From Tetmemena sp. SeJ-2015 (lineage: Eukaryota; Ciliophora; Spirotrichea; Sporadotrichida; Oxytrichidae), in contig JAJKFJ010021624.1 of assembly GCA_027382625.1 (NCBI GenBank), positions 1-64,000 of the forward strand: 64,000 bases of DNA. Direction: 5' to 3'. The position numbers and the translations under genes are program-made. The notes under the pieces were generated by a model, which searched no databases, was not told the origin of the DNA, and was given only the letters and a program-made list of their open reading frames with translations. Shown piece after piece: positions 1 to 64,000 of this stretch (the first letter of the stretch is position 1; each line of letters opens with the position of its first letter).

Positions 1-2
1 CC

Positions 3-1096
3 TTAAATAAGAATAATTTTGAGGGAGGGGATATTGAGTCAGAATCAATTAATAAGAAAACACATAAACAGAGAAAATAGTAAAAAACCTCACCACCAAA
101 AGATGAAAAAATCGTCCGATAAAAGCAAAACAACGACAGTTTAAACTAAGAGGACCCTCAACCTAAGTTAAGTAAAAAATTAATAAGCTTAAATAATTAT
201 TTTAATGAAAAAGGAAAAATAGCTAGTTGAGATATGTGATAATGGAGAGACTCAAGGCCATGACAAAACTGAAAGAAAGCTTTCAAATTTGTAAATTGTT
301 TTCAATAGATCTTGTTAAAGAGAAGTTTGAGAGGGTTTATAATTATTTATGCCGTGTCTAGTGGGCAAGAAATCTCGATATGAACTCGCAATTGATAAAG
401 GAATTCAAATGATTTAAAAGTAGTTCGATATAGTCAGATTTATGAAACGAGCCAGAATAGCTTAAAAATAAAAAATGATCTTTAAAATTAGCGGAAGCTC
501 TTGGGAACATCAATTTGACTACTTTTGAGAGAGATCTGATTCCATATTTTAATGATAGCATTCTCTTGCTTAATGGTTTATAATTTATTGGAGAGTAGAC
601 AACATAATAACCTATGTCGAAATCCATAAGCATGCTAGGAAAAATAAACACTACTTCTAAAAAGTCACGTAAAGATAAAGCGTTTGCAAATTAAATTTAG
701 ATTTATGATTTTAAATATATTGCCAAGGATTTTACCGGTGTCATTAATTTTAATACATTAAGGATGAGGTAGAGAATTTAAAAAAATTCTAATTTATATC
801 TTAAATTATTTTTGAGAACTTGATAAGTCGCTTTATATGTTATTTTTTTTGTATGCTCTACCTCCTCTAATAAAGCTAAAAGAATAATAAAAAACCTAAT
901 CTTATTTTAAAATCTTCCCCGCTGAAGTTGGATCTTTTGGCCTGCTTGATTCACAACCAGCGTTAAATAATAATTTGAAAAAAGAATCAACAAGCTTTTT
1001 CAATTAGTCATTTTCAGAAAAGACTAAAAAGAAGGCATCTAAAAATAGAAAAGAAATTCTCAAATTTACCAACGCTAAAACCCTCATAGACTGAAG
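3..1096 (+). CDS. Unknown protein, partial, with likely IES interruptions
   Basis: Reading TAA/TAG as Gln gives three coherent stretches in different frames. Positions 3-235 are a polar, charged segment rich in Lys, Ser and Gln. Positions 243-415 begin with a Met followed by an amphipathic segment containing LVKEKFERVYNYL. Positions about 490-823 contain LTTFERDLIPYFNDSILLLN and end at TGA 821-823. A further Lys-rich stretch at 913-1096 also ends in TGA. The frame changes between stretches suggest eliminated sequences or introns, but I could not fix pointers for them. The motif with a conserved-looking FND recalls phosphatase-regulator-type helical proteins, but I do not recognise the family and assign no function. 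The 5' end runs off the window. One gene or two is undecided. Confidence 0.35.
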
Positions 1097-1620
1097 CACA
1101 TCAGTCAAATTTTAAATTCAAAATTCTCCAAGAATTTTCACGGATTTTTAAAATAAAAATAAAGTTAATATGCTAAATTAATTGACCTAAACTATAAAAA
1201 TTATCAATCAAATAAAAGTAAGAGATAGTAGCAAATATTTAATTCTAATATAAATCAATTTTTTCCTCTACTGCTTGAATTTGAAATTGATACTCTAATT
1301 TATTTGAGTTTATGATAAATATAAACGGGAGGAAACGGAAGTGCACAACCCCAAAATATGTTCTAAATCTCGAGAAGAATTGTCTAAATAGGCCATAACC
1401 GATTAAAATGCAAAAAATTAGGTGATTTAGCTTTTAAATTTCCAAAAGAGGGTAATTTTATGATTTCCTTTTTTACTTACTTAATATATCTTTCTAATTT
1501 ATTAAATTTAAGAGTATTAATCCATTATTGCTTCTATTATAAACTGAATGATATACAGGCATTTAAAATTGGGTTATAAATAAATCAAAAATTAAAAAAT
1601 AGTAAAGATTCATACAAATT
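1097..1620. other. AT-rich non-coding stretch
   Basis: No coherent reading frame, repeat or RNA gene seen on either strand. It lies between the 3' ends of two convergent genes. Confidence 0.4.
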
Positions 1621-2940
1621 TCACAGCCAAGTCATCCATCCTACATACATTTCCTTGAGAGCCTCTTCATTTATTGCTACAGAAATAATTTGTTAGAGTT
1701 TTTGACTTTCTATTGTAACTCTGACTGCTTTATCTCATTTAATATGACCTTGCAACTTTGATTTATAACTTCAAGTGCTAATTTGACATTAAAGTTTTTG
1801 CAATTCTACTTATCAATAAATGGATCATGGATGAAGGACACAAGAAAAGTTGTTAAGTTATTTTTATTCCATCTAAGTACAGAGAGAACCACTTTGCATG
1901 TGCTTTGAAAGACTCTTTTCTCCTCGATTAAATTTGAGGCGAGATGGAAGGGCACTACTTCAGGGATATCGAATTAACCAACCTTCTAAAAAAAATTAAT
2001 CAAAGTCGGCATGATCCACCTCACCTGTATTATTGTGGATCAAGATATTGTCTCCATGTCTGTCTATAAGCACAATAAGATACCCACCATCGACCAGATA
2101 GCTGCTGTCCAAATGAAGTTTATTCTTGCTTCATACCATATTTAAGGATTAGGAAATTTAGCTAGCATTCAAGAACTAAGGACAGGTTTCGCCTCTTCTT
2201 TTTAAGATGTCCCAAATTTAAAAATGAGTTGCACCCATGTTTAATCTAGCTGCTTTTTTTCTTAATCTGATTAAGATCTCCATTGATGATATTATTCTAC
2301 CAACATTTTTCCACTACATTTCCGAAGTTGTAGTATTTTTAATCCACTCGATTAAACCACACTACTTCAACTTAAAGGCGCTATAGCATTTATCATCATT
2401 TAAAAGTTTCTCTTTCTGATTTAAAAATCATTCTCAAGCATCTTGTTACAGAGTTGAGCAAATTCAATGAGTCTTTGTTCCTTCCTTAAATCGCCTTTTT
2501 TTTCGTATTTTAGCAATAAATTATGAACTCATTTGTTTATACCTATGATCCCGATCTTCTTGGAATTCTCCTTTGAACACTTAAAAGTAGAGGATGGGAA
2601 ATTCCTTCAATGTATACAGGTCCTTCTTTATTGGCAGGAAATTAAGAATGGTTTGGGTTTACTGTAGGATCTCAATCACCTTACTTATTCATTTTTTATG
2701 TCCCAGTCACTTTAAAAAAATAGAATAAAGCTTCTCGATGTCTTCGTTTTTAGAATTCACTAAAATGACAAGAATAGTTTTTTGTGATATTCTTGCCTGG
2801 ATAAAATGTATTAAATAATATTTACTTGGAATTTAAGGGATTAGATTCTCTTAGATTGGTATAACGTATTTAAATTTGTCAACTTTCTTGAGATAAAGCG
2901 TCATCTCCATTAAAAACTCTACAATATGATAAGAAAGTGA
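1621..2940 (-). CDS. ATR-like PI3K-related protein kinase, C-terminal kinase and FATC part only
   Basis: The minus strand encodes the C-terminal catalytic region of a DNA-damage checkpoint kinase of the ATR group. In order it shows an N-lobe stretch (YVIPIQENLIPQIPSKY), a GDLRKEQRLIEFAQL lysine-region block, CGLIEWIKNT, FPNPQIWYEAR, the catalytic loop DRHGDNIL followed by TGEVDHADFD, the VPFHLASNLIEE activation region, and a FATC tail EEALKEMYVGWMTWL ending at TGA 1621-1623. This block order matches ATR closely. The frame slips several times; most slips are cured by one extra base in a homopolymer (for example near 2070 and 2370), and one in-frame TGA lies near 2530. The long HEAT/FAT N-terminus is absent: the next gene starts about 40 bp upstream. 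So this is a dispersed germline segment, a truncated gene or a pseudogene. Confidence 0.82.
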
Positions 2941-2982
2941 AAATAAGTTGTGTATAATTAATTTCTTTATTAATACTTATAA

Positions 2983-3900
2983 TCATGCTAAATTTTAACC
3001 CTAAACAGGCAATCTAAAGTCTTCTAGGAAGGTGACCTTGACGTCTGTCTCATATTCTCTGAATTTTATACCTTTAAGTGCTTCCTCTATCTCAGATAAC
3101 TGAGTGTTAGGTTTCATAGGTTGCTTGATTATTACTTTGTTTACTAACTTTTTCAAAGGTTCTGATACCTTGTCTATCTTACAATGTCTTGTTGCGAATT
3201 ATATTGCATCATCTTCACTTTCACACTAGTAGTATTCCTCTGGTTTCATATCGCATTCAAGTATGATTGCAACTATAGACCAAATGTCCCACTGCACTGA
3301 ACCGTTGAGCCAAGTCTGTCTCTATGGGAAGTAGCCTGCAGTTCCTTGCACCGATGCTTCCTCAATGTTTTCTCTTCTTACAACTCTGTTGAAGTCTATG
3401 ACAGTTCTCTGACTGGTTCAAAGTTTATCATGATGTTCTCTGGCTTGAGATCTCTGTGCACGAATCCCAACTCATGCAACTCCATCACTCCTCTAACGAG
3501 GTCAGTGAGAATAGCAGTAAGCTAGTACTTGTTGCGCCTCGTGCTGAGAAATTCTCTTAGTGTGATCTCCCATTTAGGAAGGCGAATGGCGATGTAATCA
3601 TGATCGATAAGAACACCAGCAAGATGAAGAACGTACTTCAAGTTTTTGTCCCTCGCTTCTCTCAACACTGTCAGTTCGTTCGCGAACTCAAGACCTCTCT
3701 CTTCCTTCTTTACAAGGTATTCGTAAGGGAAGATCTTGTAAGCATACTCTTCTTGTATGATGGTGTCTCTTCGCTTCGCATCAGCAAGGTGGAGGTAATT
3801 TTGAACACATTGGGGTGAGTTCGGCACCATGCTTGCATGGGGGAACCGCACAAACTTCCCCCATACCGCACGTTCGGTTTCTGAGTCACTCCCTTAAAAA
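2983..3900 (-). CDS. Ser/Thr-type protein kinase
   Basis: The minus strand encodes most of a protein kinase domain. Visible blocks are a beta-3 motif EEYAYKIF with its Lys, an alpha-C helix with FANELTVLREAR, the catalytic loop FVHRDLKPENIM, a DFG-like IDFNRV (Asn in place of Gly), GTAGYFPQ in the activation segment, and SVQWDIWSIVAIILE of the F helix. It ends near KVTFLEDFRLPV, with TGA at 2983-2985. Between the catalytic loop and IDFN the frame slips once near 3403; one extra base (GTC to GGTC) restores it. The Gly-rich loop is not clear, because the 5' end enters a GC-rich hairpin region (3813-3890), so the start is uncertain. The specific kinase family is not recognised. Confidence 0.78.
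3813..3890. repeat. GC-rich hairpin with repeated ACCGCAC
   Basis: ATGGGGGAA and TTCCCCCAT form a 9-bp inverted repeat separated by about 10 nt, and the heptamer ACCGCAC occurs twice about 20 bp apart. The base composition is much more GC-rich than the surroundings. It sits at the 5' end of the kinase gene and may be coding, a structured RNA or a recombination site. Confidence 0.4.
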
Positions 3901-4084
3901 TTAAATAACTTTCTTAGTTAATTGCATTATTAAAAATCCAATTTAAATTAAATTAAATTTCTATAGTAAACCTCAATGATATCATAAATTAAACCAGAAC
4001 ATATCAGCTTCTTCTTGGTATAGACTAAAGAATTCTTTTCTTTGTGCCTCTTCTATTTATATTAGTATTATAAATTTACAATTG
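3901..4084. other. AT-rich spacer
   Basis: Spacer between the kinase gene 5' end and the inverted-repeat element. No gene seen. Confidence 0.4.
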
Positions 4085-4880
4085 AATTTCAAATTTAGAA
4101 ATAAGAAATAAATTGTTGCAAAATCATTTTATACCCCTCACCTTAAAATAATATTTTAGAGATGCTATCTTGAAAATAAGAGTGTAAATGATTAGGTTTA
4201 AGTTTAAAAACCCTGTCTTTTATTATAGTCGGATGGAAAGTAGAATACGATTAAGATGGTTAGGAAATATTTCAATTACTATTACTAGCTATTTAAGTAA
4301 ATGTATTATTCACTTCTTACATTTTAAGAATCACGTCACTCTCTTCCTCTCTGTAATCTTTCTCAATCTATTGAGAAGAAGTGTGGTAAGAAAGAGATTC
4401 CTTTGTCAAACCTGAGGCCTTTCTCCGAGAACTAAAGTATGATTGACTGTTTGATCAGGTGTCTTCTACGAAGGTGGTCAGTAGGCTAAAAGAGGAAAGA
4501 TTTTAATGGAGTGGGGAGTGAGAACGGTAAATGTACAGTGTAACTATGATAGTGAGGAAGGAAAAGCCCTCAATGGGGTTCAAACTCCTCCGGCTTGACC
4601 TATAGCTGCAGAGAGAAAGAGAGTGAAATAATTCTTAAAATGTAAGAAATGAGTAAATCGTTTACTTAAATAGCAAGTAATAGAGATGGAAATAATTCCT
4701 AACCATCTTACTCGCATTCTACTTTCCATCTGACTTCAATAAAAGACAGGGTTTTTAAATTTAAACCTAATCATTTACACTCTCATTCTCAAGTTAACAT
4801 TTCTAAAATATTATATTAAGGTGAGGGGTATAAAATGAGATGCAACGATTAATTTCTTTTTTCTAAATTTGAAAATTAAT
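4085..4880. mobile_element. Inverted-repeat element, MITE- or SINE-like
   Basis: Two arms of about 270 bp (4085-4353 and 4607-4880) are inverted copies with only scattered differences. Both arms contain the reverse-complementary blocks TTTATACCCCTCACCTTAA, TGATTAGGTTTAA, AACCCTGTCTTTTATT and GATGGAAAGTAGAAT. They flank about 250 bp of non-repeated sequence with short Pol III-like boxes, TGGTCAGTAGG near 4472 and GGTTCAAACTCC near 4577. No transposase frame is seen inside. The element separates the kinase gene from the 3' end of K+ channel copy 1. A non-autonomous foldback or MITE-type element eliminated from the somatic nucleus is the most likely reading. Confidence 0.65.
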
Positions 4881-4899
4881 ACTTATTTGATAAATAGTT

Positions 4900-6920
4900 A
4901 TTCTTTGAATATCTTGCTATGAGAACATATGCTCTCCATCTTACCCTGTGCTCTTAAATGAAAAGAGGCGGGGCATGTGGCTCTTAATTTCATCAAGATC
5001 TTTCTGCACCTGGAATATATTTCTCTTGAGCTAGTCCATTTCTTGAATAGGGTCACTTATATTTTTGAGAATTTTGGACGTCATTTAGAACTTCATTTGA
5101 TAGCTTTAGAAGCTTCTTTTTATCATCTTAATGTCGTGTCTAAGTTTTTTCTCCTAAGAAAATGTGAGTCGCTTCTCCCTGTATTTCTTTCTGAGAATTT
5201 TAAGTTTATAGGTAGATGTTAGCATTCCCACTGCATGAATTCTGAGTAGATCTTTGAGAGAGAGCCTGGACAAGAGGTTAAACGATTTCTCTTGCGCCTG
5301 ATCAAAGCTGAGTATATTATTGAGGCACACCACGAATAGTGAAACCAGCACCACTCCGATCCAGGAACAAAGGACTGTAATTGCTCTTCCTCCGTGAGAC
5401 TTGGCAAAAACATCTCCGTATCCCACAGTGGTCATAGTGATAAAAACGCACCACATGGAAGTAGTAATGTGGTAGAAATTGTTCTACACCTGCCTCTCAA
5501 ATAGCCTGATAGTGTAGGCGAAAACGAACATAGATATAAAAGTTGCTATTATTGTCACCAACCAAGAGTATTCAATCATTATAGACTTCACTGCGAACGA
5601 GCTGGTAGCCTCAACACCATAAATGCTGCAAACTCTTTAGGCTCGAGGATTCGTGTAGAAGGAGAGTTAAACCACTGCTCTTATGAAAAAATGGATTCTG
5701 CAAAATATCATAAAGCAGAGCAGCAAATCGTTTGTAACAAAGTAAATCCCTTTACTTGTGTCATTTGCATTCTCAATATAGGTAGAGCCGTATACTGAGG
5801 GATAGCTCATAACCAAAGACATTAAGCTTTCTAGTACTATCCATTTTAAAAGACCATTATCTTTTAAGTCGTAGAACCATTAAATGTCACAGTATATCTT
5901 CTTTTAAGGCTTCTACCGATCCACATATTTTTGCTTGAAATTAAAAATATACACCGAAAATAATTAATAGAAGAAAAAAATGTCTTAACTCATTAAACCA
6001 GAGACATCTAAGTATATAATTAATAAATAATTAGGTATATTTTCATATCCTTTAAGCTATTCTAATCTAATTTATTCTCGATACTTTATCGTCGCACTGA
6101 GTTGCTAAAAATTATTTTCTTGAAAATCTTGAAATTTTAAAAGCAATAAGCTTTTTTATATAATACTGATTTATAATCGTCCTATGATTTAGTCTTTAGC
6201 CACTACAAGTACAATAGATTACTAGCCAGTATCGACAAAACTAAATTCTATTTAATTATGGGTAAAAATTACTTAAAAATGCAGTGGAACAGTTAGCAAT
6301 AATGAGCATGGTAATGATATGATCCTTCATTAAATCATCTAAATTATAGAAGTAGTTTATTTCTGAGGCTATGATGGTGCATCCTATTCCTAGAATTGCA
6401 AAGTAGCAAGAAATAATCTCAGAAATTTTCTTTTTGCTAAATGCGATATTGCTTATCCTCACCTAATCCTGTGCTATCATTCTCATTTCGTCAATATCAT
6501 TATAACCTAAACAAAAGTTTAATTAACTAAATTTGTAGTAAGATGTCCCCTGTCTACCACATCAACTCCTCCATCAAAGATGTCATCGATTTTGTTCTCT
6601 GATATTTATTTTTTCTTATTAGGGCTTTCTCTAAACAAAAAATTTGAAATAAGCAGCAACAACTTACTCTTTATCCTCTTTGGCTATTTTTATTTGCTGG
6701 ATCTTAAAAATAAATATCACTAGCCCAGATAGGGATAGAGGATTGCTTTGTGGTGGACCTTGCTCGTTAATTCTAGGAAGGTCTTGTTGATTTTAGTCCT
6801 CAGAATCAACCTTGTAAGGAGCTTTTCTTCTATTTGCTGGAGATTTCCCACCAATTTCCCTCTTTTTGAACTTAAGCTCAACTAAAACATCATCAACTTG
6901 TGAGTAAAATTTTACCCTAC
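4900..6920 (-). CDS. SK-like potassium channel, copy 1
   Basis: Tandem channel paralogue encoding a six-segment K+ channel of the small-conductance type. From the 5' end: a charged N-terminus (VELKFKKREIGGKSPANRR), an S1 region ISEIISCYFAILGIGC then TIIASEINYFYN, the S2-S3 block LKWIVLESLMSLVMSYPSVY, the diagnostic FYTNPRAQRVCSIYG after S3, S5 with YTIRLFERQVQNNF, the pore filter TTVGYGD, S6 ending SLFVVCLNNIL, then a long helical cytoplasmic tail (DQLKRNIFQVQKDLDEIK) resembling an SK calmodulin-binding region. Internal frame changes between blocks imply IESs or introns. No TGA closes the frame before the inverted-repeat element, so the true 3' end lies somewhere near 4900 and is uncertain. 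It should function as a membrane K+ channel. Confidence 0.85.
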
Positions 6921-7091
6921 TCCTCCAATTAATCCATTTTACTAATTATAATAACGGTAAAATCAAATAGGAAAATTGCTATGCGAATTTAATTGAACTT
7001 GAAATATTATAGTTGCGTTATTCATATCAGTACAGATCCTATTCACATTTTATGAGCTTACAAACGATTATAAATGCATTGACTGAGTTTG

Positions 7092-8331
7092 TCAAGAGTC
7101 GCTTAGTCGTTTCTTCTCCCCTTTAGTTTTAGAAACGCCTCTGATCTTTCTCTTAATTTTTCTCGTATCGTAGTAGATGTACAGCATGGCCATTCTTATT
7201 GTGCTTACATCATCTACGATCATATCTATCGAGTTTTTGAGGGTTTCAAAGTCTGCATCTCTATCATTAATATTTCTAATTTGAGTAGATATCTTTTGGA
7301 ACTCCTGCATATGGATTCTATAGTTTCTCTTCTAAGCAATAATCTCCTTTTGATCTTAGAGTGGAGCAGACCGAGCGAGCTTCAATCTGTAGGCAGCTCC
7401 GAGGCACTTTGCTGCCTCGACTCTTAAGTCTTCTTTGGCCAGAAGTCTTTGTAAAAGCATAAATGCTTTCTTTTCTGGTGATTCGAACTCTAAGATGTTG
7501 TTCAGGGCAACCACGAACAGTGAAACATAGAATGAACCCCAAATAGCAATCACGATACCAATTAGCCTTCCCATGTGCGACATGGGATACACATCTCCAT
7601 AACCGATAGTAAGCATAGTAATCATCATGTTCCACATAGCTGTTGTAATGTGAGTGAAATTTGAATTCACATTTCTCTCGAACAAACGAAGCTAGTAACT
7701 GAAGGCAATTAGTGTCACTGGTAAAGTAGAAAACAAGATAATCCAAGAGCTTTAAATTTAATACTAATTGAATTATATATATAATAGCTGTTCTTCATAA
7801 TACATTTCAAGGCAAAGATATAATTAGCATCGGTTCCATAGATATTGCAAACTCTCTGAGCTCTGGGATCAGTGTAGAAAGAGTTATTTAGTGCCACTCT
7901 CAAGATGAATATTAACCTAGCAAATATCATCAGGCAGAGTAAGAAGTCATTCCATTGGAAGGCGATTCCTTGACTGAAGTTATTCGCTTCTTCGTAGTAC
8001 ACCTCATTATGGACAGATGGATAAGGCTAAATGGCCATAATATCTTAAAATTTATGCTTATATTACATAAGAAGGATTTCTAAGATCATCCATTTAAATA
8101 TTCCGGTGTTGAAAATATTATCTAGATCTGTGTAGAGAAGCTTAAATTTCATCCAACTTATGTAGAGCAATCTGCTGCAAACAATATTCATCACTAGAAA
8201 TGCGTTTAACAAGAAATATTTTTACTCAGAATAAATGAGGAAACATCGCAAATTATGTACATAATCTTAATCCAATCGTCAGTCTGCCCATTTTCATTAT
8301 ATGCGGCAGTCATCTCTGAGCCTATGATTGC
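7092..8331 (-). CDS. SK-like potassium channel, copy 2, N-terminal segment missing here
   Basis: Second channel paralogue. Segments in order: the end of S1 (GSEMTAAYNENGQTDDWIK), S2 (LLNAFLVMNIVCSRLLYIS), S3 with NDFLLCLMIFARL, the family block FYTDPRAQRVCNIYG, S5 SYQLRLFERNVNSNF, the pore MLTIGYGD (Ile replaces Val before GYGD), S6 SLFVVALNNIL, a helical tail (KEDLRVEAAKCLG; ADFETLKNSIDMIVDDVS) and TGA at 7092-7094. Two IESs are resolved by pointers AGCT and TTATG. The copy begins abruptly within S1 at 8331; the sequence upstream to 8457 is not N-terminal channel sequence. A 9-bp match (GCAATCATA) connects it in frame to the S1 segment at 9732-9783 of copy 3. Confidence 0.85.
7748..7785 (-). 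other. IES with AGCT pointer in K+ channel copy 2
   Basis: Direct repeats AGCT at 7748-7751 and 7786-7789. Removing 38 bp joins CIMKNS to SWIILFSTLPV in frame and restores the spacing seen in copy 1. Left in place, the insert leads to an in-frame TGA. Confidence 0.85.
8036..8065 (-). other. Stop-free in-frame IES with TTATG pointer in copy 2
   Basis: CATAA (TTATG on the coding strand) occurs at 8036-8040 and 8066-8070. The 30-bp insert is a multiple of three without TGA, so an ORF finder keeps it. Removal joins LEILLM to AIQPYPSV, matching the equal-length blocks in copies 1 and 3. Confidence 0.7.
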
Positions 8332-8457
8332 TCAATTTTATCCATTATAAAAATAATATGGTCTTTAAACTTTTTAAATAGACAAGTATAAAAGGTATTG
8401 GTGCACCTAAATTAAATTTAAGTTTAACATATCAGATATGATCAAATAGCTAAAAGC
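8332..8457. other. Spacer between channel copies 2 and 3
   Basis: AT-rich sequence between the abrupt 5' edge of copy 2 and the stop of copy 3. No channel N-terminus is present here. Confidence 0.5.
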
Positions 8458-10268
8458 TCATTCTTCAGGCTCTTCAGTTTTTATGATAGACTTTGGATTA
8501 TCTAGAATATTTTTATAGGTTTTAGGAATGCAATTTCTTATCAGGCTAATGTCATTCATGATTGAATCCACAGACATCTTGATTGTATCCATGTCTGCTT
8601 AATAGTCGGACGAGTTTCTTAGGTTCTTTCTCATTATATTGAATTAGTCAGAGCTCTGTTTGTAGTATCTCTGCAGTGCGTTAATCTCTTTAATGTTCGG
8701 TCTGGGATCATTTTTCCTTATCTTCTGAATCTTGAAAGCAGCAGAGAGCATATTTACTGCCTATCTCTTCATGTCATCTTTGTAGAGTAATCTTTAAAGT
8801 AAGTTATAGGCCTTCTACTCTGAACTATTGAAAAATAATGAATGCATCACTTACTATTGTGGTTTAGCATGTTCATGAGTGACAGAATGAACAATGAAAG
8901 CAAAAACACTCCCCAAAAACCGCAAACTACTTCTATCAATCTACCTAGATGGGAATTAATTTAAAGCTAATTATGATATTGAATTCGCATAAGTGTCTCC
9001 ATACCCTACAGTAGTCATGGTGATAAAAATATTCCACATGGCTGTTGTGATGTGGAAAAAAGTTGAGTTAACTGATCGTTCAAACAGTCTCAGCTGATAA
9101 GAGAACATTATCATGGATATTGATGTGGAAAAGATAACTAAACTTTAAATTGGTATGATCTTAAGTTATCCAAGAAATTTAAGCTTAGCAATTAGGAGTT
9201 GTTGACCATGATAGATTTTACTGCGTACATCTCATTTGCGTCCGCTCCATAAATGTCGCAAACTCTTTGAGCTCTAGGATCTGTATAGAAGGAGGTAGAA
9301 AGAATGCAGTTCACGAGGTAATGAATCCTCATGAAGATCATTAGCATGAGTAAGATATCGTTTGTATGGAAAACCACTCCAACATCATTTAAGTTGTAGT
9401 CCTCCTCATAAACTTTTTAAAACCTGTTTTGAAATTAGTAATTAAAGCTTAAGTATAGGTATGGCCATAAAGAGAAGGGTAGCATTGGATCAAAGTTATT
9501 ATGCACTCGATTACCATAGGCTTCCAGAGCCCAGTATTCAAAATATTATCATGGCGCGTAAGATATCTTTTTGTTCTCTTCCATCTCACAAAAAGTAAAT
9601 AGCCAGCTACAGTTGACAAAACTAAAGAAAACTTAACTTAAGGCAGTTCCTTACTTAAAAATAATGTGGAAACATTTGCTATTGTGTAAAATTTAAAGAT
9701 AATTATTGAGAAAATTATTAAATATGATTGCACAACCAACACCAAGCATTGCAAAGTAGAAAGATATGTACTCTGAGATCTTAAAATATATCTTCAAGCT
9801 TCTTAGAGTTTTCATCATCGCTAAGGTCTCCATAATATATTTAGGTAACTATTGTCATCACGGTTTGTATCATTAATATGATTAAATACGATAGATTTAT
9901 TTATTCTATAATTTAAATTTTTCTATCGTGTACATAGTGATGATTCCATCCTTGCTTGCATCTTAAAAGTTATAGAAGAAATTCATTTCACTGGCAACTA
10001 TTTGACAACCAACCATCAATATTCCTTTTCTGAGATCTTAGTCTAGCTGTAGGCAAAGTTACTCATTCTCACATCTTCAATAGAGGAAAGTTTGAGGTCT
10101 CCATCCACACCATCTAGTTAGTTTTCTATTTCGTCTGCATGATCTAATTTGCGCTTACCATCTACGCCTAGTAAATTAGCGGCGTTTGGCTTTGAACTAG
10201 AATTAATTAATAATTTCAAACTATTCTTACATGTCCATAGTCTTTTCAACAATATTTGCTATACCCAT
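8458..10268 (-). CDS. SK-like potassium channel, copy 3, scrambled in its 5' part
   Basis: Third channel paralogue, with TGA at 8458-8460 and the likely Met at 10268 (an alternative at 10238). The 3' two thirds are colinear but cut by small IESs: S2 (LVLSTVAGYLLFVRWKRTK), FYTDPRAQRVCDIYG, S5 SYQLRLFERSVNS, the pore TTVGYGD, HLGRLIEVVCGFWG in S6 and a helical tail ending KTEEPEE. A GT..AG intron near 9620-9650 lies before S2. The N-terminal cytoplasmic region and S1 are split between two interleaved clusters (about 9684-9833 and 9928-10104) and rejoin only in permuted order through five pointer pairs; see the separate entry. After unscrambling, the S1 region reads ISEYISFYFAMLGVGC then QIVASEMNFFYN, matching copy 1. 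Confidence 0.9.
8824..8852 (-). other. IES with CAATAGT pointer in copy 3
   Basis: ACTATTG at 8824-8830 and 8853-8859 (CAATAGT on the coding strand). Removing 29 bp deletes an in-frame TGA and joins MLNHNS to SEQKAYNLLQRLL in frame. Confidence 0.9.
8953..8980 (-). other. IES with AATTC pointer in the copy 3 pore region
   Basis: GAATT at 8953-8957 and 8981-8985. Removing 28 bp joins the filter TTVGYGDTYA to NSHLGRLIEVV, as in the uninterrupted copies 1 and 2. Confidence 0.9.
9139..9166 (-). other. IES with TA pointer before S5 of copy 3
   Basis: A 28-bp insert between TA dinucleotides. Removal gives SWIVIFSTSISM, the same length as the block in copy 2. The 2-bp pointer makes the exact boundary ambiguous. 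Confidence 0.6.
9174..9195 (-). other. IES with TC pointer before S5 of copy 3
   Basis: A 22-bp insert between GA/GA (TC on the coding strand). Removal joins IMVNNS to WIV in frame. Only the paralogue alignment supports the boundary. Confidence 0.55.
9684..10104 (-). other. Odd/even scrambled MDS cluster of K+ channel copy 3
   Basis: On the minus strand, cluster Y (10104 to 9928) holds segments 1, 3 and 5, and cluster X (9833 to 9684) holds segments 2, 4 and 6. Pointer pairs (plus-strand coordinates): ATGGAGACCT 10095-10104 and 9824-9833; TTGAAGAT 9790-9797 and 10073-10080; TAAGATCTCAGA 10029-10040 and 9772-9783; GTTGGTTGT 9732-9740 and 10005-10013; TACAC 9928-9932 and 9684-9688. Joined as 1-2-3-4-5-6 with one copy of each pointer, all junctions stay in one frame. 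They give VDGDL-SDDENSKK, LEDVRMSNFAYSQT, KISEYISFYFAMLG, VGCQIVASEMNFFY and ITMYTIANVSTLFL, aligning with colinear copy 1. Confidence 0.93.
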
Positions 10269-10862
10269 TCCCTATAAATAATATTTATTGGGAATTAATA
10301 ATCTTCATAAAAATGTAGACCTAATAAGTATAATGTCTCTTTCATTCTTGTAAGAGGAATCTCTAAAATTTTTAAAAGTCATTTTTGACACCGTATAAAC
10401 GAACTATGTGATATTTTATAATGACATTTCTGAGAATCTTTACAAACCTGAAATAAATTGTAAGAGTTTTATTTTTAATGCCATTCATGATAAAATAAGG
10501 GAACCCTCAGCTAAATTGATAGTCAATATAAAATGCTCTGATTTCAAACTTTAATGATAGATTAATTTTAACTGTCTTTAAAAACAATACTTTGCTCGGA
10601 CAAAATATACTTGGTCGTTAGCATAGCTATCTTTTAACTCTGATAAAAAACCAAAATTTTTCTCCTTAAAAATTAATGATAGAAGCAACCACTTAACATG
10701 AAGATTAAGGATAGACATTTCCAGGAATAATAATAATAATAATAACAACGCATTTTAGACGAACTAGCGTCTTGCGTGTTATATGTTAAACTTAGGGAAG
10801 CTATACAGCCACTCCCGTGTTAAACAGTCAAACAAATTAAGTCAACTGAAGTTTGAACGATG

Positions 10863-12499
10863 TCATTAGCTTTCGTAGCTTAGGTCATCACACTAATCTG
10901 ACCAATCTTCATCGTCGTCCTCGGAGTCATTTTTCTTCTCTCCTTTGAACCATGGTTATTCGTCTGGGGGTCTGGTTAGTTTCTGTTTGTATAGGTCTCT
11001 GAATCTCTCCCAATTACGTTTAGGGAGGTCAGTTATCTCATCCAGTATGTCAAGTGTCTCAACTGGGTCCCAGTCGTTGGCTATCTTGAGGATTCTTTCA
11101 GCCATGGAATCCTCGGTAATTTCCACTAAAATTGGCAAGTTGTGGAGGAGGGCCTGAATGGTTTGATAAGGACTTTTATTGGTATGGTTCTATACATAGA
11201 GAAGGAAAGTTTTAAATATCTCTATTACCTCTGGGGGTTAGTTCAGGTTATTATTGTCAATGTTGTTTTAGAGCCAGAGTTTTATTGAATGGAGGTTCAT
11301 GATTGGGTAGTGGATGAGGTCCAATCTTTTTTGTTAGAACTATGAGAGTTCATTATTCTTCTAGATATAGGCTGATTCCTACCATTTTTTCTGTTAAAGG
11401 TATTCTGGTTGGTACCATTTGAGATATTTTCCTTCTTCTGGCTATAGGTTTATTTTCTTTCAAGATCCTAGCTGAGTTGTTCTATCACCTTGTCCACTTT
11501 TCCTTTCTTGAAGAACTGGGTGATTTTTGGTTGTTACTTTTCTTCCGCGTAGACTACCTTATTGGGTTGCCCTTTGGGTTGTGTGAGGTCTACCATCTGT
11601 TATTTAATATCAGAGATGTTTGATTAAAGTTATTAAATATTAAGTTCGATTGATTAAACTTTATATTTAATAGGTTAACCCGTCGTGACGTGGCATTAAA
11701 GATAATGCGTCACCTATTATTAAGTTTATTTCTAAACTTTAATTGATTAAAGATTCACCCCTTTTTATTATTGAATAGTGGGTTAGGTTTCTTATTAAAT
11801 AGGGTTGTTCGAATCTTAATGGGGTTAAGGACCACTGGCTTTTGGTTGGTATTGTTCAAAGTGGGTCTTGTCTCTGAGTTTGCCAGCTCGGATTAGGATT
11901 TCAACGATTCCAAGGATTGTATTCTTGCGACCAGCATTAGTTTGAAGATCCCTATTGTCATTTTAGATTAGTTTAGTAAGAATATCAAGAGTTAGGGTAT
12001 CTTAAATAGCTTTCCTGAATGAGCTAAAGGTTAGAAGTAAAGAGATCCCTTTGATTAGGATGTTGTTTTTATCTGTGGGAAAGTTAGATTCCGTTGGTGG
12101 GGGATCTCTTGATTGCTTTGTGTAAGCTTTCTAATGATTTAGTCAGGGTATTAGCTTGAGGGAAGAAGTTCAGCATTTGGGATATGACTGGAATGATGTT
12201 GTTTTCAAGTTGGAGAACCATTTGCTTGTGTATTGGTTTAATGGTATGGGAAAGTTATTAACTTTCTAATTTAATACTATTTCCAGGAATAAAAACACTA
12301 AGAATAATTTGGTTATACCACTTTGTAAATATCAAATACCTCGCTAATTTTATAATTAATTATAAATAAAATAGTAATGGATGAATTTAAATTAGTTATA
12401 GCCCAATTTGAGAGGAGAATCTATTGTCATCACATAAATAATCAATAAATCATTAATAGTGTTCAACTTTGACTCAGAGTTGAACTTGTCATTATCCAT
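10863..12499 (-). CDS. Helical-repeat protein (ARM/HEAT- or TFIIS-N-like), unassigned
   Basis: Starts at Met 12499 (MDNDKFNSESKLNTINDLL) and ends after an acidic tail (DSEDDDEDWSDQ) at TGA 10863-10865. Coding blocks on the minus strand are MVLQLENNIIPVISQMLNFF near 12200, LTLDILTKLIQNDNRDLQTN near 11980, GIVEILIRAGKLRDK near 11900, a charged linker with ITQFFKKGKVDKVIEQL near 11520, then EVIEIFKTFLLYVQNHTNK and ALLHNLPILVEITEDSMAER with ILKIANDWDPVET. The pattern is all-helical with leucine spacing typical of ARM/HEAT repeats. The last block also resembles the TFIIS N-terminal (LW) fold of transcription factors. The gene is broken by non-coding pieces at about 11610-11830 and 12260-12420, probably introns or IESs. 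The family is not firmly recognised. Confidence 0.5.
11650..11750. repeat. Nested hairpin / inverted repeat
   Basis: An inner stem GTGAC..GCATTA AAGA TAATGC GTCAC (11685-11712) is nested within imperfect outer arms AAACTT..TTAATAGGT and ACCTATTATTAAGTTT. It lies in a non-coding interruption of the helical-repeat gene and could be a small eliminated foldback element. Confidence 0.45.
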
Positions 12500-13400
12500 T
12501 TTATTTGGATTAACCTAACTAATACTCCCAAAATGCAATTAAAATAATTCAAAGTTCAAAATATATTCTTTTTTTTGTTGAATATAAATTAGCAACGAAA
12601 ATATCTATTCTTAAATTAAATTCTACAATTCAAATTTCTAAATTTTATTTAAATGAATTCTTATTTATACAACTTTTATTAAAAAAATAAAATGATCAAC
12701 TATCATTTATATTCTTAAAAAATTAAAAATATATTTTAATTAAATCCATCAATATTCTTGAAAATAAATCTTAAGTTCATAATTTATTATGAGACAATTT
12801 GGTGATAATTATAATAACGGTAATCTAATAATTCCCTATTTCTGATTTATAATTTATTCAATTTTTATGTTTATTTTATTGGTAGAGTATGATTATAAGA
12901 TTTGAAGCTTTTCCTTTAATCATAATAAATTTTTATATCTTTGTTATTTTGGATAGATAAAAGAAGAATTCTTTGAGTTATCTTTGACTCTAGAGTCTTC
13001 AATTTTAGATTTATCTGAATTGATTTGCCTGAGTAGATTTCTCTGTTTTCTCCTTTCAATTGTTTATTATATTTCTTATCTTTTCCTTCTATGAGAATGA
13101 TTTAATTTTTTCATTGATATTTTATTTAAAATTGATATTTAAATTATTAGGGAAAGATAGCAACTAAGCATCTTGACAAATAGTAAGGTGGTGTGTCTTA
13201 ATTATTAATTGAGATGTTTTTCTATGAGTATTTTTTTTAGGTTAAATTTTAGAATACGATATATCTTTAATTCAATAGCAATCTTTTGAACTCTGAAGAA
13301 AAACCTACATAAAATTTAAAACATATTAATCATTTTTTATAATTATTTTTACTTTTTCAAGTCCTATTATTTCCTTTATCTCTGGTTTATCTACAAATTT
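12500..13400. other. Very AT-rich intergenic region
   Basis: Long runs of A/T with no coherent frame on either strand and no recognisable repeat. Probably intergenic, germline-limited DNA or regulatory sequence. Confidence 0.45.
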
Positions 13401-13439
13401 GGATTATAAAACGTATCTCTAATGAAATTTTAATGTGCC

Positions 13440-15390
13440 TCAAATAAAAGTGCCTTCATTTATAATTTTTTATGCATGGTTATAGAATAGTATCTTAAAT
13501 ATATTAAGGACCATTTAATCATACCTTTTCTCTTTCTCTAACTATTCCTTAACAGTTTAAGGATTTAAAAACTTCAGTCTTTCCCTTTTATTTAAATCTG
13601 CCTCATTCCCTATAAAAACTTTCTAGAATCTGTTAACTGTAGTTTATCTTGTAGATGTTGAACTAACATCTAGCTTATTGATTAGTTGGGAGGAATTTTA
13701 GCTTCTGACTCTTCTCTTTATTTCTTAAAGCTTGTTGGTAAAATTATTGTCTTCATTATATTTCTAAAGAATGGGTTTCTTGGTGTAATTTAATGAATCA
13801 TACTTGAACGACTTTATTTAGTTTTCTGCAAAAGCATCTTCATAGATAGTGTCATTGTATACTTAAGGCTCCTCCTCCTATATCATGCTTCTTGAGATAT
13901 TTTAAGTTGGCAGCTAAGAGTTCTGGGTCGAGTGTACTTGAAAATTATTCTTAAATGATTAAGGTTCAATCATACTATTTCTCTTCTAAGAAACTCTTTC
14001 TGACTCAAAATGGTTTAACTAAAGATTATTTCTTGCTGCAGGTTGATGAGCTATTTTACTTTAAGCCTTGAAATTCTTTTTAAGCTAAATATAGATTTAG
14101 ATTTAATTAAAACAGTTGATTAAATTATAGTTAGGAATTTCACCTTTTTGGCTTTTGAAATTAATCTTTTGTTTGCAAGATAAGAATTACAAAAATTATG
14201 AGATTTTACTTTAAGAGTCTCTATAACATGATTCAGGTGAGAGATAAGATGAAATTAATTTTTAAAATTTCATTATTGAACTAATTTTAAATACTTTTTT
14301 AATAAATCTGCGCTAAGCGCTCATGTATATAAAATGCAAACAGAAAGATTGCTTTTAACATAATTCAGTATGAATTTACTTGTAATTAGTTAAATTTAAG
14401 GAGTTTAGGTTGCTATCCCTAAATCTTTTTTAATTAGCAAAATTCTATTTTTCAATAAAATTATCTATATTATAATTGATTTTGCTTTCAAACTATTGCC
14501 CAACTATAATTTTTAGAACATTTTTACTCTGAAATCGGCCTTCTTCTTCATTATTGCTAATTATTTAAAGATAACTAATTTCATATAAAAATAATTAAAA
14601 AGGCATCTTAAAATGCCCAATTAAAATACCTGAAGAAAAACTCATCTAATTTTAGATTATTCATTTATAAAATAATAGAAACATAAATTTAACAGGATAA
14701 CTTGTTTAATGAATGGAGCTTAGAATTATTAAAATTGCCAAATTTATTATAGACTCTTAAATACTGATTGATGAGAGAGACTGATTTCCTTGAACTCTTT
14801 TTTAAGGAGAAAGCTCAGGTAATTTAAAAGGGCTTACAGCTTTTGAGATTGGAGTGATGATAGTTTCTCTGGAAATAGTTTTCTTTGTTCAGTCATCATT
14901 ATCTTAACCGAGGTAAGTTTATTACTCATTATTAGCTGACTTAAGATCTTAAATAATGAGAGTATTATTTATGAAGTCCTAAAGAAATTGATCTCTTTAC
15001 TTCGCTAATGAAGTTATATATGATTTTGCTTGCAGGCTATTATTTTACTTGTGCCTTTAGCTCTTTTTAAGTTTATCTTAGATAGAAGGTCATTTTTAAT
15101 CGAATAAATTTTCTCCTTGCAAAGAAGCTTCAACATATTGTTTATTTGATTACTTTATTTTTTAAGGTTGATTTATGATTTAAGGAATGTTTTGCTTGAC
15201 TCTTCTTCCTTTCATTTTATTGACAAGGGTAAAATATGACTAGTCCTGCTTATTCTTTGTAGTTAATTCTCTCATTAATTATCTGAGCTGCTCTTTCTTT
15301 CTTATTAACGAAGTTGCCTCTTGTGAGTGCATCTTCACAGATTGAGGTATTTTGTAGTCCATCATCATCATCATATCATCATTTATCTTA
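13440..15390 (-). CDS. Unknown charged, coiled-coil-prone protein
   Basis: The minus strand shows an N-terminal stretch starting with a run of Met at about 15375 (MDYKIPQSVKMHSQEATS), Lys- and Gln-rich onward to a TGA near 15095, and a second coherent stretch at about 13900-13480 (YEDAFAENQIKSFKYDSLNY; LNKRERLKFLNPQTVKEQ; EKEKRYDQMVLNIF). The region between (about 14100-15090) is AT-rich and fragmented, so introns or IESs are likely, and the two stretches might belong to different genes. The composition suggests a cytoskeletal or scaffold protein. No family is recognised. Confidence 0.35.
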
Positions 15391-15527
15391 ATAGCTTAAT
15401 ATTTTATTTTCATTTGTCTTTTATTTTATTACTCATTTTGAGATTATATAATTGAGTACAGATGAGAAATAATAAAGTATAAAACCTCTGTAAATTATTA
15501 TCGTTAATAATTTATTGTAGGATTAAA

Positions 15528-18500
15528 ATGGATAAAGCTTTATTAGAGAAGGTAAAGTCTCTCAAATTCGACTGGCTGGAGCTCAGAATGAAAGTTCTCT
15601 GCGATCATGCGTTTTTCAAAAAGCTACAAATTTTCCAGGAAAGATTCATGAATGCTATCCTCAGAAGACAATAAGATTTGAATTTAGAACTTGGAATATA
15701 AATTTCTGAGTATACATTATAAATTATATTATATTTATTATATTATATTTTTCTTTAATTGAGTCACTTAATAGTCTACAAAACATTATGAAAGTTTTGA
15801 GTGCAGTATAAAACCAGAGTACTCAGATTGACTTAAGAGAGATCATTTTCGAAATTAAAGTGTAGCTTGGACTTGTGGATTATAAAATGAGTGACTTCAT
15901 CTAGAGAGTGTTTAGCATTTAAAATCAAGAAAAAAATATTTTTGAGAACAGTTAAGCCCTCCCAGAATCAGAGCGATCCCAAATAAAATATCAACAGGGA
16001 ATCATGAGATTAAAAGATGCACTTAATTTGGCATAAAAGTAATTCAACGCAGCTTCACGCAATAAGTATGACATTGAAGAATTACCAGTGTACTTAGATG
16101 AAATGAAATAAGAGGCACAGCATGACGTCTATCATTTTCAAACCTTGTCAGAAGTAGAGGAATATGACTAAAATATATTATTTTGCTTTTAGAATTAATA
16201 TGTGTATCAAGTCCTTCACAAAAATAAAAGGATGCATGCAAAAGATAGAAAGGATGCTTCTCTTGAGGATTTAATGGCTGTTACTGCTACTGAACACTCT
16301 CAGGATCTCACAAACAAAATAAGATAACTGATCATTCTTGATAATTAAAATTATCGGGGAGTCTAAGACGGAAGCGATGACCTCTATTCAGAATCTGATG
16401 ATGGAATTAAGTCAATCTAATTAATTTTTTATCATTTAAGAGACTCATGAGTTTGCAAATATGTTCTTCAACGTACGGGATTTGAATGACCAGAGTGAAA
16501 GTGGATTAATTGACGCCAAGAAAATTAAGAAAATTGAGTTTAGTTAGTCAATTAAAAAAGAAAAGACCGAGAATAGTCTTCCATTCACTCATGATCAAAT
16601 AGACAGAGTTGTTTTTTAAGGCTCAATGAGAAACAAGGATTTGTGTTATTTATTGTTGCCTTCTTTTTTATTTTAGCTTGAATGATGCAAAGCAGTTACT
16701 TAAAAAGGTTGTATAGAATAGAAACAGTCACTAATCGATAAATAGTGAACTTTCTTTTGAAGACCCTGGGATATATTCCGACCGACGGCTTTTAGAATTA
16801 AATTCACTTCCTTCAACAATTGACGGCCATTTTGCAACTGGGATAGAAAACAAGTTGAATAAGGTATAAGTGGCAAATCCATTGAATGAGAAAAAACTAA
16901 GAAAACAACATATTATTTCCCGCAGACAAAAATCTTTTTGATAAAATAATGACAAACGGCAGTAGCAGCAGTAAAGAAAACTTAAACGACACTGTCTAAA
17001 GAGTTAAACCAAATCAATAGTCAAAAATATAGTCAAATAATCTGAGTGTATCAAACTCTATAAACACGAAGATCAATAATTAAAAAATCTAAAATGTCAA
17101 AGAAGCAGCCAGATAAATAAGTAAATCTTAATTAGAAAATTAAAAAAACTCCTTAAAATAAAAGATCTGGATTTCCTATCGGATTCTGCTAGTAGCTTTC
17201 AATAAGAGTAGGACTAACTTATCAAAATTTTGAATTAAAATAAAGCACTTCTGAAATAAGTGAAGCAGCCAATTATAATGAATAATTTCAAATCTCAAGA
17301 GTAGTCTCTTCATAATGACTACTAAATTCAGCTGGGGCCAAACAAATTAGTTTAAAATGACCAATAGAGAAGTTCATCTTATATTTTGTTCATCATTATT
17401 AAGGAGAGATTAGTCTTAGCTAATCTAAATAATAACAACTTTTAGTTAAATAATGTAAGACTAAAAGGAAAACTTGACAATTCAGCAATAGAGAATAGAT
17501 CAGATCAGCAGATTATATTGATAACTCTGGAGAAAAAATTGCAAAATAAGAGGGGTAGCAAAATTTCCTTTCAAAGTAAAAAAGTAAAGAGCAAATATAG
17601 AGTTATCAATAGGAAATAGAAAAATTATTTATTAAATGTAAATATAAAATGACTTAAATAAAGAGTCTGCTTTATTAAATTTATAATGGGACTCCGTCGG
17701 TTTTTAGGATAAATTTGGAAGAGATTGGCCTTCTATTATAAAAAAGAGGAAATTAATTTTTAAATGACCTTTTCCTTCAGCATTATTTCACACATCGATT
17801 ACTAAAATAGTTAACTCAGACAGTTTAATTTAAATTTTTATTCTTTAAATTTAAATTCCAATTTTCTAAAAATAATGATTGAAAAATTATTCTCTAAAGT
17901 GAATAGCAACAAAAAATAGAAGCCAAAGATAGGAAATAACTTAGATTTTTAAGTAAAGCCGGACTCTATCATTTTCTAAGAGAATGATATTTCCTAAGAT
18001 AATGAAGCTATCTTTATTACCAAATTTTAATTTAGTAAAGTTTTTTTTTAATAAAAGATGTTTTATTAAAATATTTCAAAAAAGCGGCCGAGCAGAGGTT
18101 CTACAAATTAAGGATCTGGTCCAAAGAATGATTTCAAGCAATCTTAAAAGCAAGAATAAGTAAACAACTAAGAATAACCCAAAAAATCTTCGATTAAGAG
18201 AAAGGATAGTCATTCTATTTTTAAAAATATGAATCTTTGAATTTAATTCTAAAATAAAAGCGAATGAAAATAGCCTGATTAAGTAAAAGGTGCCTTTACT
18301 GGATTTAAATAAGAAGTTATTGAACTAGAACTAATCTATGATTAATCAAAGCGTGAATTAAAGTTTTTATTAGTAAGATAGCAAGCACTAGCAATAAAGC
18401 GCAAATTAATCTTATATCAAGCAACAACAACCCACCACAATAAAAGCTCATTCAAAAATGCCCTCTTAATAAGCCCACTTATATTCTGATTTCATAAACT

Positions 18501-18811
18501 CCTATGCTTCCTAATCTCATGTAAACAATAAACAAATTAGTGAGGAAATGAAGAGAAGCAAGTCTTCAGGAGGATTATTTGAAAAATAAAGTTAGGATAA
18601 TAAGAAAGGAAAACAGAACCCTAGTAGAAAAGGCAGTGCAGTCAAAACTAAAGAAAATTAGCAATAAAAATCTGTCAAAGGCACAACGTAAAACGAAATG
18701 AGAAGAAGTAAGAGCACTAAAAAACATTAACTTGGATAAGCTATTCAAAATTAAGAGAAAAATGAAATCACAAGACACAAGTCTGTCAAACGCCTGATAT
18801 TTATGGAATGA
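15528..18811 (+). CDS. Large unknown Ser/Gln/Asn-rich protein
   Basis: Begins with AAAATG at 15528 (MDKALLEKVKSLKFDWLELR). After a frame change near 15680-15790 it continues as a helical segment (LREIIFEIKVQLGLVDYKMS; LKDALNLAQKQFNAASRNKY; LPVYLDEMKQEAQHDVYHF; DASLEDLMAVTATEHSQDL). A second frame change near 16440 leads into FANMFFNVRDLNDQSESGL and then a long low-complexity tail rich in Ser, Asn, Gln and Lys. The last clear block is NEITRHKSVKRLIFME, with TGA at 18809-18811. The helical N-terminal half and disordered C-terminal half suggest a structural or scaffold protein. The frame changes probably mark IESs; pointers were not resolved. It may be two genes split near 16450-16900. Confidence 0.4.
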
Positions 18812-18908
18812 CTTTGAATTATAATTTTAACAACATAATAAGTATATTTGTGCTATGATAAATCATACCGCTTGAAATAAGAAATCTATTCAATAGAAAT
18901 AAATTAAA

Positions 18909-19787
18909 ATGGAATCTGCCGTCTAGTCTCTTAGACCTTCTGATGAAGCAATAGCAAAATACTTTACATAAGAAGCACTTGACTTTGAGCCCTCAGAACA
19001 AGATATTTTCATCACCATATCAAAAGGTCATTAGAGATTAATTTTCTCACCTCCAAGAGTTCTTGATGAAATTGAGGAAAAGTATTTAAGAGAATTTAGA
19101 GATCACTTTAAATCGAAGAATTTAGAAATTCCTCCCGGATACGATGACAACACTCTACTAATTTTACGATTTTTGCAAGGATCAGGTTTCGTTTACGATA
19201 AAGCAGAGCAAGCAATTCTAGAGCATTATAAATGGAGAAAGGATGCTTTTCCCATGGACCCTACGCCTTTTATGGATTACTTAAATCAAGGCATAATCTA
19301 TGCACATTAAAGGGACAAGGGTTTCAGACCTTTAATAATCATAAATGTTGAAAGATTAGTGGCTTCAAATATTCCATAAGAACTTCTTGTAAATATGACA
19401 GACTTCGTACTTGAGTATCTTGTCTAAAACTGTCTCTATCCATCTAAAATTGAAAACTGGAGTGTTATTGTTGATCTACACAATATTGGTCTAACTTAGA
19501 TCCCTCAGACTCTTTTAAAGACTATGATAAAGTCAATTCAGGGAAAGTTCAGAGCAAGAATGTTCAAAATGTACGCCATCAACGTCCCTTGGTTGGTAAG
19601 AGGACTCTATTCTATAGCAAAAGCCATGCTTGATGAATACACGCTCTCAAAGATTTTCGTACTCAGCACAGATTATCACGAAACTATCCTTAAAACTATT
19701 GATAGAAAAAGTCTCGAAGAAAAGTACGGCGGCACTATAAGAGATAAAACATCTGGATTCTGGCCACCTGATATGCTCCCTAAATGA
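18909..19787 (+). CDS. CRAL-TRIO (Sec14-like) lipid-binding protein
   Basis: Complete uninterrupted frame of 292 codons, from AAAATG at 18909 to TGA at 19785-19787, with about 13 TAA/TAG codons read as Gln. The N-terminal helical domain contains LLILRFLQGSGFVYDKAEQ, the typical CRAL-TRIO-N motif, followed by HYKWRKDAFP. The lipid-binding lobe has RPLIIINVERL, a central WSVIVDLHNIGL and MFKMYAINVPWLVRGLYSIA, ending with EEKYGGTIRDK, the usual GG motif before the C-terminus. Such proteins bind and exchange phosphoinositides or other small lipids at membranes. It is a single long germline segment without IES or intron, flanked by short spacers, so it is one of the cleanest genes here. Confidence 0.93.
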
Positions 19788-20083
19788 GTAATGCAAATTA
19801 TCAGAATTGCAAATTTTATTAGATCTTCAAGTTTAATCTAGAAAGTACCTCAAAGAGTGATTTTCCATAAATTGAGAGTTATGATTTATATTCTTTACCT
19901 TAAATTAACTTTATGATAGGATGTTTTAAGCTCTTCTTTAATTGAGCCAAAAATTCTACCAGTTCAATTATATTAAACCTTTATTCCACAACTATAGAAA
20001 TTTAAGCTGATACTGTGAGTAATTTATTTTATGAAATCTTTGGTAGGTAGTGTATTACAGTTTGTAATATCACGGCTACATTT
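19788..20083. other. Intergenic spacer
   Basis: AT-rich, with no coherent frame. It separates the converging 3' ends of the CRAL-TRIO gene and zinc-finger gene 1. Confidence 0.5.
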
Positions 20084-22150
20084 TCAAATAATGATCTCTA
20101 AAAAGATTCGTGATAGTTGAGTTTTCCTACATCTCTTGCTGAAAATCAAAACACTTATTGATTCAATCAAGATTGCTTTGTGAATAATCATGAGCTAAAA
20201 AATAATTTAAGCTTATTAAGTTGAGAGGCAAAGATCCTCTAGGTCTTAAATTAGCATTTGATTTTTTGTGAACTTTTTACTTTTTTATTTCAGTTTAATT
20301 TTTTTATCTTTCTGAGTAATAAAATGGTCCATAAAGTTGCCATTTTCAGAAGCACTTTGGTTCTATATATTTGAAATACTTGACTTTGGTTTAACTGAAT
20401 TTCCTTTTTCCGCGAGTTTAGAAATGACTTTATGAAGTCTTTGCGCCTTTTCTATCTCATCTTGTTTGATATTGAGGAAGGTGAGAGTTTCTATTGAAAC
20501 ACTTGGAATATCTCTAATGTGCTTATTTGATAAGTAGTGAGAATGTAACTAGGACTTAGTTACAAATGCCTTTGTGCAATCCCCTATCCTGCATTCAAAC
20601 TTTCTTTCATTCTCCTAAGGGAATAAAGTTAATTACTTAAGGATATTATGCGAAGTAATTAAAAGTTCAAATTAAGACTTACCTCACTATGAGTCTTGAG
20701 ATGAACCTTTAGGTTCCCGGACTCTGTGAAAGCTTTGTCACACTAATCGCATTTGTAAGGCTTCTCACCAGTGTGCTTTCTAAGATGGACTTTCAGGACA
20801 CTCCTTCTAGCAAAGCTATCAGTGCAACCAGGGTGAGGGCATTCAAAGTCTTTTAGCTTTTCATGAACACTCTTCACATGATCCTTCAAATGTCCATTAG
20901 TTGTGAACTTCTTAGAGCATTCAGAGCACTCAAAATTTTTGGAGGAACTAAATATTTAGTGGACAAAAGATAAGTTAAATTTAAAGGAGGACTTGTGAGT
21001 CTAAATATGACTCTTGTAGCTAATCTTGTCAGTAAATACTTAGCCGCAGTCTGGCTACAAGCAGATAAAGGAAATTTCCTTTTTGCACTAAATAAAATTA
21101 TGAGCTACAAAAAAAGATCTTTGAATAAGTTAAATTCGATAACGATATTAGTATTCTATTTAATTAAATGATGATTTACATTTTTAGAGCGCTTATGTAC
21201 CTCTATGGTATTTTTTGCGAAAGATGCGCTCCCGGGCAAGCATGTAAATAGTGTCTTCCCCTCTTATTTCTCTTCAAATGACTGACTTCCTTGTCTGTAC
21301 TAAGCAAACGACCTTTTAACTCCAATTTTGTCTGGAAGTTAGAAAATTGGATGCTTCTATATTTCTAACGAGCTCATGCTGATCGAGAGAGTTCTAGCTA
21401 TATTTTAATCAAAAGTGCTTGTCAGCTTTTTAGTGGTAGCTGGTTTTAGACTGTTCTACATTTGAATATCAAGACCAAAGGATTATTCGGTAGGTATGCT
21501 TCTTTCAAGCTCTGAAGCTTTTAATTAACAATTGAAAATCATTATTAGATTTTGAGGAAAGGGAGACTTATTTGTGCGAATGTACAGGCTCGATGAAATC
21601 ATCAATCTTGGAGAGACTTGTCATGAGCTGCTCAATATCTAGACCCATATTAAATGGAGAGGGTTTAGTTATTGGGGCGGCCTTATTTATTATTGAAATA
21701 TTCTGGGCGGTAGAGATTTGAATTTAAGATACTCGACTACTCTCGTTTTCTTAGATATCGGTGTGTTAAAGCTGAGTTAAAGGTTAGGCGGACGTGGGAT
21801 TAGCGGATGGGTAAGTGAATTTTGCCTGGAATGGATTTGAGGGAGCTTTGATTTATCGGGAGCTTAAGTTGCAGACTCTCTTGGAAGCAAGCATGCTTGG
21901 AAAAGTGCGGTTTTGAGCTGTAGAAAAATTAGAGTTTTTGAGGGATCCGCAATTTGAAGAGGAACTGGAGTATATATTTTGAATAAATGGAGCGTCTATA
22001 ACTTAAGCAAGGGCTCCCTTGCTTTTCAAACTCTGCTCGGAGAGTTCAGACCCTGAGACAGACGAGATTTCCTATCTGCAAGCTTAGTCTGAAGCATAGA
22101 GATCCAAATGCAGTATTTGAAAGTCAGCTAAGTTCAAAATACTTATTACT
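20084..22150 (-). CDS. C2H2 zinc-finger protein 1 (TFIIIA-like fingers)
   Basis: Minus-strand gene. The N-terminal region (about 22140-21560) is Ser/Gln-rich and disordered ([37 protein letters not shown]). After interrupted coding at 21540-21120 come C2H2 fingers: [57 protein letters not shown], the linker [28 protein letters not shown], and after an intron (GTAAGT..TTAG near 20675-20610) [20 protein letters not shown] Lys-rich tail follows, with the last in-frame TGA at 20084-20086. Fingers with CX4C spacing and TGEKP linkers indicate a nucleic-acid-binding protein of the TFIIIA style. The exact number of fingers and the start codon are uncertain. Confidence 0.8.
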
Positions 22151-22814
22151 GTAAATATTAATATATGCCAAAAATAATTGAATTTATATAAAACTAGTAA
22201 TTTAATTAAATCAATAAATTATAGTTGTAAATTGTTGACCGTTAAAATGAGCGCTACATAGATGAAAATGGGTTTGTTAGATACCGTATTGAAATTTATG
22301 ATTATATTGATCTTGCTTAAATTACTATCGGAGTTGTCTAAGAAGATATACTGATGCTATAAACTTTGAAAAAAATATTAGCCAAATTAAAAACCTTCTG
22401 CCAAAGGTAACTCTTTACACATACATCTTAAACGGGGTAGTCATAAGGATGAAAGTTACTTTAAATTAATGCTTATCTTAATTCTCTTTTTTATTAAATT
22501 CTTAGCTATATTAAGGACCTAATTTACTGAGCACCCCTACCGTTGCAAGAAATAAAATGTCCTAATTCTTTATTTCTAATAATTTTTACAAATTCAATTT
22601 AATTGACTAAAGAATTTACAAATTAATTTATATCTAATTTAATTCCTTTTTTTAAAACCATATATTTCAAAAAATACGCAAGAATTGCTAAAAAAAAATT
22701 AAGAAGATTTTTATTAAATTGAAGAAATAATCATTTAAGAGTATATGCTTTATTAAAAATTATTTGGGTAAATTGAATATTTGAAATAAAATTAAGTTCT
22801 AATTTGCTAGCACT
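22151..22814. other. AT-rich non-coding region
   Basis: No coherent frame or repeat found. It probably contains promoter or germline-limited sequence upstream of zinc-finger gene 1. Confidence 0.4.
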
Positions 22815-23480
22815 TAAGTTTTTAACTTTAATATGGATTAAATATATTTTTAAAGTCATTCTCGTCTTTTGAGAAGGCAGCTGTTTGATTAGAATCTTTA
22901 GTGCTAATGACGCACTTTGCTTTTGGGCTCTGAATCATATCTCCAAAACTCTAATTATTGGAGTCTTTCTTACTCTAGATTTCAGGACAGTAGGATTGCG
23001 AGCTATGAGCTTTTTCTAGAAGGAGAAGATCGGTGATTCCCACACAGTTAACTTCATAATCAAAATGTGAGATCTCATAGTTGCAACTCGTATCTTAATC
23101 TTAGCTTCCCTCTTTCTCATAAGATTTTCGATTAGTGCTAGGTAAAGTAGGCACCTCAGAGAAGGGGGTAGTTATTGAGCTCAAGCAGTGGCGTTATTAA
23201 AATTTCTGAGGACTGATGTCTGCTTAGATTTTTTTCGAATGCTAATCTTAGGCTATCAGTTCGCTATTAATAAAAATGAGAAATTGGTATCGTGGTAGTT
23301 CATGGCTTGTTGGAGTTTGTAGAATTTAAAAGTTATACAACGCAATTTAAGTCAAACCATTTAAGGAAATATAAGGAGCTTATCTTCAATAATTTTGATC
23401 AGTATTAAACAGCCATCCATTCAAATTTGCCGCTACTTTTGAATTTTTCTTAAAGCTTTTCACTTTATCCTAAAGTGGCA
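22815..23480 (-). CDS. Hypothetical protein
   Basis: The minus strand carries one open stretch of about 190 codons with TAA/TAG as Gln: SEVPTLPSTNRKSYEKEG, then SCNYEISHFDYEVNCVGI, TDLLLLEKAHSSQSYCPE, and a polar C-terminus with SKDENDFKNIFNPY. Composition is mixed and not low-complexity, which argues for real coding. The start lies upstream in the less clear 23300-23480 region. No domain recognised. It lies directly downstream of POLD2 on the same strand and might be a separate gene or a 3' neighbour. Confidence 0.4.
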
Positions 23481-23643
23481 CAATAAAGTAAATATTGTAT
23501 ATATGCTATAATTGATCGATAGAGAGTCTATTTTCTTTATTTTTGTAAGTGAAGGTATAAATTTAAGTCAAATTTTTTGGTGCATATTTGATGATTTTAG
23601 TAAAAAGCTAAAGATAAGTTGTAGAATTGAAGAATTAAAAAAA

Positions 23644-25401
23644 TCAAAGATCATCTCCTATAACATGATCTATCATTCTGTCTATATCTTTGCTAATATG
23701 CGCAATTCTGATTATCTTTTCATGCTAGAACTCTATAGTTTTTACTGTTAAAGTCTAAATATCTAATAATACTAGAATCCCTGTCTCTCTAAATTTTGGA
23801 ATGCTTATCATCTTTATCAATCTGGAAGTTTTGGAGTTTATTTGCTAATCTTTTAGAGATCCTTCAACTTATTGAGACATTGTTTCTTCAGAGCTGTCTT
23901 CCTTGATTACTCTCCTATTTTTTTCAAGTCGATCTGCTGCAGCTGAATTCTTGATTGGTTACTCTTCATCTTAAAATTCCTAATGTATCAGCTTTTCGCC
24001 AAAAGCATCTTAATTGCCACAAAAGTAGACATGAGGAAGTTATGATATCACAAAAGGATCGTACTCTATAAAGGGATAAGATCGAAGTGTATCTGGGCAA
24101 GTGGGGCACAGATGTCTTATATCCAAAGTCATTTCCATCACTTCAATAGAGTCCGTGAAGCAAGTATACTTCTTGATGTCGTTGATGTTCTAACCAGAAG
24201 TTCCTAAAAACCTGAGCCCATTAATTTCAAACTGATTCGGATTAGGAACTTGCTAAACGTTCTTTCTCTATTAATTTAACCTACAAAATAATGAAGAGTG
24301 AAGTTGTTATTAAGGCATCAAACCACTACAGAAGTCACTATCCCCAGGCATAACATCAATATCTACTACTTGAGCTACTCTATTCAAGAATTCTTCAAAT
24401 TGATCAGTAACATCTTAGAGCTACTTGTAAACATCGTCATTTATTCTCTGTGTTCTATAAGATCCTCTATTAACCAAGTCTTAGTCATAAACTTCCTCAA
24501 TAGAATTCCCGCATATAACCATTCGTTTGATCTATTAAGAGAGTTATCTAAGGCTTCTACTTTAGCTTTGTCCTCTCAAAAATGACATTAAATTGTTCAC
24601 TGTCCCAACATTTTAAGTTTGCCCAAAATTTAAGCCTGAGACAAATGCAATGTATTGAGATGATGAATTTGACATGTCTAAATTACTTTATTTATCAGAT
24701 TCCTTATTTGCTGCTTCATTTTATAACCATAATTTCGAATTTTCCAGAAGGTAGCCCGGAAGTGGTAAGCTACTGCTTTAAAGATCTATTCCTGCTGAGC
24801 AATGACCATACACAGTAAAGTTTCCATCTTTATCTACTTATCCTAAGAAGCCTAAGATTGCTCCCGTGACAAAGCAATCAGGATTTACTAGCTTCTATGG
24901 TTTAATTTTGATTCTTCCTGAAGAATCTTCTAATACAAGATAGTCATCGGCACTACAGTATCTTTCAGTAGTCCTGTCATCTTGAATCACTCCCACAATA
25001 TTTGTCAAAATGCAAGGCTTTTTAGGCATTTCCTTAAACAAAGTTCCAATTATTACAGTTGTCTTGTTTGGCTTGATGTCAAGAATATTTTGAATGTAGC
25101 ACAATCCCTCTTCCCCATTTTAATAAGCTGGATTACTGCCCCACAGAGCATATGATTTGGAATGAACCAATTCTCTCAAAGTTGAAAGCCTTTTAAAGTA
25201 GAATTGAGAGTACTGGACTGGATCTCTTTTATCTGTCATTCTAAACATTTGGTTGAATTCCTTGTAAATTATGTTAGTGCAGTCTCTTCTCCCTAACCCT
25301 ACTCTTTGCTGTAAGCCAGGCCTTATTTTTGCAGAAAGGTCAGTATTTTGATCTTCCTATTATAGACTCAAACTCTCAAATTTTCTAAGATAAAACTTCA
25401 T
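23644..25401 (-). CDS. POLD2: DNA polymerase delta small subunit (B-subunit)
   Basis: One uninterrupted frame of about 585 codons from Met 25401 to TGA 23644-23646, with TAA/TAG as Gln and no IES. Recognisable blocks in order: the OB-fold entry YIQNILDIKPNKTTVIIGTL followed by FKEMPKKPCIL, YLVLEDSSGRIKI, YIAFVSGLNFGQT, VICGNS, the inactive phosphoesterase signature VVDIDVMPGDSDF with LMPQQQLHSSLF, NGLRFLGTSGQNI, and CPDTLRSYPF with PHVYFCGN. These match POLD2 of yeast and animals and its length. The protein scaffolds polymerase delta and links the catalytic subunit to the other accessory subunits in nuclear DNA replication. The start was chosen as the first in-frame Met before conserved sequence. 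Confidence 0.95.
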
Positions 25402-25922
25402 AATGAAAATGGTCTCAAAAAGAACTCTTAAAACCAAAATGAGATTAAATGTTCAATAAAGGTAAATAATTTATCCTCTTATTTAATTGATTTGATCATT
25501 CAAATTCTAATAGGAAAATTAAAAGAGTTAAGTGAATAGGAAATAAATTAATAGAATTTAATTATAAAAACCAGATCATTAAATTAGAATAAGGAAAGTT
25601 TAATGTTACTCCATTTGGATGAATAAAAATTAGGGCTGACTTCTAAAATCCAAGCTGTAAAATTCACAAATCCGCCAACAATGAACATATTTTGGCTCTC
25701 TATTCCTAAAAGGAATAACTTATTTAATGTAAGAGGATCTATCTCAGGAAGAAGAATAATAATCGAAACTAGAATCAGATGGTTAACCTATTCAGTGAAT
25801 CGAAAGAAGCTGCATTTAATAATTTAATATTGATTAAAAAATGAAATAGTTTTTGAGATGAAATAAAATGGTTGCAAATTTAGATAGATTGAAAATAGGA
25901 GGATATTTAGAAAGGTATTTAT
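25402..25922. other. AT-rich intergenic spacer
   Basis: Likely contains the POLD2 promoter and the 3' flank of zinc-finger gene 2. No coding seen. Confidence 0.45.
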
Positions 25923-28230
<2,308 letters not shown>

Positions 28231-28636
28231 TAAATAAAATTAAAGGTATTAATTCTTTGAGGCACCTCACAAAAGGACAAAGCATGTACTTTGACACTCC
28301 TTTTTCTGGCTTAATTTTTTATTGGCCTAGTTAAATATCACTAAATTGAATTTATTGAATTCATATTATGAATTCTTAAAATTAAGGAATATTATTTCAG
28401 GGTCGGGACATATTTGAGTTAGACATTTTGGATATGCGATAATTAGTAGCTCTCTCAGTATTAAGTACTTACAATCATTCAAGTTTATTCCCTAGTTTTA
28501 AAAATATCTTATCATCTATTTCCTTGCAGTGCTCCTCCCTCCGTTATCATCGCCGAGGTCCATTTCAATTCTTTGTCTCTAAAATTGAATCTAATCTGAC
28601 TAAATCTTACTATAATAAATACAAAATCTAATTTTC
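28231..28636. other. Spacer
   Basis: May contain the 5' exon of zinc-finger gene 2 (CPF..C-like residues near 28270), otherwise AT-rich. Confidence 0.3.
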
Positions 28637-29310
28637 TCACTTCTTTTTCAGCAGCCTTTTCATTAAACTATAATCCAAAATGGTAAAAATAAATTCATCA
28701 TCAGTTTTCTCTCTTAAGTAGCATATGAGATAAAATTAGTCTGGTATGAGTGCATCGATATTTCTCACAACGTCAGGGGGAAGTTTAAGCTAACCTTCTT
28801 CCTCCTCCTCGTCTTCAGATCCATAGTCTCCCTCCTAGTCAGAGTCAGCGTTATTGCTTTTTGCTTTTGGCTGTCTCCTTTTTCTATTGGGGTACAGCTT
28901 TTTCATTTCTTCAAATTTTTGAGGATCTTTATCAAAATCCACTGGCTTAAATCCCACAACCTAATCTTCTTCGATCCCCAAAAGGAAAGTCAACTAGAAA
29001 AAATTAGTTACAAAGCAAAATATTCAAAACACAGTTTAAGCCGAAATAATTAGTTCAGCATAAATTATTCGCAATCAAATAAATATTCTCAGGCTCGCCT
29101 AAATAATTTAATTTAGGGCTCCTTAATTTTTGATTTTTATTTTTTATATGTTAATAAAATAATGGGAGTAGTGGAGAGAGTTCTTGAGTAGTGAGGGTCG
29201 AAACTTACCCTTTGGACTAATCTTTCGTAATTGTCCGTGGCGAAAACTTTAGCTTTTATTTTGTGATTGATGAAGGTGACTCCAATCCACATGTCCTCCC
29301 GCGTTCTCAT
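28637..29310 (-). CDS. Hypothetical acidic protein
   Basis: Starts at Met 29310 (MRTREDMWIGVTFINHKIKA) and ends with MKRLLKKK at TGA 28637-28639. One GT..AG intron of roughly 220-240 nt (GTAAGTTTCG to TTTTTTCTAG, about 29210-28995) joins NYERLVQR to LTFLLGIEEDQVVGF in frame. It is much longer than the other introns here, so it may hide an IES. The middle is basic (YPNRKRRQPKAK), followed by a strongly acidic run of Asp/Glu and then a C-terminal hydrophobic/helical segment (LPPDVVRNIDALIPDQFYLI). No family is recognised; the acid-base pattern fits a nuclear or chromatin-associated protein, but that is only inference. Confidence 0.6.
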
Positions 29311-30242
29311 CTCAAATATAATAAATAGTGATATCTCTTATTCCTATTCTACTTATACTTTAAATTGAATTACTAATCCAATATTATTTTTTATTGGAGT
29401 TTAGTGATCTTTCTTTTCCATATTTGAGCGAATTTTAATCTTCCAATGAGATAATGCTTAATTATAGCTACTCTAATAAAAAGAGTAAATTTATTATTTC
29501 ATTTAGATTTCGCAATAGGTGAATCAAACTCCAATCAGATTCGTGGTTGATAAGTTATAAATAAATTATTTCAGTATATTGCAAACTCCTAAAAAGAGTT
29601 TATAAGCTTCATTAAGAAAATAAATTTCCTATAAAAGTAAAAACTTGAAATACTCTTTCATGATAATGACTTTTATAGAGTTTGGGGTTGAATGTGTCCA
29701 AGTATATTTAATTATAAATATTATCAAAATATATTTTATTTAATAATTTTGATTAAATTTTATCAAAGGAATATAATATAGTTAAAATTTTAATTAAATT
29801 CGGTGATTGGTTAAAAGAATAAATGGAGAGTGAAAATGTTCGTTGAAATCAAATACCCTGATATAGCTTTTCATGAATAAAAATATATGAGTCTTCTTAT
29901 CACTTGTAGCACCTCTTCGAGGAGATATAATCCGCATTCTTCAATGTTCCCTTAATTGTTGTTTAATTTGAGATCCATTAAATTCAGATAAAATCTTATT
30001 ATCTAAAATCTATATTTTATTTAATACTATTTTGATTGTAATTTAATTTATATCTAAAATATCTAATACTAAGCAATATTTTTTTAAGCACTCATTTTCT
30101 ATAATTAAACTAATAGATTATAATGTTGACGTGAAGTTACACACTCTAATCCAAATAAATATAATTTCTTAAAAATTTTCTCTCTTTTGCGTATTTTAAA
30201 AAGCATATTCTAAATAAAACAAAATAATTAAAAAATTAGAAA
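29311..30242. other. AT-rich intergenic region between divergent genes
   Basis: About 930 bp without coherent frames; presumably contains promoters for both flanking genes. No repeat noticed. Confidence 0.5.
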
Positions 30243-32701
30243 ATGTCAACGTTAGAAGCAAAAGGCGTGGGAGGTTAGCCTCGAAACTAGGCTGGCTTGG
30301 GAGATCAATTCGACTCCATCTTAAGAGACCAGAATGATTTACTCAATAACTTCGAACAAGAGGATATTTTACCTAAGATAGAGGAACTTCTCTCTTATCA
30401 AATTGAGGAATAGAGCTTGGCCTGCCCTAACTTAGAGGCAAACCCTATTTTTCAAAAATTGAGACACCGACTTCGGCAGTTTTATTTTCTTGCCGAGGAG
30501 TATAGGAGAAATGGGCCTACTCAAGCCTAATTAACTCAGCAGAAGAAACAAGGAATCGATTTCTCATTTAAAATTCAACTTCATAAAGGACTTAAAAGGC
30601 TTCTTAGAGAGGTAAACCTAATTAAGAAAATTACGGTTTGCAATCATGATAATTATAATTTCATCGAAGTTTAGTAATAACTAAGGATAAGACTAAGCAG
30701 ATGAATTTCTTAGGGAAGGTGTATACTTGGTATTTTCAAAAACTTGAATCAATTGGCTAAATGTCAAATTAGGAAAAAGATGAGGAGGAGATATTTTTGA
30801 ATCCCAGTCATATCGAGCAAATTCAAAAACGCAAAGAAGAACAGGCTGAAGTCAAGCGAGCAAAGTTACTTGATGAAGAATTGCATGAGCAAAAGGTCAA
30901 GCAACTATTTGATAATAAAGAGAGGACTTTACACAAAGACATCATACCTGCTCGGGATAGAATTGAGAGCTATAAGAGAAAAAGTTTTGGAAAGCTGTTT
31001 CAAAACAAGCTAGATGAAAGACCTTATAGCGCAGTCACTTAGAGTAATATAGGAGATGCCACTACATAAGCATAATCAGTCTTTGAGGAGGACGAAAGAT
31101 CAGTAAGGTCACACCCATTCAAGAACTTTTTCACTACTGGAGACCCCGTGGTATTTAAAAGCTAGAACCGATTTGAAGGAAAGTCTAATTTTCTCAGCTA
31201 CGTACCGACTGATGACATGGTGGAGCAAAAAATTGAAAAGAATTGGTATATGAATAAGAATAGATAAATCCAGGAGAAAAGAAGAGAAGAGGAGCTCAAG
31301 TAACATATGAAGGATTGGTCTAGTGCAAAGCAAAGGCTTGAAACCGAGATTTAAAGGAAGAAAGAGCATCAAAATTTTGGCACGAATTTCGAAGCTAGAG
31401 GCTTCGTGAGGAAAAATTGGAAGAGTAAGAACTTCAATCCTGATGATAATCCACTGCTTGAGGAGAGTTCAACTGATACAGAAGATTATGGCCAAGAGGA
31501 TAATCATGAGACTGAGGCTCAAGTAATTGGAAGAAAGGCCAGCTAGAAAATGAGATATGAACAGTCAGAGATAGTAGATGAGGATGAGTATGATGATGAA
31601 GATATTAAGGAAGATAATGATGAGGAAGGAAACGAATAGCAAGAGATTATGAACAGAATGAGAAAAGAACAACTGAGAAAAGAAGGAAGAGGACTGAAAA
31701 GCGCCTATCCAAGAATGAGAGGTTAAAAGAGCTTGATTGATATAAATAAACCTAACTTGCATGATTTGACAAAGGATCAACTTGGCTTCGGAATCAGACC
31801 TTCGACAGCAATTCAAATTAAACAGCTTGAGATGATTCAGGAGTATAATAAGGCTTTACCTAAGAAAAAGTAGAATCAGTCCTTACCTCTTATACAGGCT
31901 CATTAATATTTTATTGATTTATTCATAACGTGAGCACCAAAAGTATAATCAATAAGGATCACAAAAAAGGAACAGTCGAAGAAGTGATAAAGTATAACCC
32001 CATAGGATTTATAGATGACTAGCTAGATCCAAATGAGAATCAAGGCAGTAAATTCTAAATGCAAGGAAAAGTAAGAAATGTTAAAATCCAATCTGCCAAA
32101 CAACGAATTGAGTAACTTAGGAAATATAAAGGAGAACTGATAAATGCCAAGACTACTTTCACAGATGAGGCAAATTTAGATAATGTATTTGTAAGCTCTA
32201 GTAAGGGTGGAGATACTTACTCATTATCAGTCTATAACAAGGCAGAGAAGTACTCCAGGCCTTTAACAGCTCCAACATCAAACAACTTCTATATTTTTGT
32301 CTTTAACTGGTTTAAAGGCATGCAAAAATTACCAGCTGTTCCTGAGGAAGTAGAAATTCCAGAGCCAGTTGATACTATATACTTTTATACTTTTCATTTC
32401 GCTTTTAACTAGACTTCCTGATTTTAAGCCTTCTAAAGGCTTGCACTAAATTGCTAGAGGAGCTATAGATGGTTACAGACTCGAGTAAATGACTGAAATA
32501 GAATCAATTAAAGAGAGACTTGCAAAAGATGGTTGTCCTTAGGCAGTCTCAATTTTATAAAGAGCAATTTTGATGCCCGAGGATGTAGAATACGTGCCTG
32601 GAGTGAGAAAATATCCATCTCCTGGCGATGCTCTTATGATAAATCCTTTCCCCAAAAAGAAGAAAAAGGGTAAAAAGAAGAAGAAGAAGTCTAAGAAGTG
32701 A
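30243..32701 (+). CDS. Charged coiled-coil protein of unknown function
   Basis: Start AAAATG at 30243 (MSTLEAKGVGGQPRNQAG). An intron GTAAAC..AAGCAG near 30610-30699 joins GLKRLLRE to MNFLGKVYTWYFQ. Then come a long charged helical region (EQIQKRKEEQAEVKRAKL), a folded-looking block FKNFFTTGDPVVFKSQNRF, WYMNKNRQIQEKRREEEL, an Asp/Glu-rich run, and LTKDQLGFGIRPSTAIQIK. Two IESs are supported by pointers TCAT (31900) and ACTA (32374). The C-terminal part reads LPDFKPSKGLHQIARGAIDG, ERLAKDGCPQAVSILQRAIL and ends in a Lys-rich tail at TGA 32699-32701. Composition resembles ciliary or basal-body proteins. No family is named with confidence. Confidence 0.65.
31900..31922 (+). other. IES with TCAT pointer
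   Basis: TCAT at 31900-31903 and 31923-31926. Removing 23 bp avoids an in-frame TGA (31931) and joins SLPLIQAH to NVSTKSIINKDHKKG in frame. Confidence 0.65.
32374..32407 (+). other. IES with ACTA pointer
   Basis: ACTA at 32374-32377 and 32408-32411. Removing 34 bp joins EIPEPVDT to RLPDFKPSKG in frame and removes a TGA. Confidence 0.75.
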
Positions 32702-32764
32702 TTGCAATTGTTGTCGTTATTATGTATTTTCCAAAAGATTTCTTGTCAACTTTATAAGAGTGAT

Positions 32765-33513
32765 AACCCATTCAGGGTCAGATACTATAAGTACTATCTT
32801 CTGATAGAAGCTTCAAGCAATTCAAGCGAGTAGTTCTTGAATGAACAAGTGATGAATATGCTAGAAAGCATGTCAGATGACTACGAAGACGCACTAGTCT
32901 GCGATAGTGAGTAATCACTATTTGACAAAAGCAGTTTGTAATTACATTTAAAATTTGAATTGAATAGAAGGAAACAATCTGGAAGATTAGAGAGGGGATC
33001 TCGATGGCAACTGCACATAATGGCTTTGTAATTACTCCCCATCTTTACTAATTATTCTTTAGACAATCAAATTCGATGTGAGCGTCCAATCCAAAGATTT
33101 TGCTGACTTAGTCGACAAAACTCAAGAGCTTATCGGAGATAATTTGCATATTTTTAATTTTAAAGACAAGGCTGTGATGATTGGCCACGGACATATTGGA
33201 GACGGCAATCTTCATCTAAATTGTACCATCAAAGGATTCGAAGATAAATAACTGGTTTAAGACCTCTCAACTGTGCTAGAGCCTTTCGTTTTCAAATTCA
33301 TTAAGGAAAGAAAGGGCAGCATCAGTGCTGAGCACGGTATCGGCTAATAGAAAGCTAATCTATATTACAATATTTGAAGAAGTATTTGAAGCTAAATACT
33401 TAAACTTTTCTAAGTCAGAGTAAATGATTTAGTACATGTAAATGATCAAATAAAGTTTGGACCCACATGGAATAATGAATCCATGCAAGGTCCTGCCCTC
33501 TCCCTCTATCTGA
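32765..33513 (+). CDS. D2HGDH: D-2-hydroxyglutarate dehydrogenase, C-terminal part (inverted relative to its 5' part)
   Basis: Encodes the C-terminal half of an FAD-linked oxidase of the D2HGDH/D-lactate dehydrogenase family: YYLLIEASSNSSEQ, IWKIREGISMATAHNG, IKFDVSVQSKDFADLVDK, the metal-binding signature IGHGHIGDGNLHLN, LEPFVFKFIKERKGSISAEH followed by GIGQQKA, and LDPHGIMNPCKVLP, ending at TGA 33511-33513. It is cut by an IES with AA pointers (32929), a 35-nt GT..AG interruption (33028-33062) and an IES with AAGCTAA pointers (33352). It does not start with its own Met: its 5' edge is the pointer AACCCATTCA (32765-32774), present in inverted orientation at 33637-33646 at the end of the minus-strand 5' part. 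Confidence 0.93.
32929..32975 (+). other. IES with 2-bp pointer in D2HGDH
   Basis: Removal of 47 bp between AA dinucleotides joins EQSLFDK to IWKIREG in frame. The only GT..AG alternative gives a broken protein. Confidence 0.6.
33028..33062 (+). other. 35-nt intron, or IES, in D2HGDH
   Basis: GTAATT..TTTAG removal gives AHNGF-TIKFDVSV. A 3-bp AAT pointer would give AHNGF-VIKFDVSV. Both stay in frame. A pyrimidine-rich 3' end favours an intron. Confidence 0.6.
33352..33388 (+). other. IES with AAGCTAA pointer in D2HGDH
   Basis: AAGCTAA at 33352-33358 and 33389-33395. Removing 37 bp deletes a TGA and joins GIGQQKA to KYLNFSKSEQM in frame. Confidence 0.92.
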
Positions 33514-33636
33514 TAGATAAGTTTAAGGATGGATATATTTTAGGAGGGATCTGCTGTATATAATCTTTTAATCATAAGTTATGAATTTATAATGATTACA
33601 TCATCACGTTAATATCCTGAATCACTGTTTGCTCAT

Positions 33637-35210
33637 TGAATGGGTTTTCGATTTTGAAATAGTTGAGAGAGAAGGCGGCAGATTCATAGTCCATAAATTC
33701 TATGGCGCTGAGTGAGTCACTTAACTCTCTCTTTGCCTTGTGAAGGCACTTAAGGATTTTTGCATAATCATCCGAGCCAAGGAGGCAAACTTATCTTTAA
33801 GTCGGCATAGGATGGCACTAAATTTAGCACTCTGTGATGATCCCCTAAACAAATTTATCAGAACGCCGCCATTGATATTTCATAAAGATAGAGCAAATTT
33901 AATATCTAATGAAGAGAAAAACTTACAAGGGTTCCTTCAGAGCCAATAAATAAGTGATTCAAATCAAAGCCCTAGGGGTGCTAACGTGATGACCTCATAC
34001 TATCGAGAAGAGTTCCATCGGCTGCAATCGCTTTGAGACCGATAGTATTAGAATGCATCGAACCGTACTTAATGAACTTTATGCCTCCCGCATTTGTGGC
34101 TAAGTTACCACCTATCATACAAGAACCCTTGGCTCCTAGGTCTAGGGCATTAAGTAACCGTGATCTTTCACAAATTATTTATAAATTAATATTTAACATA
34201 GAAAATTTAAAGATACATTGACAGAAGTATATACACTTATCTAAATGGTATTTTTTTAACTTAGAGTATCAACTTTTTTATTTAAATAAGACTTCTGGAT
34301 CCTATTCTTAGCATTAAGATAAAGGAATTCTAAAATTTCTTGAAGAAGTAACTCTTATCATATACAAGCACAGAATATTGAAGCTTTAAATAACAAGGTT
34401 TCCTCATTAGTATTTAATTAAATGAATATATCGTGTTTGAATTATTGAAGAGATTCCAAGATACAGCCAGATTGGCAGGTGAGAATTCCAGATATAGGAT
34501 CGAAGTCTATGATTTGATTAAGTTTCTTTACGTTTATTACGATTTCGTCATCAATAGGAACTGATCCTCCAACGAGTCCGGTGTTTCCTGCTTGAGGAAC
34601 CACTGCTAGTTTCCGCGAGTGACAATAAGCGAGAACGCGCTATATCTGGTCTGTGGTTTGAGGAGTCAATACTAGCGAGCATTTTCCCACATACTTCTTT
34701 GTGAAGTCTGTGTTGAAAGGCTTTATTTCTTCTTCGTCTCTGATTACGTTGGCCTCACCAACGATATCAGAAAATACTTAGACGTCGTGTTCAGAGACCC
34801 TTGAAAAATGTCTAGCCCGCTCAAAACTTTAGTCCTCTGCTTTATCTTGCTAGCCAGCTCGTACTTATTGGAATATGTGCGAGAGCTTTTGCTTGGAAAG
34901 GCTTAAATTTATCTTCTTTTTCGTTTTCACAGTGGTGCTAAGGGCTTAAAATAACTTATAGACAGCTTTATAAGGCTTGTTTGAATTTGTTTTGAACGAG
35001 TGACTTTAAATATTCTTGCTTTTGTTGGAGCTCTATGGCCTCCTAAGCCATGAAGTTAGAGTGGAGCTCTTTTTCGTTGATTGTGATTTGGGCAACGTAT
35101 TGCGATTGTTGGAGTCGGCTCAATGAGAGAATGTGAGTAAAGAGAGGAGTGTTGAAGCGAAGATGTCGATTGCGTATTGCAAGTTGGAGTAGCTGGTGCC
35201 TGATATTCAT
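33637..35210 (-). CDS. D2HGDH: D-2-hydroxyglutarate dehydrogenase, N-terminal part (minus strand)
   Basis: Start Met 35210 with a basic, Arg-rich leader ([20 protein letters not shown]) suggesting mitochondrial import. Conserved blocks: [20 protein letters not shown], the FAD-binding [67 protein letters not shown], then after an 80-nt GT..AG intron (about 33928-33849) GIITECQIQCHPMP and [18 protein letters not shown]. The coding run ends in the pointer at 33637-33646 and continues, inverted, at 32765 on the plus strand. The enzyme oxidises D-2-hydroxyglutarate to 2-oxoglutarate. An IES with CACG pointers (about 34165-34415) joins LQQFKH to GYLM; one further base in a C-run near 34150 is needed to keep the frame. 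Frame also changes near 34850. Confidence 0.93.
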
Positions 35211-35472
35211 TTGAAATTTAATTTAAGTTAGTAAGTGAGGGCCCTAAGATAAGAGCAAATCAGCGAAGAAATAGTTTATTTAAGCAGTTATTAAGGTGAC
35301 GTAATGTTAATTGGAGTGGGTCGCTCGCGTGCCTTATAATTTCACTCAGATCCTACTATTAAGAATATACTCTCAAGATTTTAGTTTCTTCTTACCTAAG
35401 CAAATTACTTAATGGCTGAGAAGGAGATGAAATTAATTTGTGCTTAATAATTGATAAAATCAAAGAATTTAA

Positions 35473-37209
35473 ATGGAGAGAGCACAAGTTAAAAGTGAAG
35501 AGAGTTAAAATCCTCCCTCAGAAGTTGAAGATGCCAAACTTCCTGATGATCAGTTTAATTAATATTTTTAAAGTTCGAAAAGTATCTAGAGAAAAATGTA
35601 GAATAAAATCAATCAGCTCCTTCAAAGATCAATACAACTCAAGATACGAGAGCTAAACAAAACACGGAAATTAGCAAAGAAGCAGATCCTGATGCTTTCC
35701 AGATTGTCAAGGCTAAAAGAAGCAAGTCAGCAAATAAAGAAGGAAAGCAATTAAATAATAGTGGATTGCTTATTTTTAAGGGAAGAATCAAGCTCAAGAA
35801 ATGTAAAGAAATTAGGAGTTGGAGAAGGAGCATAAAGCAAAGTAATAGGCAGAAAAGTAATAAAAAGAAAAAGAAGAAAGGGAGAGGCAAGCTAAAGAGA
35901 AAGAAGAAAAATTAAGAAAAATAAGAGAAGAAGAGGAAGCTAGAAGAAAAGAGGAAGAAAGAAAGCAATAGCTTAGAAAATAATCGAGAGAAGAGGAGTA
36001 AAAATTGATCAAGGAAGCCAAGCTGAAGATTGATTAAGAATTTTCTCTTCAAATTAAACCTTTCGAAAAGCAACTTTAAGCTGCGAGTTCGTCAACAATA
36101 GATTCCTAGAAATCTCTGTAGTAGGCCGAGACTAAATTCGTCAAGTATTTTTAATTAAGTTAATGGCTTTGGAAAAGAAAATGAGCACTGGCTAATTAGA
36201 TGTGGCAACGAAACTAGGAAAACTTCAGGAAGATATTTTGAAAAATTCAGCTTAGCTTTAAGCATTTTAGCAAAATTTCTTGAAGCCTCTCAGATCAATG
36301 GTTGAGTTATATATTTAAAAGTATAAATTAAAATGAGGACGTAGGTTCTAAATTGGCATAAAAGAGCAATTTTTATGAGACTCAGATTGTTTCTAACTCT
36401 TAAGTAATACTTGGAAGTAATTTTCTTAATTAATTTTAATATGGAAGTGTATTCTTGCTCTGTAAGGCGGGAACAATAAAGATGATTAAGCTGAATAAGT
36501 TGAAGCAGTTGCAGTCAATAATGAGAAGAATGAAGGAAGCGCTTGAGCAAAGAAAGCTTATGCTTGAGAGCTACACCTTCAGATTTGTGAACATAGAGCT
36601 TTATGAGTCTTTTAAGAATGTGTTCAACGAGTAGGCCATTTTAGAAATTTCTGAGAACATTCATCAAATGAAACTGAAAGAAAAGCTCTTTAATCAGCAG
36701 ATAGCAGTTTACTCTTTAGAGTTTTAGAAGGCGCAATATGAGACTTAGAACAAGCAATCTAAAATTCTTGAGATTCAAGGAGAACAAAAAACTGCTCTAT
36801 AAAACTAAACTGAATTAAAGCTATAGATAGTGGATTTGCAAGATTAGATAGATGTTCATTAGAGGTTGGTTCAAGAAGAAATTCAAAGAGTGAAGTAGAT
36901 AGCTGTGGACTAAAAACAGAATTTAATTAAAGAGAAAGGTGATATTAAGAAGATAAAAACTAATTAGATCTTTGAAATTGAGGAATAGCATCAGAAAATC
37001 AATAACATCATAAGAGAGAAAGAAAAGCTGCAAATGCAGTTGAAAGTAAAAAAGGACTACAATTCTAAAAAATATTATATTATATTTCCAAGTTAAGAGA
37101 GGAGATTGCAAATATGAGAAAAAGGTTTGAATTAGAGAACGCGCAAGTTAAGGAATAAATTATCCTACTTTAAAAGAGGGTGCCTGAAAGTATGAATATG
37201 ATTAATTGA
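35473..37209 (+). CDS. Coiled-coil protein A
   Basis: Starts at AAATGG 35473 (MERAQVKSEESQNPPSEVED) and ends RVPESMNMIN at TGA 37207-37209. The frame changes several times (near 35580-35870, 36180-36430 and 37070), consistent with short IESs or introns not yet resolved. The coding stretches are strongly helical and charged: KEKEEKLRKIREEEEARRKE, LKQLQSIMRRMKEALEQRK, FVNIELYESFKNVFNEQA, IQRVKQIAVDQKQNLIKEKG, SKLREEIANMRKRFELEN. The heptad pattern predicts long coiled coils. Proteins of this type are frequent in ciliate cytoskeleton and cilia; the particular family is not recognised. It lies head-to-tail with coiled-coil protein B. Confidence 0.55.
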
Positions 37210-37270
37210 TTAGAGAGCTTTAGTTATTGAATATAAATTATAATTAATTTTGAGAAACATTAAAATAACT

Positions 37271-38530
37271 ATGGAAGGACAAGAAGCCCCTATCGCTATT
37301 TTTATTTTATATTGCAGAAAAGTTGGATGAGGATTTGGATTTAAAAGTAAACCAAGAATTGGTTGATAAGGCTGCTGAGGACTACAGAAGACAAAAATAA
37401 GCAGAGTTTGAGAAATAAAAGAATACTTTGCTTGAGCAGACTATGACTGAAAGAGTGAAAAATGCAAAGCTGAAGCAGAGTTGTGAGATTGAGAATTAAA
37501 AATGTCTTGAGTTAGCCGCAAAAATTCGTGCTTTGATGCAGAAACTTGAGCAAGATAAATCGAAGTTGATATAAGAAAAAAACAAACACTAAGAAATAAA
37601 CTCTAGCTGGGCTAAACTTTTAGCTGAGGCTAATCAGTTTTAAAGCTCGAATTTTAGAGAGAGATCTCTTAGGCACAAGCACTCTAAAACAGGTTGGTAG
37701 AAACTGCATCAGTTAGAGAGAAGACCTCATTTTAGATTTTTTAATGGTGTTTTTTTATTCCTCAAAAGAGAAGCTGACTGTTTAAAATCAAATAAAATCT
37801 TACTCAGATAAAATTTTTCAATAAAGACTGAAATGAATGAGCTGAAAAGAGACTTTACACTGCTAAAAGAAGAGGAGAAAAAAGAAGTTTAAGAAACTAA
37901 AAATGAGATAACTTTAAGTCTTGTTGCTTTTCAAAAAAGTGTAATTGCCAGAAGATAGGAAGCAATTAAGAAATATTTAGCCAATTTTAATAGTCAGACC
38001 AATTAGCTACTATTACAGAGATCTCAACTTAAAAGTGTTTGTGATACAAATCAAAAACTTGATTCAGACCTCACAAGATTATTTTTTATAGCATTACAAA
38101 CGAGGTGCTTATCTTGAATTAAGATACTGAATCTTTGAAAGATGATAAGTCTAAGTTTGAAATATAATTTCAACAATTAGAGAACAACTACAATAAAGAG
38201 ATTCAATTGATCAACACTGATGTCTAAGATTTATAGGAGGTTATTAGGAGAAAAGCTGCTAAAAAGGCCAATCTTCAAACATCGATCGTTTAAGGCCGCT
38301 TTGAGTTTCAGCAAACCATCGATAAGTTAATTTAAAAATTTAATTGAAGCTAGATAAAGAGACAAGAGAACTAAAAAACAAGCTTTTGCAAGAGGATTCC
38401 ATTTATTCAAATCTTCTAGCGCAAACTGATTCAGCAAAGCAATTAAATCAGATCATTCAAAACTAATACAACAATACAATTCAAAAGCTTCAACCTCAGG
38501 ATTCTACAAAATGCTCTTGAAAGTTTTAGA
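37271..38530 (+). CDS. Coiled-coil protein B
   Basis: Starts at ATG 37271 (MEGQEAPIA). After an interruption at about 37298-37317 it continues as EKLDEDLDLKVNQELVDKAA, then QAEFEKQKNTLLEQTMTERV, ELAAKIRALMQKLEQDKSK, LKRDFTLLKEEEKKEVQETK, SVIARRQEAIKKYLANF and related helical segments to about 38530. Frame changes near 37730-37800 and 38080-38340 suggest IESs. The whole is heptad-rich and lacks other domains. It may be the 3' continuation of coiled-coil protein A if the TGA at 37207 is removed by editing of the germline DNA; I judge two genes slightly more likely because of the fresh ATG. Function unknown. Confidence 0.45.
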
Positions 38531-38636
38531 GCATCATAATACTCATCCTAGACAATGAAGAATTTTTAATTAATTTTGCTAGCTTTTCATTATAGAATTG
38601 ATTATAGATAAATAAATTTTCAAATTTAAATTCAAA

Positions 38637-41300
38637 ATGCAAGAAGATCAAGCCCACTAATTGTAATACTCGCAAGGAATTTCTCAATACCAAACTTACT
38701 TAATGAACAACTATCATTAGCAGTCCTCTGAACATCAGAACAACCCTTTAGAAACTTTATTCTAAAATCGTGGATACTCTGTGGCTTAAAATATTCCTCT
38801 AACCCAGAATTAAAGTTAAGATAGTAATTTTAGAGCTCAAATTTAGGCTTAGCCACCACAAGTCTCATCTTTAATGAATAGTTAATTCAAGGGTTTTAAC
38901 CTAAATGAGAAATAAGAGACAAGCAAGATTGAGATAGTTAACAACTCAAATCTTAACTTTGACTATTCATTGATGCTAGAAGGCAACCTAAGGAACAATT
39001 TGGGGGATCATTTTGACCTAGCTATGAACTCTAATGGCATTTTTTAAGACTCAAAAGATATGTTGGACGATTCTATGCTTTCAAACCTGAGTCCTTAAAC
39101 AGAGCAGAGAAAATATCAAGGCACTTTCTAAAGCCAAGGAATGAGCAAACTAACAAAGCAAATTCAATAAATTGACATGCATGCCACTGAGTCTAGTGTC
39201 ACTAGTTCTTCTGAGTTTAGCAGCCGATCAATGGCTGACTAATTGATAGAGTAATCTAAAAAGCGCATTTAAGATATAAATGAGCTAATGAAGCCCCCAA
39301 TGGAAATTGCCGCACTCTAAAAGGAAAGCTAATCGTACTAACACACTTAATTTTAACTCCAGCCTCCTTAAATACTTGCTCAAAACATTAAATCATATTA
39401 GGCTTAGGCTCTAGAATCCTCTTCTTAGTTAAAGAATGATTACAACTCTAGGGCTTAAACAGTAAACAAATCAACAAAGGTAATGGAGGATGAATTGAAA
39501 TCACTTTAAGATAAGATTTTGGACTTAGAAAATAAGCTATGTGTCACTTCTACTACAGCATTTTAGATGAATATTACTGAGAATTCAATTAAAACGAGAA
39601 TTAAATTAATTATCAAATTCTAAATTTAGTTGAAGTTGGAGTATAAGGATTTAGAAGAAAAGTTCTATTAAATTAATCATTAAATTCTAAGCAAATTTTA
39701 TCCTTATATTTTCTTCGTAGGAGTTCTGTGGTAGGAATTACTTTCCTTATAAGTTTGTAAACTTGGTTAATTTTTTTAGTTCAGAATTTGTAAAAATACT
39801 TCTACATAAAAAAATCCTGTCGTAGAGGCTGCAGAACAAGCCCATAATACATTTCAATAAGCAATCGTGCATACCCCATATTATGATACGTCAAAAATAA
39901 TTTCACCAGGTAACATTTTCAAGTTTTAATTAATGATATTAAATTAATTCAACTTTTCAATTATTTTTTTACTATAAAGTACCACAAATAAATAAAATGA
40001 GCTTCACTACTCTGATGATGAAAGTGAAGACGAGATGAATTAGATATCACAAAAGAGCAAAAACTAATTTTTTCTTCTTCTGTTTATTTCTTAAACATTG
40101 TAAACCAGTCACTTACTTATGGCCAATCACAATCCAGATTAGATAAATAAGTTACTATTAAAGAGAGAGATTCTAGTGCATAATCTAATTTGAAAAATAA
40201 AAAAATTAAAGTTGACATCGACTTGAATAATCTCTCTTCAAAAGTAGAGTAGTAGTAGTCTGAATTCGTTAATCTAAAGGGCAAGAATTCCAAAGTCAAG
40301 TAGAACAAATTTGCTGACCAATTCTCTCCAGTAAGCTCAAAAAGCAATACGCATTTTGGAAAGAGAACTTCTTAGAATAGAAGTAAGAGTAACATCCGAA
40401 CAGTTCAAACTCCTTAAAAACCTCTTGTCAAAAATCAAATCAAATAGAGTAGTAAGCTTAACACTTCTTTTATATTTGACTTAATATTCTTTAAAAAGCA
40501 AAATCTTTTATTTTAGTGTGACTTTTATTTTAATAAAAGCAGATAAAGAATGTTTATTATAAATTTGATTGTTATTCTTGCATATAATGTTAAATTATTA
40601 AACAATGTGGACTTCGATATAGAGATTTAAGAGTTATTTAAAAATTTTATTGTTTTAAATATCAATTTATATTGCCATTTTTTAATATTCTGGATCCAGT
40701 AATTAAAGCCGAAGATTTTCGGCTAATAAGGCAATAGAGTCTAAGCTAAAGAGTAACAGATGCAGCAACCCAGATACTCTGAATTAGACATCTCAATCAA
40801 GGACAAGCATAGTTTCTAAGAGTAATTTAAGAAGCACTTCTCGTCCTTAGACAGCTTCACTTTCCTAAATAAAGTCTTCAAAAGCTTTAAGCAAAGAAAA
40901 GCCCCTGACTGATATAACTAATCTTTAAAAGCCTCAAAGATAAACGGCTTAGCATGAGGATAGTGTATAGTCCAATTACAAAGAGATAGCTGGAAAAGTA
41001 GTGGAGCTGCAAAGATAAATTATGTCTCTAAGAGGAAAACTAAAGTAGAAAGAATCTGTTGAGGCTGAGAATGAAAAACTTAGGTAAGAGCTAATTGAAA
41101 TGAGAGCAAAGGTTCTTGAAGGCGAGACTAAAAGAAATTAGTACAAGGCACTAACTCACGATTTGTAGATCTAAAACGAAAAGCTCCTAAATGAAAATAA
41201 GAATCTAAAGGTGAGATGGGAGAGCTGCTGGTAGAGTAAAAAGAAATAAATAAATCAAAGATCCATCTAAGCTTAAAAAGGCTAAATGAATTTATTTGTC
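38637..41300 (+). CDS. Gln-rich coiled-coil protein C
   Basis: Starts at AAAATG 38637 (MQEDQAHQLQYSQGISQYQT), with an extended Gln/Asn/Ser-rich N-terminal region (SLMNSQFKGFNLNEKQETSK; LAMNSNGIFQDSKDMLDDSM; EFSSRSMADQLIEQSKKRI) followed by a coiled-coil beginning VMEDELKSLQDKILDLENKL. It is interrupted at about 39590-40080 and 40480-40740 by AT-rich sequence and resumes as STTSITRTSILRSL-type polar sequence and KLRQELIEMRAKVLEGETK near 41080. The 3' end runs into the converging gene on the other strand, so its stop is unclear. Dense TAA/TAG codons read as Gln explain why ordinary ORF calling breaks it up. No family recognised. Confidence 0.5.
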
Positions 41301-41407
41301 GCTATAATGTAAATTGATTAGAGTTTAAAGGCAAATAAATTCTTATTTTTATAGGGCATGAAAATTATACAAGCATTTAAAAGACTTGTTTACAAGCTTG
41401 GAGACGA

Positions 41408-43669
41408 TCATTTTCTATCTCCCAAGTCATTTAAGAGTGATAGCTTAGCTTTAATACTCTCAACATACATATCATTGAGTTCAATGATATCTTCAATAGT
41501 GGCTCCTTTAGTCGCACCAATTATTTATTGCTTTCTCTTTGCCTTTTCTTCAAAGTCTTTAGCCTTTCCCAGAAACATATCATATTTCTCTCGGCCTTAA
41601 AGTTGCATTTTCTCAAATTCCTTTTTCCAGTCTCCAGTTTTAACCTGAGGAGAGACACCGTTCTGGAAATCAGTGTCATGCCTCTACCTTTGCTCTCTTA
41701 GCCAATCAATTATTTTCCCTTCTTTCTTGGGTACTGGCTTGGGTTTTAGTGGATTATCAGGCCAAACAACCTTCCTTCTCATTACAGAGTTCTCTTCAGC
41801 ACCTCCATGTGCAGAAGCAGCTCTGGTATTATGATTTCTTGATATAGAATCATGAACACTACCAGCCATCGTGCTTTTTGGAGATAGCCTTCTTTTGGGA
41901 GATGTTCTCAACGACATTTTAAGCGTTTCCAATTCTTACTTCTTTTTCTCTGAAATTTTAGGCCAGTGCATCTCCTTGACGTACTTATCATAAACATCTC
42001 TCTGTTCTTGAATCCTTTATCTTTCTTCATCTCTTCTCTATTTCTCTTCTTCCACAGCTTGCTGCTGTTCCATAATATTATCTAGAAATCTAGTATGGTA
42101 TTTGCTGTAGTCATAACTTTGAGCAAACAGAGCCATCCTGTTAGCCTTTCTCTCCTCTGCTTTTTATTTGGCAAGCTCTTCCATTTTTTTACTGTGCTCA
42201 AGAATTTCATCATGATTTAGAGGCTACCTTAGATCTCTGAGAGATTGAAGGTGTCTCTTTCTCTTTTCAATCTCAGACTCTTCGTCTTCTCTATATTTAT
42301 CTTCAATCTACCTATAGAGAGGATTTCTTTGGACTTTCCTGGTCTCTTCAAGCATTTATGATATAGAAAGTTGTCTATCTTCTCTAATTTTGGATATGGT
42401 ATCTGAAATCTTCTTCCTCTTTTCTTCGATTTCCTTTGACTCTTTATCCTGTAATTTCTTGGCTTTGAGCTCTTCGATGCGTTTCCTTTCCTATTCTTTC
42501 TCCATTCGCTCTCTTCTCTTCTTTTCTTTCCTAATCTTTTTCTCCTCATGAAGTTTACTCATCAACTCTTCAATTTCTTATTGGGACTTGCCTTCTAGCT
42601 CCATTCTTTCTCTTTTCTTTTCAGAGTAAGACTTTTCTTTCGGAGGTTCCTCACCTGGCAAAGGATCTGCGTTATGCTAGATTGTGTGATACTTATTGTT
42701 TTAATTTAATAAATGTTAAAATTTATCTCTCAAAAACTCAATACCTTACAGAAAGGAATATTTTTATTGCTTTTACCAAATGATTGATATAAATTTGATA
42801 ATTAAATTAACTTGCCACTGATTTGGAATTAAGGTTAATACATTCTATGATAAATAAATTAGTAGCTATTCCAAAATATTAAAAAATCAAGAGACATGTA
42901 CTTTTGTCTCATTCACTATTAGGGTATAAAACTGGGTTTAAACTTATATTTTATATAAATAAGGCACCAAGATATTAAATGACTTTACTTGCTTTTCTTG
43001 TATATAATAAATCTCGAAATAAAAGGGAAGTTATGTTTAATTAATTATTGTTGAGCTTAACTCCCAATTTTTCTTCAACCTATTTATCACCTTCTTTCTC
43101 CTCTAATAGAGTAGTGTATTATCATACAAATAAAAATTCAAATTCAAAATTTTCAGTTAATTTATTGAGATATAGTCAAGTTGTTTTAACTTAGACTGTA
43201 TGTGCTGTTTAGGTATAAGTTCTTTAATTGTCATTTGTTGGATTCTCTCTTAGAAGTCGTGCTTTCTTTCTTTGAGACGCCACTTCTTTAACTTTTCTTC
43301 GATGTTTCGGTCCAAATTTTCACTCATTATGTCATCAACGCTTACTATTTATTTGACTCTTTCATTGTCCCTTTTTTCAATTAAATGCCTTGCTGCTTCT
43401 CTCACCTCATCAACATGAGAGGAAAACTTGAACATATGTTTGAGCTTTTGGACGATCAAATCAGATGCCACAACCTGAGAGTTATTTTGTTGCTGCTGAG
43501 AAATGGAATCATTCTTTGCACCTTAGTTTTAAACTGCAGGCTTTTATTACTATGCTGGCGGTTGTTATTAGGCTGGTTTTTTGTTTGCAGATGCTCCATT
43601 TGAGCGGGCGGAAACCGCTGACTGTGGAGGTTATTGGGCCGGAGCACCTTGAGCAGGCTTTGGTGGCAT
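41408..43669 (-). CDS. Coiled-coil protein D, probable ciliary type
   Basis: Start Met 43669, N-terminal Pro/Gln/Ala-rich region (MPPKPAQGAPAQQPPQSAVS), then a conserved-looking helical block LIVQKLKHMFKFSSHVDEV, NLDRNIEEKLKKWRLKERK and QMTIKELIPKQHIQSKLKQ. An AT-rich interruption at about 42700-43150 is followed by a long charged coiled coil (RERMEKEQERKRIEELKAKK; QMLEETRKVQRNPLYRQIED; LNHDEILEHSKKMEELAKQ), a basic linker SLRTSPKRRLSPKSTMAGS and a C-terminal block VVWPDNPLKPKPVPKKEGK with ATIEDIIELNDMYVESIKA, ending at TGA 41408-41410. The block order (disordered N-terminus, coiled coil, WP-containing tail) resembles axonemal or basal-body proteins. No name is assigned. Confidence 0.6.
42700..43150. 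other. AT-rich interruption of coiled-coil gene D
   Basis: About 450 bp without coding between two halves of one apparent protein. It is too long for the local introns, so a long IES, or two separate genes, is possible. Pointers not identified. Confidence 0.35.
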
Positions 43670-43870
43670 TTTCGATAGCTGCTTATTTCACAAACAATTT
43701 AATTATTACTAACATCATCATTCCATTTTATTTCATCTCAGAGAGAGAATTAACATTTATGATCAATGTTGAAAAATTGATAAGTAAAAGCCGATATTGA
43801 TTGAGGAAATATTTTTTATATATTCAGAGTCTGATTATTGATAATTTCAAGATTATAAAAGTTTATAGCT

Positions 43871-45151
43871 TCAAATGATTTAATCAAGAGGAGGCAACCT
43901 TTACAACTTAAAGAAAAAAGCAAAATAATCATAAGCCTAAACTTCTACATCGTAATTATAGATAATCTCTCCTATCCAAGTTCCCATAAATGCTTGAGTG
44001 AAGCTTGTGGTCTCAAAGTGGACTGTAGCTGTGAATGGGATACTTAGCTACATCCTGTGCACCTTGCTTTAGAGTTCAACGTAGGAGTATTCATCTATTA
44101 GGGCATTTTATTCAAACAAAAATTTCTGAGACTTGAAATTCTTGACCCCATAAGTCCAGTCGCGGAGGCTCTTTGCAATAAAGAAAGTTTACCCGTTTGA
44201 GTCAAGATGAGGCATGCTTGCTAAGATTTTGTAGGACATGCCATTGATGAGTTTAAAACCTGAGATGTCTTCGAATGACTCAGTCATGGTTCTCACATCT
44301 TCATAGGAGTGAAAGAATTCCAAACTTGGAGTACTGTTTTAAGTATTATCGAAGATGGTTTTGTTTATTATCTAGTCGGGCAGAGTCTATGAGGTTACAT
44401 TATCTCTTTAGAAGGTAACTTAAATGTACTCTACTTTAGCCAGAGCTGGCGAAAGGTACCAAGTTGCATCATCTTTGAACTAGTAGGTGTCGTCTCTCAC
44501 ACCTGCAATTATTTGATCGTCATATTGTCTGAGAAAGACGTTGGGAGATCCACTTAGCTCGAAGGAGAGTAGATTAGGATCGGCTAGACCTTTTCTTACT
44601 ATGAAACTTGCACTTTATTTGAAGGTTGCGTCGGTATGGTCAACTTACTCAAGGACAACTTAAAAATATGGTGATATCAATATTAGCAGCTGTAACAACT
44701 ATGAATTAGTTTCTTATTCTTATGTAGTAGTCAGGATAGTTTAGTGATCTGATGGAAATGGTGTCGCCACCGTCAAGCCCTTAATCTATGATAAAAGAAG
44801 TTGAGAGGCTGAAGGACTCAGTAGGCTTGAATGCAATTGCCAGAAGCATGAATTTAAATATTTGATTCTATTCAAATCTTAACTTTAATTATCAATGAAT
44901 AGTTCGTGCTTTAAATACCAACCACGAGGCTCAAAGCAAGAGAGAGAAATTAATGAACCTAGTTCAAATGGTAGGTTCTAGTTTTGCGTCTATGATTTTT
45001 AACCTAAAGCGAGCAAATTTTATTGTCCAGTTTCAAGAACATCTTGCGTAGCTAAACCTTTCATGACTATAGTGAAAAAAGCCAGTATAGAGATAGCTAT
45101 CATTCCTATCTTTATTTTAATTTTGTTGTTCTCTGTTGCAAGTTGGTACAT
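43871..45151 (-). CDS. Secreted or membrane-anchored protein with AbfB-like repeats
   Basis: Start Met 45151; a hydrophobic signal or anchor (MIAISILAFFTIVMKGLATQ) follows a short polar leader. Two repeats resemble the arabinofuranosidase-B (AbfB) beta-trefoil: DGGDTISIRSLNYPDYYIR with a preceding SFSLSTSFIIDQGL, and HTDATFKQSASFIVRKGLAD with LLSFELSGSPNVFLRQYDD. A C-terminal domain (EDVRTMTESFEDISGFKLIN; TFFIAKSLRDWTYGVKNF; SIPFTATVHFETTSFTQAF) ends at TGA 43871-43873. Two one-base slips (an A-run near 44860 and a T-run near 44665) must be corrected to keep frame. AbfB modules bind arabinose side chains of polysaccharides, so a carbohydrate-binding extracellular role is inferred. No catalytic domain is visible. 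Confidence 0.65.
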
Positions 45152-45333
45152 TGGGTTTTATTTTTAAGGAGAGTTTTTATTTGTACCTAGTGGAAGAGAA
45201 GAGGATATTTACGACATTTATTTCAATTATTTATTAGTTTCAAAGTTCGAAAATATTTTTAGAGTCTAGTAGAAAGAGATTAAGTTTACTCAATAATAAT
45301 TAAATTAATAGTCAGAAATAAGTAGAGATAGAA

Positions 45334-47254
45334 ATGATTCCTTAAAAGCGAAAACACGCGGGAGATTCCTTGGAAACTGCGACCACTTAGTCTCAAGCCG
45401 ATTCCCAAAGACCCTCTAAACTCCAAAAGCTTAACTAATCTCTAAGCGTAGCTGATGGTTATTCTCAAATATCAACCACTATAAACTAGAAGAGCTCAAT
45501 CTAGATTGAAGATGCAGATTCTGATAGAGAACCTAAGAACAAAAAGATAAAATGGAAGACTCTCGAACATCATGGAGTTACTTTCTTCCCTGCCTATTAG
45601 CCCCATGGAGTTAGGGTTCTGTACAAAGTAAGTTCTAATCTCAATTTAAAAAATTTAAATAGGGTTAGCCTCTTGAGTTAAATCACGAATAAGAAGAAGT
45701 TTGCAACTGGTGGGCTTAAATTATCGACCAAGATTTTGCGAAGAAGGAAATCGTTCGAAAGAATTTCGAGAAGTCATTTTTAGAACTCTTTGATGCAGTA
45801 AGTTTCGAATATCCTAAGAAAATTTATAGGAGCAAAATATTTCCAGTTTCGAGGACTTTGATTTCACTCCAATTATCAATTACCTGAGAGACTATAAAGA
45901 GTAAAGAAAGAATAGATCTAATGAGGAAAAGAAAAGAGAACTAGAGGAAAAGTAAAAGGTAGACCAGTTTTATAAATACTGCCTGATTGATGGAGATTTG
46001 GAAAAGATTTCAAACTTTATGGTTGAGCCTCCTGGAATCTTTAGAGGTCGAGGAGAGCATCCTATGGCAGGCAAACTTAAGTCTCGCATCGTCCCTGAAA
46101 ATGTGACGATTAACATTGGACCTGACGATCCTATCCCCATTTGCAATATTCCTGGCCATGCTTGGAAGAAAGTCATCTCTAATCCTGAGGCAACTTGGTT
46201 GAGTCACTTTAAAGACGAGAGAGGTGAGAAGTCTAATAATGGAAAGTATGTTTTCCTAGCTGCTGAGAGTAAGATAAAGGGAGAAAATGATAAGAAAAAA
46301 TATGAAAAGGCGAGAAGGTTGAAGTAGAACATCAATTCAATTCGAAGAAACTATTAAGAGAAGATAAAATCCTAGGACTCCATTGATCAGCAATTAGGTG
46401 TTTGTACTTATCTAATTGATAAGTTGGCTCTGAGAGTAGGAAATGAGAAGGGTGAAGATGAGGCTGAAACTGTAGGTTGCTGCTCTCTCAAAGTAAAGAA
46501 TATCTAAATAGAGCCTGATTGCAAGATAACTTTGGACTTCTTAGGCAAAGACTCTATAAGATATTTGAATACAGTTGAGGTGGATCAGCACGTCTATAAG
46601 AATCTGCAGAGCTTTATGAAAGGCAAGAATGGAGACGATGATTTATTTGACAGGATTAATGCTTCCAAGCTAAATGACTACTTAAAGGAGATGATGGAGG
46701 ATTTAAGTGCGAAGGTCTTTAGAACTTACAATGCCTCAATCACTCTCTAAAACCAACTTGCAGAAAAGGACAATCTAGTTTAGGAGGGTGACAACGTTCA
46801 GAAAAAGATGGACTTTTATGAAGTATGTAATAGAGAAGTGGCAAGACTCTGTAATCACTAAAAAGAGGCTGGCAAAAATCATGATGAGTAGGTGATCAAG
46901 ATGAAGTTGGTCCTCACTGAAAAGTAATAGAGATTAAAAGACTTGGAAGCAGAGTTTGGCAAACTTAAGCGAGGAAAACCTTCAGACGATCCAAAGATGC
47001 CCAAAAATGTTGAATCATGCAAGCAATAAATTGAGAAGGCTAAGTAATAAGTTGAGATCTAAGAATCTAGAATTAGAAAGAAGGAGGATAATAAGAACTA
47101 TGCTCTAGGCACTAGCAAAATCAATTATATGGATCCTAGAATTACAATCAGCTGGTGTAAGAGGAAAGAGCTCCCTATTGAGAAAGTTTTTCAACCAACT
47201 TTGGTCAACAAATTCACTTGGGCTATGAGTATTGAACCCAATTATGAGTTTTGA
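45334..47254 (+). CDS. TOP1: DNA topoisomerase I (type IB)
   Basis: Start ATG 45334, stop TGA 47252-47254. A basic, Gln/Ser-rich N-terminus ([20 protein letters not shown]) precedes the core: [20 protein letters not shown], then after a 35-nt intron (45628-45662) [96 protein letters not shown] (catalytic Arg), [26 protein letters not shown], a coiled linker and the active-site block [19 protein letters not shown] with its Tyr, ending SIEPNYEF. Length and motif order match eukaryotic TOP1, which relaxes supercoils in the nucleus by single-strand nicking. It holds one 44-bp IES (45801-45844) that imitates an intron. Confidence 0.97.
45801..45844 (+). other. IES with AGTTTCGA pointer in TOP1
   Basis: AGTTTCGA at 45801-45808 and 45845-45852. 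Removing 44 bp gives [15 protein letters not shown] in frame. Treating the nearby GTAAGT..CCAG as an intron instead gives a premature TGA, so a DNA-level deletion is required. Confidence 0.93.
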
Positions 47255-47364
47255 TATGTCAAGTCTTTTTTATGTTTAAGAATTAATTAATCTTTCTCCT
47301 TCAGATTTTCTTTTATCATCTGCTATTAAATAAACTTAAAAGTAGTAGATAATTAATTATAAAA

Positions 47365-48699
47365 ATGTCAATAAGCGCATAAACTCCATAGCGGGAAAAC
47401 TTATCACCTGATAGACTTTAAAATCTTAACTCCTAATTGCAAGCATCTTTTTTTTATTTTCTCCAGTACGTGCAAGTGACCAGGTAGAATTCAAACTGCG
47501 AAATTCCGGAGTTTAGCCAGATGTAGCCTCTATATTAGAGATGTTTAACATAAACCCGATGAAAATTTTATCTTAAATTAGAGCAAAGTTCCTTCAGAGT
47601 ATCTCAAGAGCAGCTCTCTAGAAGAAACAGCTTCTTGAGTTACAGGAGGAATAAAATAAAAAGATTTCTGATGAGAACACAGCCCTCTAAAGGAAAATTC
47701 AAACTTTGGAAGCTCAGAATCTAAACAGGTAGCTTGAGGAGCAGCAATTAAAAGAGCAAGCTGATTCCCTCAAGTTAAAGGAGGAACTTTAAAGCCTAAG
47801 ATCTTAATTTTAGGTGCAAGCTTAGAAATTGGCGTAGGAGCAGATGCAAAGAAAAAAGGACTTGGAAATGCTAGAATAGTAACTTGCTGCTAAAGCTAGA
47901 GAGGGTATTCCCGAGAGTGAGAAAAACATCTATATCATTAGAGAAGAGTATTCAAAGCTAAGATTGAGAGAGATTCTTCTTATGCAAGAGATCGATAGCT
48001 TACTAATTTTATAAATAAATGTTGATTAGCTAGAGAAAATAAGCAGAAAAGTTGAGGATTGAGAATGATTATATAAAGCAGCAGCTAATTGATCTTTAAA
48101 AGGAGAAACTTTTGCTTTCACAAGCCACAAATTAAACCTCAAGACTTATTGGCCAAAAACTCGAAGAATAGATGCTGCTTGACAATTTGAGAATATAGCT
48201 TAATTTGTCTAAGGAACTAGAAAGTAGACTTTCTAAAGATAATTTGAGACTCTAAGGAACTGTTGACTTCGGCCAAAAGCAAATTATTGAACTCGTTGCA
48301 AAAATCAGATCACTCGAAGCTGAAAATTAGGTAGTTAGAGGAACTGTAGAGACTTTAAAGTCACCTATTTAAGCTCTTCTAGCTGGTATTTTCAAATACC
48401 TTTTGCTCTTTGTTGTTGTCTTTTTTGGATTTGCTATCTTATAAAAAATATAATTAGACAATTTTTAGTTATTAATTTTGTACAAAGAGCTCAGACTAGA
48501 TGAAATGAAAGGAAATTTTGATTATTAATTAATTTAGACTTTTAAATACTTCTAGCGTATCACAATTGCTAGGGAAATAAGATTAAAAATGGAAATATTG
48601 CTATCAGAGTAGGAGCAACCTGAAATATATGAGGATAGTGTTTCTCATTCTAGTCATGAATCAAGCATTAACTTAAGAGTATCACCATTAAAGTGAATT
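47365..48699 (+). CDS. Tail-anchored coiled-coil protein
   Basis: Start AAAATG 47365 (MSISAQTPQRENLSPDRLQN). After an interruption at about 47440-47470 the frame resumes as VRASDQVEFKLRNSGVQPDV and MFNINPMKILSQIRAKFLQ, followed by a long coiled coil (QKKQLLELQEEQNKKISDEN; QLEEQQLKEQADSLKLKEEL; QRKKDLEMLEQQLAAKARE). After another break near 48020-48060 more coil follows, then a single hydrophobic segment IFKYLLLFVVVFFGFAIL near the C-terminus, typical of a tail-anchored membrane protein. The first in-frame TGA is far downstream at 48694, beyond the apparent start of the next gene, so the 3' end is uncertain. Golgin- or VAP-like topology is a possibility only. Confidence 0.55.
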
Positions 48700-50160
48700 T
48701 AAAAGACTACTTCACGAAATAATAATTCTAACATCGGAGTTTCAAGAAGCTAGCATGTTCATAAATTCTAAAATCTAAAGTTAAATGCCGGGCAGGAACA
48801 GTTTTTTTAATTAAATTCTGAGAATAAATAATTAAAATTTACTTATGATTTGTGGTTTTTGTTAAATTTTAGTTTGACAAGAGAATCTAGAGTCTTAAAG
48901 CTGCTGTTTCGAGAAGAAAGAACTTTGAGTGATTAAATGACTCGGTTGGAAACTTCATTATGCTCTAGGACCAATCATAATCTGATCTACCAAATTTAAA
49001 TTCCTAGAGTGAAGTTTATTCTTCCCTCAAGATCATTTAATAGTCAAACCCACAGAGGCCAGCAAGATGGATGGACTAAATTAGAGAAAGAAACCGATAA
49101 GTTAAAGACACAACTCAAAAAGAAGATAATTACAGCTTAAAGTCTTAAAATTAAGGAGTTGATGACGAGACCATCCAAGATAGAGCTAAAAAAATTCAAT
49201 AGAATGCATTCCAAGGACAGAATAAACATAGTTAGGAGGTATTCAAGACAACAAGGGAAAATTTGACTATCAATAGAAACAATTATGAGCTCAAAGTTAT
49301 CTTCAAAAACTTGTAAGAGGATAGGAATAAGAAACTCAGTGAATCAAGTAGAATTCAAAGGAACTCTATTAAAAATTACCTCTTGTAAAGATACAAAAAG
49401 TTTTAGGTGGAGAAGATTATGGCTTCTCTTAATTTCTCAATTCTAGTGAGTTTAGAGGAGTTAACCTTTTTTTCCCAAAGGGCTAATTGAAATTTTAAAA
49501 AAAAAAAATTTATCCTTAAAGAGCGAGTTGATAAAATGCGACTGGCTTATTTTTTGCTTTAATTATTCCCTTTACGATTACAATTAGGATGGAAGGATTT
49601 GCATAAATGACACGTTTGAATCTATGAAGAATCTAGGGAAGTATGATTATCTGCTAACAAATGATATTGTCAAGATTTCGAATACTTTAAATAAGCGAAT
49701 ATAGGAAACCTAATCTCACAAACTTGAATATGATAAAGTCACAAATTATGAGGATATCATGACCCAAAGAATCAAATCTAATTAAAATAAAAATCTTGAA
49801 AAAGGTTAGGCTTTTATGTTAAAACGATCTTCCTCAATGAGTAAAAGTTAATAGACAAAGAAAGCAATTAAAATCATAAAAGTAGCAGCAGCTCGTTTCC
49901 CTCTGTTTTGGATGCTGATGAGATGATTCTAAATTTCAAAATAAACTAAATGGAATTTAAAATGAACAAGACCAGAAATAAAGAGAATATGTTAAGAATA
50001 TGAGAGAGAGTTAAATTTTTTATTATAAGTCAGCAAGAGAAGTTGCAAAAATTTCTCTCAGGACTGAAGTAACTAAACTCAGAAGTTTAAGACACAAATC
50101 ATTCAGATAAAAATTTCTTTAGCTTTTGTGCTAATAGATATGATCATGATAAACCACATG
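48588..50160 (+). CDS. Unknown polar protein, fragmented
   Basis: A start in good context (AAAATG at 48588) opens MEILLSEQEQPEIYEDSVSH and runs to VSPLK followed by TGA. A 12-bp insert with AAG repeats (48691-48702) would, if deleted, remove that stop and join TTSRNNNSNIGVSRSQHVHK. Further coding-like stretches are TKLEKETDKLKTQLKKKIIT, KFNRMHSKDRINIVRRYSR and ENLTINRNNYELKVIFKN-type sequence to about 49400, then weaker stretches to about 50160. Composition is Ser/Asn/Lys-rich with short coils. The frame changes often, so most boundaries are guesses. No family recognised. Confidence 0.3.
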
Positions 50161-50680
50161 TCAGTAACAAATTTTTTTTCATTTATTTTGAAAATGATTT
50201 GCCTGATAAATGCAATTAGCTGATGAAAAAAAATATAAAAAGCAAAACTCAAATTATAATATCTTTAATTATTCTATCAATTTCTAAATTAGGACAGTAA
50301 GTTTTTTTATTTAAATAACTATCTTAAAATGAGTGCGGCGATGCAAAAAGTTACCACCTACAGAAAAGCAAGGAAAGAATATAAAATTCATCTCTTAACT
50401 TTTACACTAAAAGGCTTTTGGGTTTTTTAGCTGTTTTTAAATTTTTTATTAGAAATTTAAACATCATAAATTTAAAAAACTGGGATTATAGTTTTACGTG
50501 AGTAAAATATTTTCTTTTCCCTAATTTTTTCTAAGCTAAAAAAATTTAACCCTTTTTTTTTTCTCCTATTTTTTAAAAATTTTTAAAAATTCTATTTTTT
50601 ATTTTTATTTTCCTATTTTTTTTAAATGATTATGCATGATTTAACTTATATTAATTATTTAACAAATTTGACATTTAGAA
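50161..50680. other. AT-rich spacer with poly-T runs
   Basis: Contains several T runs of 6-8 (50520-50620) and no coherent frame. Confidence 0.45.
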
Positions 50681-51047
50681 GGCGTTTTAAAATTACATAG
50701 AAGAACGGAAAATAGACAAAGAAAGAGACACTTTAGATTTCCTCGGATTTTGTAAAGTGCCTTTTGAAAACTATTATCCTGAAATAATTATACTTATTTA
50801 ATTGCCGACTTGATATATTACTTGTGCAGGCACCAAATATAGATTATTTATTTTAGAGAACTATCTAAACAGATCAGAAAACTTATGAAAAAGCAATGAA
50901 GGCTTAAGTTCAATAATCTCCAATAAGAGAACTCGATTATAAATACAATTAGTTAAAGAGTATCTAAAAATGGAGATACTCACAAACTGCTCTTGAGAAC
51001 ACAATCAAATATATAGGACAACATCCTTATTATGATTAAAATTGATA
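50681..51047 (+). CDS. Small hypothetical protein, partial
   Basis: Two coherent stretches on the plus strand: NYIEERKIDKERDTLDFLG with FCKVPFENYYPE (about 50690-50780), and after a 50-nt AT-rich break APNIDYLFQRTIQTDQKTYE with SPIRELDYKYNQL and ALENTIKYIGQHPYYDQN, ending at a TGA near 51045. The break probably is an intron or IES. The protein would be about 110 residues, with Tyr- and Gln-rich composition. No family recognised and the start is not defined. Confidence 0.35.
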
Positions 51048-51524
51048 TCTTTTATATTTCTAAATTATAGATAGATAATTGTTTAAACTCTAAATAAAAA
51101 AAGAGATGGAAAGAACTCATAGATATTTCATATTTACACTTTTAATTCGTTTAATTCTTCTTCATGCTTCTTAATACGAACAAAAAAGAGTAATCACTAA
51201 TGCTTTTTCGCGAGGACGTATGATTATTTAAACATCCATATTATAGAATTCTCTTATTATGAATAATCCCTTTATACAATTCAATTAATTATTAATAGAA
51301 GCTTTGATTTTATATTTTTAGTAGATATATTCCAATTAAGTGCATCTATTCAGCTTTATCGCTATAGCGAAAATTATTTCAATTTTTTTGTGCCAGCAAT
51401 TTATTCTTGAAACTATAAAGCTGTAATTGTTAGGTCTTATTTCCTATTTGCCATTAAATTATATCCTATACTTGGTCTTAAGATTAGTTTAGCTAATTTG
51501 TATAATTATTTATTTATCAAAATC
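51048..51524. other. AT-rich intergenic spacer
   Basis: No coding or repeats seen. Likely contains the promoter of the thioredoxin gene. Confidence 0.5.
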
Positions 51525-52197
51525 ATGCATAAAAAGATTTTATAGACCATTAGCAGCAAGCAGTAGCAACTCTAAAGACTTACTATGGCTGCAAAGAAGT
51601 TCTAGTCAGGCACAAATGCTCATTTTGGAATGCAGTACGCCTCTTATTAGATCCTGCAGCAGCCAATAAGATATTTTTCCAATCAACCTACTGAAAATAA
51701 TGAAGCATCAAATACCCAAGAAGATAAAGATGTAGATTGCATCAAGGAGATGAAATCAATGGAAGAGTGGAATACCATTTTCTCTTTCTTTTATTATAGA
51801 CAGTAAGACTCCCATTGTAATTCAGTGTTCAACAGCTTGGTGTGGTCCTTGCAAGCAGCTAAGACCTATAATGGAAAATCTAATTAAGAAAGAGTTTTCT
51901 AGCTAGGTTATCTACTACTATATTGATGTGGAAAAATTCAATGAGATCGGAGAAATGCTCCAGATAGCTCATAATTTAAAATTTTATTCTCATGTTCCTC
52001 AAACATTCTCGATAAGGGGAGAAGGAAATCTTTTTGACTCCTTCGGTGGACTAGATACTGAACAAAAATAAAAGGCTTATTAAGTCCCTTTTGTTAAAAG
52101 TTTTTAACCCTTTTAATAATTATAACTACTCTTTCAAACTAATGGTATAAATTTCCCTTTCTTTCGATATCATTCGCTTCCTTATTCGTTCTTCTGA
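51525..52197 (+). CDS. Thioredoxin-domain protein, probably mitochondrial
   Basis: Start ATG 51525 with a basic, Ser/Gln-rich leader (MHKKILQTISSKQQQLQRLT) and a later RYFSNQP that could be a mitochondrial processing region. The thioredoxin fold begins at KEMKSMEEWNTI, then after a tiny IES or intron (51777-51792) DSKTPIVIQCSTAWCGPCK with the classical WCGPCK redox centre, VIYYYIDVEKFNEI, the cis-Pro block HVPQTFSIRGEGNLFDSFGG and a helix. The last TGA in frame is at 52195-52197; the final 25 codons look less conserved. It should act as a dithiol-disulfide oxidoreductase. Its 3' end overlaps the converging IQ-motif gene by 28 nt. Confidence 0.88.
51777..51792 (+). other. Very short IES in thioredoxin gene
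   Basis: ATT at 51777-51779 and 51793-51795 (or AT, a 19-bp version). Removal restores frame between EEWNTI and DSKTPIVIQ. There is no GT donor, so an intron is unlikely. Confidence 0.5.
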
Positions 52198-52669
52198 AGT
52201 TTTTTCTAGTTAAGTAGCTCTAATAATCCAGAGATAGTTTTCTGCGCTGAATAATCAGGATTGCTTATGTTTTTAAAGATGAGTTTATTCTTGATTCTCT
52301 GGTGGATTATTTTCCTTAATTTATAGTTTCTATAGCCTCTCGCTATAATACAACATGCATCAAACTCTGATTTGGTGATTAAGAATTTATTCTTCCTGTA
52401 AACCCCTTTGATATTTACTGAAGTAGTAGGCCTGTGTCTATCCTTGAGATTATTTGCAGATTTTCCATTCCAATAATTCTCAGATGAGTCAATTATTCTG
52501 TTCAGATAGTCTCCGTTTGTATTTATCACTGCCTATTTTAATTTAAAGCTAACAGGAAACATACAGGTTCAAAGTTTTGAATTGGCCCATTTTCGAAATG
52601 GAAAGTGCCTTGATGCTTTTCCTTGAACTGAACTTAGGGCATCTTGTCCGGATCCACAAAATCCTTCAT
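52170..52669 (-). CDS. Small IQ-motif-like protein
   Basis: Start Met 52669 (MKDFVDPDKMPQVQFKEKHQ), TGA at 52170-52172. A 33-nt intron (GTATGT..AAAATAG, about 52558-52526) joins GPIQNFEP to AVINTNGDYLNRIIDSSEN in frame. The C-terminal part contains FDACCIIARGYRNYKLRKII, which fits an IQ-type calmodulin-binding helix (I/V-Q/A-x-x-x-R-G-x-x-x-R/K; here with Ala in place of Gln). The protein is about 155 residues. IQ-motif proteins of this size are common in ciliary apparatus, but I assign no specific function. Its 3' end overlaps the 3' end of the thioredoxin gene. Confidence 0.6.
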
Positions 52670-52818
52670 AATCTTTGCGCGTATCGCTACTTGTACAAGA
52701 ACAAACCATACCCATCTCAAAAATAAGATAATTTAATTCATTCACTTAAAATCTCAGGACTAGATCAATCCAAAAATAATGGAGATCAATTATAAATAAT
52801 TTGAATTAGAAAATCAAA

Positions 52819-53460
52819 ATGATCGTATTTATACTCTTGATCAGCAGACACGGAAAAACAAGGCTCAATAAGTATTATAAGCCCTTCAATCAAAAGGAAA
52901 GAACTTCCATTCAGAAAGAAGTAATTCACCACCATATCTTATTAAGCACTTTTTCAGATTAGCAGCATGATTATTGGAAGATCAAGCAGGCTTACTCATT
53001 TCCTGGAATGGAGGGATTACAAAGTCGTTTTTAAAAGGTAAGTAATCATTCACGGTATACCTTAGGCAATTTTAAGTGTCCCATTAGGATATAAGATAAG
53101 TATTAATTGTGAAATAGATACGCGAGTTTGTACTTCGCAGCCGGTATAGAGAAAGAAGACAACGAGTTGATTGTACAATATAATTTTTGGAAATTTATAA
53201 TATTTCCAAGTTTTTAAATGATTTTTTTAAAATTTTTAGCATAATAGTTTTATGAGAAATATATCGATTTGATTTTCAACTTCCACCAGGCCTACTTTAT
53301 ACTCGAGGAAATCATTATCGGCGGCTTCATTATGGAATCGAGTAAAAAGCAAGTTCTGAAGATGATTTAGCAAAACGATGCACTGATGGACGAGGCATTT
53401 TTCAAAGATGAGGGCCAAGGTAAAAACGCAAAAGAGGATAACAATAAGAATTCAAAGTGA
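52819..53460 (+). CDS. AP-1 complex sigma subunit (clathrin adaptor), one segment missing
   Basis: Start AAAATG 52819: [20 protein letters not shown], the classic sigma-adaptin N-terminus. Intron 1 (52921-52957) joins ERTSIQKE to [20 protein letters not shown]; intron 2 (53038-53117) joins YKVVFKR to [19 protein letters not shown]. Coding resumes at about 53253 as [19 protein letters not shown] with [19 protein letters not shown], and ends with a Lys/Asn tail at TGA 53458-53460. Comparison with AP-1/AP-2 sigma shows that about 17 residues (the usual LE(I/L)IHR(Y/F)VE..D..F block) are absent; the 53180-53250 gap is AT-rich and non-coding. The protein belongs to the heterotetrameric adaptor of trans-Golgi/endosome clathrin coats. 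The missing piece is probably a displaced germline segment. Confidence 0.92.
53180..53252 (+). other. AT-rich insert replacing a conserved AP-1 sigma segment
   Basis: Contains T-runs and a TGA in the incoming frame. The roughly 50 bp that should encode the conserved IHR..D block are not in it in either direction. Confidence 0.6.
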
Positions 53461-53581
53461 AATGGAGTCGTCATAAAAGAATGTACAATTTATCTTAGTA
53501 GGAACTAAATTCATTCATTATTCTCTGTATTTCAAACCAAGTTTTCAATCTAAGGCAGAAATAGTTGAATGCTTTAGTGCT

Positions 53582-56500
53582 TCAATTATTATTTTACTTT
53601 AAATTGATTGACTTGATCTCATTTATTTTATCCTCCAAAGTCTTTATAGTACCCTCGAGTTGTGCTTGAAAACTGTCATTAAGTTTTTCGAAGTTAGAGA
53701 AGAAAAATTCCTCCGTTTTCAAAGGATTGAATCCACTTCCTTTTGTTTTCTGAATTATTTCTTTGAATTGTTGAAACTCTGGCTTAAGGTTGATCTGATT
53801 CAAGTTTTCTTAAAGGACCTTTTCTTTGTGAACTTGAACTAAGTATTCCAAAAGATGTTTGAGATGAGTCACTAAATTGCCCACAAATTCCCTCATTGCA
53901 TGTCTCGTTAAGTTGATCTACTCAATATCTTGCTTTGTATATTCTTCCCCTTCTTTTTTGAATCCTGAAGGAATGATCTTTGCCCATAGATTGATAGTTG
54001 AAATTGAAAAAGTGAGCGGGAACATAATAAGGAAGATTGCTGATCTCAGCTTGAATAAGTTAAACTCCTCTAGATTAAGATAGAATACATTTTATTTCCT
54101 TTCTTTCTCAGCTTAACTTTATTGCTCAGCCTCCTCTTTTGCTCTATTTACATCTTCTTTCAAATCTAACTCAAAAATATAGTCCACATGAGTCTTTTTG
54201 CCAACTGTTACGTATCTTTTTCTCTCAACCAAGGTGTATTCTGAGTCCTTTGTCAAAACTTTCCCACTTGAGGTTCTCAACTCTCTAATTACTACCTTAG
54301 TTGGCACAATCTTGTAGATTAGATCCCTCATAGTCATTTCTATTACTTCAATGCATCTATGAATGTGATTCCAGCCAATACAATTTACTATGAATTTATC
54401 AATCTTCTTTTGTCTATTTTCAAGGAATCTCTTGTAGTTCTTACTATAGTAATGCAGCTTCTCTTTTTTCTTCTTCTTTCCGTCTTTTTCCTCTTCTTCA
54501 TTATCCCCATCCTTGTTAATAGTTGTCAAGATTCTCATCACACTTTCGAAAAGTAGAAGAATGTAGTTGAAAGAGTGAATCTTAAACTCTTCGAAGAAGG
54601 CTCTTCGTAGATGTCTTTGATTGTCATATTCCTTCATGAATGGTGAATTCATATCTATGCGTTTCAAGTACTCAATTGCACTAAGTTCCTTACCTTCATT
54701 TATTTTCTCGTTGTATTCAAGAAGTTTGTTTACAATTTTTTCATAAGTAAGCTACTCTTGCATTTACTGCTAATAGGCTAAAGCCTCTTACTCTGACTAC
54801 TTTAATTCTTCCTGAGGGACTTGTTGCTGTTACTGCTGCTTTTCACTTTACTAATCTTTGATCTAGGCTAATTAATTTTTTATTATCTTTTCTAGTGCTT
54901 ATAGCTCCTAAGACTCGAGCTCCCTTCTTTGAAGTTCCTCTTGTGATGCATAAATCTTAATGGCTGATTTTACAACTGAAATGATGTTCTCAAATTTCCT
55001 CAGGAATGCAAGTGATAATTCGTTCTTAAGCAATAGAAAGTAGTTCATGTCTATATTAAGTTGCTCGAATTTTTGTTCATAGCAATCTTTTAGACATTTC
55101 ATAACTTGTCCCAAGAATTTAAGGACCTTGGGATATTTATATCCGAATACTCTAATGTTCTTTTTCTCAAGCTTGCTCCTTCTTTCTTTTTCTTTCTCCT
55201 TTTTTAGCTTAGCTTGCTCTCTATCGTATGTAGCTTCTATGAAGGAATCCTCCTTAATTTGCTCTCTAGGGAGCCCCAACTTCAACACTTCGAAGTTTTT
55301 AATTTCTAGATCTCGCTTGCTCATATCCTGCAAACTATCATCCTCACAAATATCATTGATCACTCCAAATTGTCTGTTAAAAATGTTGTGAAGAGCCTGT
55401 GGGTTGCTAGCATTTTTGAATATATTCATGAAGATCAGTCCTATCTCTGAAGTGACCATAAAGTAAGATTGATTCAAGGTATCATTCTTTGTCATAATTT
55501 CGTTGATCTTATCAAATTCTCTTTACTAAAAGCACTGACAACTCTATTCTTATTCTCATTAAAGTTAAGTTCATAGTGCCTTTTATATTACTTGCAAACT
55601 TGCTCTAGCTCTTTTTCCACCCCATACTCCGAGTAATGGGAAAATCTTACGCAACCTAACTTCTCATAGTCACTTTAATCAACTTTTTGAATTGTCTTCG
55701 TAAGCTCAGAAACCAAAGATGTTAATCCTAGCTTTGAATATAGCTTTAGAAGCCAAGCAGTAAATAAATTAAATGTTTTATTATTGGGACTTCTCTTCAG
55801 AGCATATTCAAGAATACTAATTTGAATGAAGTTGATTGGATTGAGAACAGAAGGCTCGTAAAGTTTAACATCATTAAGTATTTCAACGCATATGATTACT
55901 AAGTCTTCCATATTCTTGTAATCTATCTCTCCCATTTCTTATTCGTTTTGAGAAAACCCGTGTAGATAAGTTTAGAAAATACTATTAACTAGTCTTAGCT
56001 TCTCAGCTCTTTCTGGGTGAGAGTACATCCCTAAGATTTTAGAAAGCTTGAAGAAAACAATTTTCCATCTAATTAGCTTAATATCAGGCACTTAGTTGAC
56101 GTTTGTATTGTAGCCTGTTTCAAGATTCTAGACTTTTATCTTAACTTTTTCTCGTAAAGACCCTGCATCCTCGATTTAAAAGAGCTTAATGTATGGTATT
56201 ATATCGCAAATTACGTCTGCTTTGTCATAAAACAGTTCTATATAGTCAAGCATAGCGTTGAACATAGGAGTTCCCTCGTGACAAGGATATCCTTTACAGT
56301 TCAGAGCGATGCAAAATTTAAATTCTAGTTCTGCAAGATAAGAAGTCCTTTTAATTGAATTTGCGAGATCAACCATTTTCTTGTTTGTCATATCGACAAC
56401 CACATTTTTCCTCAGATTCTTGATAGACGAAATGAGATTCAAAAGTATATCATCAGGTTTATCCTCTACAGTTACTGGATCGAAATTGATACCCTTAGTG

Positions 56501-57430
56501 TCTGATTGGTTGAGTAAATAGTCTATATTTGGCTTGTACTCATATTGCTTTTGCTTTGGAAGAAATTCATTGATAATAAGTCTGATGCAAGTTTTATAAG
56601 TCTCCCACATTTCTTGATAATGATTGATATGACTGTTTAGTCTAAGCATGTTGAAGTACACATTGATTGTTAAAATGGGATTGTTTGATTAGAGATAGAG
56701 TTCGGCCTCTAAATTTTGCCTTTCTATCTTATCTCCAAAAAACTCTGCCTTAAGTTCTATGAAATCTAAAGCCTCTCTGTATTTCCCCTGCTTTGATAAG
56801 ATTTTAAGATACAAAAGTATGAACTTCTTGTCTATCGTAAATAAAGGCTCTTTCATAAGTTTGAGCATCAGCAAATATGCTATGTCCAAAATCTTAGTTT
56901 CGAATTTCAAATTTAAGCTAATTAGATACATTGATTCCACTGCCCATTAAGCATGAATATCTCTTTGAAACGTTTTATAGAGCTATAGTGCTTAGTTTTA
57001 CTGTTTCAAAAGTTTATTTTCTCGTACATAAGAGAAGAAAAGTTCCTCACATAGCTCTTCACTATCAAGATTTATGCTCAGTACGTATTCTAGCAAATTT
57101 GTTGTCTCATTATACATTCCTAAGTCATTGTAGATGGTAAGCAAATATTTTGCAGTGACTGGATCAGAAGGCCTGTTTGTCTTAATTTCTTGTAAGAGAT
57201 CGACGCAGTCATTGTTTTTATTCATTTTAAGTAGACAAAAGGCTTTCATAGTTTTGTAGAAAACTTGATTTAGATTTTTAGAAGTCCCTAAAAGATTCAC
57301 AGAAGGTATCCTTACTTTAGTTGCAATACTTAATGGCTTTAGAGTAGTCTCCTTATTCGATATACTCCTATATTGTTTTCAGCGATTTGGCTTGCTCTTT
57401 CTTGTCGAATTTCAATTCTGTGGATTACAT
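53582..57430 (-). CDS. NAA25: N-terminal acetyltransferase B auxiliary subunit (NAA25/Mdm20-like)
   Basis: Start Met 57430 (MQSTELKFDKKEQAKSLKTI), TGA at 53582-53584, about 1270 codons. A 30-nt intron (GTAAGG..TTTTAG near 57328-57299) follows IQEYIEQGDYSKAIKYCNQ. TPR-like helices continue: LLKMNKNNDCVDLLQEIK, TAKYLLTIYNDLGMYNETTN, KQGKYREALDFIELKAEFFG, GYPCHEGTPMFNAMLDYIEL, NKTFNLFTAWLLKLYSKLGL, then a long helical C-terminus with a Lys-rich patch. Architecture and the (E/D)YLE-G...AI start match NAA25, which anchors the NAA20 catalytic subunit to the ribosome for co-translational acetylation of Met-Asp/Glu/Asn starts. One T-run near 55507 lacks a base. It contains no IES in 3.8 kb, unlike many neighbours. 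Confidence 0.82.
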
Positions 57431-57496
57431 TTTTAATTTGAATTTATTAGTTTTTAAAATCCATAAATAGCTAGATTAAAGGGCTAGAAAATATAA

Positions 57497-60320
57497 ATGA
57501 AGACATTTTCAAAGCCAAATATGTTCATAAGGAAAGTTTTTATAACAATACTGTTAAACTTCCTTGCTATTTCACAATTAAGCTGAGGTTGTCCTACTGA
57601 TACAAGGTTCTTTTCTGTATTTTAACTAGGTGCAGCTCCTTTTACAACTGCCGAGCTTTTTTCAGTTACAATCTCAATGAATAATGAGATATTCAGCTGT
57701 GGTACTTTGGACTCGAATACAGGATTCATAGCGGGAGCAACTTAAACTGGAAGTGCAATTTTCATTAAAGCTTTTCAACAAACTACAACTGTATGCTCCG
57801 ATATCGAGGCTTCTCCATCTGAGGATGCTTTATACTTTGGAGGTCGCTCAAATAATGCGAACATAGCTTGTTGCTCAAATACAGATGCAATTATTGGAAA
57901 AGTAAAAGCTGAGGATGGTTCTAGCATTTGGTTTTCAAGTTTCGGGACAACTAATTAGGATAGTGTTAACACAATTTCAACAAGCACTGATGGCTCGATT
58001 ATTTTTGCTGCAGGAATGACTAACTCTCACTCATTTATAGCAGCATTCTTGTCAACAACTGGAGTCTTACAATGGAGTAAAATTGGAGGTTGTTTATCAT
58101 ACACAGATATGATAAATGAATCCATAGTAGAAATGACTAATAACTATTTATATCTAGTCGGATCCACTTAGTGTGTAACTTCGAATAAAAGCAAATCATA
58201 CTTAAAAATGTTTAAAATGCTTTTAAAAAGTTTATTCATTATGACTCATATGTGATGAAGCTAAAAATAACGAATCAAAACATTTAATGGATAAACTACT
58301 ATGGAAACTCTGCCAATTCTGATCAAGGATTGAATATTGATTTCTCAGCTAATGATAAATCTATTTTCGTGGTTGGGAAAACTCAAATTAGTTCTGGATT
58401 TTATGGCGGGCTAGTCTATAAATTAGATAAAGATGGGACAAAGAACTTTGCTCTTAAGTATGCTGGAACCTCCACGAACAATAATTAAATGTATAATTTT
58501 TGCTCTGGCATTACAACTAATGGAGATGGAAGGATAGTATTTATAATGTGCTACTCGGATGAAACAGGTGTTTTGGGAAGTACTACCATATTTAAACTTG
58601 ATGGGTCTGATGGATCAATAATAAAGCAAATCTAATTTGACCTTGAAAAACAAGACAAGGGTATTAAATAAAGAGAGATAAATACGGGAATCTTGCCTTG
58701 ATTCAATTTATTTTCTCATTCTGAATACATACTCCTCAACTTACACTTTTCTCAATAAAGATCAACGATAATTGCAAGAATGATTTTTTTATTATGTCCT
58801 CAGAAATGGAGGATTGGAATGCATTCAGCAGTTCATCAGAAACTCTCACATCTCTTGGTGCGACATTTTTATCCGGATCTCTAACTTTGATACATAGTGC
58901 TCTTTCATCCATAACATTTACTGTGACAAGCATTGCTAATCCATTTTCATCTTAAACATCTTTTGGTCATTTTCTCAATCTTCAACCGCCTCAAACAATT
59001 TTTTTATTTGATAGCTCCAATGCAGGCAAAAGTTACCACTCCTTAATTGAAGACAGTTTCAATCGCTATTTATATTTTATTGGAAGCTTTTGTCAAGGTA
59101 CTACGAGTAAATACCCAACTTAAGTTGGTTTAGATATAGATTAGACCACCTTACCAGTAGGCCTTTCTTATAGTACTGTGACTAAGTAATTATCAGGTAC
59201 TCCCTCCAACTATTTATTTTATGGCATCTTCAGTGTTAAAGTATCTTATACGGCTTCTGCTACTTTGATTTAGAGCTCAGTATTTACGTTAAACGTTACT
59301 AAAATTCCAGATTTTGTGGCTAATTTTGCTTTGCAGCCAGATTTTGTAAACTTAGGAAACCCTTACCTTTACTAATTTACTTTATCTAATTTCATTACTG
59401 AAATTGCAGACTACCTTCCTCTGACTACTTCAATAACGTTATATGATGGAAGTGCACTTCCATCATGGTTACATTATGATCCTCTCACTTTTAAGATCTA
59501 TGGGACTCCCACTGCAAAAATGTATCCAGACATAAAATACAATCTCCAATTTTCTTTAGTACTCACAGCCACCAATAACATAGGAAACACCTATAAAGCA
59601 ATTCACAAAATTTATGCTCTATATATTATTTGTAATTAGTTTACAACTAACTCTGTGCTTCTGAATATCTTCTCATCAATTGATGGATTAAAAATAGTTA
59701 ATCTTGGAGCTCCTTATTTCTTATCTAAGTTGCAGGATTAGTACGTTATGGTAGGATAATCTGCAATATATAATCTTCCTAAATTTCAGGATTTTAACGG
59801 CACCACATCAGTTACAATAAAGATTCTCTTTGGAAAGGCAAATATGTTTTCAAAATACGACTCAAAGGCCAATAGGATAAGAATTTTAAATTTAATTACC
59901 CCTTGGAATGGAGATTAATTTATCAACTCTGGAATATATCCAGTCCAAATTTTCCTAATAGATTCAGACTATAATCCTAAAACTACAATCTAACTTATTT
60001 TTTAGTTTAATATCTCGTCTTTCACAATTTACGTGTAAGGTTAAATTATACCTACGAACCCTATTGATTCTAAAACACCATATCCATAAATTAAATCAAT
60101 AGACTCTGAAGGCAACATTGAAAAATTTATCATAAAAATTAATTTATATTATTGTAGTTGCATTCACATATTTTTATTCACGAAGAACATGACTATTTCA
60201 AATGACTACCAGAATTTAAACTCATCGGATTTAGATATCAAAATACAGTCAAATAGCATATTTATCGAACCACAAATATTGAAATTCACATGGAGAGTAA
60301 CAGATTTTTAACCCTGTCAA
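57497..60320 (+). CDS. Large surface-type membrane protein, extracellular part
   Basis: Start ATG 57497 with a signal peptide (VFITILLNFLAISQL), immediately followed in frame by TGA 57584-57586 and then clear coding (CPTDTRFFSVFQLGAAPFTT). Repeated beta-rich motifs follow: GSIIFAAGMTNSHSFIAAFL, LYLVGSTQ, FVVGKTQISSGFYGGLVYKL, RIVFIMCYSDETGVLGSTT, LYFIGSFCQG, then cadherin-like segments (LPSWLHYDPLTFKIYGTPTA; FQFNISSFTIYVQGQ). An IES with TCATA pointers lies at 58196-58245, and another interruption near 58640-58770 is unresolved. The repeated GG(S)xxxxFxxG pattern resembles propeller-type surface proteins common in ciliates. Likely a cell-surface protein continuing into the membrane part downstream. 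Confidence 0.7.
58196..58245 (+). other. IES with TCATA pointer in surface protein gene
   Basis: TCATA at 58196-58200 and 58246-58250. Removing 50 bp deletes a TGA and joins VTSNKSKSY to VMKLKITNQNIQW in frame. Confidence 0.85.
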
Positions 60321-60540
60321 TGTAAAATTATTATATCATGAAATTAAATCTAAAATATATTTTCAATATATTTAAATTTAATAATTGCTTCACATTAATT
60401 TTAATTTTTATTCAAAGAATTTTAAAAACATTAGCACTTAAAAACAAATAAATCTTAAATATATAAATAGAATTCCTTGTAAATCTTTTTAAATTAAGAG
60501 TTAAAATCTACAAAAATAATTAAAATATTCATAATTACTT
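60321..60540. other. Very AT-rich interruption or spacer
   Basis: Separates extracellular and membrane parts of the surface gene. It could be an IES or an intergenic gap. Confidence 0.35.
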
Positions 60541-62640
60541 TTAATGACTCTCAAAATTAAGTTTGACCACCCTTTGGAAATATCAAGAAATTCAGAGGAA
60601 GATGCCATTACTATTGAATTTGTCAACTCAAAAATTATTTAAAATTTATTAAACTTCTACAAATTTAAAGCAAGAGATTATGCTCGATATATTCCAGAAT
60701 CCTTTACAATCGAAGCTCAAGTTCTTATATTTTATTTTTCCCATGTAAAAACAAGACCCAAGTATGATATATTTAGAAATAACAATTTTTAGAACTTCTG
60801 AATTCCTTGGAGAAATTTTCAAAATCGATATCCATCCTCATATCAATTAAAACTAATATTTTAATTATGGTTACAGTCTCTTTGATACTTTGCTTTTTCA
60901 AGTAATTGCTTGATTCATTAAACTTTTTAGAGATTTGAGCATGGAAACTCTCTGGTAATTTGTGTTTTATATTCAGCTGATAGCAGTTCCTTACCTCTAT
61001 TAGCTAGATTTTCCACAGAATCTAAGATCATTAAGGAGCTTCTTTGTTTAAATGGCTTTACTTGATGTAAATAATTTATGGGACCTCAAAATTGGAGAAA
61101 ACAGCTATCTTGACTTAGATAATTATCCAGATGAGCTAGATGTAAATACAAATTTTTCTTAACTTATTAGGATAAGGCCTTTTCTAAAAATATAGTGAGC
61201 CTCTATCTCTACCTTATAATTTTGCTAGCTCTTACATTTGTAACTTTCTTGGTAAACTATATTTCCCTCAAGCGCATGATGTAAGATAAATTATGGATTA
61301 TATAGTACTATAGATTCAGAGGGTTTTATAGATCTCTTAGAAAAAAGATTTTCTACTCTGTCTACATAGGCTTCGTATTTCTTACTTTAATTATATATTT
61401 TTAATGCAGGTAATTTGTCTTGCCCCCATGAGTTTTTCAAAAGTAAGATTTTTTGTGTTATCAGAAGTTTAGCTCAGAAGCTAGGACTTAAATGATGGAC
61501 TAGATGCTATATTCGGAATAATCCTAGTGGGCGTGTATTTAACTCTCTTGGTTACTTTCTATCTCTTGCTAAAAAGAGAATACTCAAAGCTCAAATCAGT
61601 AAACTAGAGGTCACATTTATCTTACTTATTCAACAAAGTAGATGCAACTATCAATTATCAAAACAGGGCACTCATTTATACAACAAATTTAGAGAATGAT
61701 CTAGTTCCTTAAAATAATTTAAATTTCCACGAGTATATCAATTTTAACTTAGAAGGAGAGATTAGATCAGAAACTATTGGCTTTTGCTCTAATCCTTGAG
61801 AATTATTCTAAGCTGTTGTCATATCACTCCCATTAGAAATAATGGAATAATTTAGCTAAGCTTGTATCTGATGGTCAATTTTAAATGAAACTAAAATATA
61901 AATTTGAGTTTCATCCTGATAGATATCTATGCCTGGCCATTTAACAGTAATTTAGCAAACCATTAGCAATGGGTGAATGACGTTATAATATGCTTAAACG
62001 GATATTTGCTCTTGAACTGCTTAAATCTTCATTACAGAATGGAGTATAAATACTTTGTAGGCTTTTGGATTATAGCTCTATAAGTGGTTTTTATCGTATT
62101 TAACATTGCTATTTTCATTTACAGATTGGCAACTAAATTGTGCTGCATTTAGAATTAAAGTCATTAGACTATTCCAAACTTGGATATGTCTCTTTAAAAG
62201 CAAAGCATTTTCACAAAATCTAAGAACTTTAAGGAGGATTAAAAGCTTTAAGATAGCTTGGAGAGACTGAGGCTTGATCCGGACTCTGACTTAAATATTT
62301 TATAAATTCAACCAAGAGGGATCACCTTCACGAACCAGACTCAGAGTCCATGCCAGTCATAAATTCAAAACCCAAATCACCTTAAGAAGTCTATATAAGT
62401 CCACATTATATTTTGAACAAGATTCTAATAAATATTATTGCAAATTTATTTTTTAAGATGAGGAGTAAATGAAAAATACTAGAAAGACAAGGAGAGTTGT
62501 AAAGAAAAGAAAAAGATAGAGAGACTTTGATGAAATCAGTATTATGAATTAGCAGGATCCTCCTCCTTAATAAGTCCTTTCTCATTAGCAAAAACTTAAG
62601 CTCTAATTTAATTTTTATTCGAGGCATAGTTCAAAAGAAA
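60541..62640 (+). CDS. Membrane part of surface protein, or separate multi-pass membrane protein
   Basis: Coding stretches on the plus strand begin with LKIKFDHPLEISRNSEEDA and FKARDYARYIPESFTIEAQV, a pattern typical of the juxtamembrane region of ciliate surface proteins. Hydrophobic segments follow: LYLYLIILLALTFVTFLVNY, IFYSVYIGFVFLTLIIYF, and helices between 61500 and 62110 (GVYLTLLVTFYLLLKREY-like). The C-terminal part (about 62150-62640) is Lys/Gln-rich and probably cytoplasmic. The frame changes repeatedly, so IESs or introns are numerous but unresolved. The domain order (beta-rich ectodomain upstream, several TM segments here) suggests one gene from 57497, but a second start at 60541 (ACTTTTAATGACTC context) cannot be excluded. 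Confidence 0.5.
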
Positions 62641-63147
62641 TCTAATCGATAAGTAAAATGTAGTATTTATTACTTGATTATTATTGATTTTATATTTTTA
62701 AAAGTTTATAAGTTTGATAATCCTATAACTAAGAATCCTTAGTTTAACAAAGTTATTTCAATTGACGATCCAATTGATCATGAAAACACCCAGAGTATTA
62801 TTAAATTTTGTATTTAATTGTTAATTTATTAATTCATAATTATTTAATAACTTTTAAGCTAAAAGGAAAATGAAAGGAAATTTTCTATGAAACATAAATA
62901 AGAACAGATTTAGCAGTATTAGACATTTTTTAGCATGAAAGTATCTCTTAATCTATTTTTTATTTCTAGATTTTAATTTTTAAACATGTATATTTTTATC
63001 CGATCTTAACATTGACTTTAAGAAAAATTTAAAATCTAAATCTTTATTTTTTTGAAGTTAAGCAGGATTATTGAATTTATCATTCAAGAATTTATCTCTA
63101 AATTTAAATCAAAACATAAAATAGAAGAGAATAATTTAACAGATAAA
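62641..63147. other. AT-rich intergenic region
   Basis: About 500 bp of AT-rich sequence upstream of a secreted-protein gene. No coding seen. Confidence 0.5.
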
Positions 63148-64000
63148 ATGAAAATGACAGGTCAAAAGACCAGATTCCTCCTTCTCCTCTTTGCTTTAAT
63201 AAGTTTCGCTGCTTCATAACAAATAGGAGAAGCAAATGAGAAGAAATCTTCTAAAGCTCTAGGAAGAAGCTAAAAAGTGAAAATTATTTTATATTACAGC
63301 CATCAATTTTGGAGCAATACTTGGCGGATTTATACAACAAGTGCTAAACGAAGAGTACATTTACAACTTAAATGACTGCTATTTTTATGGAACTAAAATG
63401 CTCCAGATCGGCCAATCTTCTGCTGCAATGTTCTCAAAGAAAGACATCCTTGGATCATTTAATGAGGCTATGAAGATAGTTCACATTGCTCCCTACACCT
63501 ATGGAGAGATAATTTTTAATGCTTACAATTTTATTTAAGAGTGTATGAAACTTAAAGCGTCCTGGGATGAAATGTTTAATGCATATAGATGGATCACTTT
63601 CGAAAGTTTAGGAGACTCTGCTGTTTCTTATGCCTCCAACATTATTTTGAATTGGGCAGACCTCTCAAATGAAGTATATTGGATCATAGTGTTTTAAAAA
63701 TATTTGTGTATTCTTAAAAAGTATAAAAAGCTCTGTTTAAATAAAATGCTTAAATTAGCTAAAATTGGCCAATATTACAAATTCTCAGACTGGTAAAACA
63801 TCGGAGTGGAGTTGGGTAAGCTCACATCAGACCTTTTATTGAAAAATCCTATGAGAAGCTCCTACAACGTCAGAAATTCTGACTTTATCACACCCTACCT
63901 CCCTGATTCTATTGCAAAGAAGACTGTTACATCAAGTAATTTAGCAAAGTCAAAGAATTTGAAGAACTCATTGGAATCTAATTGGACCTATTCTGATGGA
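63148..64000 (+). CDS. Secreted protein of unknown family, 3' end beyond window
   Basis: Start AAAATG 63148 with a clear signal peptide (MTGQKTRFLLLLFALISFAA) and predicted cleavage after SFAAS. A 20-30 bp GT-rich/AG interruption near 63276-63300 precedes INFGAILGGFIQQVLNEEYI. The mature part continues NLNDCYFYGTKMLQIGQSSA, EAMKIVHIAPYTYGEIIFNA, WDEMFNAYRWITFESLGDS and SYASNIILNWADLSNEVYWI. After a weaker patch (63690-63750) comes IGQYYKFSDWQNIGVELGKL and a Ser/Asn-rich end truncated by the window. Mixed hydrophobic/helical composition with few Cys. No domain is recognised; a secreted or vacuolar role is inferred only from the signal peptide. Confidence 0.65.

Follow-up and report, generated by a model that had tools for sequence, protein, structure and literature searches.

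The hypotrich/spirotrich group of ciliates has thousands of scrambled genes (PMC9797194, PMC10901763); in Oxytricha trifallax, 5285 of 18,111 chromosomes are scrambled (PMC10901763). Odd/even patterns of scrambling give 'repeat word' pointer lists (PMC5940158), and in Oxytricha relatives the joining of the DNA is guided by template RNAs (PMC9797194). Scrambled genes are associated with local paralogy, and the duplication–decay model predicts similarity between spacers and segments (PMC9797194). Alternative DNA processing in which products share MDSs is known from Oxytricha and other spirotrichs (PMC4684698, PMC10901763). One account describes 69 such loci, 38 of them scrambled and 32 with common 5′ ends; 54 of the 69 have bodies that are more than 40% similar (PMC4684698). 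Under other criteria, 7130 O. trifallax genes show A-type processing (PMC10901763).

The locus described here lies on the minus strand of a 64-kb window (the whole stretch of DNA that was analysed). Its sequence points with high confidence to a germline gene for an SK-like K+ channel, the 5′ part of which is laid out in the odd/even order 1-3-5-2-4-6 and is predicted to be reordered by programmed DNA rearrangement. It resembles the odd/even genes of the hypotrichs Oxytricha and Tetmemena in its pointer list, which is the repeat word 1234512345 on one strand (PMC5940158), and in its pointers of 5–12 bp, short spacers and local paralogue cluster (PMC9797194); the tandem triplet of channel copies found here fits the association with local paralogy described in the same source. 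It differs from Euplotes woodruffi, in which many recent cases retain similarity between spacer and segment (PMC9797194), whereas none of the four MDS/IES exchange pairs here (spacers of 14, 6, 15 and 43 nt) resembled a decayed copy of the replaced segment above shuffles. The duplication–decay event may thus be old, or the layout may have arisen by another route. Odd/even scrambling and the predicted sharing of MDSs are both of known kinds, and the locus is a well-resolved new example of the first. Searches of the open-licence literature showed, among the papers listed, no description of a scrambled K+ channel, and PMC4684698 mentions neither 'potassium' nor 'channel'. The novelty implied by the original prediction is overstated, given the thousands of scrambled genes in the group (PMC9797194, PMC10901763).

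Germline layout and gene model of channel A

Read along the minus strand, the segments occur as 1 (to 10095), 3 (10080-10029), 5 (10013-9928), 2 (9833-9790), 4 (9783-9732) and 6 (from 9688), all in one orientation. The two interleaved clusters in permuted order that had been proposed are thus confirmed as 1-3-5 followed by 2-4-6, and the five proposed pointer pairs were all recovered in place, each word occurring exactly twice on the minus strand (exact word count, 9501-10300). A pointer is present at all five scrambled junctions. The features are as follows.

10095..10267, minus strand: scrambled segment 1, which holds the intron at 10197-10230
9790..9833, minus strand: scrambled segment 2, with pointers ATGGAGACCT (5′) and TTGAAGAT (3′)
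10029..10080, minus strand: scrambled segment 3, with pointers TTGAAGAT and TAAGATCTCAGA
9732..9783, minus strand: scrambled segment 4, with pointers TAAGATCTCAGA and GTTGGTTGT
9928..10013, minus strand: scrambled segment 5, with pointers GTTGGTTGT and TACAC
9455..9688, minus strand: segment 6, with TACAC at its start and a 33-nt intron (9622-9654) inside
9834..9927, minus strand: spacer of 94 nt between the odd cluster (1-3-5) and the even cluster (2-4-6)
9824-9833 / 10095-10104, minus strand: pointer ATGGAGACCT of segments 1/2, direct repeat
9790-9797 / 10073-10080, minus strand: pointer TTGAAGAT of segments 2/3, direct repeat
9772-9783 / 10029-10040, minus strand: pointer TAAGATCTCAGA of segments 3/4, direct repeat
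9732-9740 / 10005-10013, minus strand: pointer GTTGGTTGT of segments 4/5, direct repeat
9684-9688 / 9928-9932, minus strand: pointer TACAC of segments 5/6, direct repeat of 5 bp

Segments 2 and 4 are set only 6 nt apart, counted from pointer to pointer (9784-9789).

An unguided search for direct repeats in 9640-10120, with a size limit that TACAC falls below, returned five families of at least 8 nt; four of these contain the pointers, and the fifth is an unrelated AT-rich family. Random site pairs drawn within 8400-10300, where the real pointers were retained and generous slop was allowed, shared words of at least 12, 10, 9, 8 and 5 nt in 9, 38, 139, 400 and 10,884, respectively, of the 20,000 draws. 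Four of the five pointers are individually rare by chance, whereas TACAC alone would be common; it is too short for significance by itself and its junction rests on protein homology.

Joining the six segments in the order 1-6 produces a single open frame, bearing out the proposal that every junction keeps one frame; read colinearly, the frame of segments 1 and 3 runs into a TGA shortly past segment 3. The full model is a K+ channel of 491 aa (channel A, the predicted product of copy 3) that ends at a TGA stop, has no internal TGA, reads nine TAA/TAG codons as Gln and retains a single copy of each of the five scrambled pointers. It requires two introns and four ordinary IESs, which the original prediction had missed, as well as a further 5′ segment, S0, 2.1 kb upstream. 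The gene does not begin with segment 1, since S0 lies further 5′, at 12402-12499. The remaining parts of the model are as follows.

12402..12499, minus strand: S0, the 5′ segment, which probably holds the start codon (MDNDKFNSESKL...); residues 1-14 match MDQDKFNSESKL of the homologue P0001
10197..10230, minus strand: intron GTAAG...TAG of 34 nt within segment 1, the excision of which restores homology to P0001
9408..9454, minus strand: ordinary IES with pointer TAT, from frame and homologue
9139..9179, minus strand: ordinary IES with pointer TTA, from frame and homologue
8953..8980, minus strand: ordinary IES with pointer AATTC, from frame and homologue
8824..8852, minus strand: ordinary IES with pointer AATAGT, from frame and homologue
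8458..9407, minus strand: channel A segments S7-S10, including the last three IESs, with the pore TVGYGD and the stop TGA at 8458-8460

The pointers of the ordinary IESs are short, and it is the homologue and the frame that place them. S0 connects to segment 1 via TGGG (12402-12405/10264-10267) or GGG. A 9-nt AT-rich repeat was also considered, by eye, as the S0 junction and was rejected as it breaks the frame. The match of S0 to P0001 is weak on its own (E = 0.074), and the exact site of the S0 junction is provisional, as is the tail of S0 (about residues 13-27), since P0001 differs there. Elsewhere in the window, long uninterrupted frames carry the Pfam domains of DNA polymerase delta subunit B (23644-25452) and topoisomerase I (45794-47254); both genes seem to have few interruptions in the germline.

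Homologues, paralogues and channel type

The homologue P0001 (492 aa) matched an earlier, shorter model of 471 aa with 66% identity over 100% of the query, and against the 491-aa model it has 328 identities among 482 aligned residues. It carries the source number 403340011 and no species name; we take this to be a number of the Oxytricha trifallax series. The order of P0001 is that of the joined segments, and the protein aligns without a gap over 12 residues at each of the five junctions, with 6, 12, 12, 11 and 7 identities of 12 at junctions 1-5, respectively. Segments 3 and 4 are identical to it at 15/15 and 13/13 residues. The four other homologues examined, which are more distant, are gap-free at four (P0004 and P0005) or three (P0006 and P0008) of the five junctions, P0004 (source lgn, a 1,617-bp contig) and P0008 being proteins that start near junction 1.

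Within the window, a tandem paralogue provides a colinear comparison:

4896..6608, minus strand: copy 1, colinear tandem paralogue

The joined product had been said to align with copy 1; this is so, without a gap, for 65 codons that span junctions 2 to 5, whereas junction 1 lies outside the aligned stretch. Over these 65 codons, joined copy 3 departs from copy 1 at 14/14/40 sites by codon position, the pattern of protein-coding sequence under constraint. Copy 1, the C4323 and C1728 loci (97% alike and apparently alleles) and C2626 are all colinear where they match, these being few copies of a large family. The size of this K+ channel family in the same genome is indicated by 113 matches to P0008 (for example C2221, C2939, C279 and C3336), a listing that extends to E values of 5 and includes many weak matches. 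An element of ∼830 bp at 4068-4893 contains long inverted repeats, of 230 nt (89%) and of 53 nt (81%). It separates the final ∼25 codons of copy 1, at about 4081-4007, from the body of that gene and is probably an IES.

The original prediction called the channel 'SK-type'. In support of this, the best solved-sequence matches are SK4 and SK2 (E = 1.4 × 10^-14), and the fold predicted for P0001 (mean pLDDT 68.7) has SK2/SK4 entries at ranks 1-20 among the 50 listed, with KCNQ and other Kv channels ranking after them; the fold compared is that of the homologue and not that of channel A itself, and the r.m.s.d. over the whole alignment is large in all but one of the 20 SK2/SK4 entries. Against it, Ion_trans_2 is the only Pfam model above the cut-off (E = 1.7 × 10^-9), and the SK_channel and CaMBD models are absent from matches at E values of up to 1. 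Channel A is thus like the SK (KCa2/KCa3) channels in its GYGD filter, in its SK4/SK2 top matches and, through P0001, in its fold, but differs in that the SK_channel and CaMBD models are not matched, and we therefore term it 'SK-like' and do not file it as SK. In the P0001 model, helix 82-130 spans the stretch that is encoded by segments 2 to 5, and the helical stretch into and including S1 is spread over four scrambled pieces.

Predicted programmed rearrangement and its alternatives

The sequence is best read as a spirotrich germline K+ channel gene that is scrambled in the odd/even manner. In agreement with this are the genetic code with TAA/TAG as Gln, the shortness of pointers and spacers, the length of the contig (220 kb) and an independent homologue that has the joined order, and the appeal of the original prediction to the classical spirotrich pattern is borne out by the order of P0001, the code and the pointers. 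The first species-named matches were to Stylonychia lemnae in the channel search and to Moneuplotes crassus in the topoisomerase I search; the latter had a numbered eukprot entry as its top match (78% over 98%) and also a partial lgn entry (92% over 59%). During formation of the somatic nucleus, the DNA would be cut and joined at the pointers, a single copy of each being kept, presumably under the guidance of template RNAs as in Oxytricha relatives (PMC9797194). The spacers would be eliminated from the DNA and the two introns would afterwards be taken out of the RNA. Three words that span joined junctions gave no match each in the same assembly.

A second contig, C3999 (25.8 kb), matches the window in five pieces at 94.8-99.6% identity, keeps the scrambled order of segments and is apparently an allele of the locus. 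Over 3609-10745 the two sequences differ in 29 alignment columns, none of which lies between 8872 and 10730. C3999 also lacks a repeat element that sits in the spacer between S0 and segment 1:

10726..12276, minus strand: repeat element of ∼1.55 kb, missing from C3999

The element has an (ATT)n tail and is flanked on both sides by ATTTCCAGGAATAA, which is likely to be a target-site duplication. In the genome, 41 matches to it were listed from 40 scored of 257 candidates, and 21 of these 41, the window's own included, have at least 98% identity. Scanning of three frames of the element gave nothing at the Pfam cut-off.

That the order is merely an error of assembly is hardly credible: the DNA search did match just the contig of the window and one other, but these two contigs are 0.4 to 5% apart over five aligned pieces and differ by the 1.55-kb element, yet have the same order, and a mis-assembly would not set protein-coding joins on exact repeats. 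The colinear reading that hits a stop and the existence of colinear paralogues would also suit a pseudogene, a channel copy scattered by chance local rearrangements and never reordered. We consider this very improbable in view of the five exact repeats at junctions that homology defines, the single frame without an internal TGA, the complete identity of segments 3 and 4 to P0001 and the concentration of differences to copy 1 at third codon positions. Restoration of the order in RNA, by trans-splicing or exon scrambling, and not in DNA would be in keeping with the small GT–AG introns that the gene does have; however, a GT...AG boundary occurs at none of the five scrambled junctions in any pointer register, and splicing has no need of the direct repeat that is found at every one of them, which leaves this route with next to no likelihood.

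A 5′ module that may serve two channels

Copy 2, the remaining member of the tandem triplet, has no recognizable 5′ end and starts abruptly at GCAATCATA, a 9-mer that recurs immediately past segment 4 and its GTTGGTTGT pointer:

7092..8322, minus strand: body of copy 2 (channel B), with an intron at 8194-8225, IES pointers TTATG and AGCT and the pore TIGYGD
8323..8331, minus strand: GCAATCATA at the start of copy 2, matching the 9-mer after segment 4
9723..9731, minus strand: GCAATCATA, predicted alternative pointer, adjoining GTTGGTTGT at the end of segment 4

The word occurs three times on the minus strand of the 64-kb window and not at all on its plus strand. Joining S0-1-2-3-4 to copy 2 via GCAATCATA gives one frame of 496 residues, the first 117 of which are those of channel A. 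The match was first spotted by eye during reading of copy 2; a random identity of 9 nt in exact register at minus-strand sites occurred in 49 of 2,000,000 cases, and one in frame with 9 nt of slop in 23 of 200,000. P0008 (source jgi, a 1,580-bp contig), a protein of the copy 2 type, has this type of N-terminus in colinear form. The segments concerned are single-copy, as only the locus in the window and C3999 match them, both for the DNA and for the N-terminal protein pieces at high identity. The bodies of channels A and B share 167 of 370 aligned residues.

From these sequences it seems probable that segments S0-4 are used twice, joined either to segment 5, giving channel A, or via GCAATCATA to copy 2, giving channel B, a sharing of the scrambled module that the original prediction missed. 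The pointers GTTGGTTGT and then GCAATCATA, back to back at the end of segment 4, would choose between two tandem pore bodies, and the two channels would be the same in their cytosolic N-terminus and at the beginning of helix S1, and would diverge after that. The arrangement is like the described cases of alternative DNA processing (PMC4684698) in that two tandem paralogous bodies would each receive the same single-copy 5′ set; the pair of pointers back to back at the end of one short scrambled segment may set it apart.

It is also possible, although we favour it less, that segment 4 is unshared and that copy 2 is a 5′-truncated pseudogene or has a distant scrambled 5′ end of its own. In favour of this, copy 2 has an abrupt start, 126 bases past the stop of copy 3, and tiny scrambled pieces elsewhere would escape the searches. 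Copy 1 has ACCATCATA at the site where copy 2 has GCAATCATA, so the 9-mer match may in part be an inherited remnant of homology. A pseudogene is nevertheless at odds with a body that is open to its stop (7092), encodes a TIGYGD pore and differs from copy 3 by 157/117/239 at the three codon positions over 370 codons. A separate 5′ end finds no counterpart among the genome matches listed, 14 for the N-terminal query and 113 for the P0008 query, which include no recognizable orphan 5′ piece; in addition, homology stops exactly at GCAATCATA on either side. Counting against channel B, no second protein among the matches listed from the source of P0001 combines a P0001-like N-terminus with a copy 2-like body; P0002, from this same source, is like P0001 in both N-terminus and body.

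The locus is compact, and its segment order, its pointers, its introns and its ordinary IESs are consistent with one another, with an apparent allele and with a homologue that has the joined order. If the predicted use of one module by both channels is correct, copy 2 relies on the scrambled segments of its neighbour, a dependence that would help to explain why the layout cannot simply be lost. A switch at the level of DNA would then build two K+ channels that are alike in their N-terminus and in the beginning of helix S1; were it proved that a single scrambled module supplies both, the novelty of the locus, otherwise modest, would be greater.
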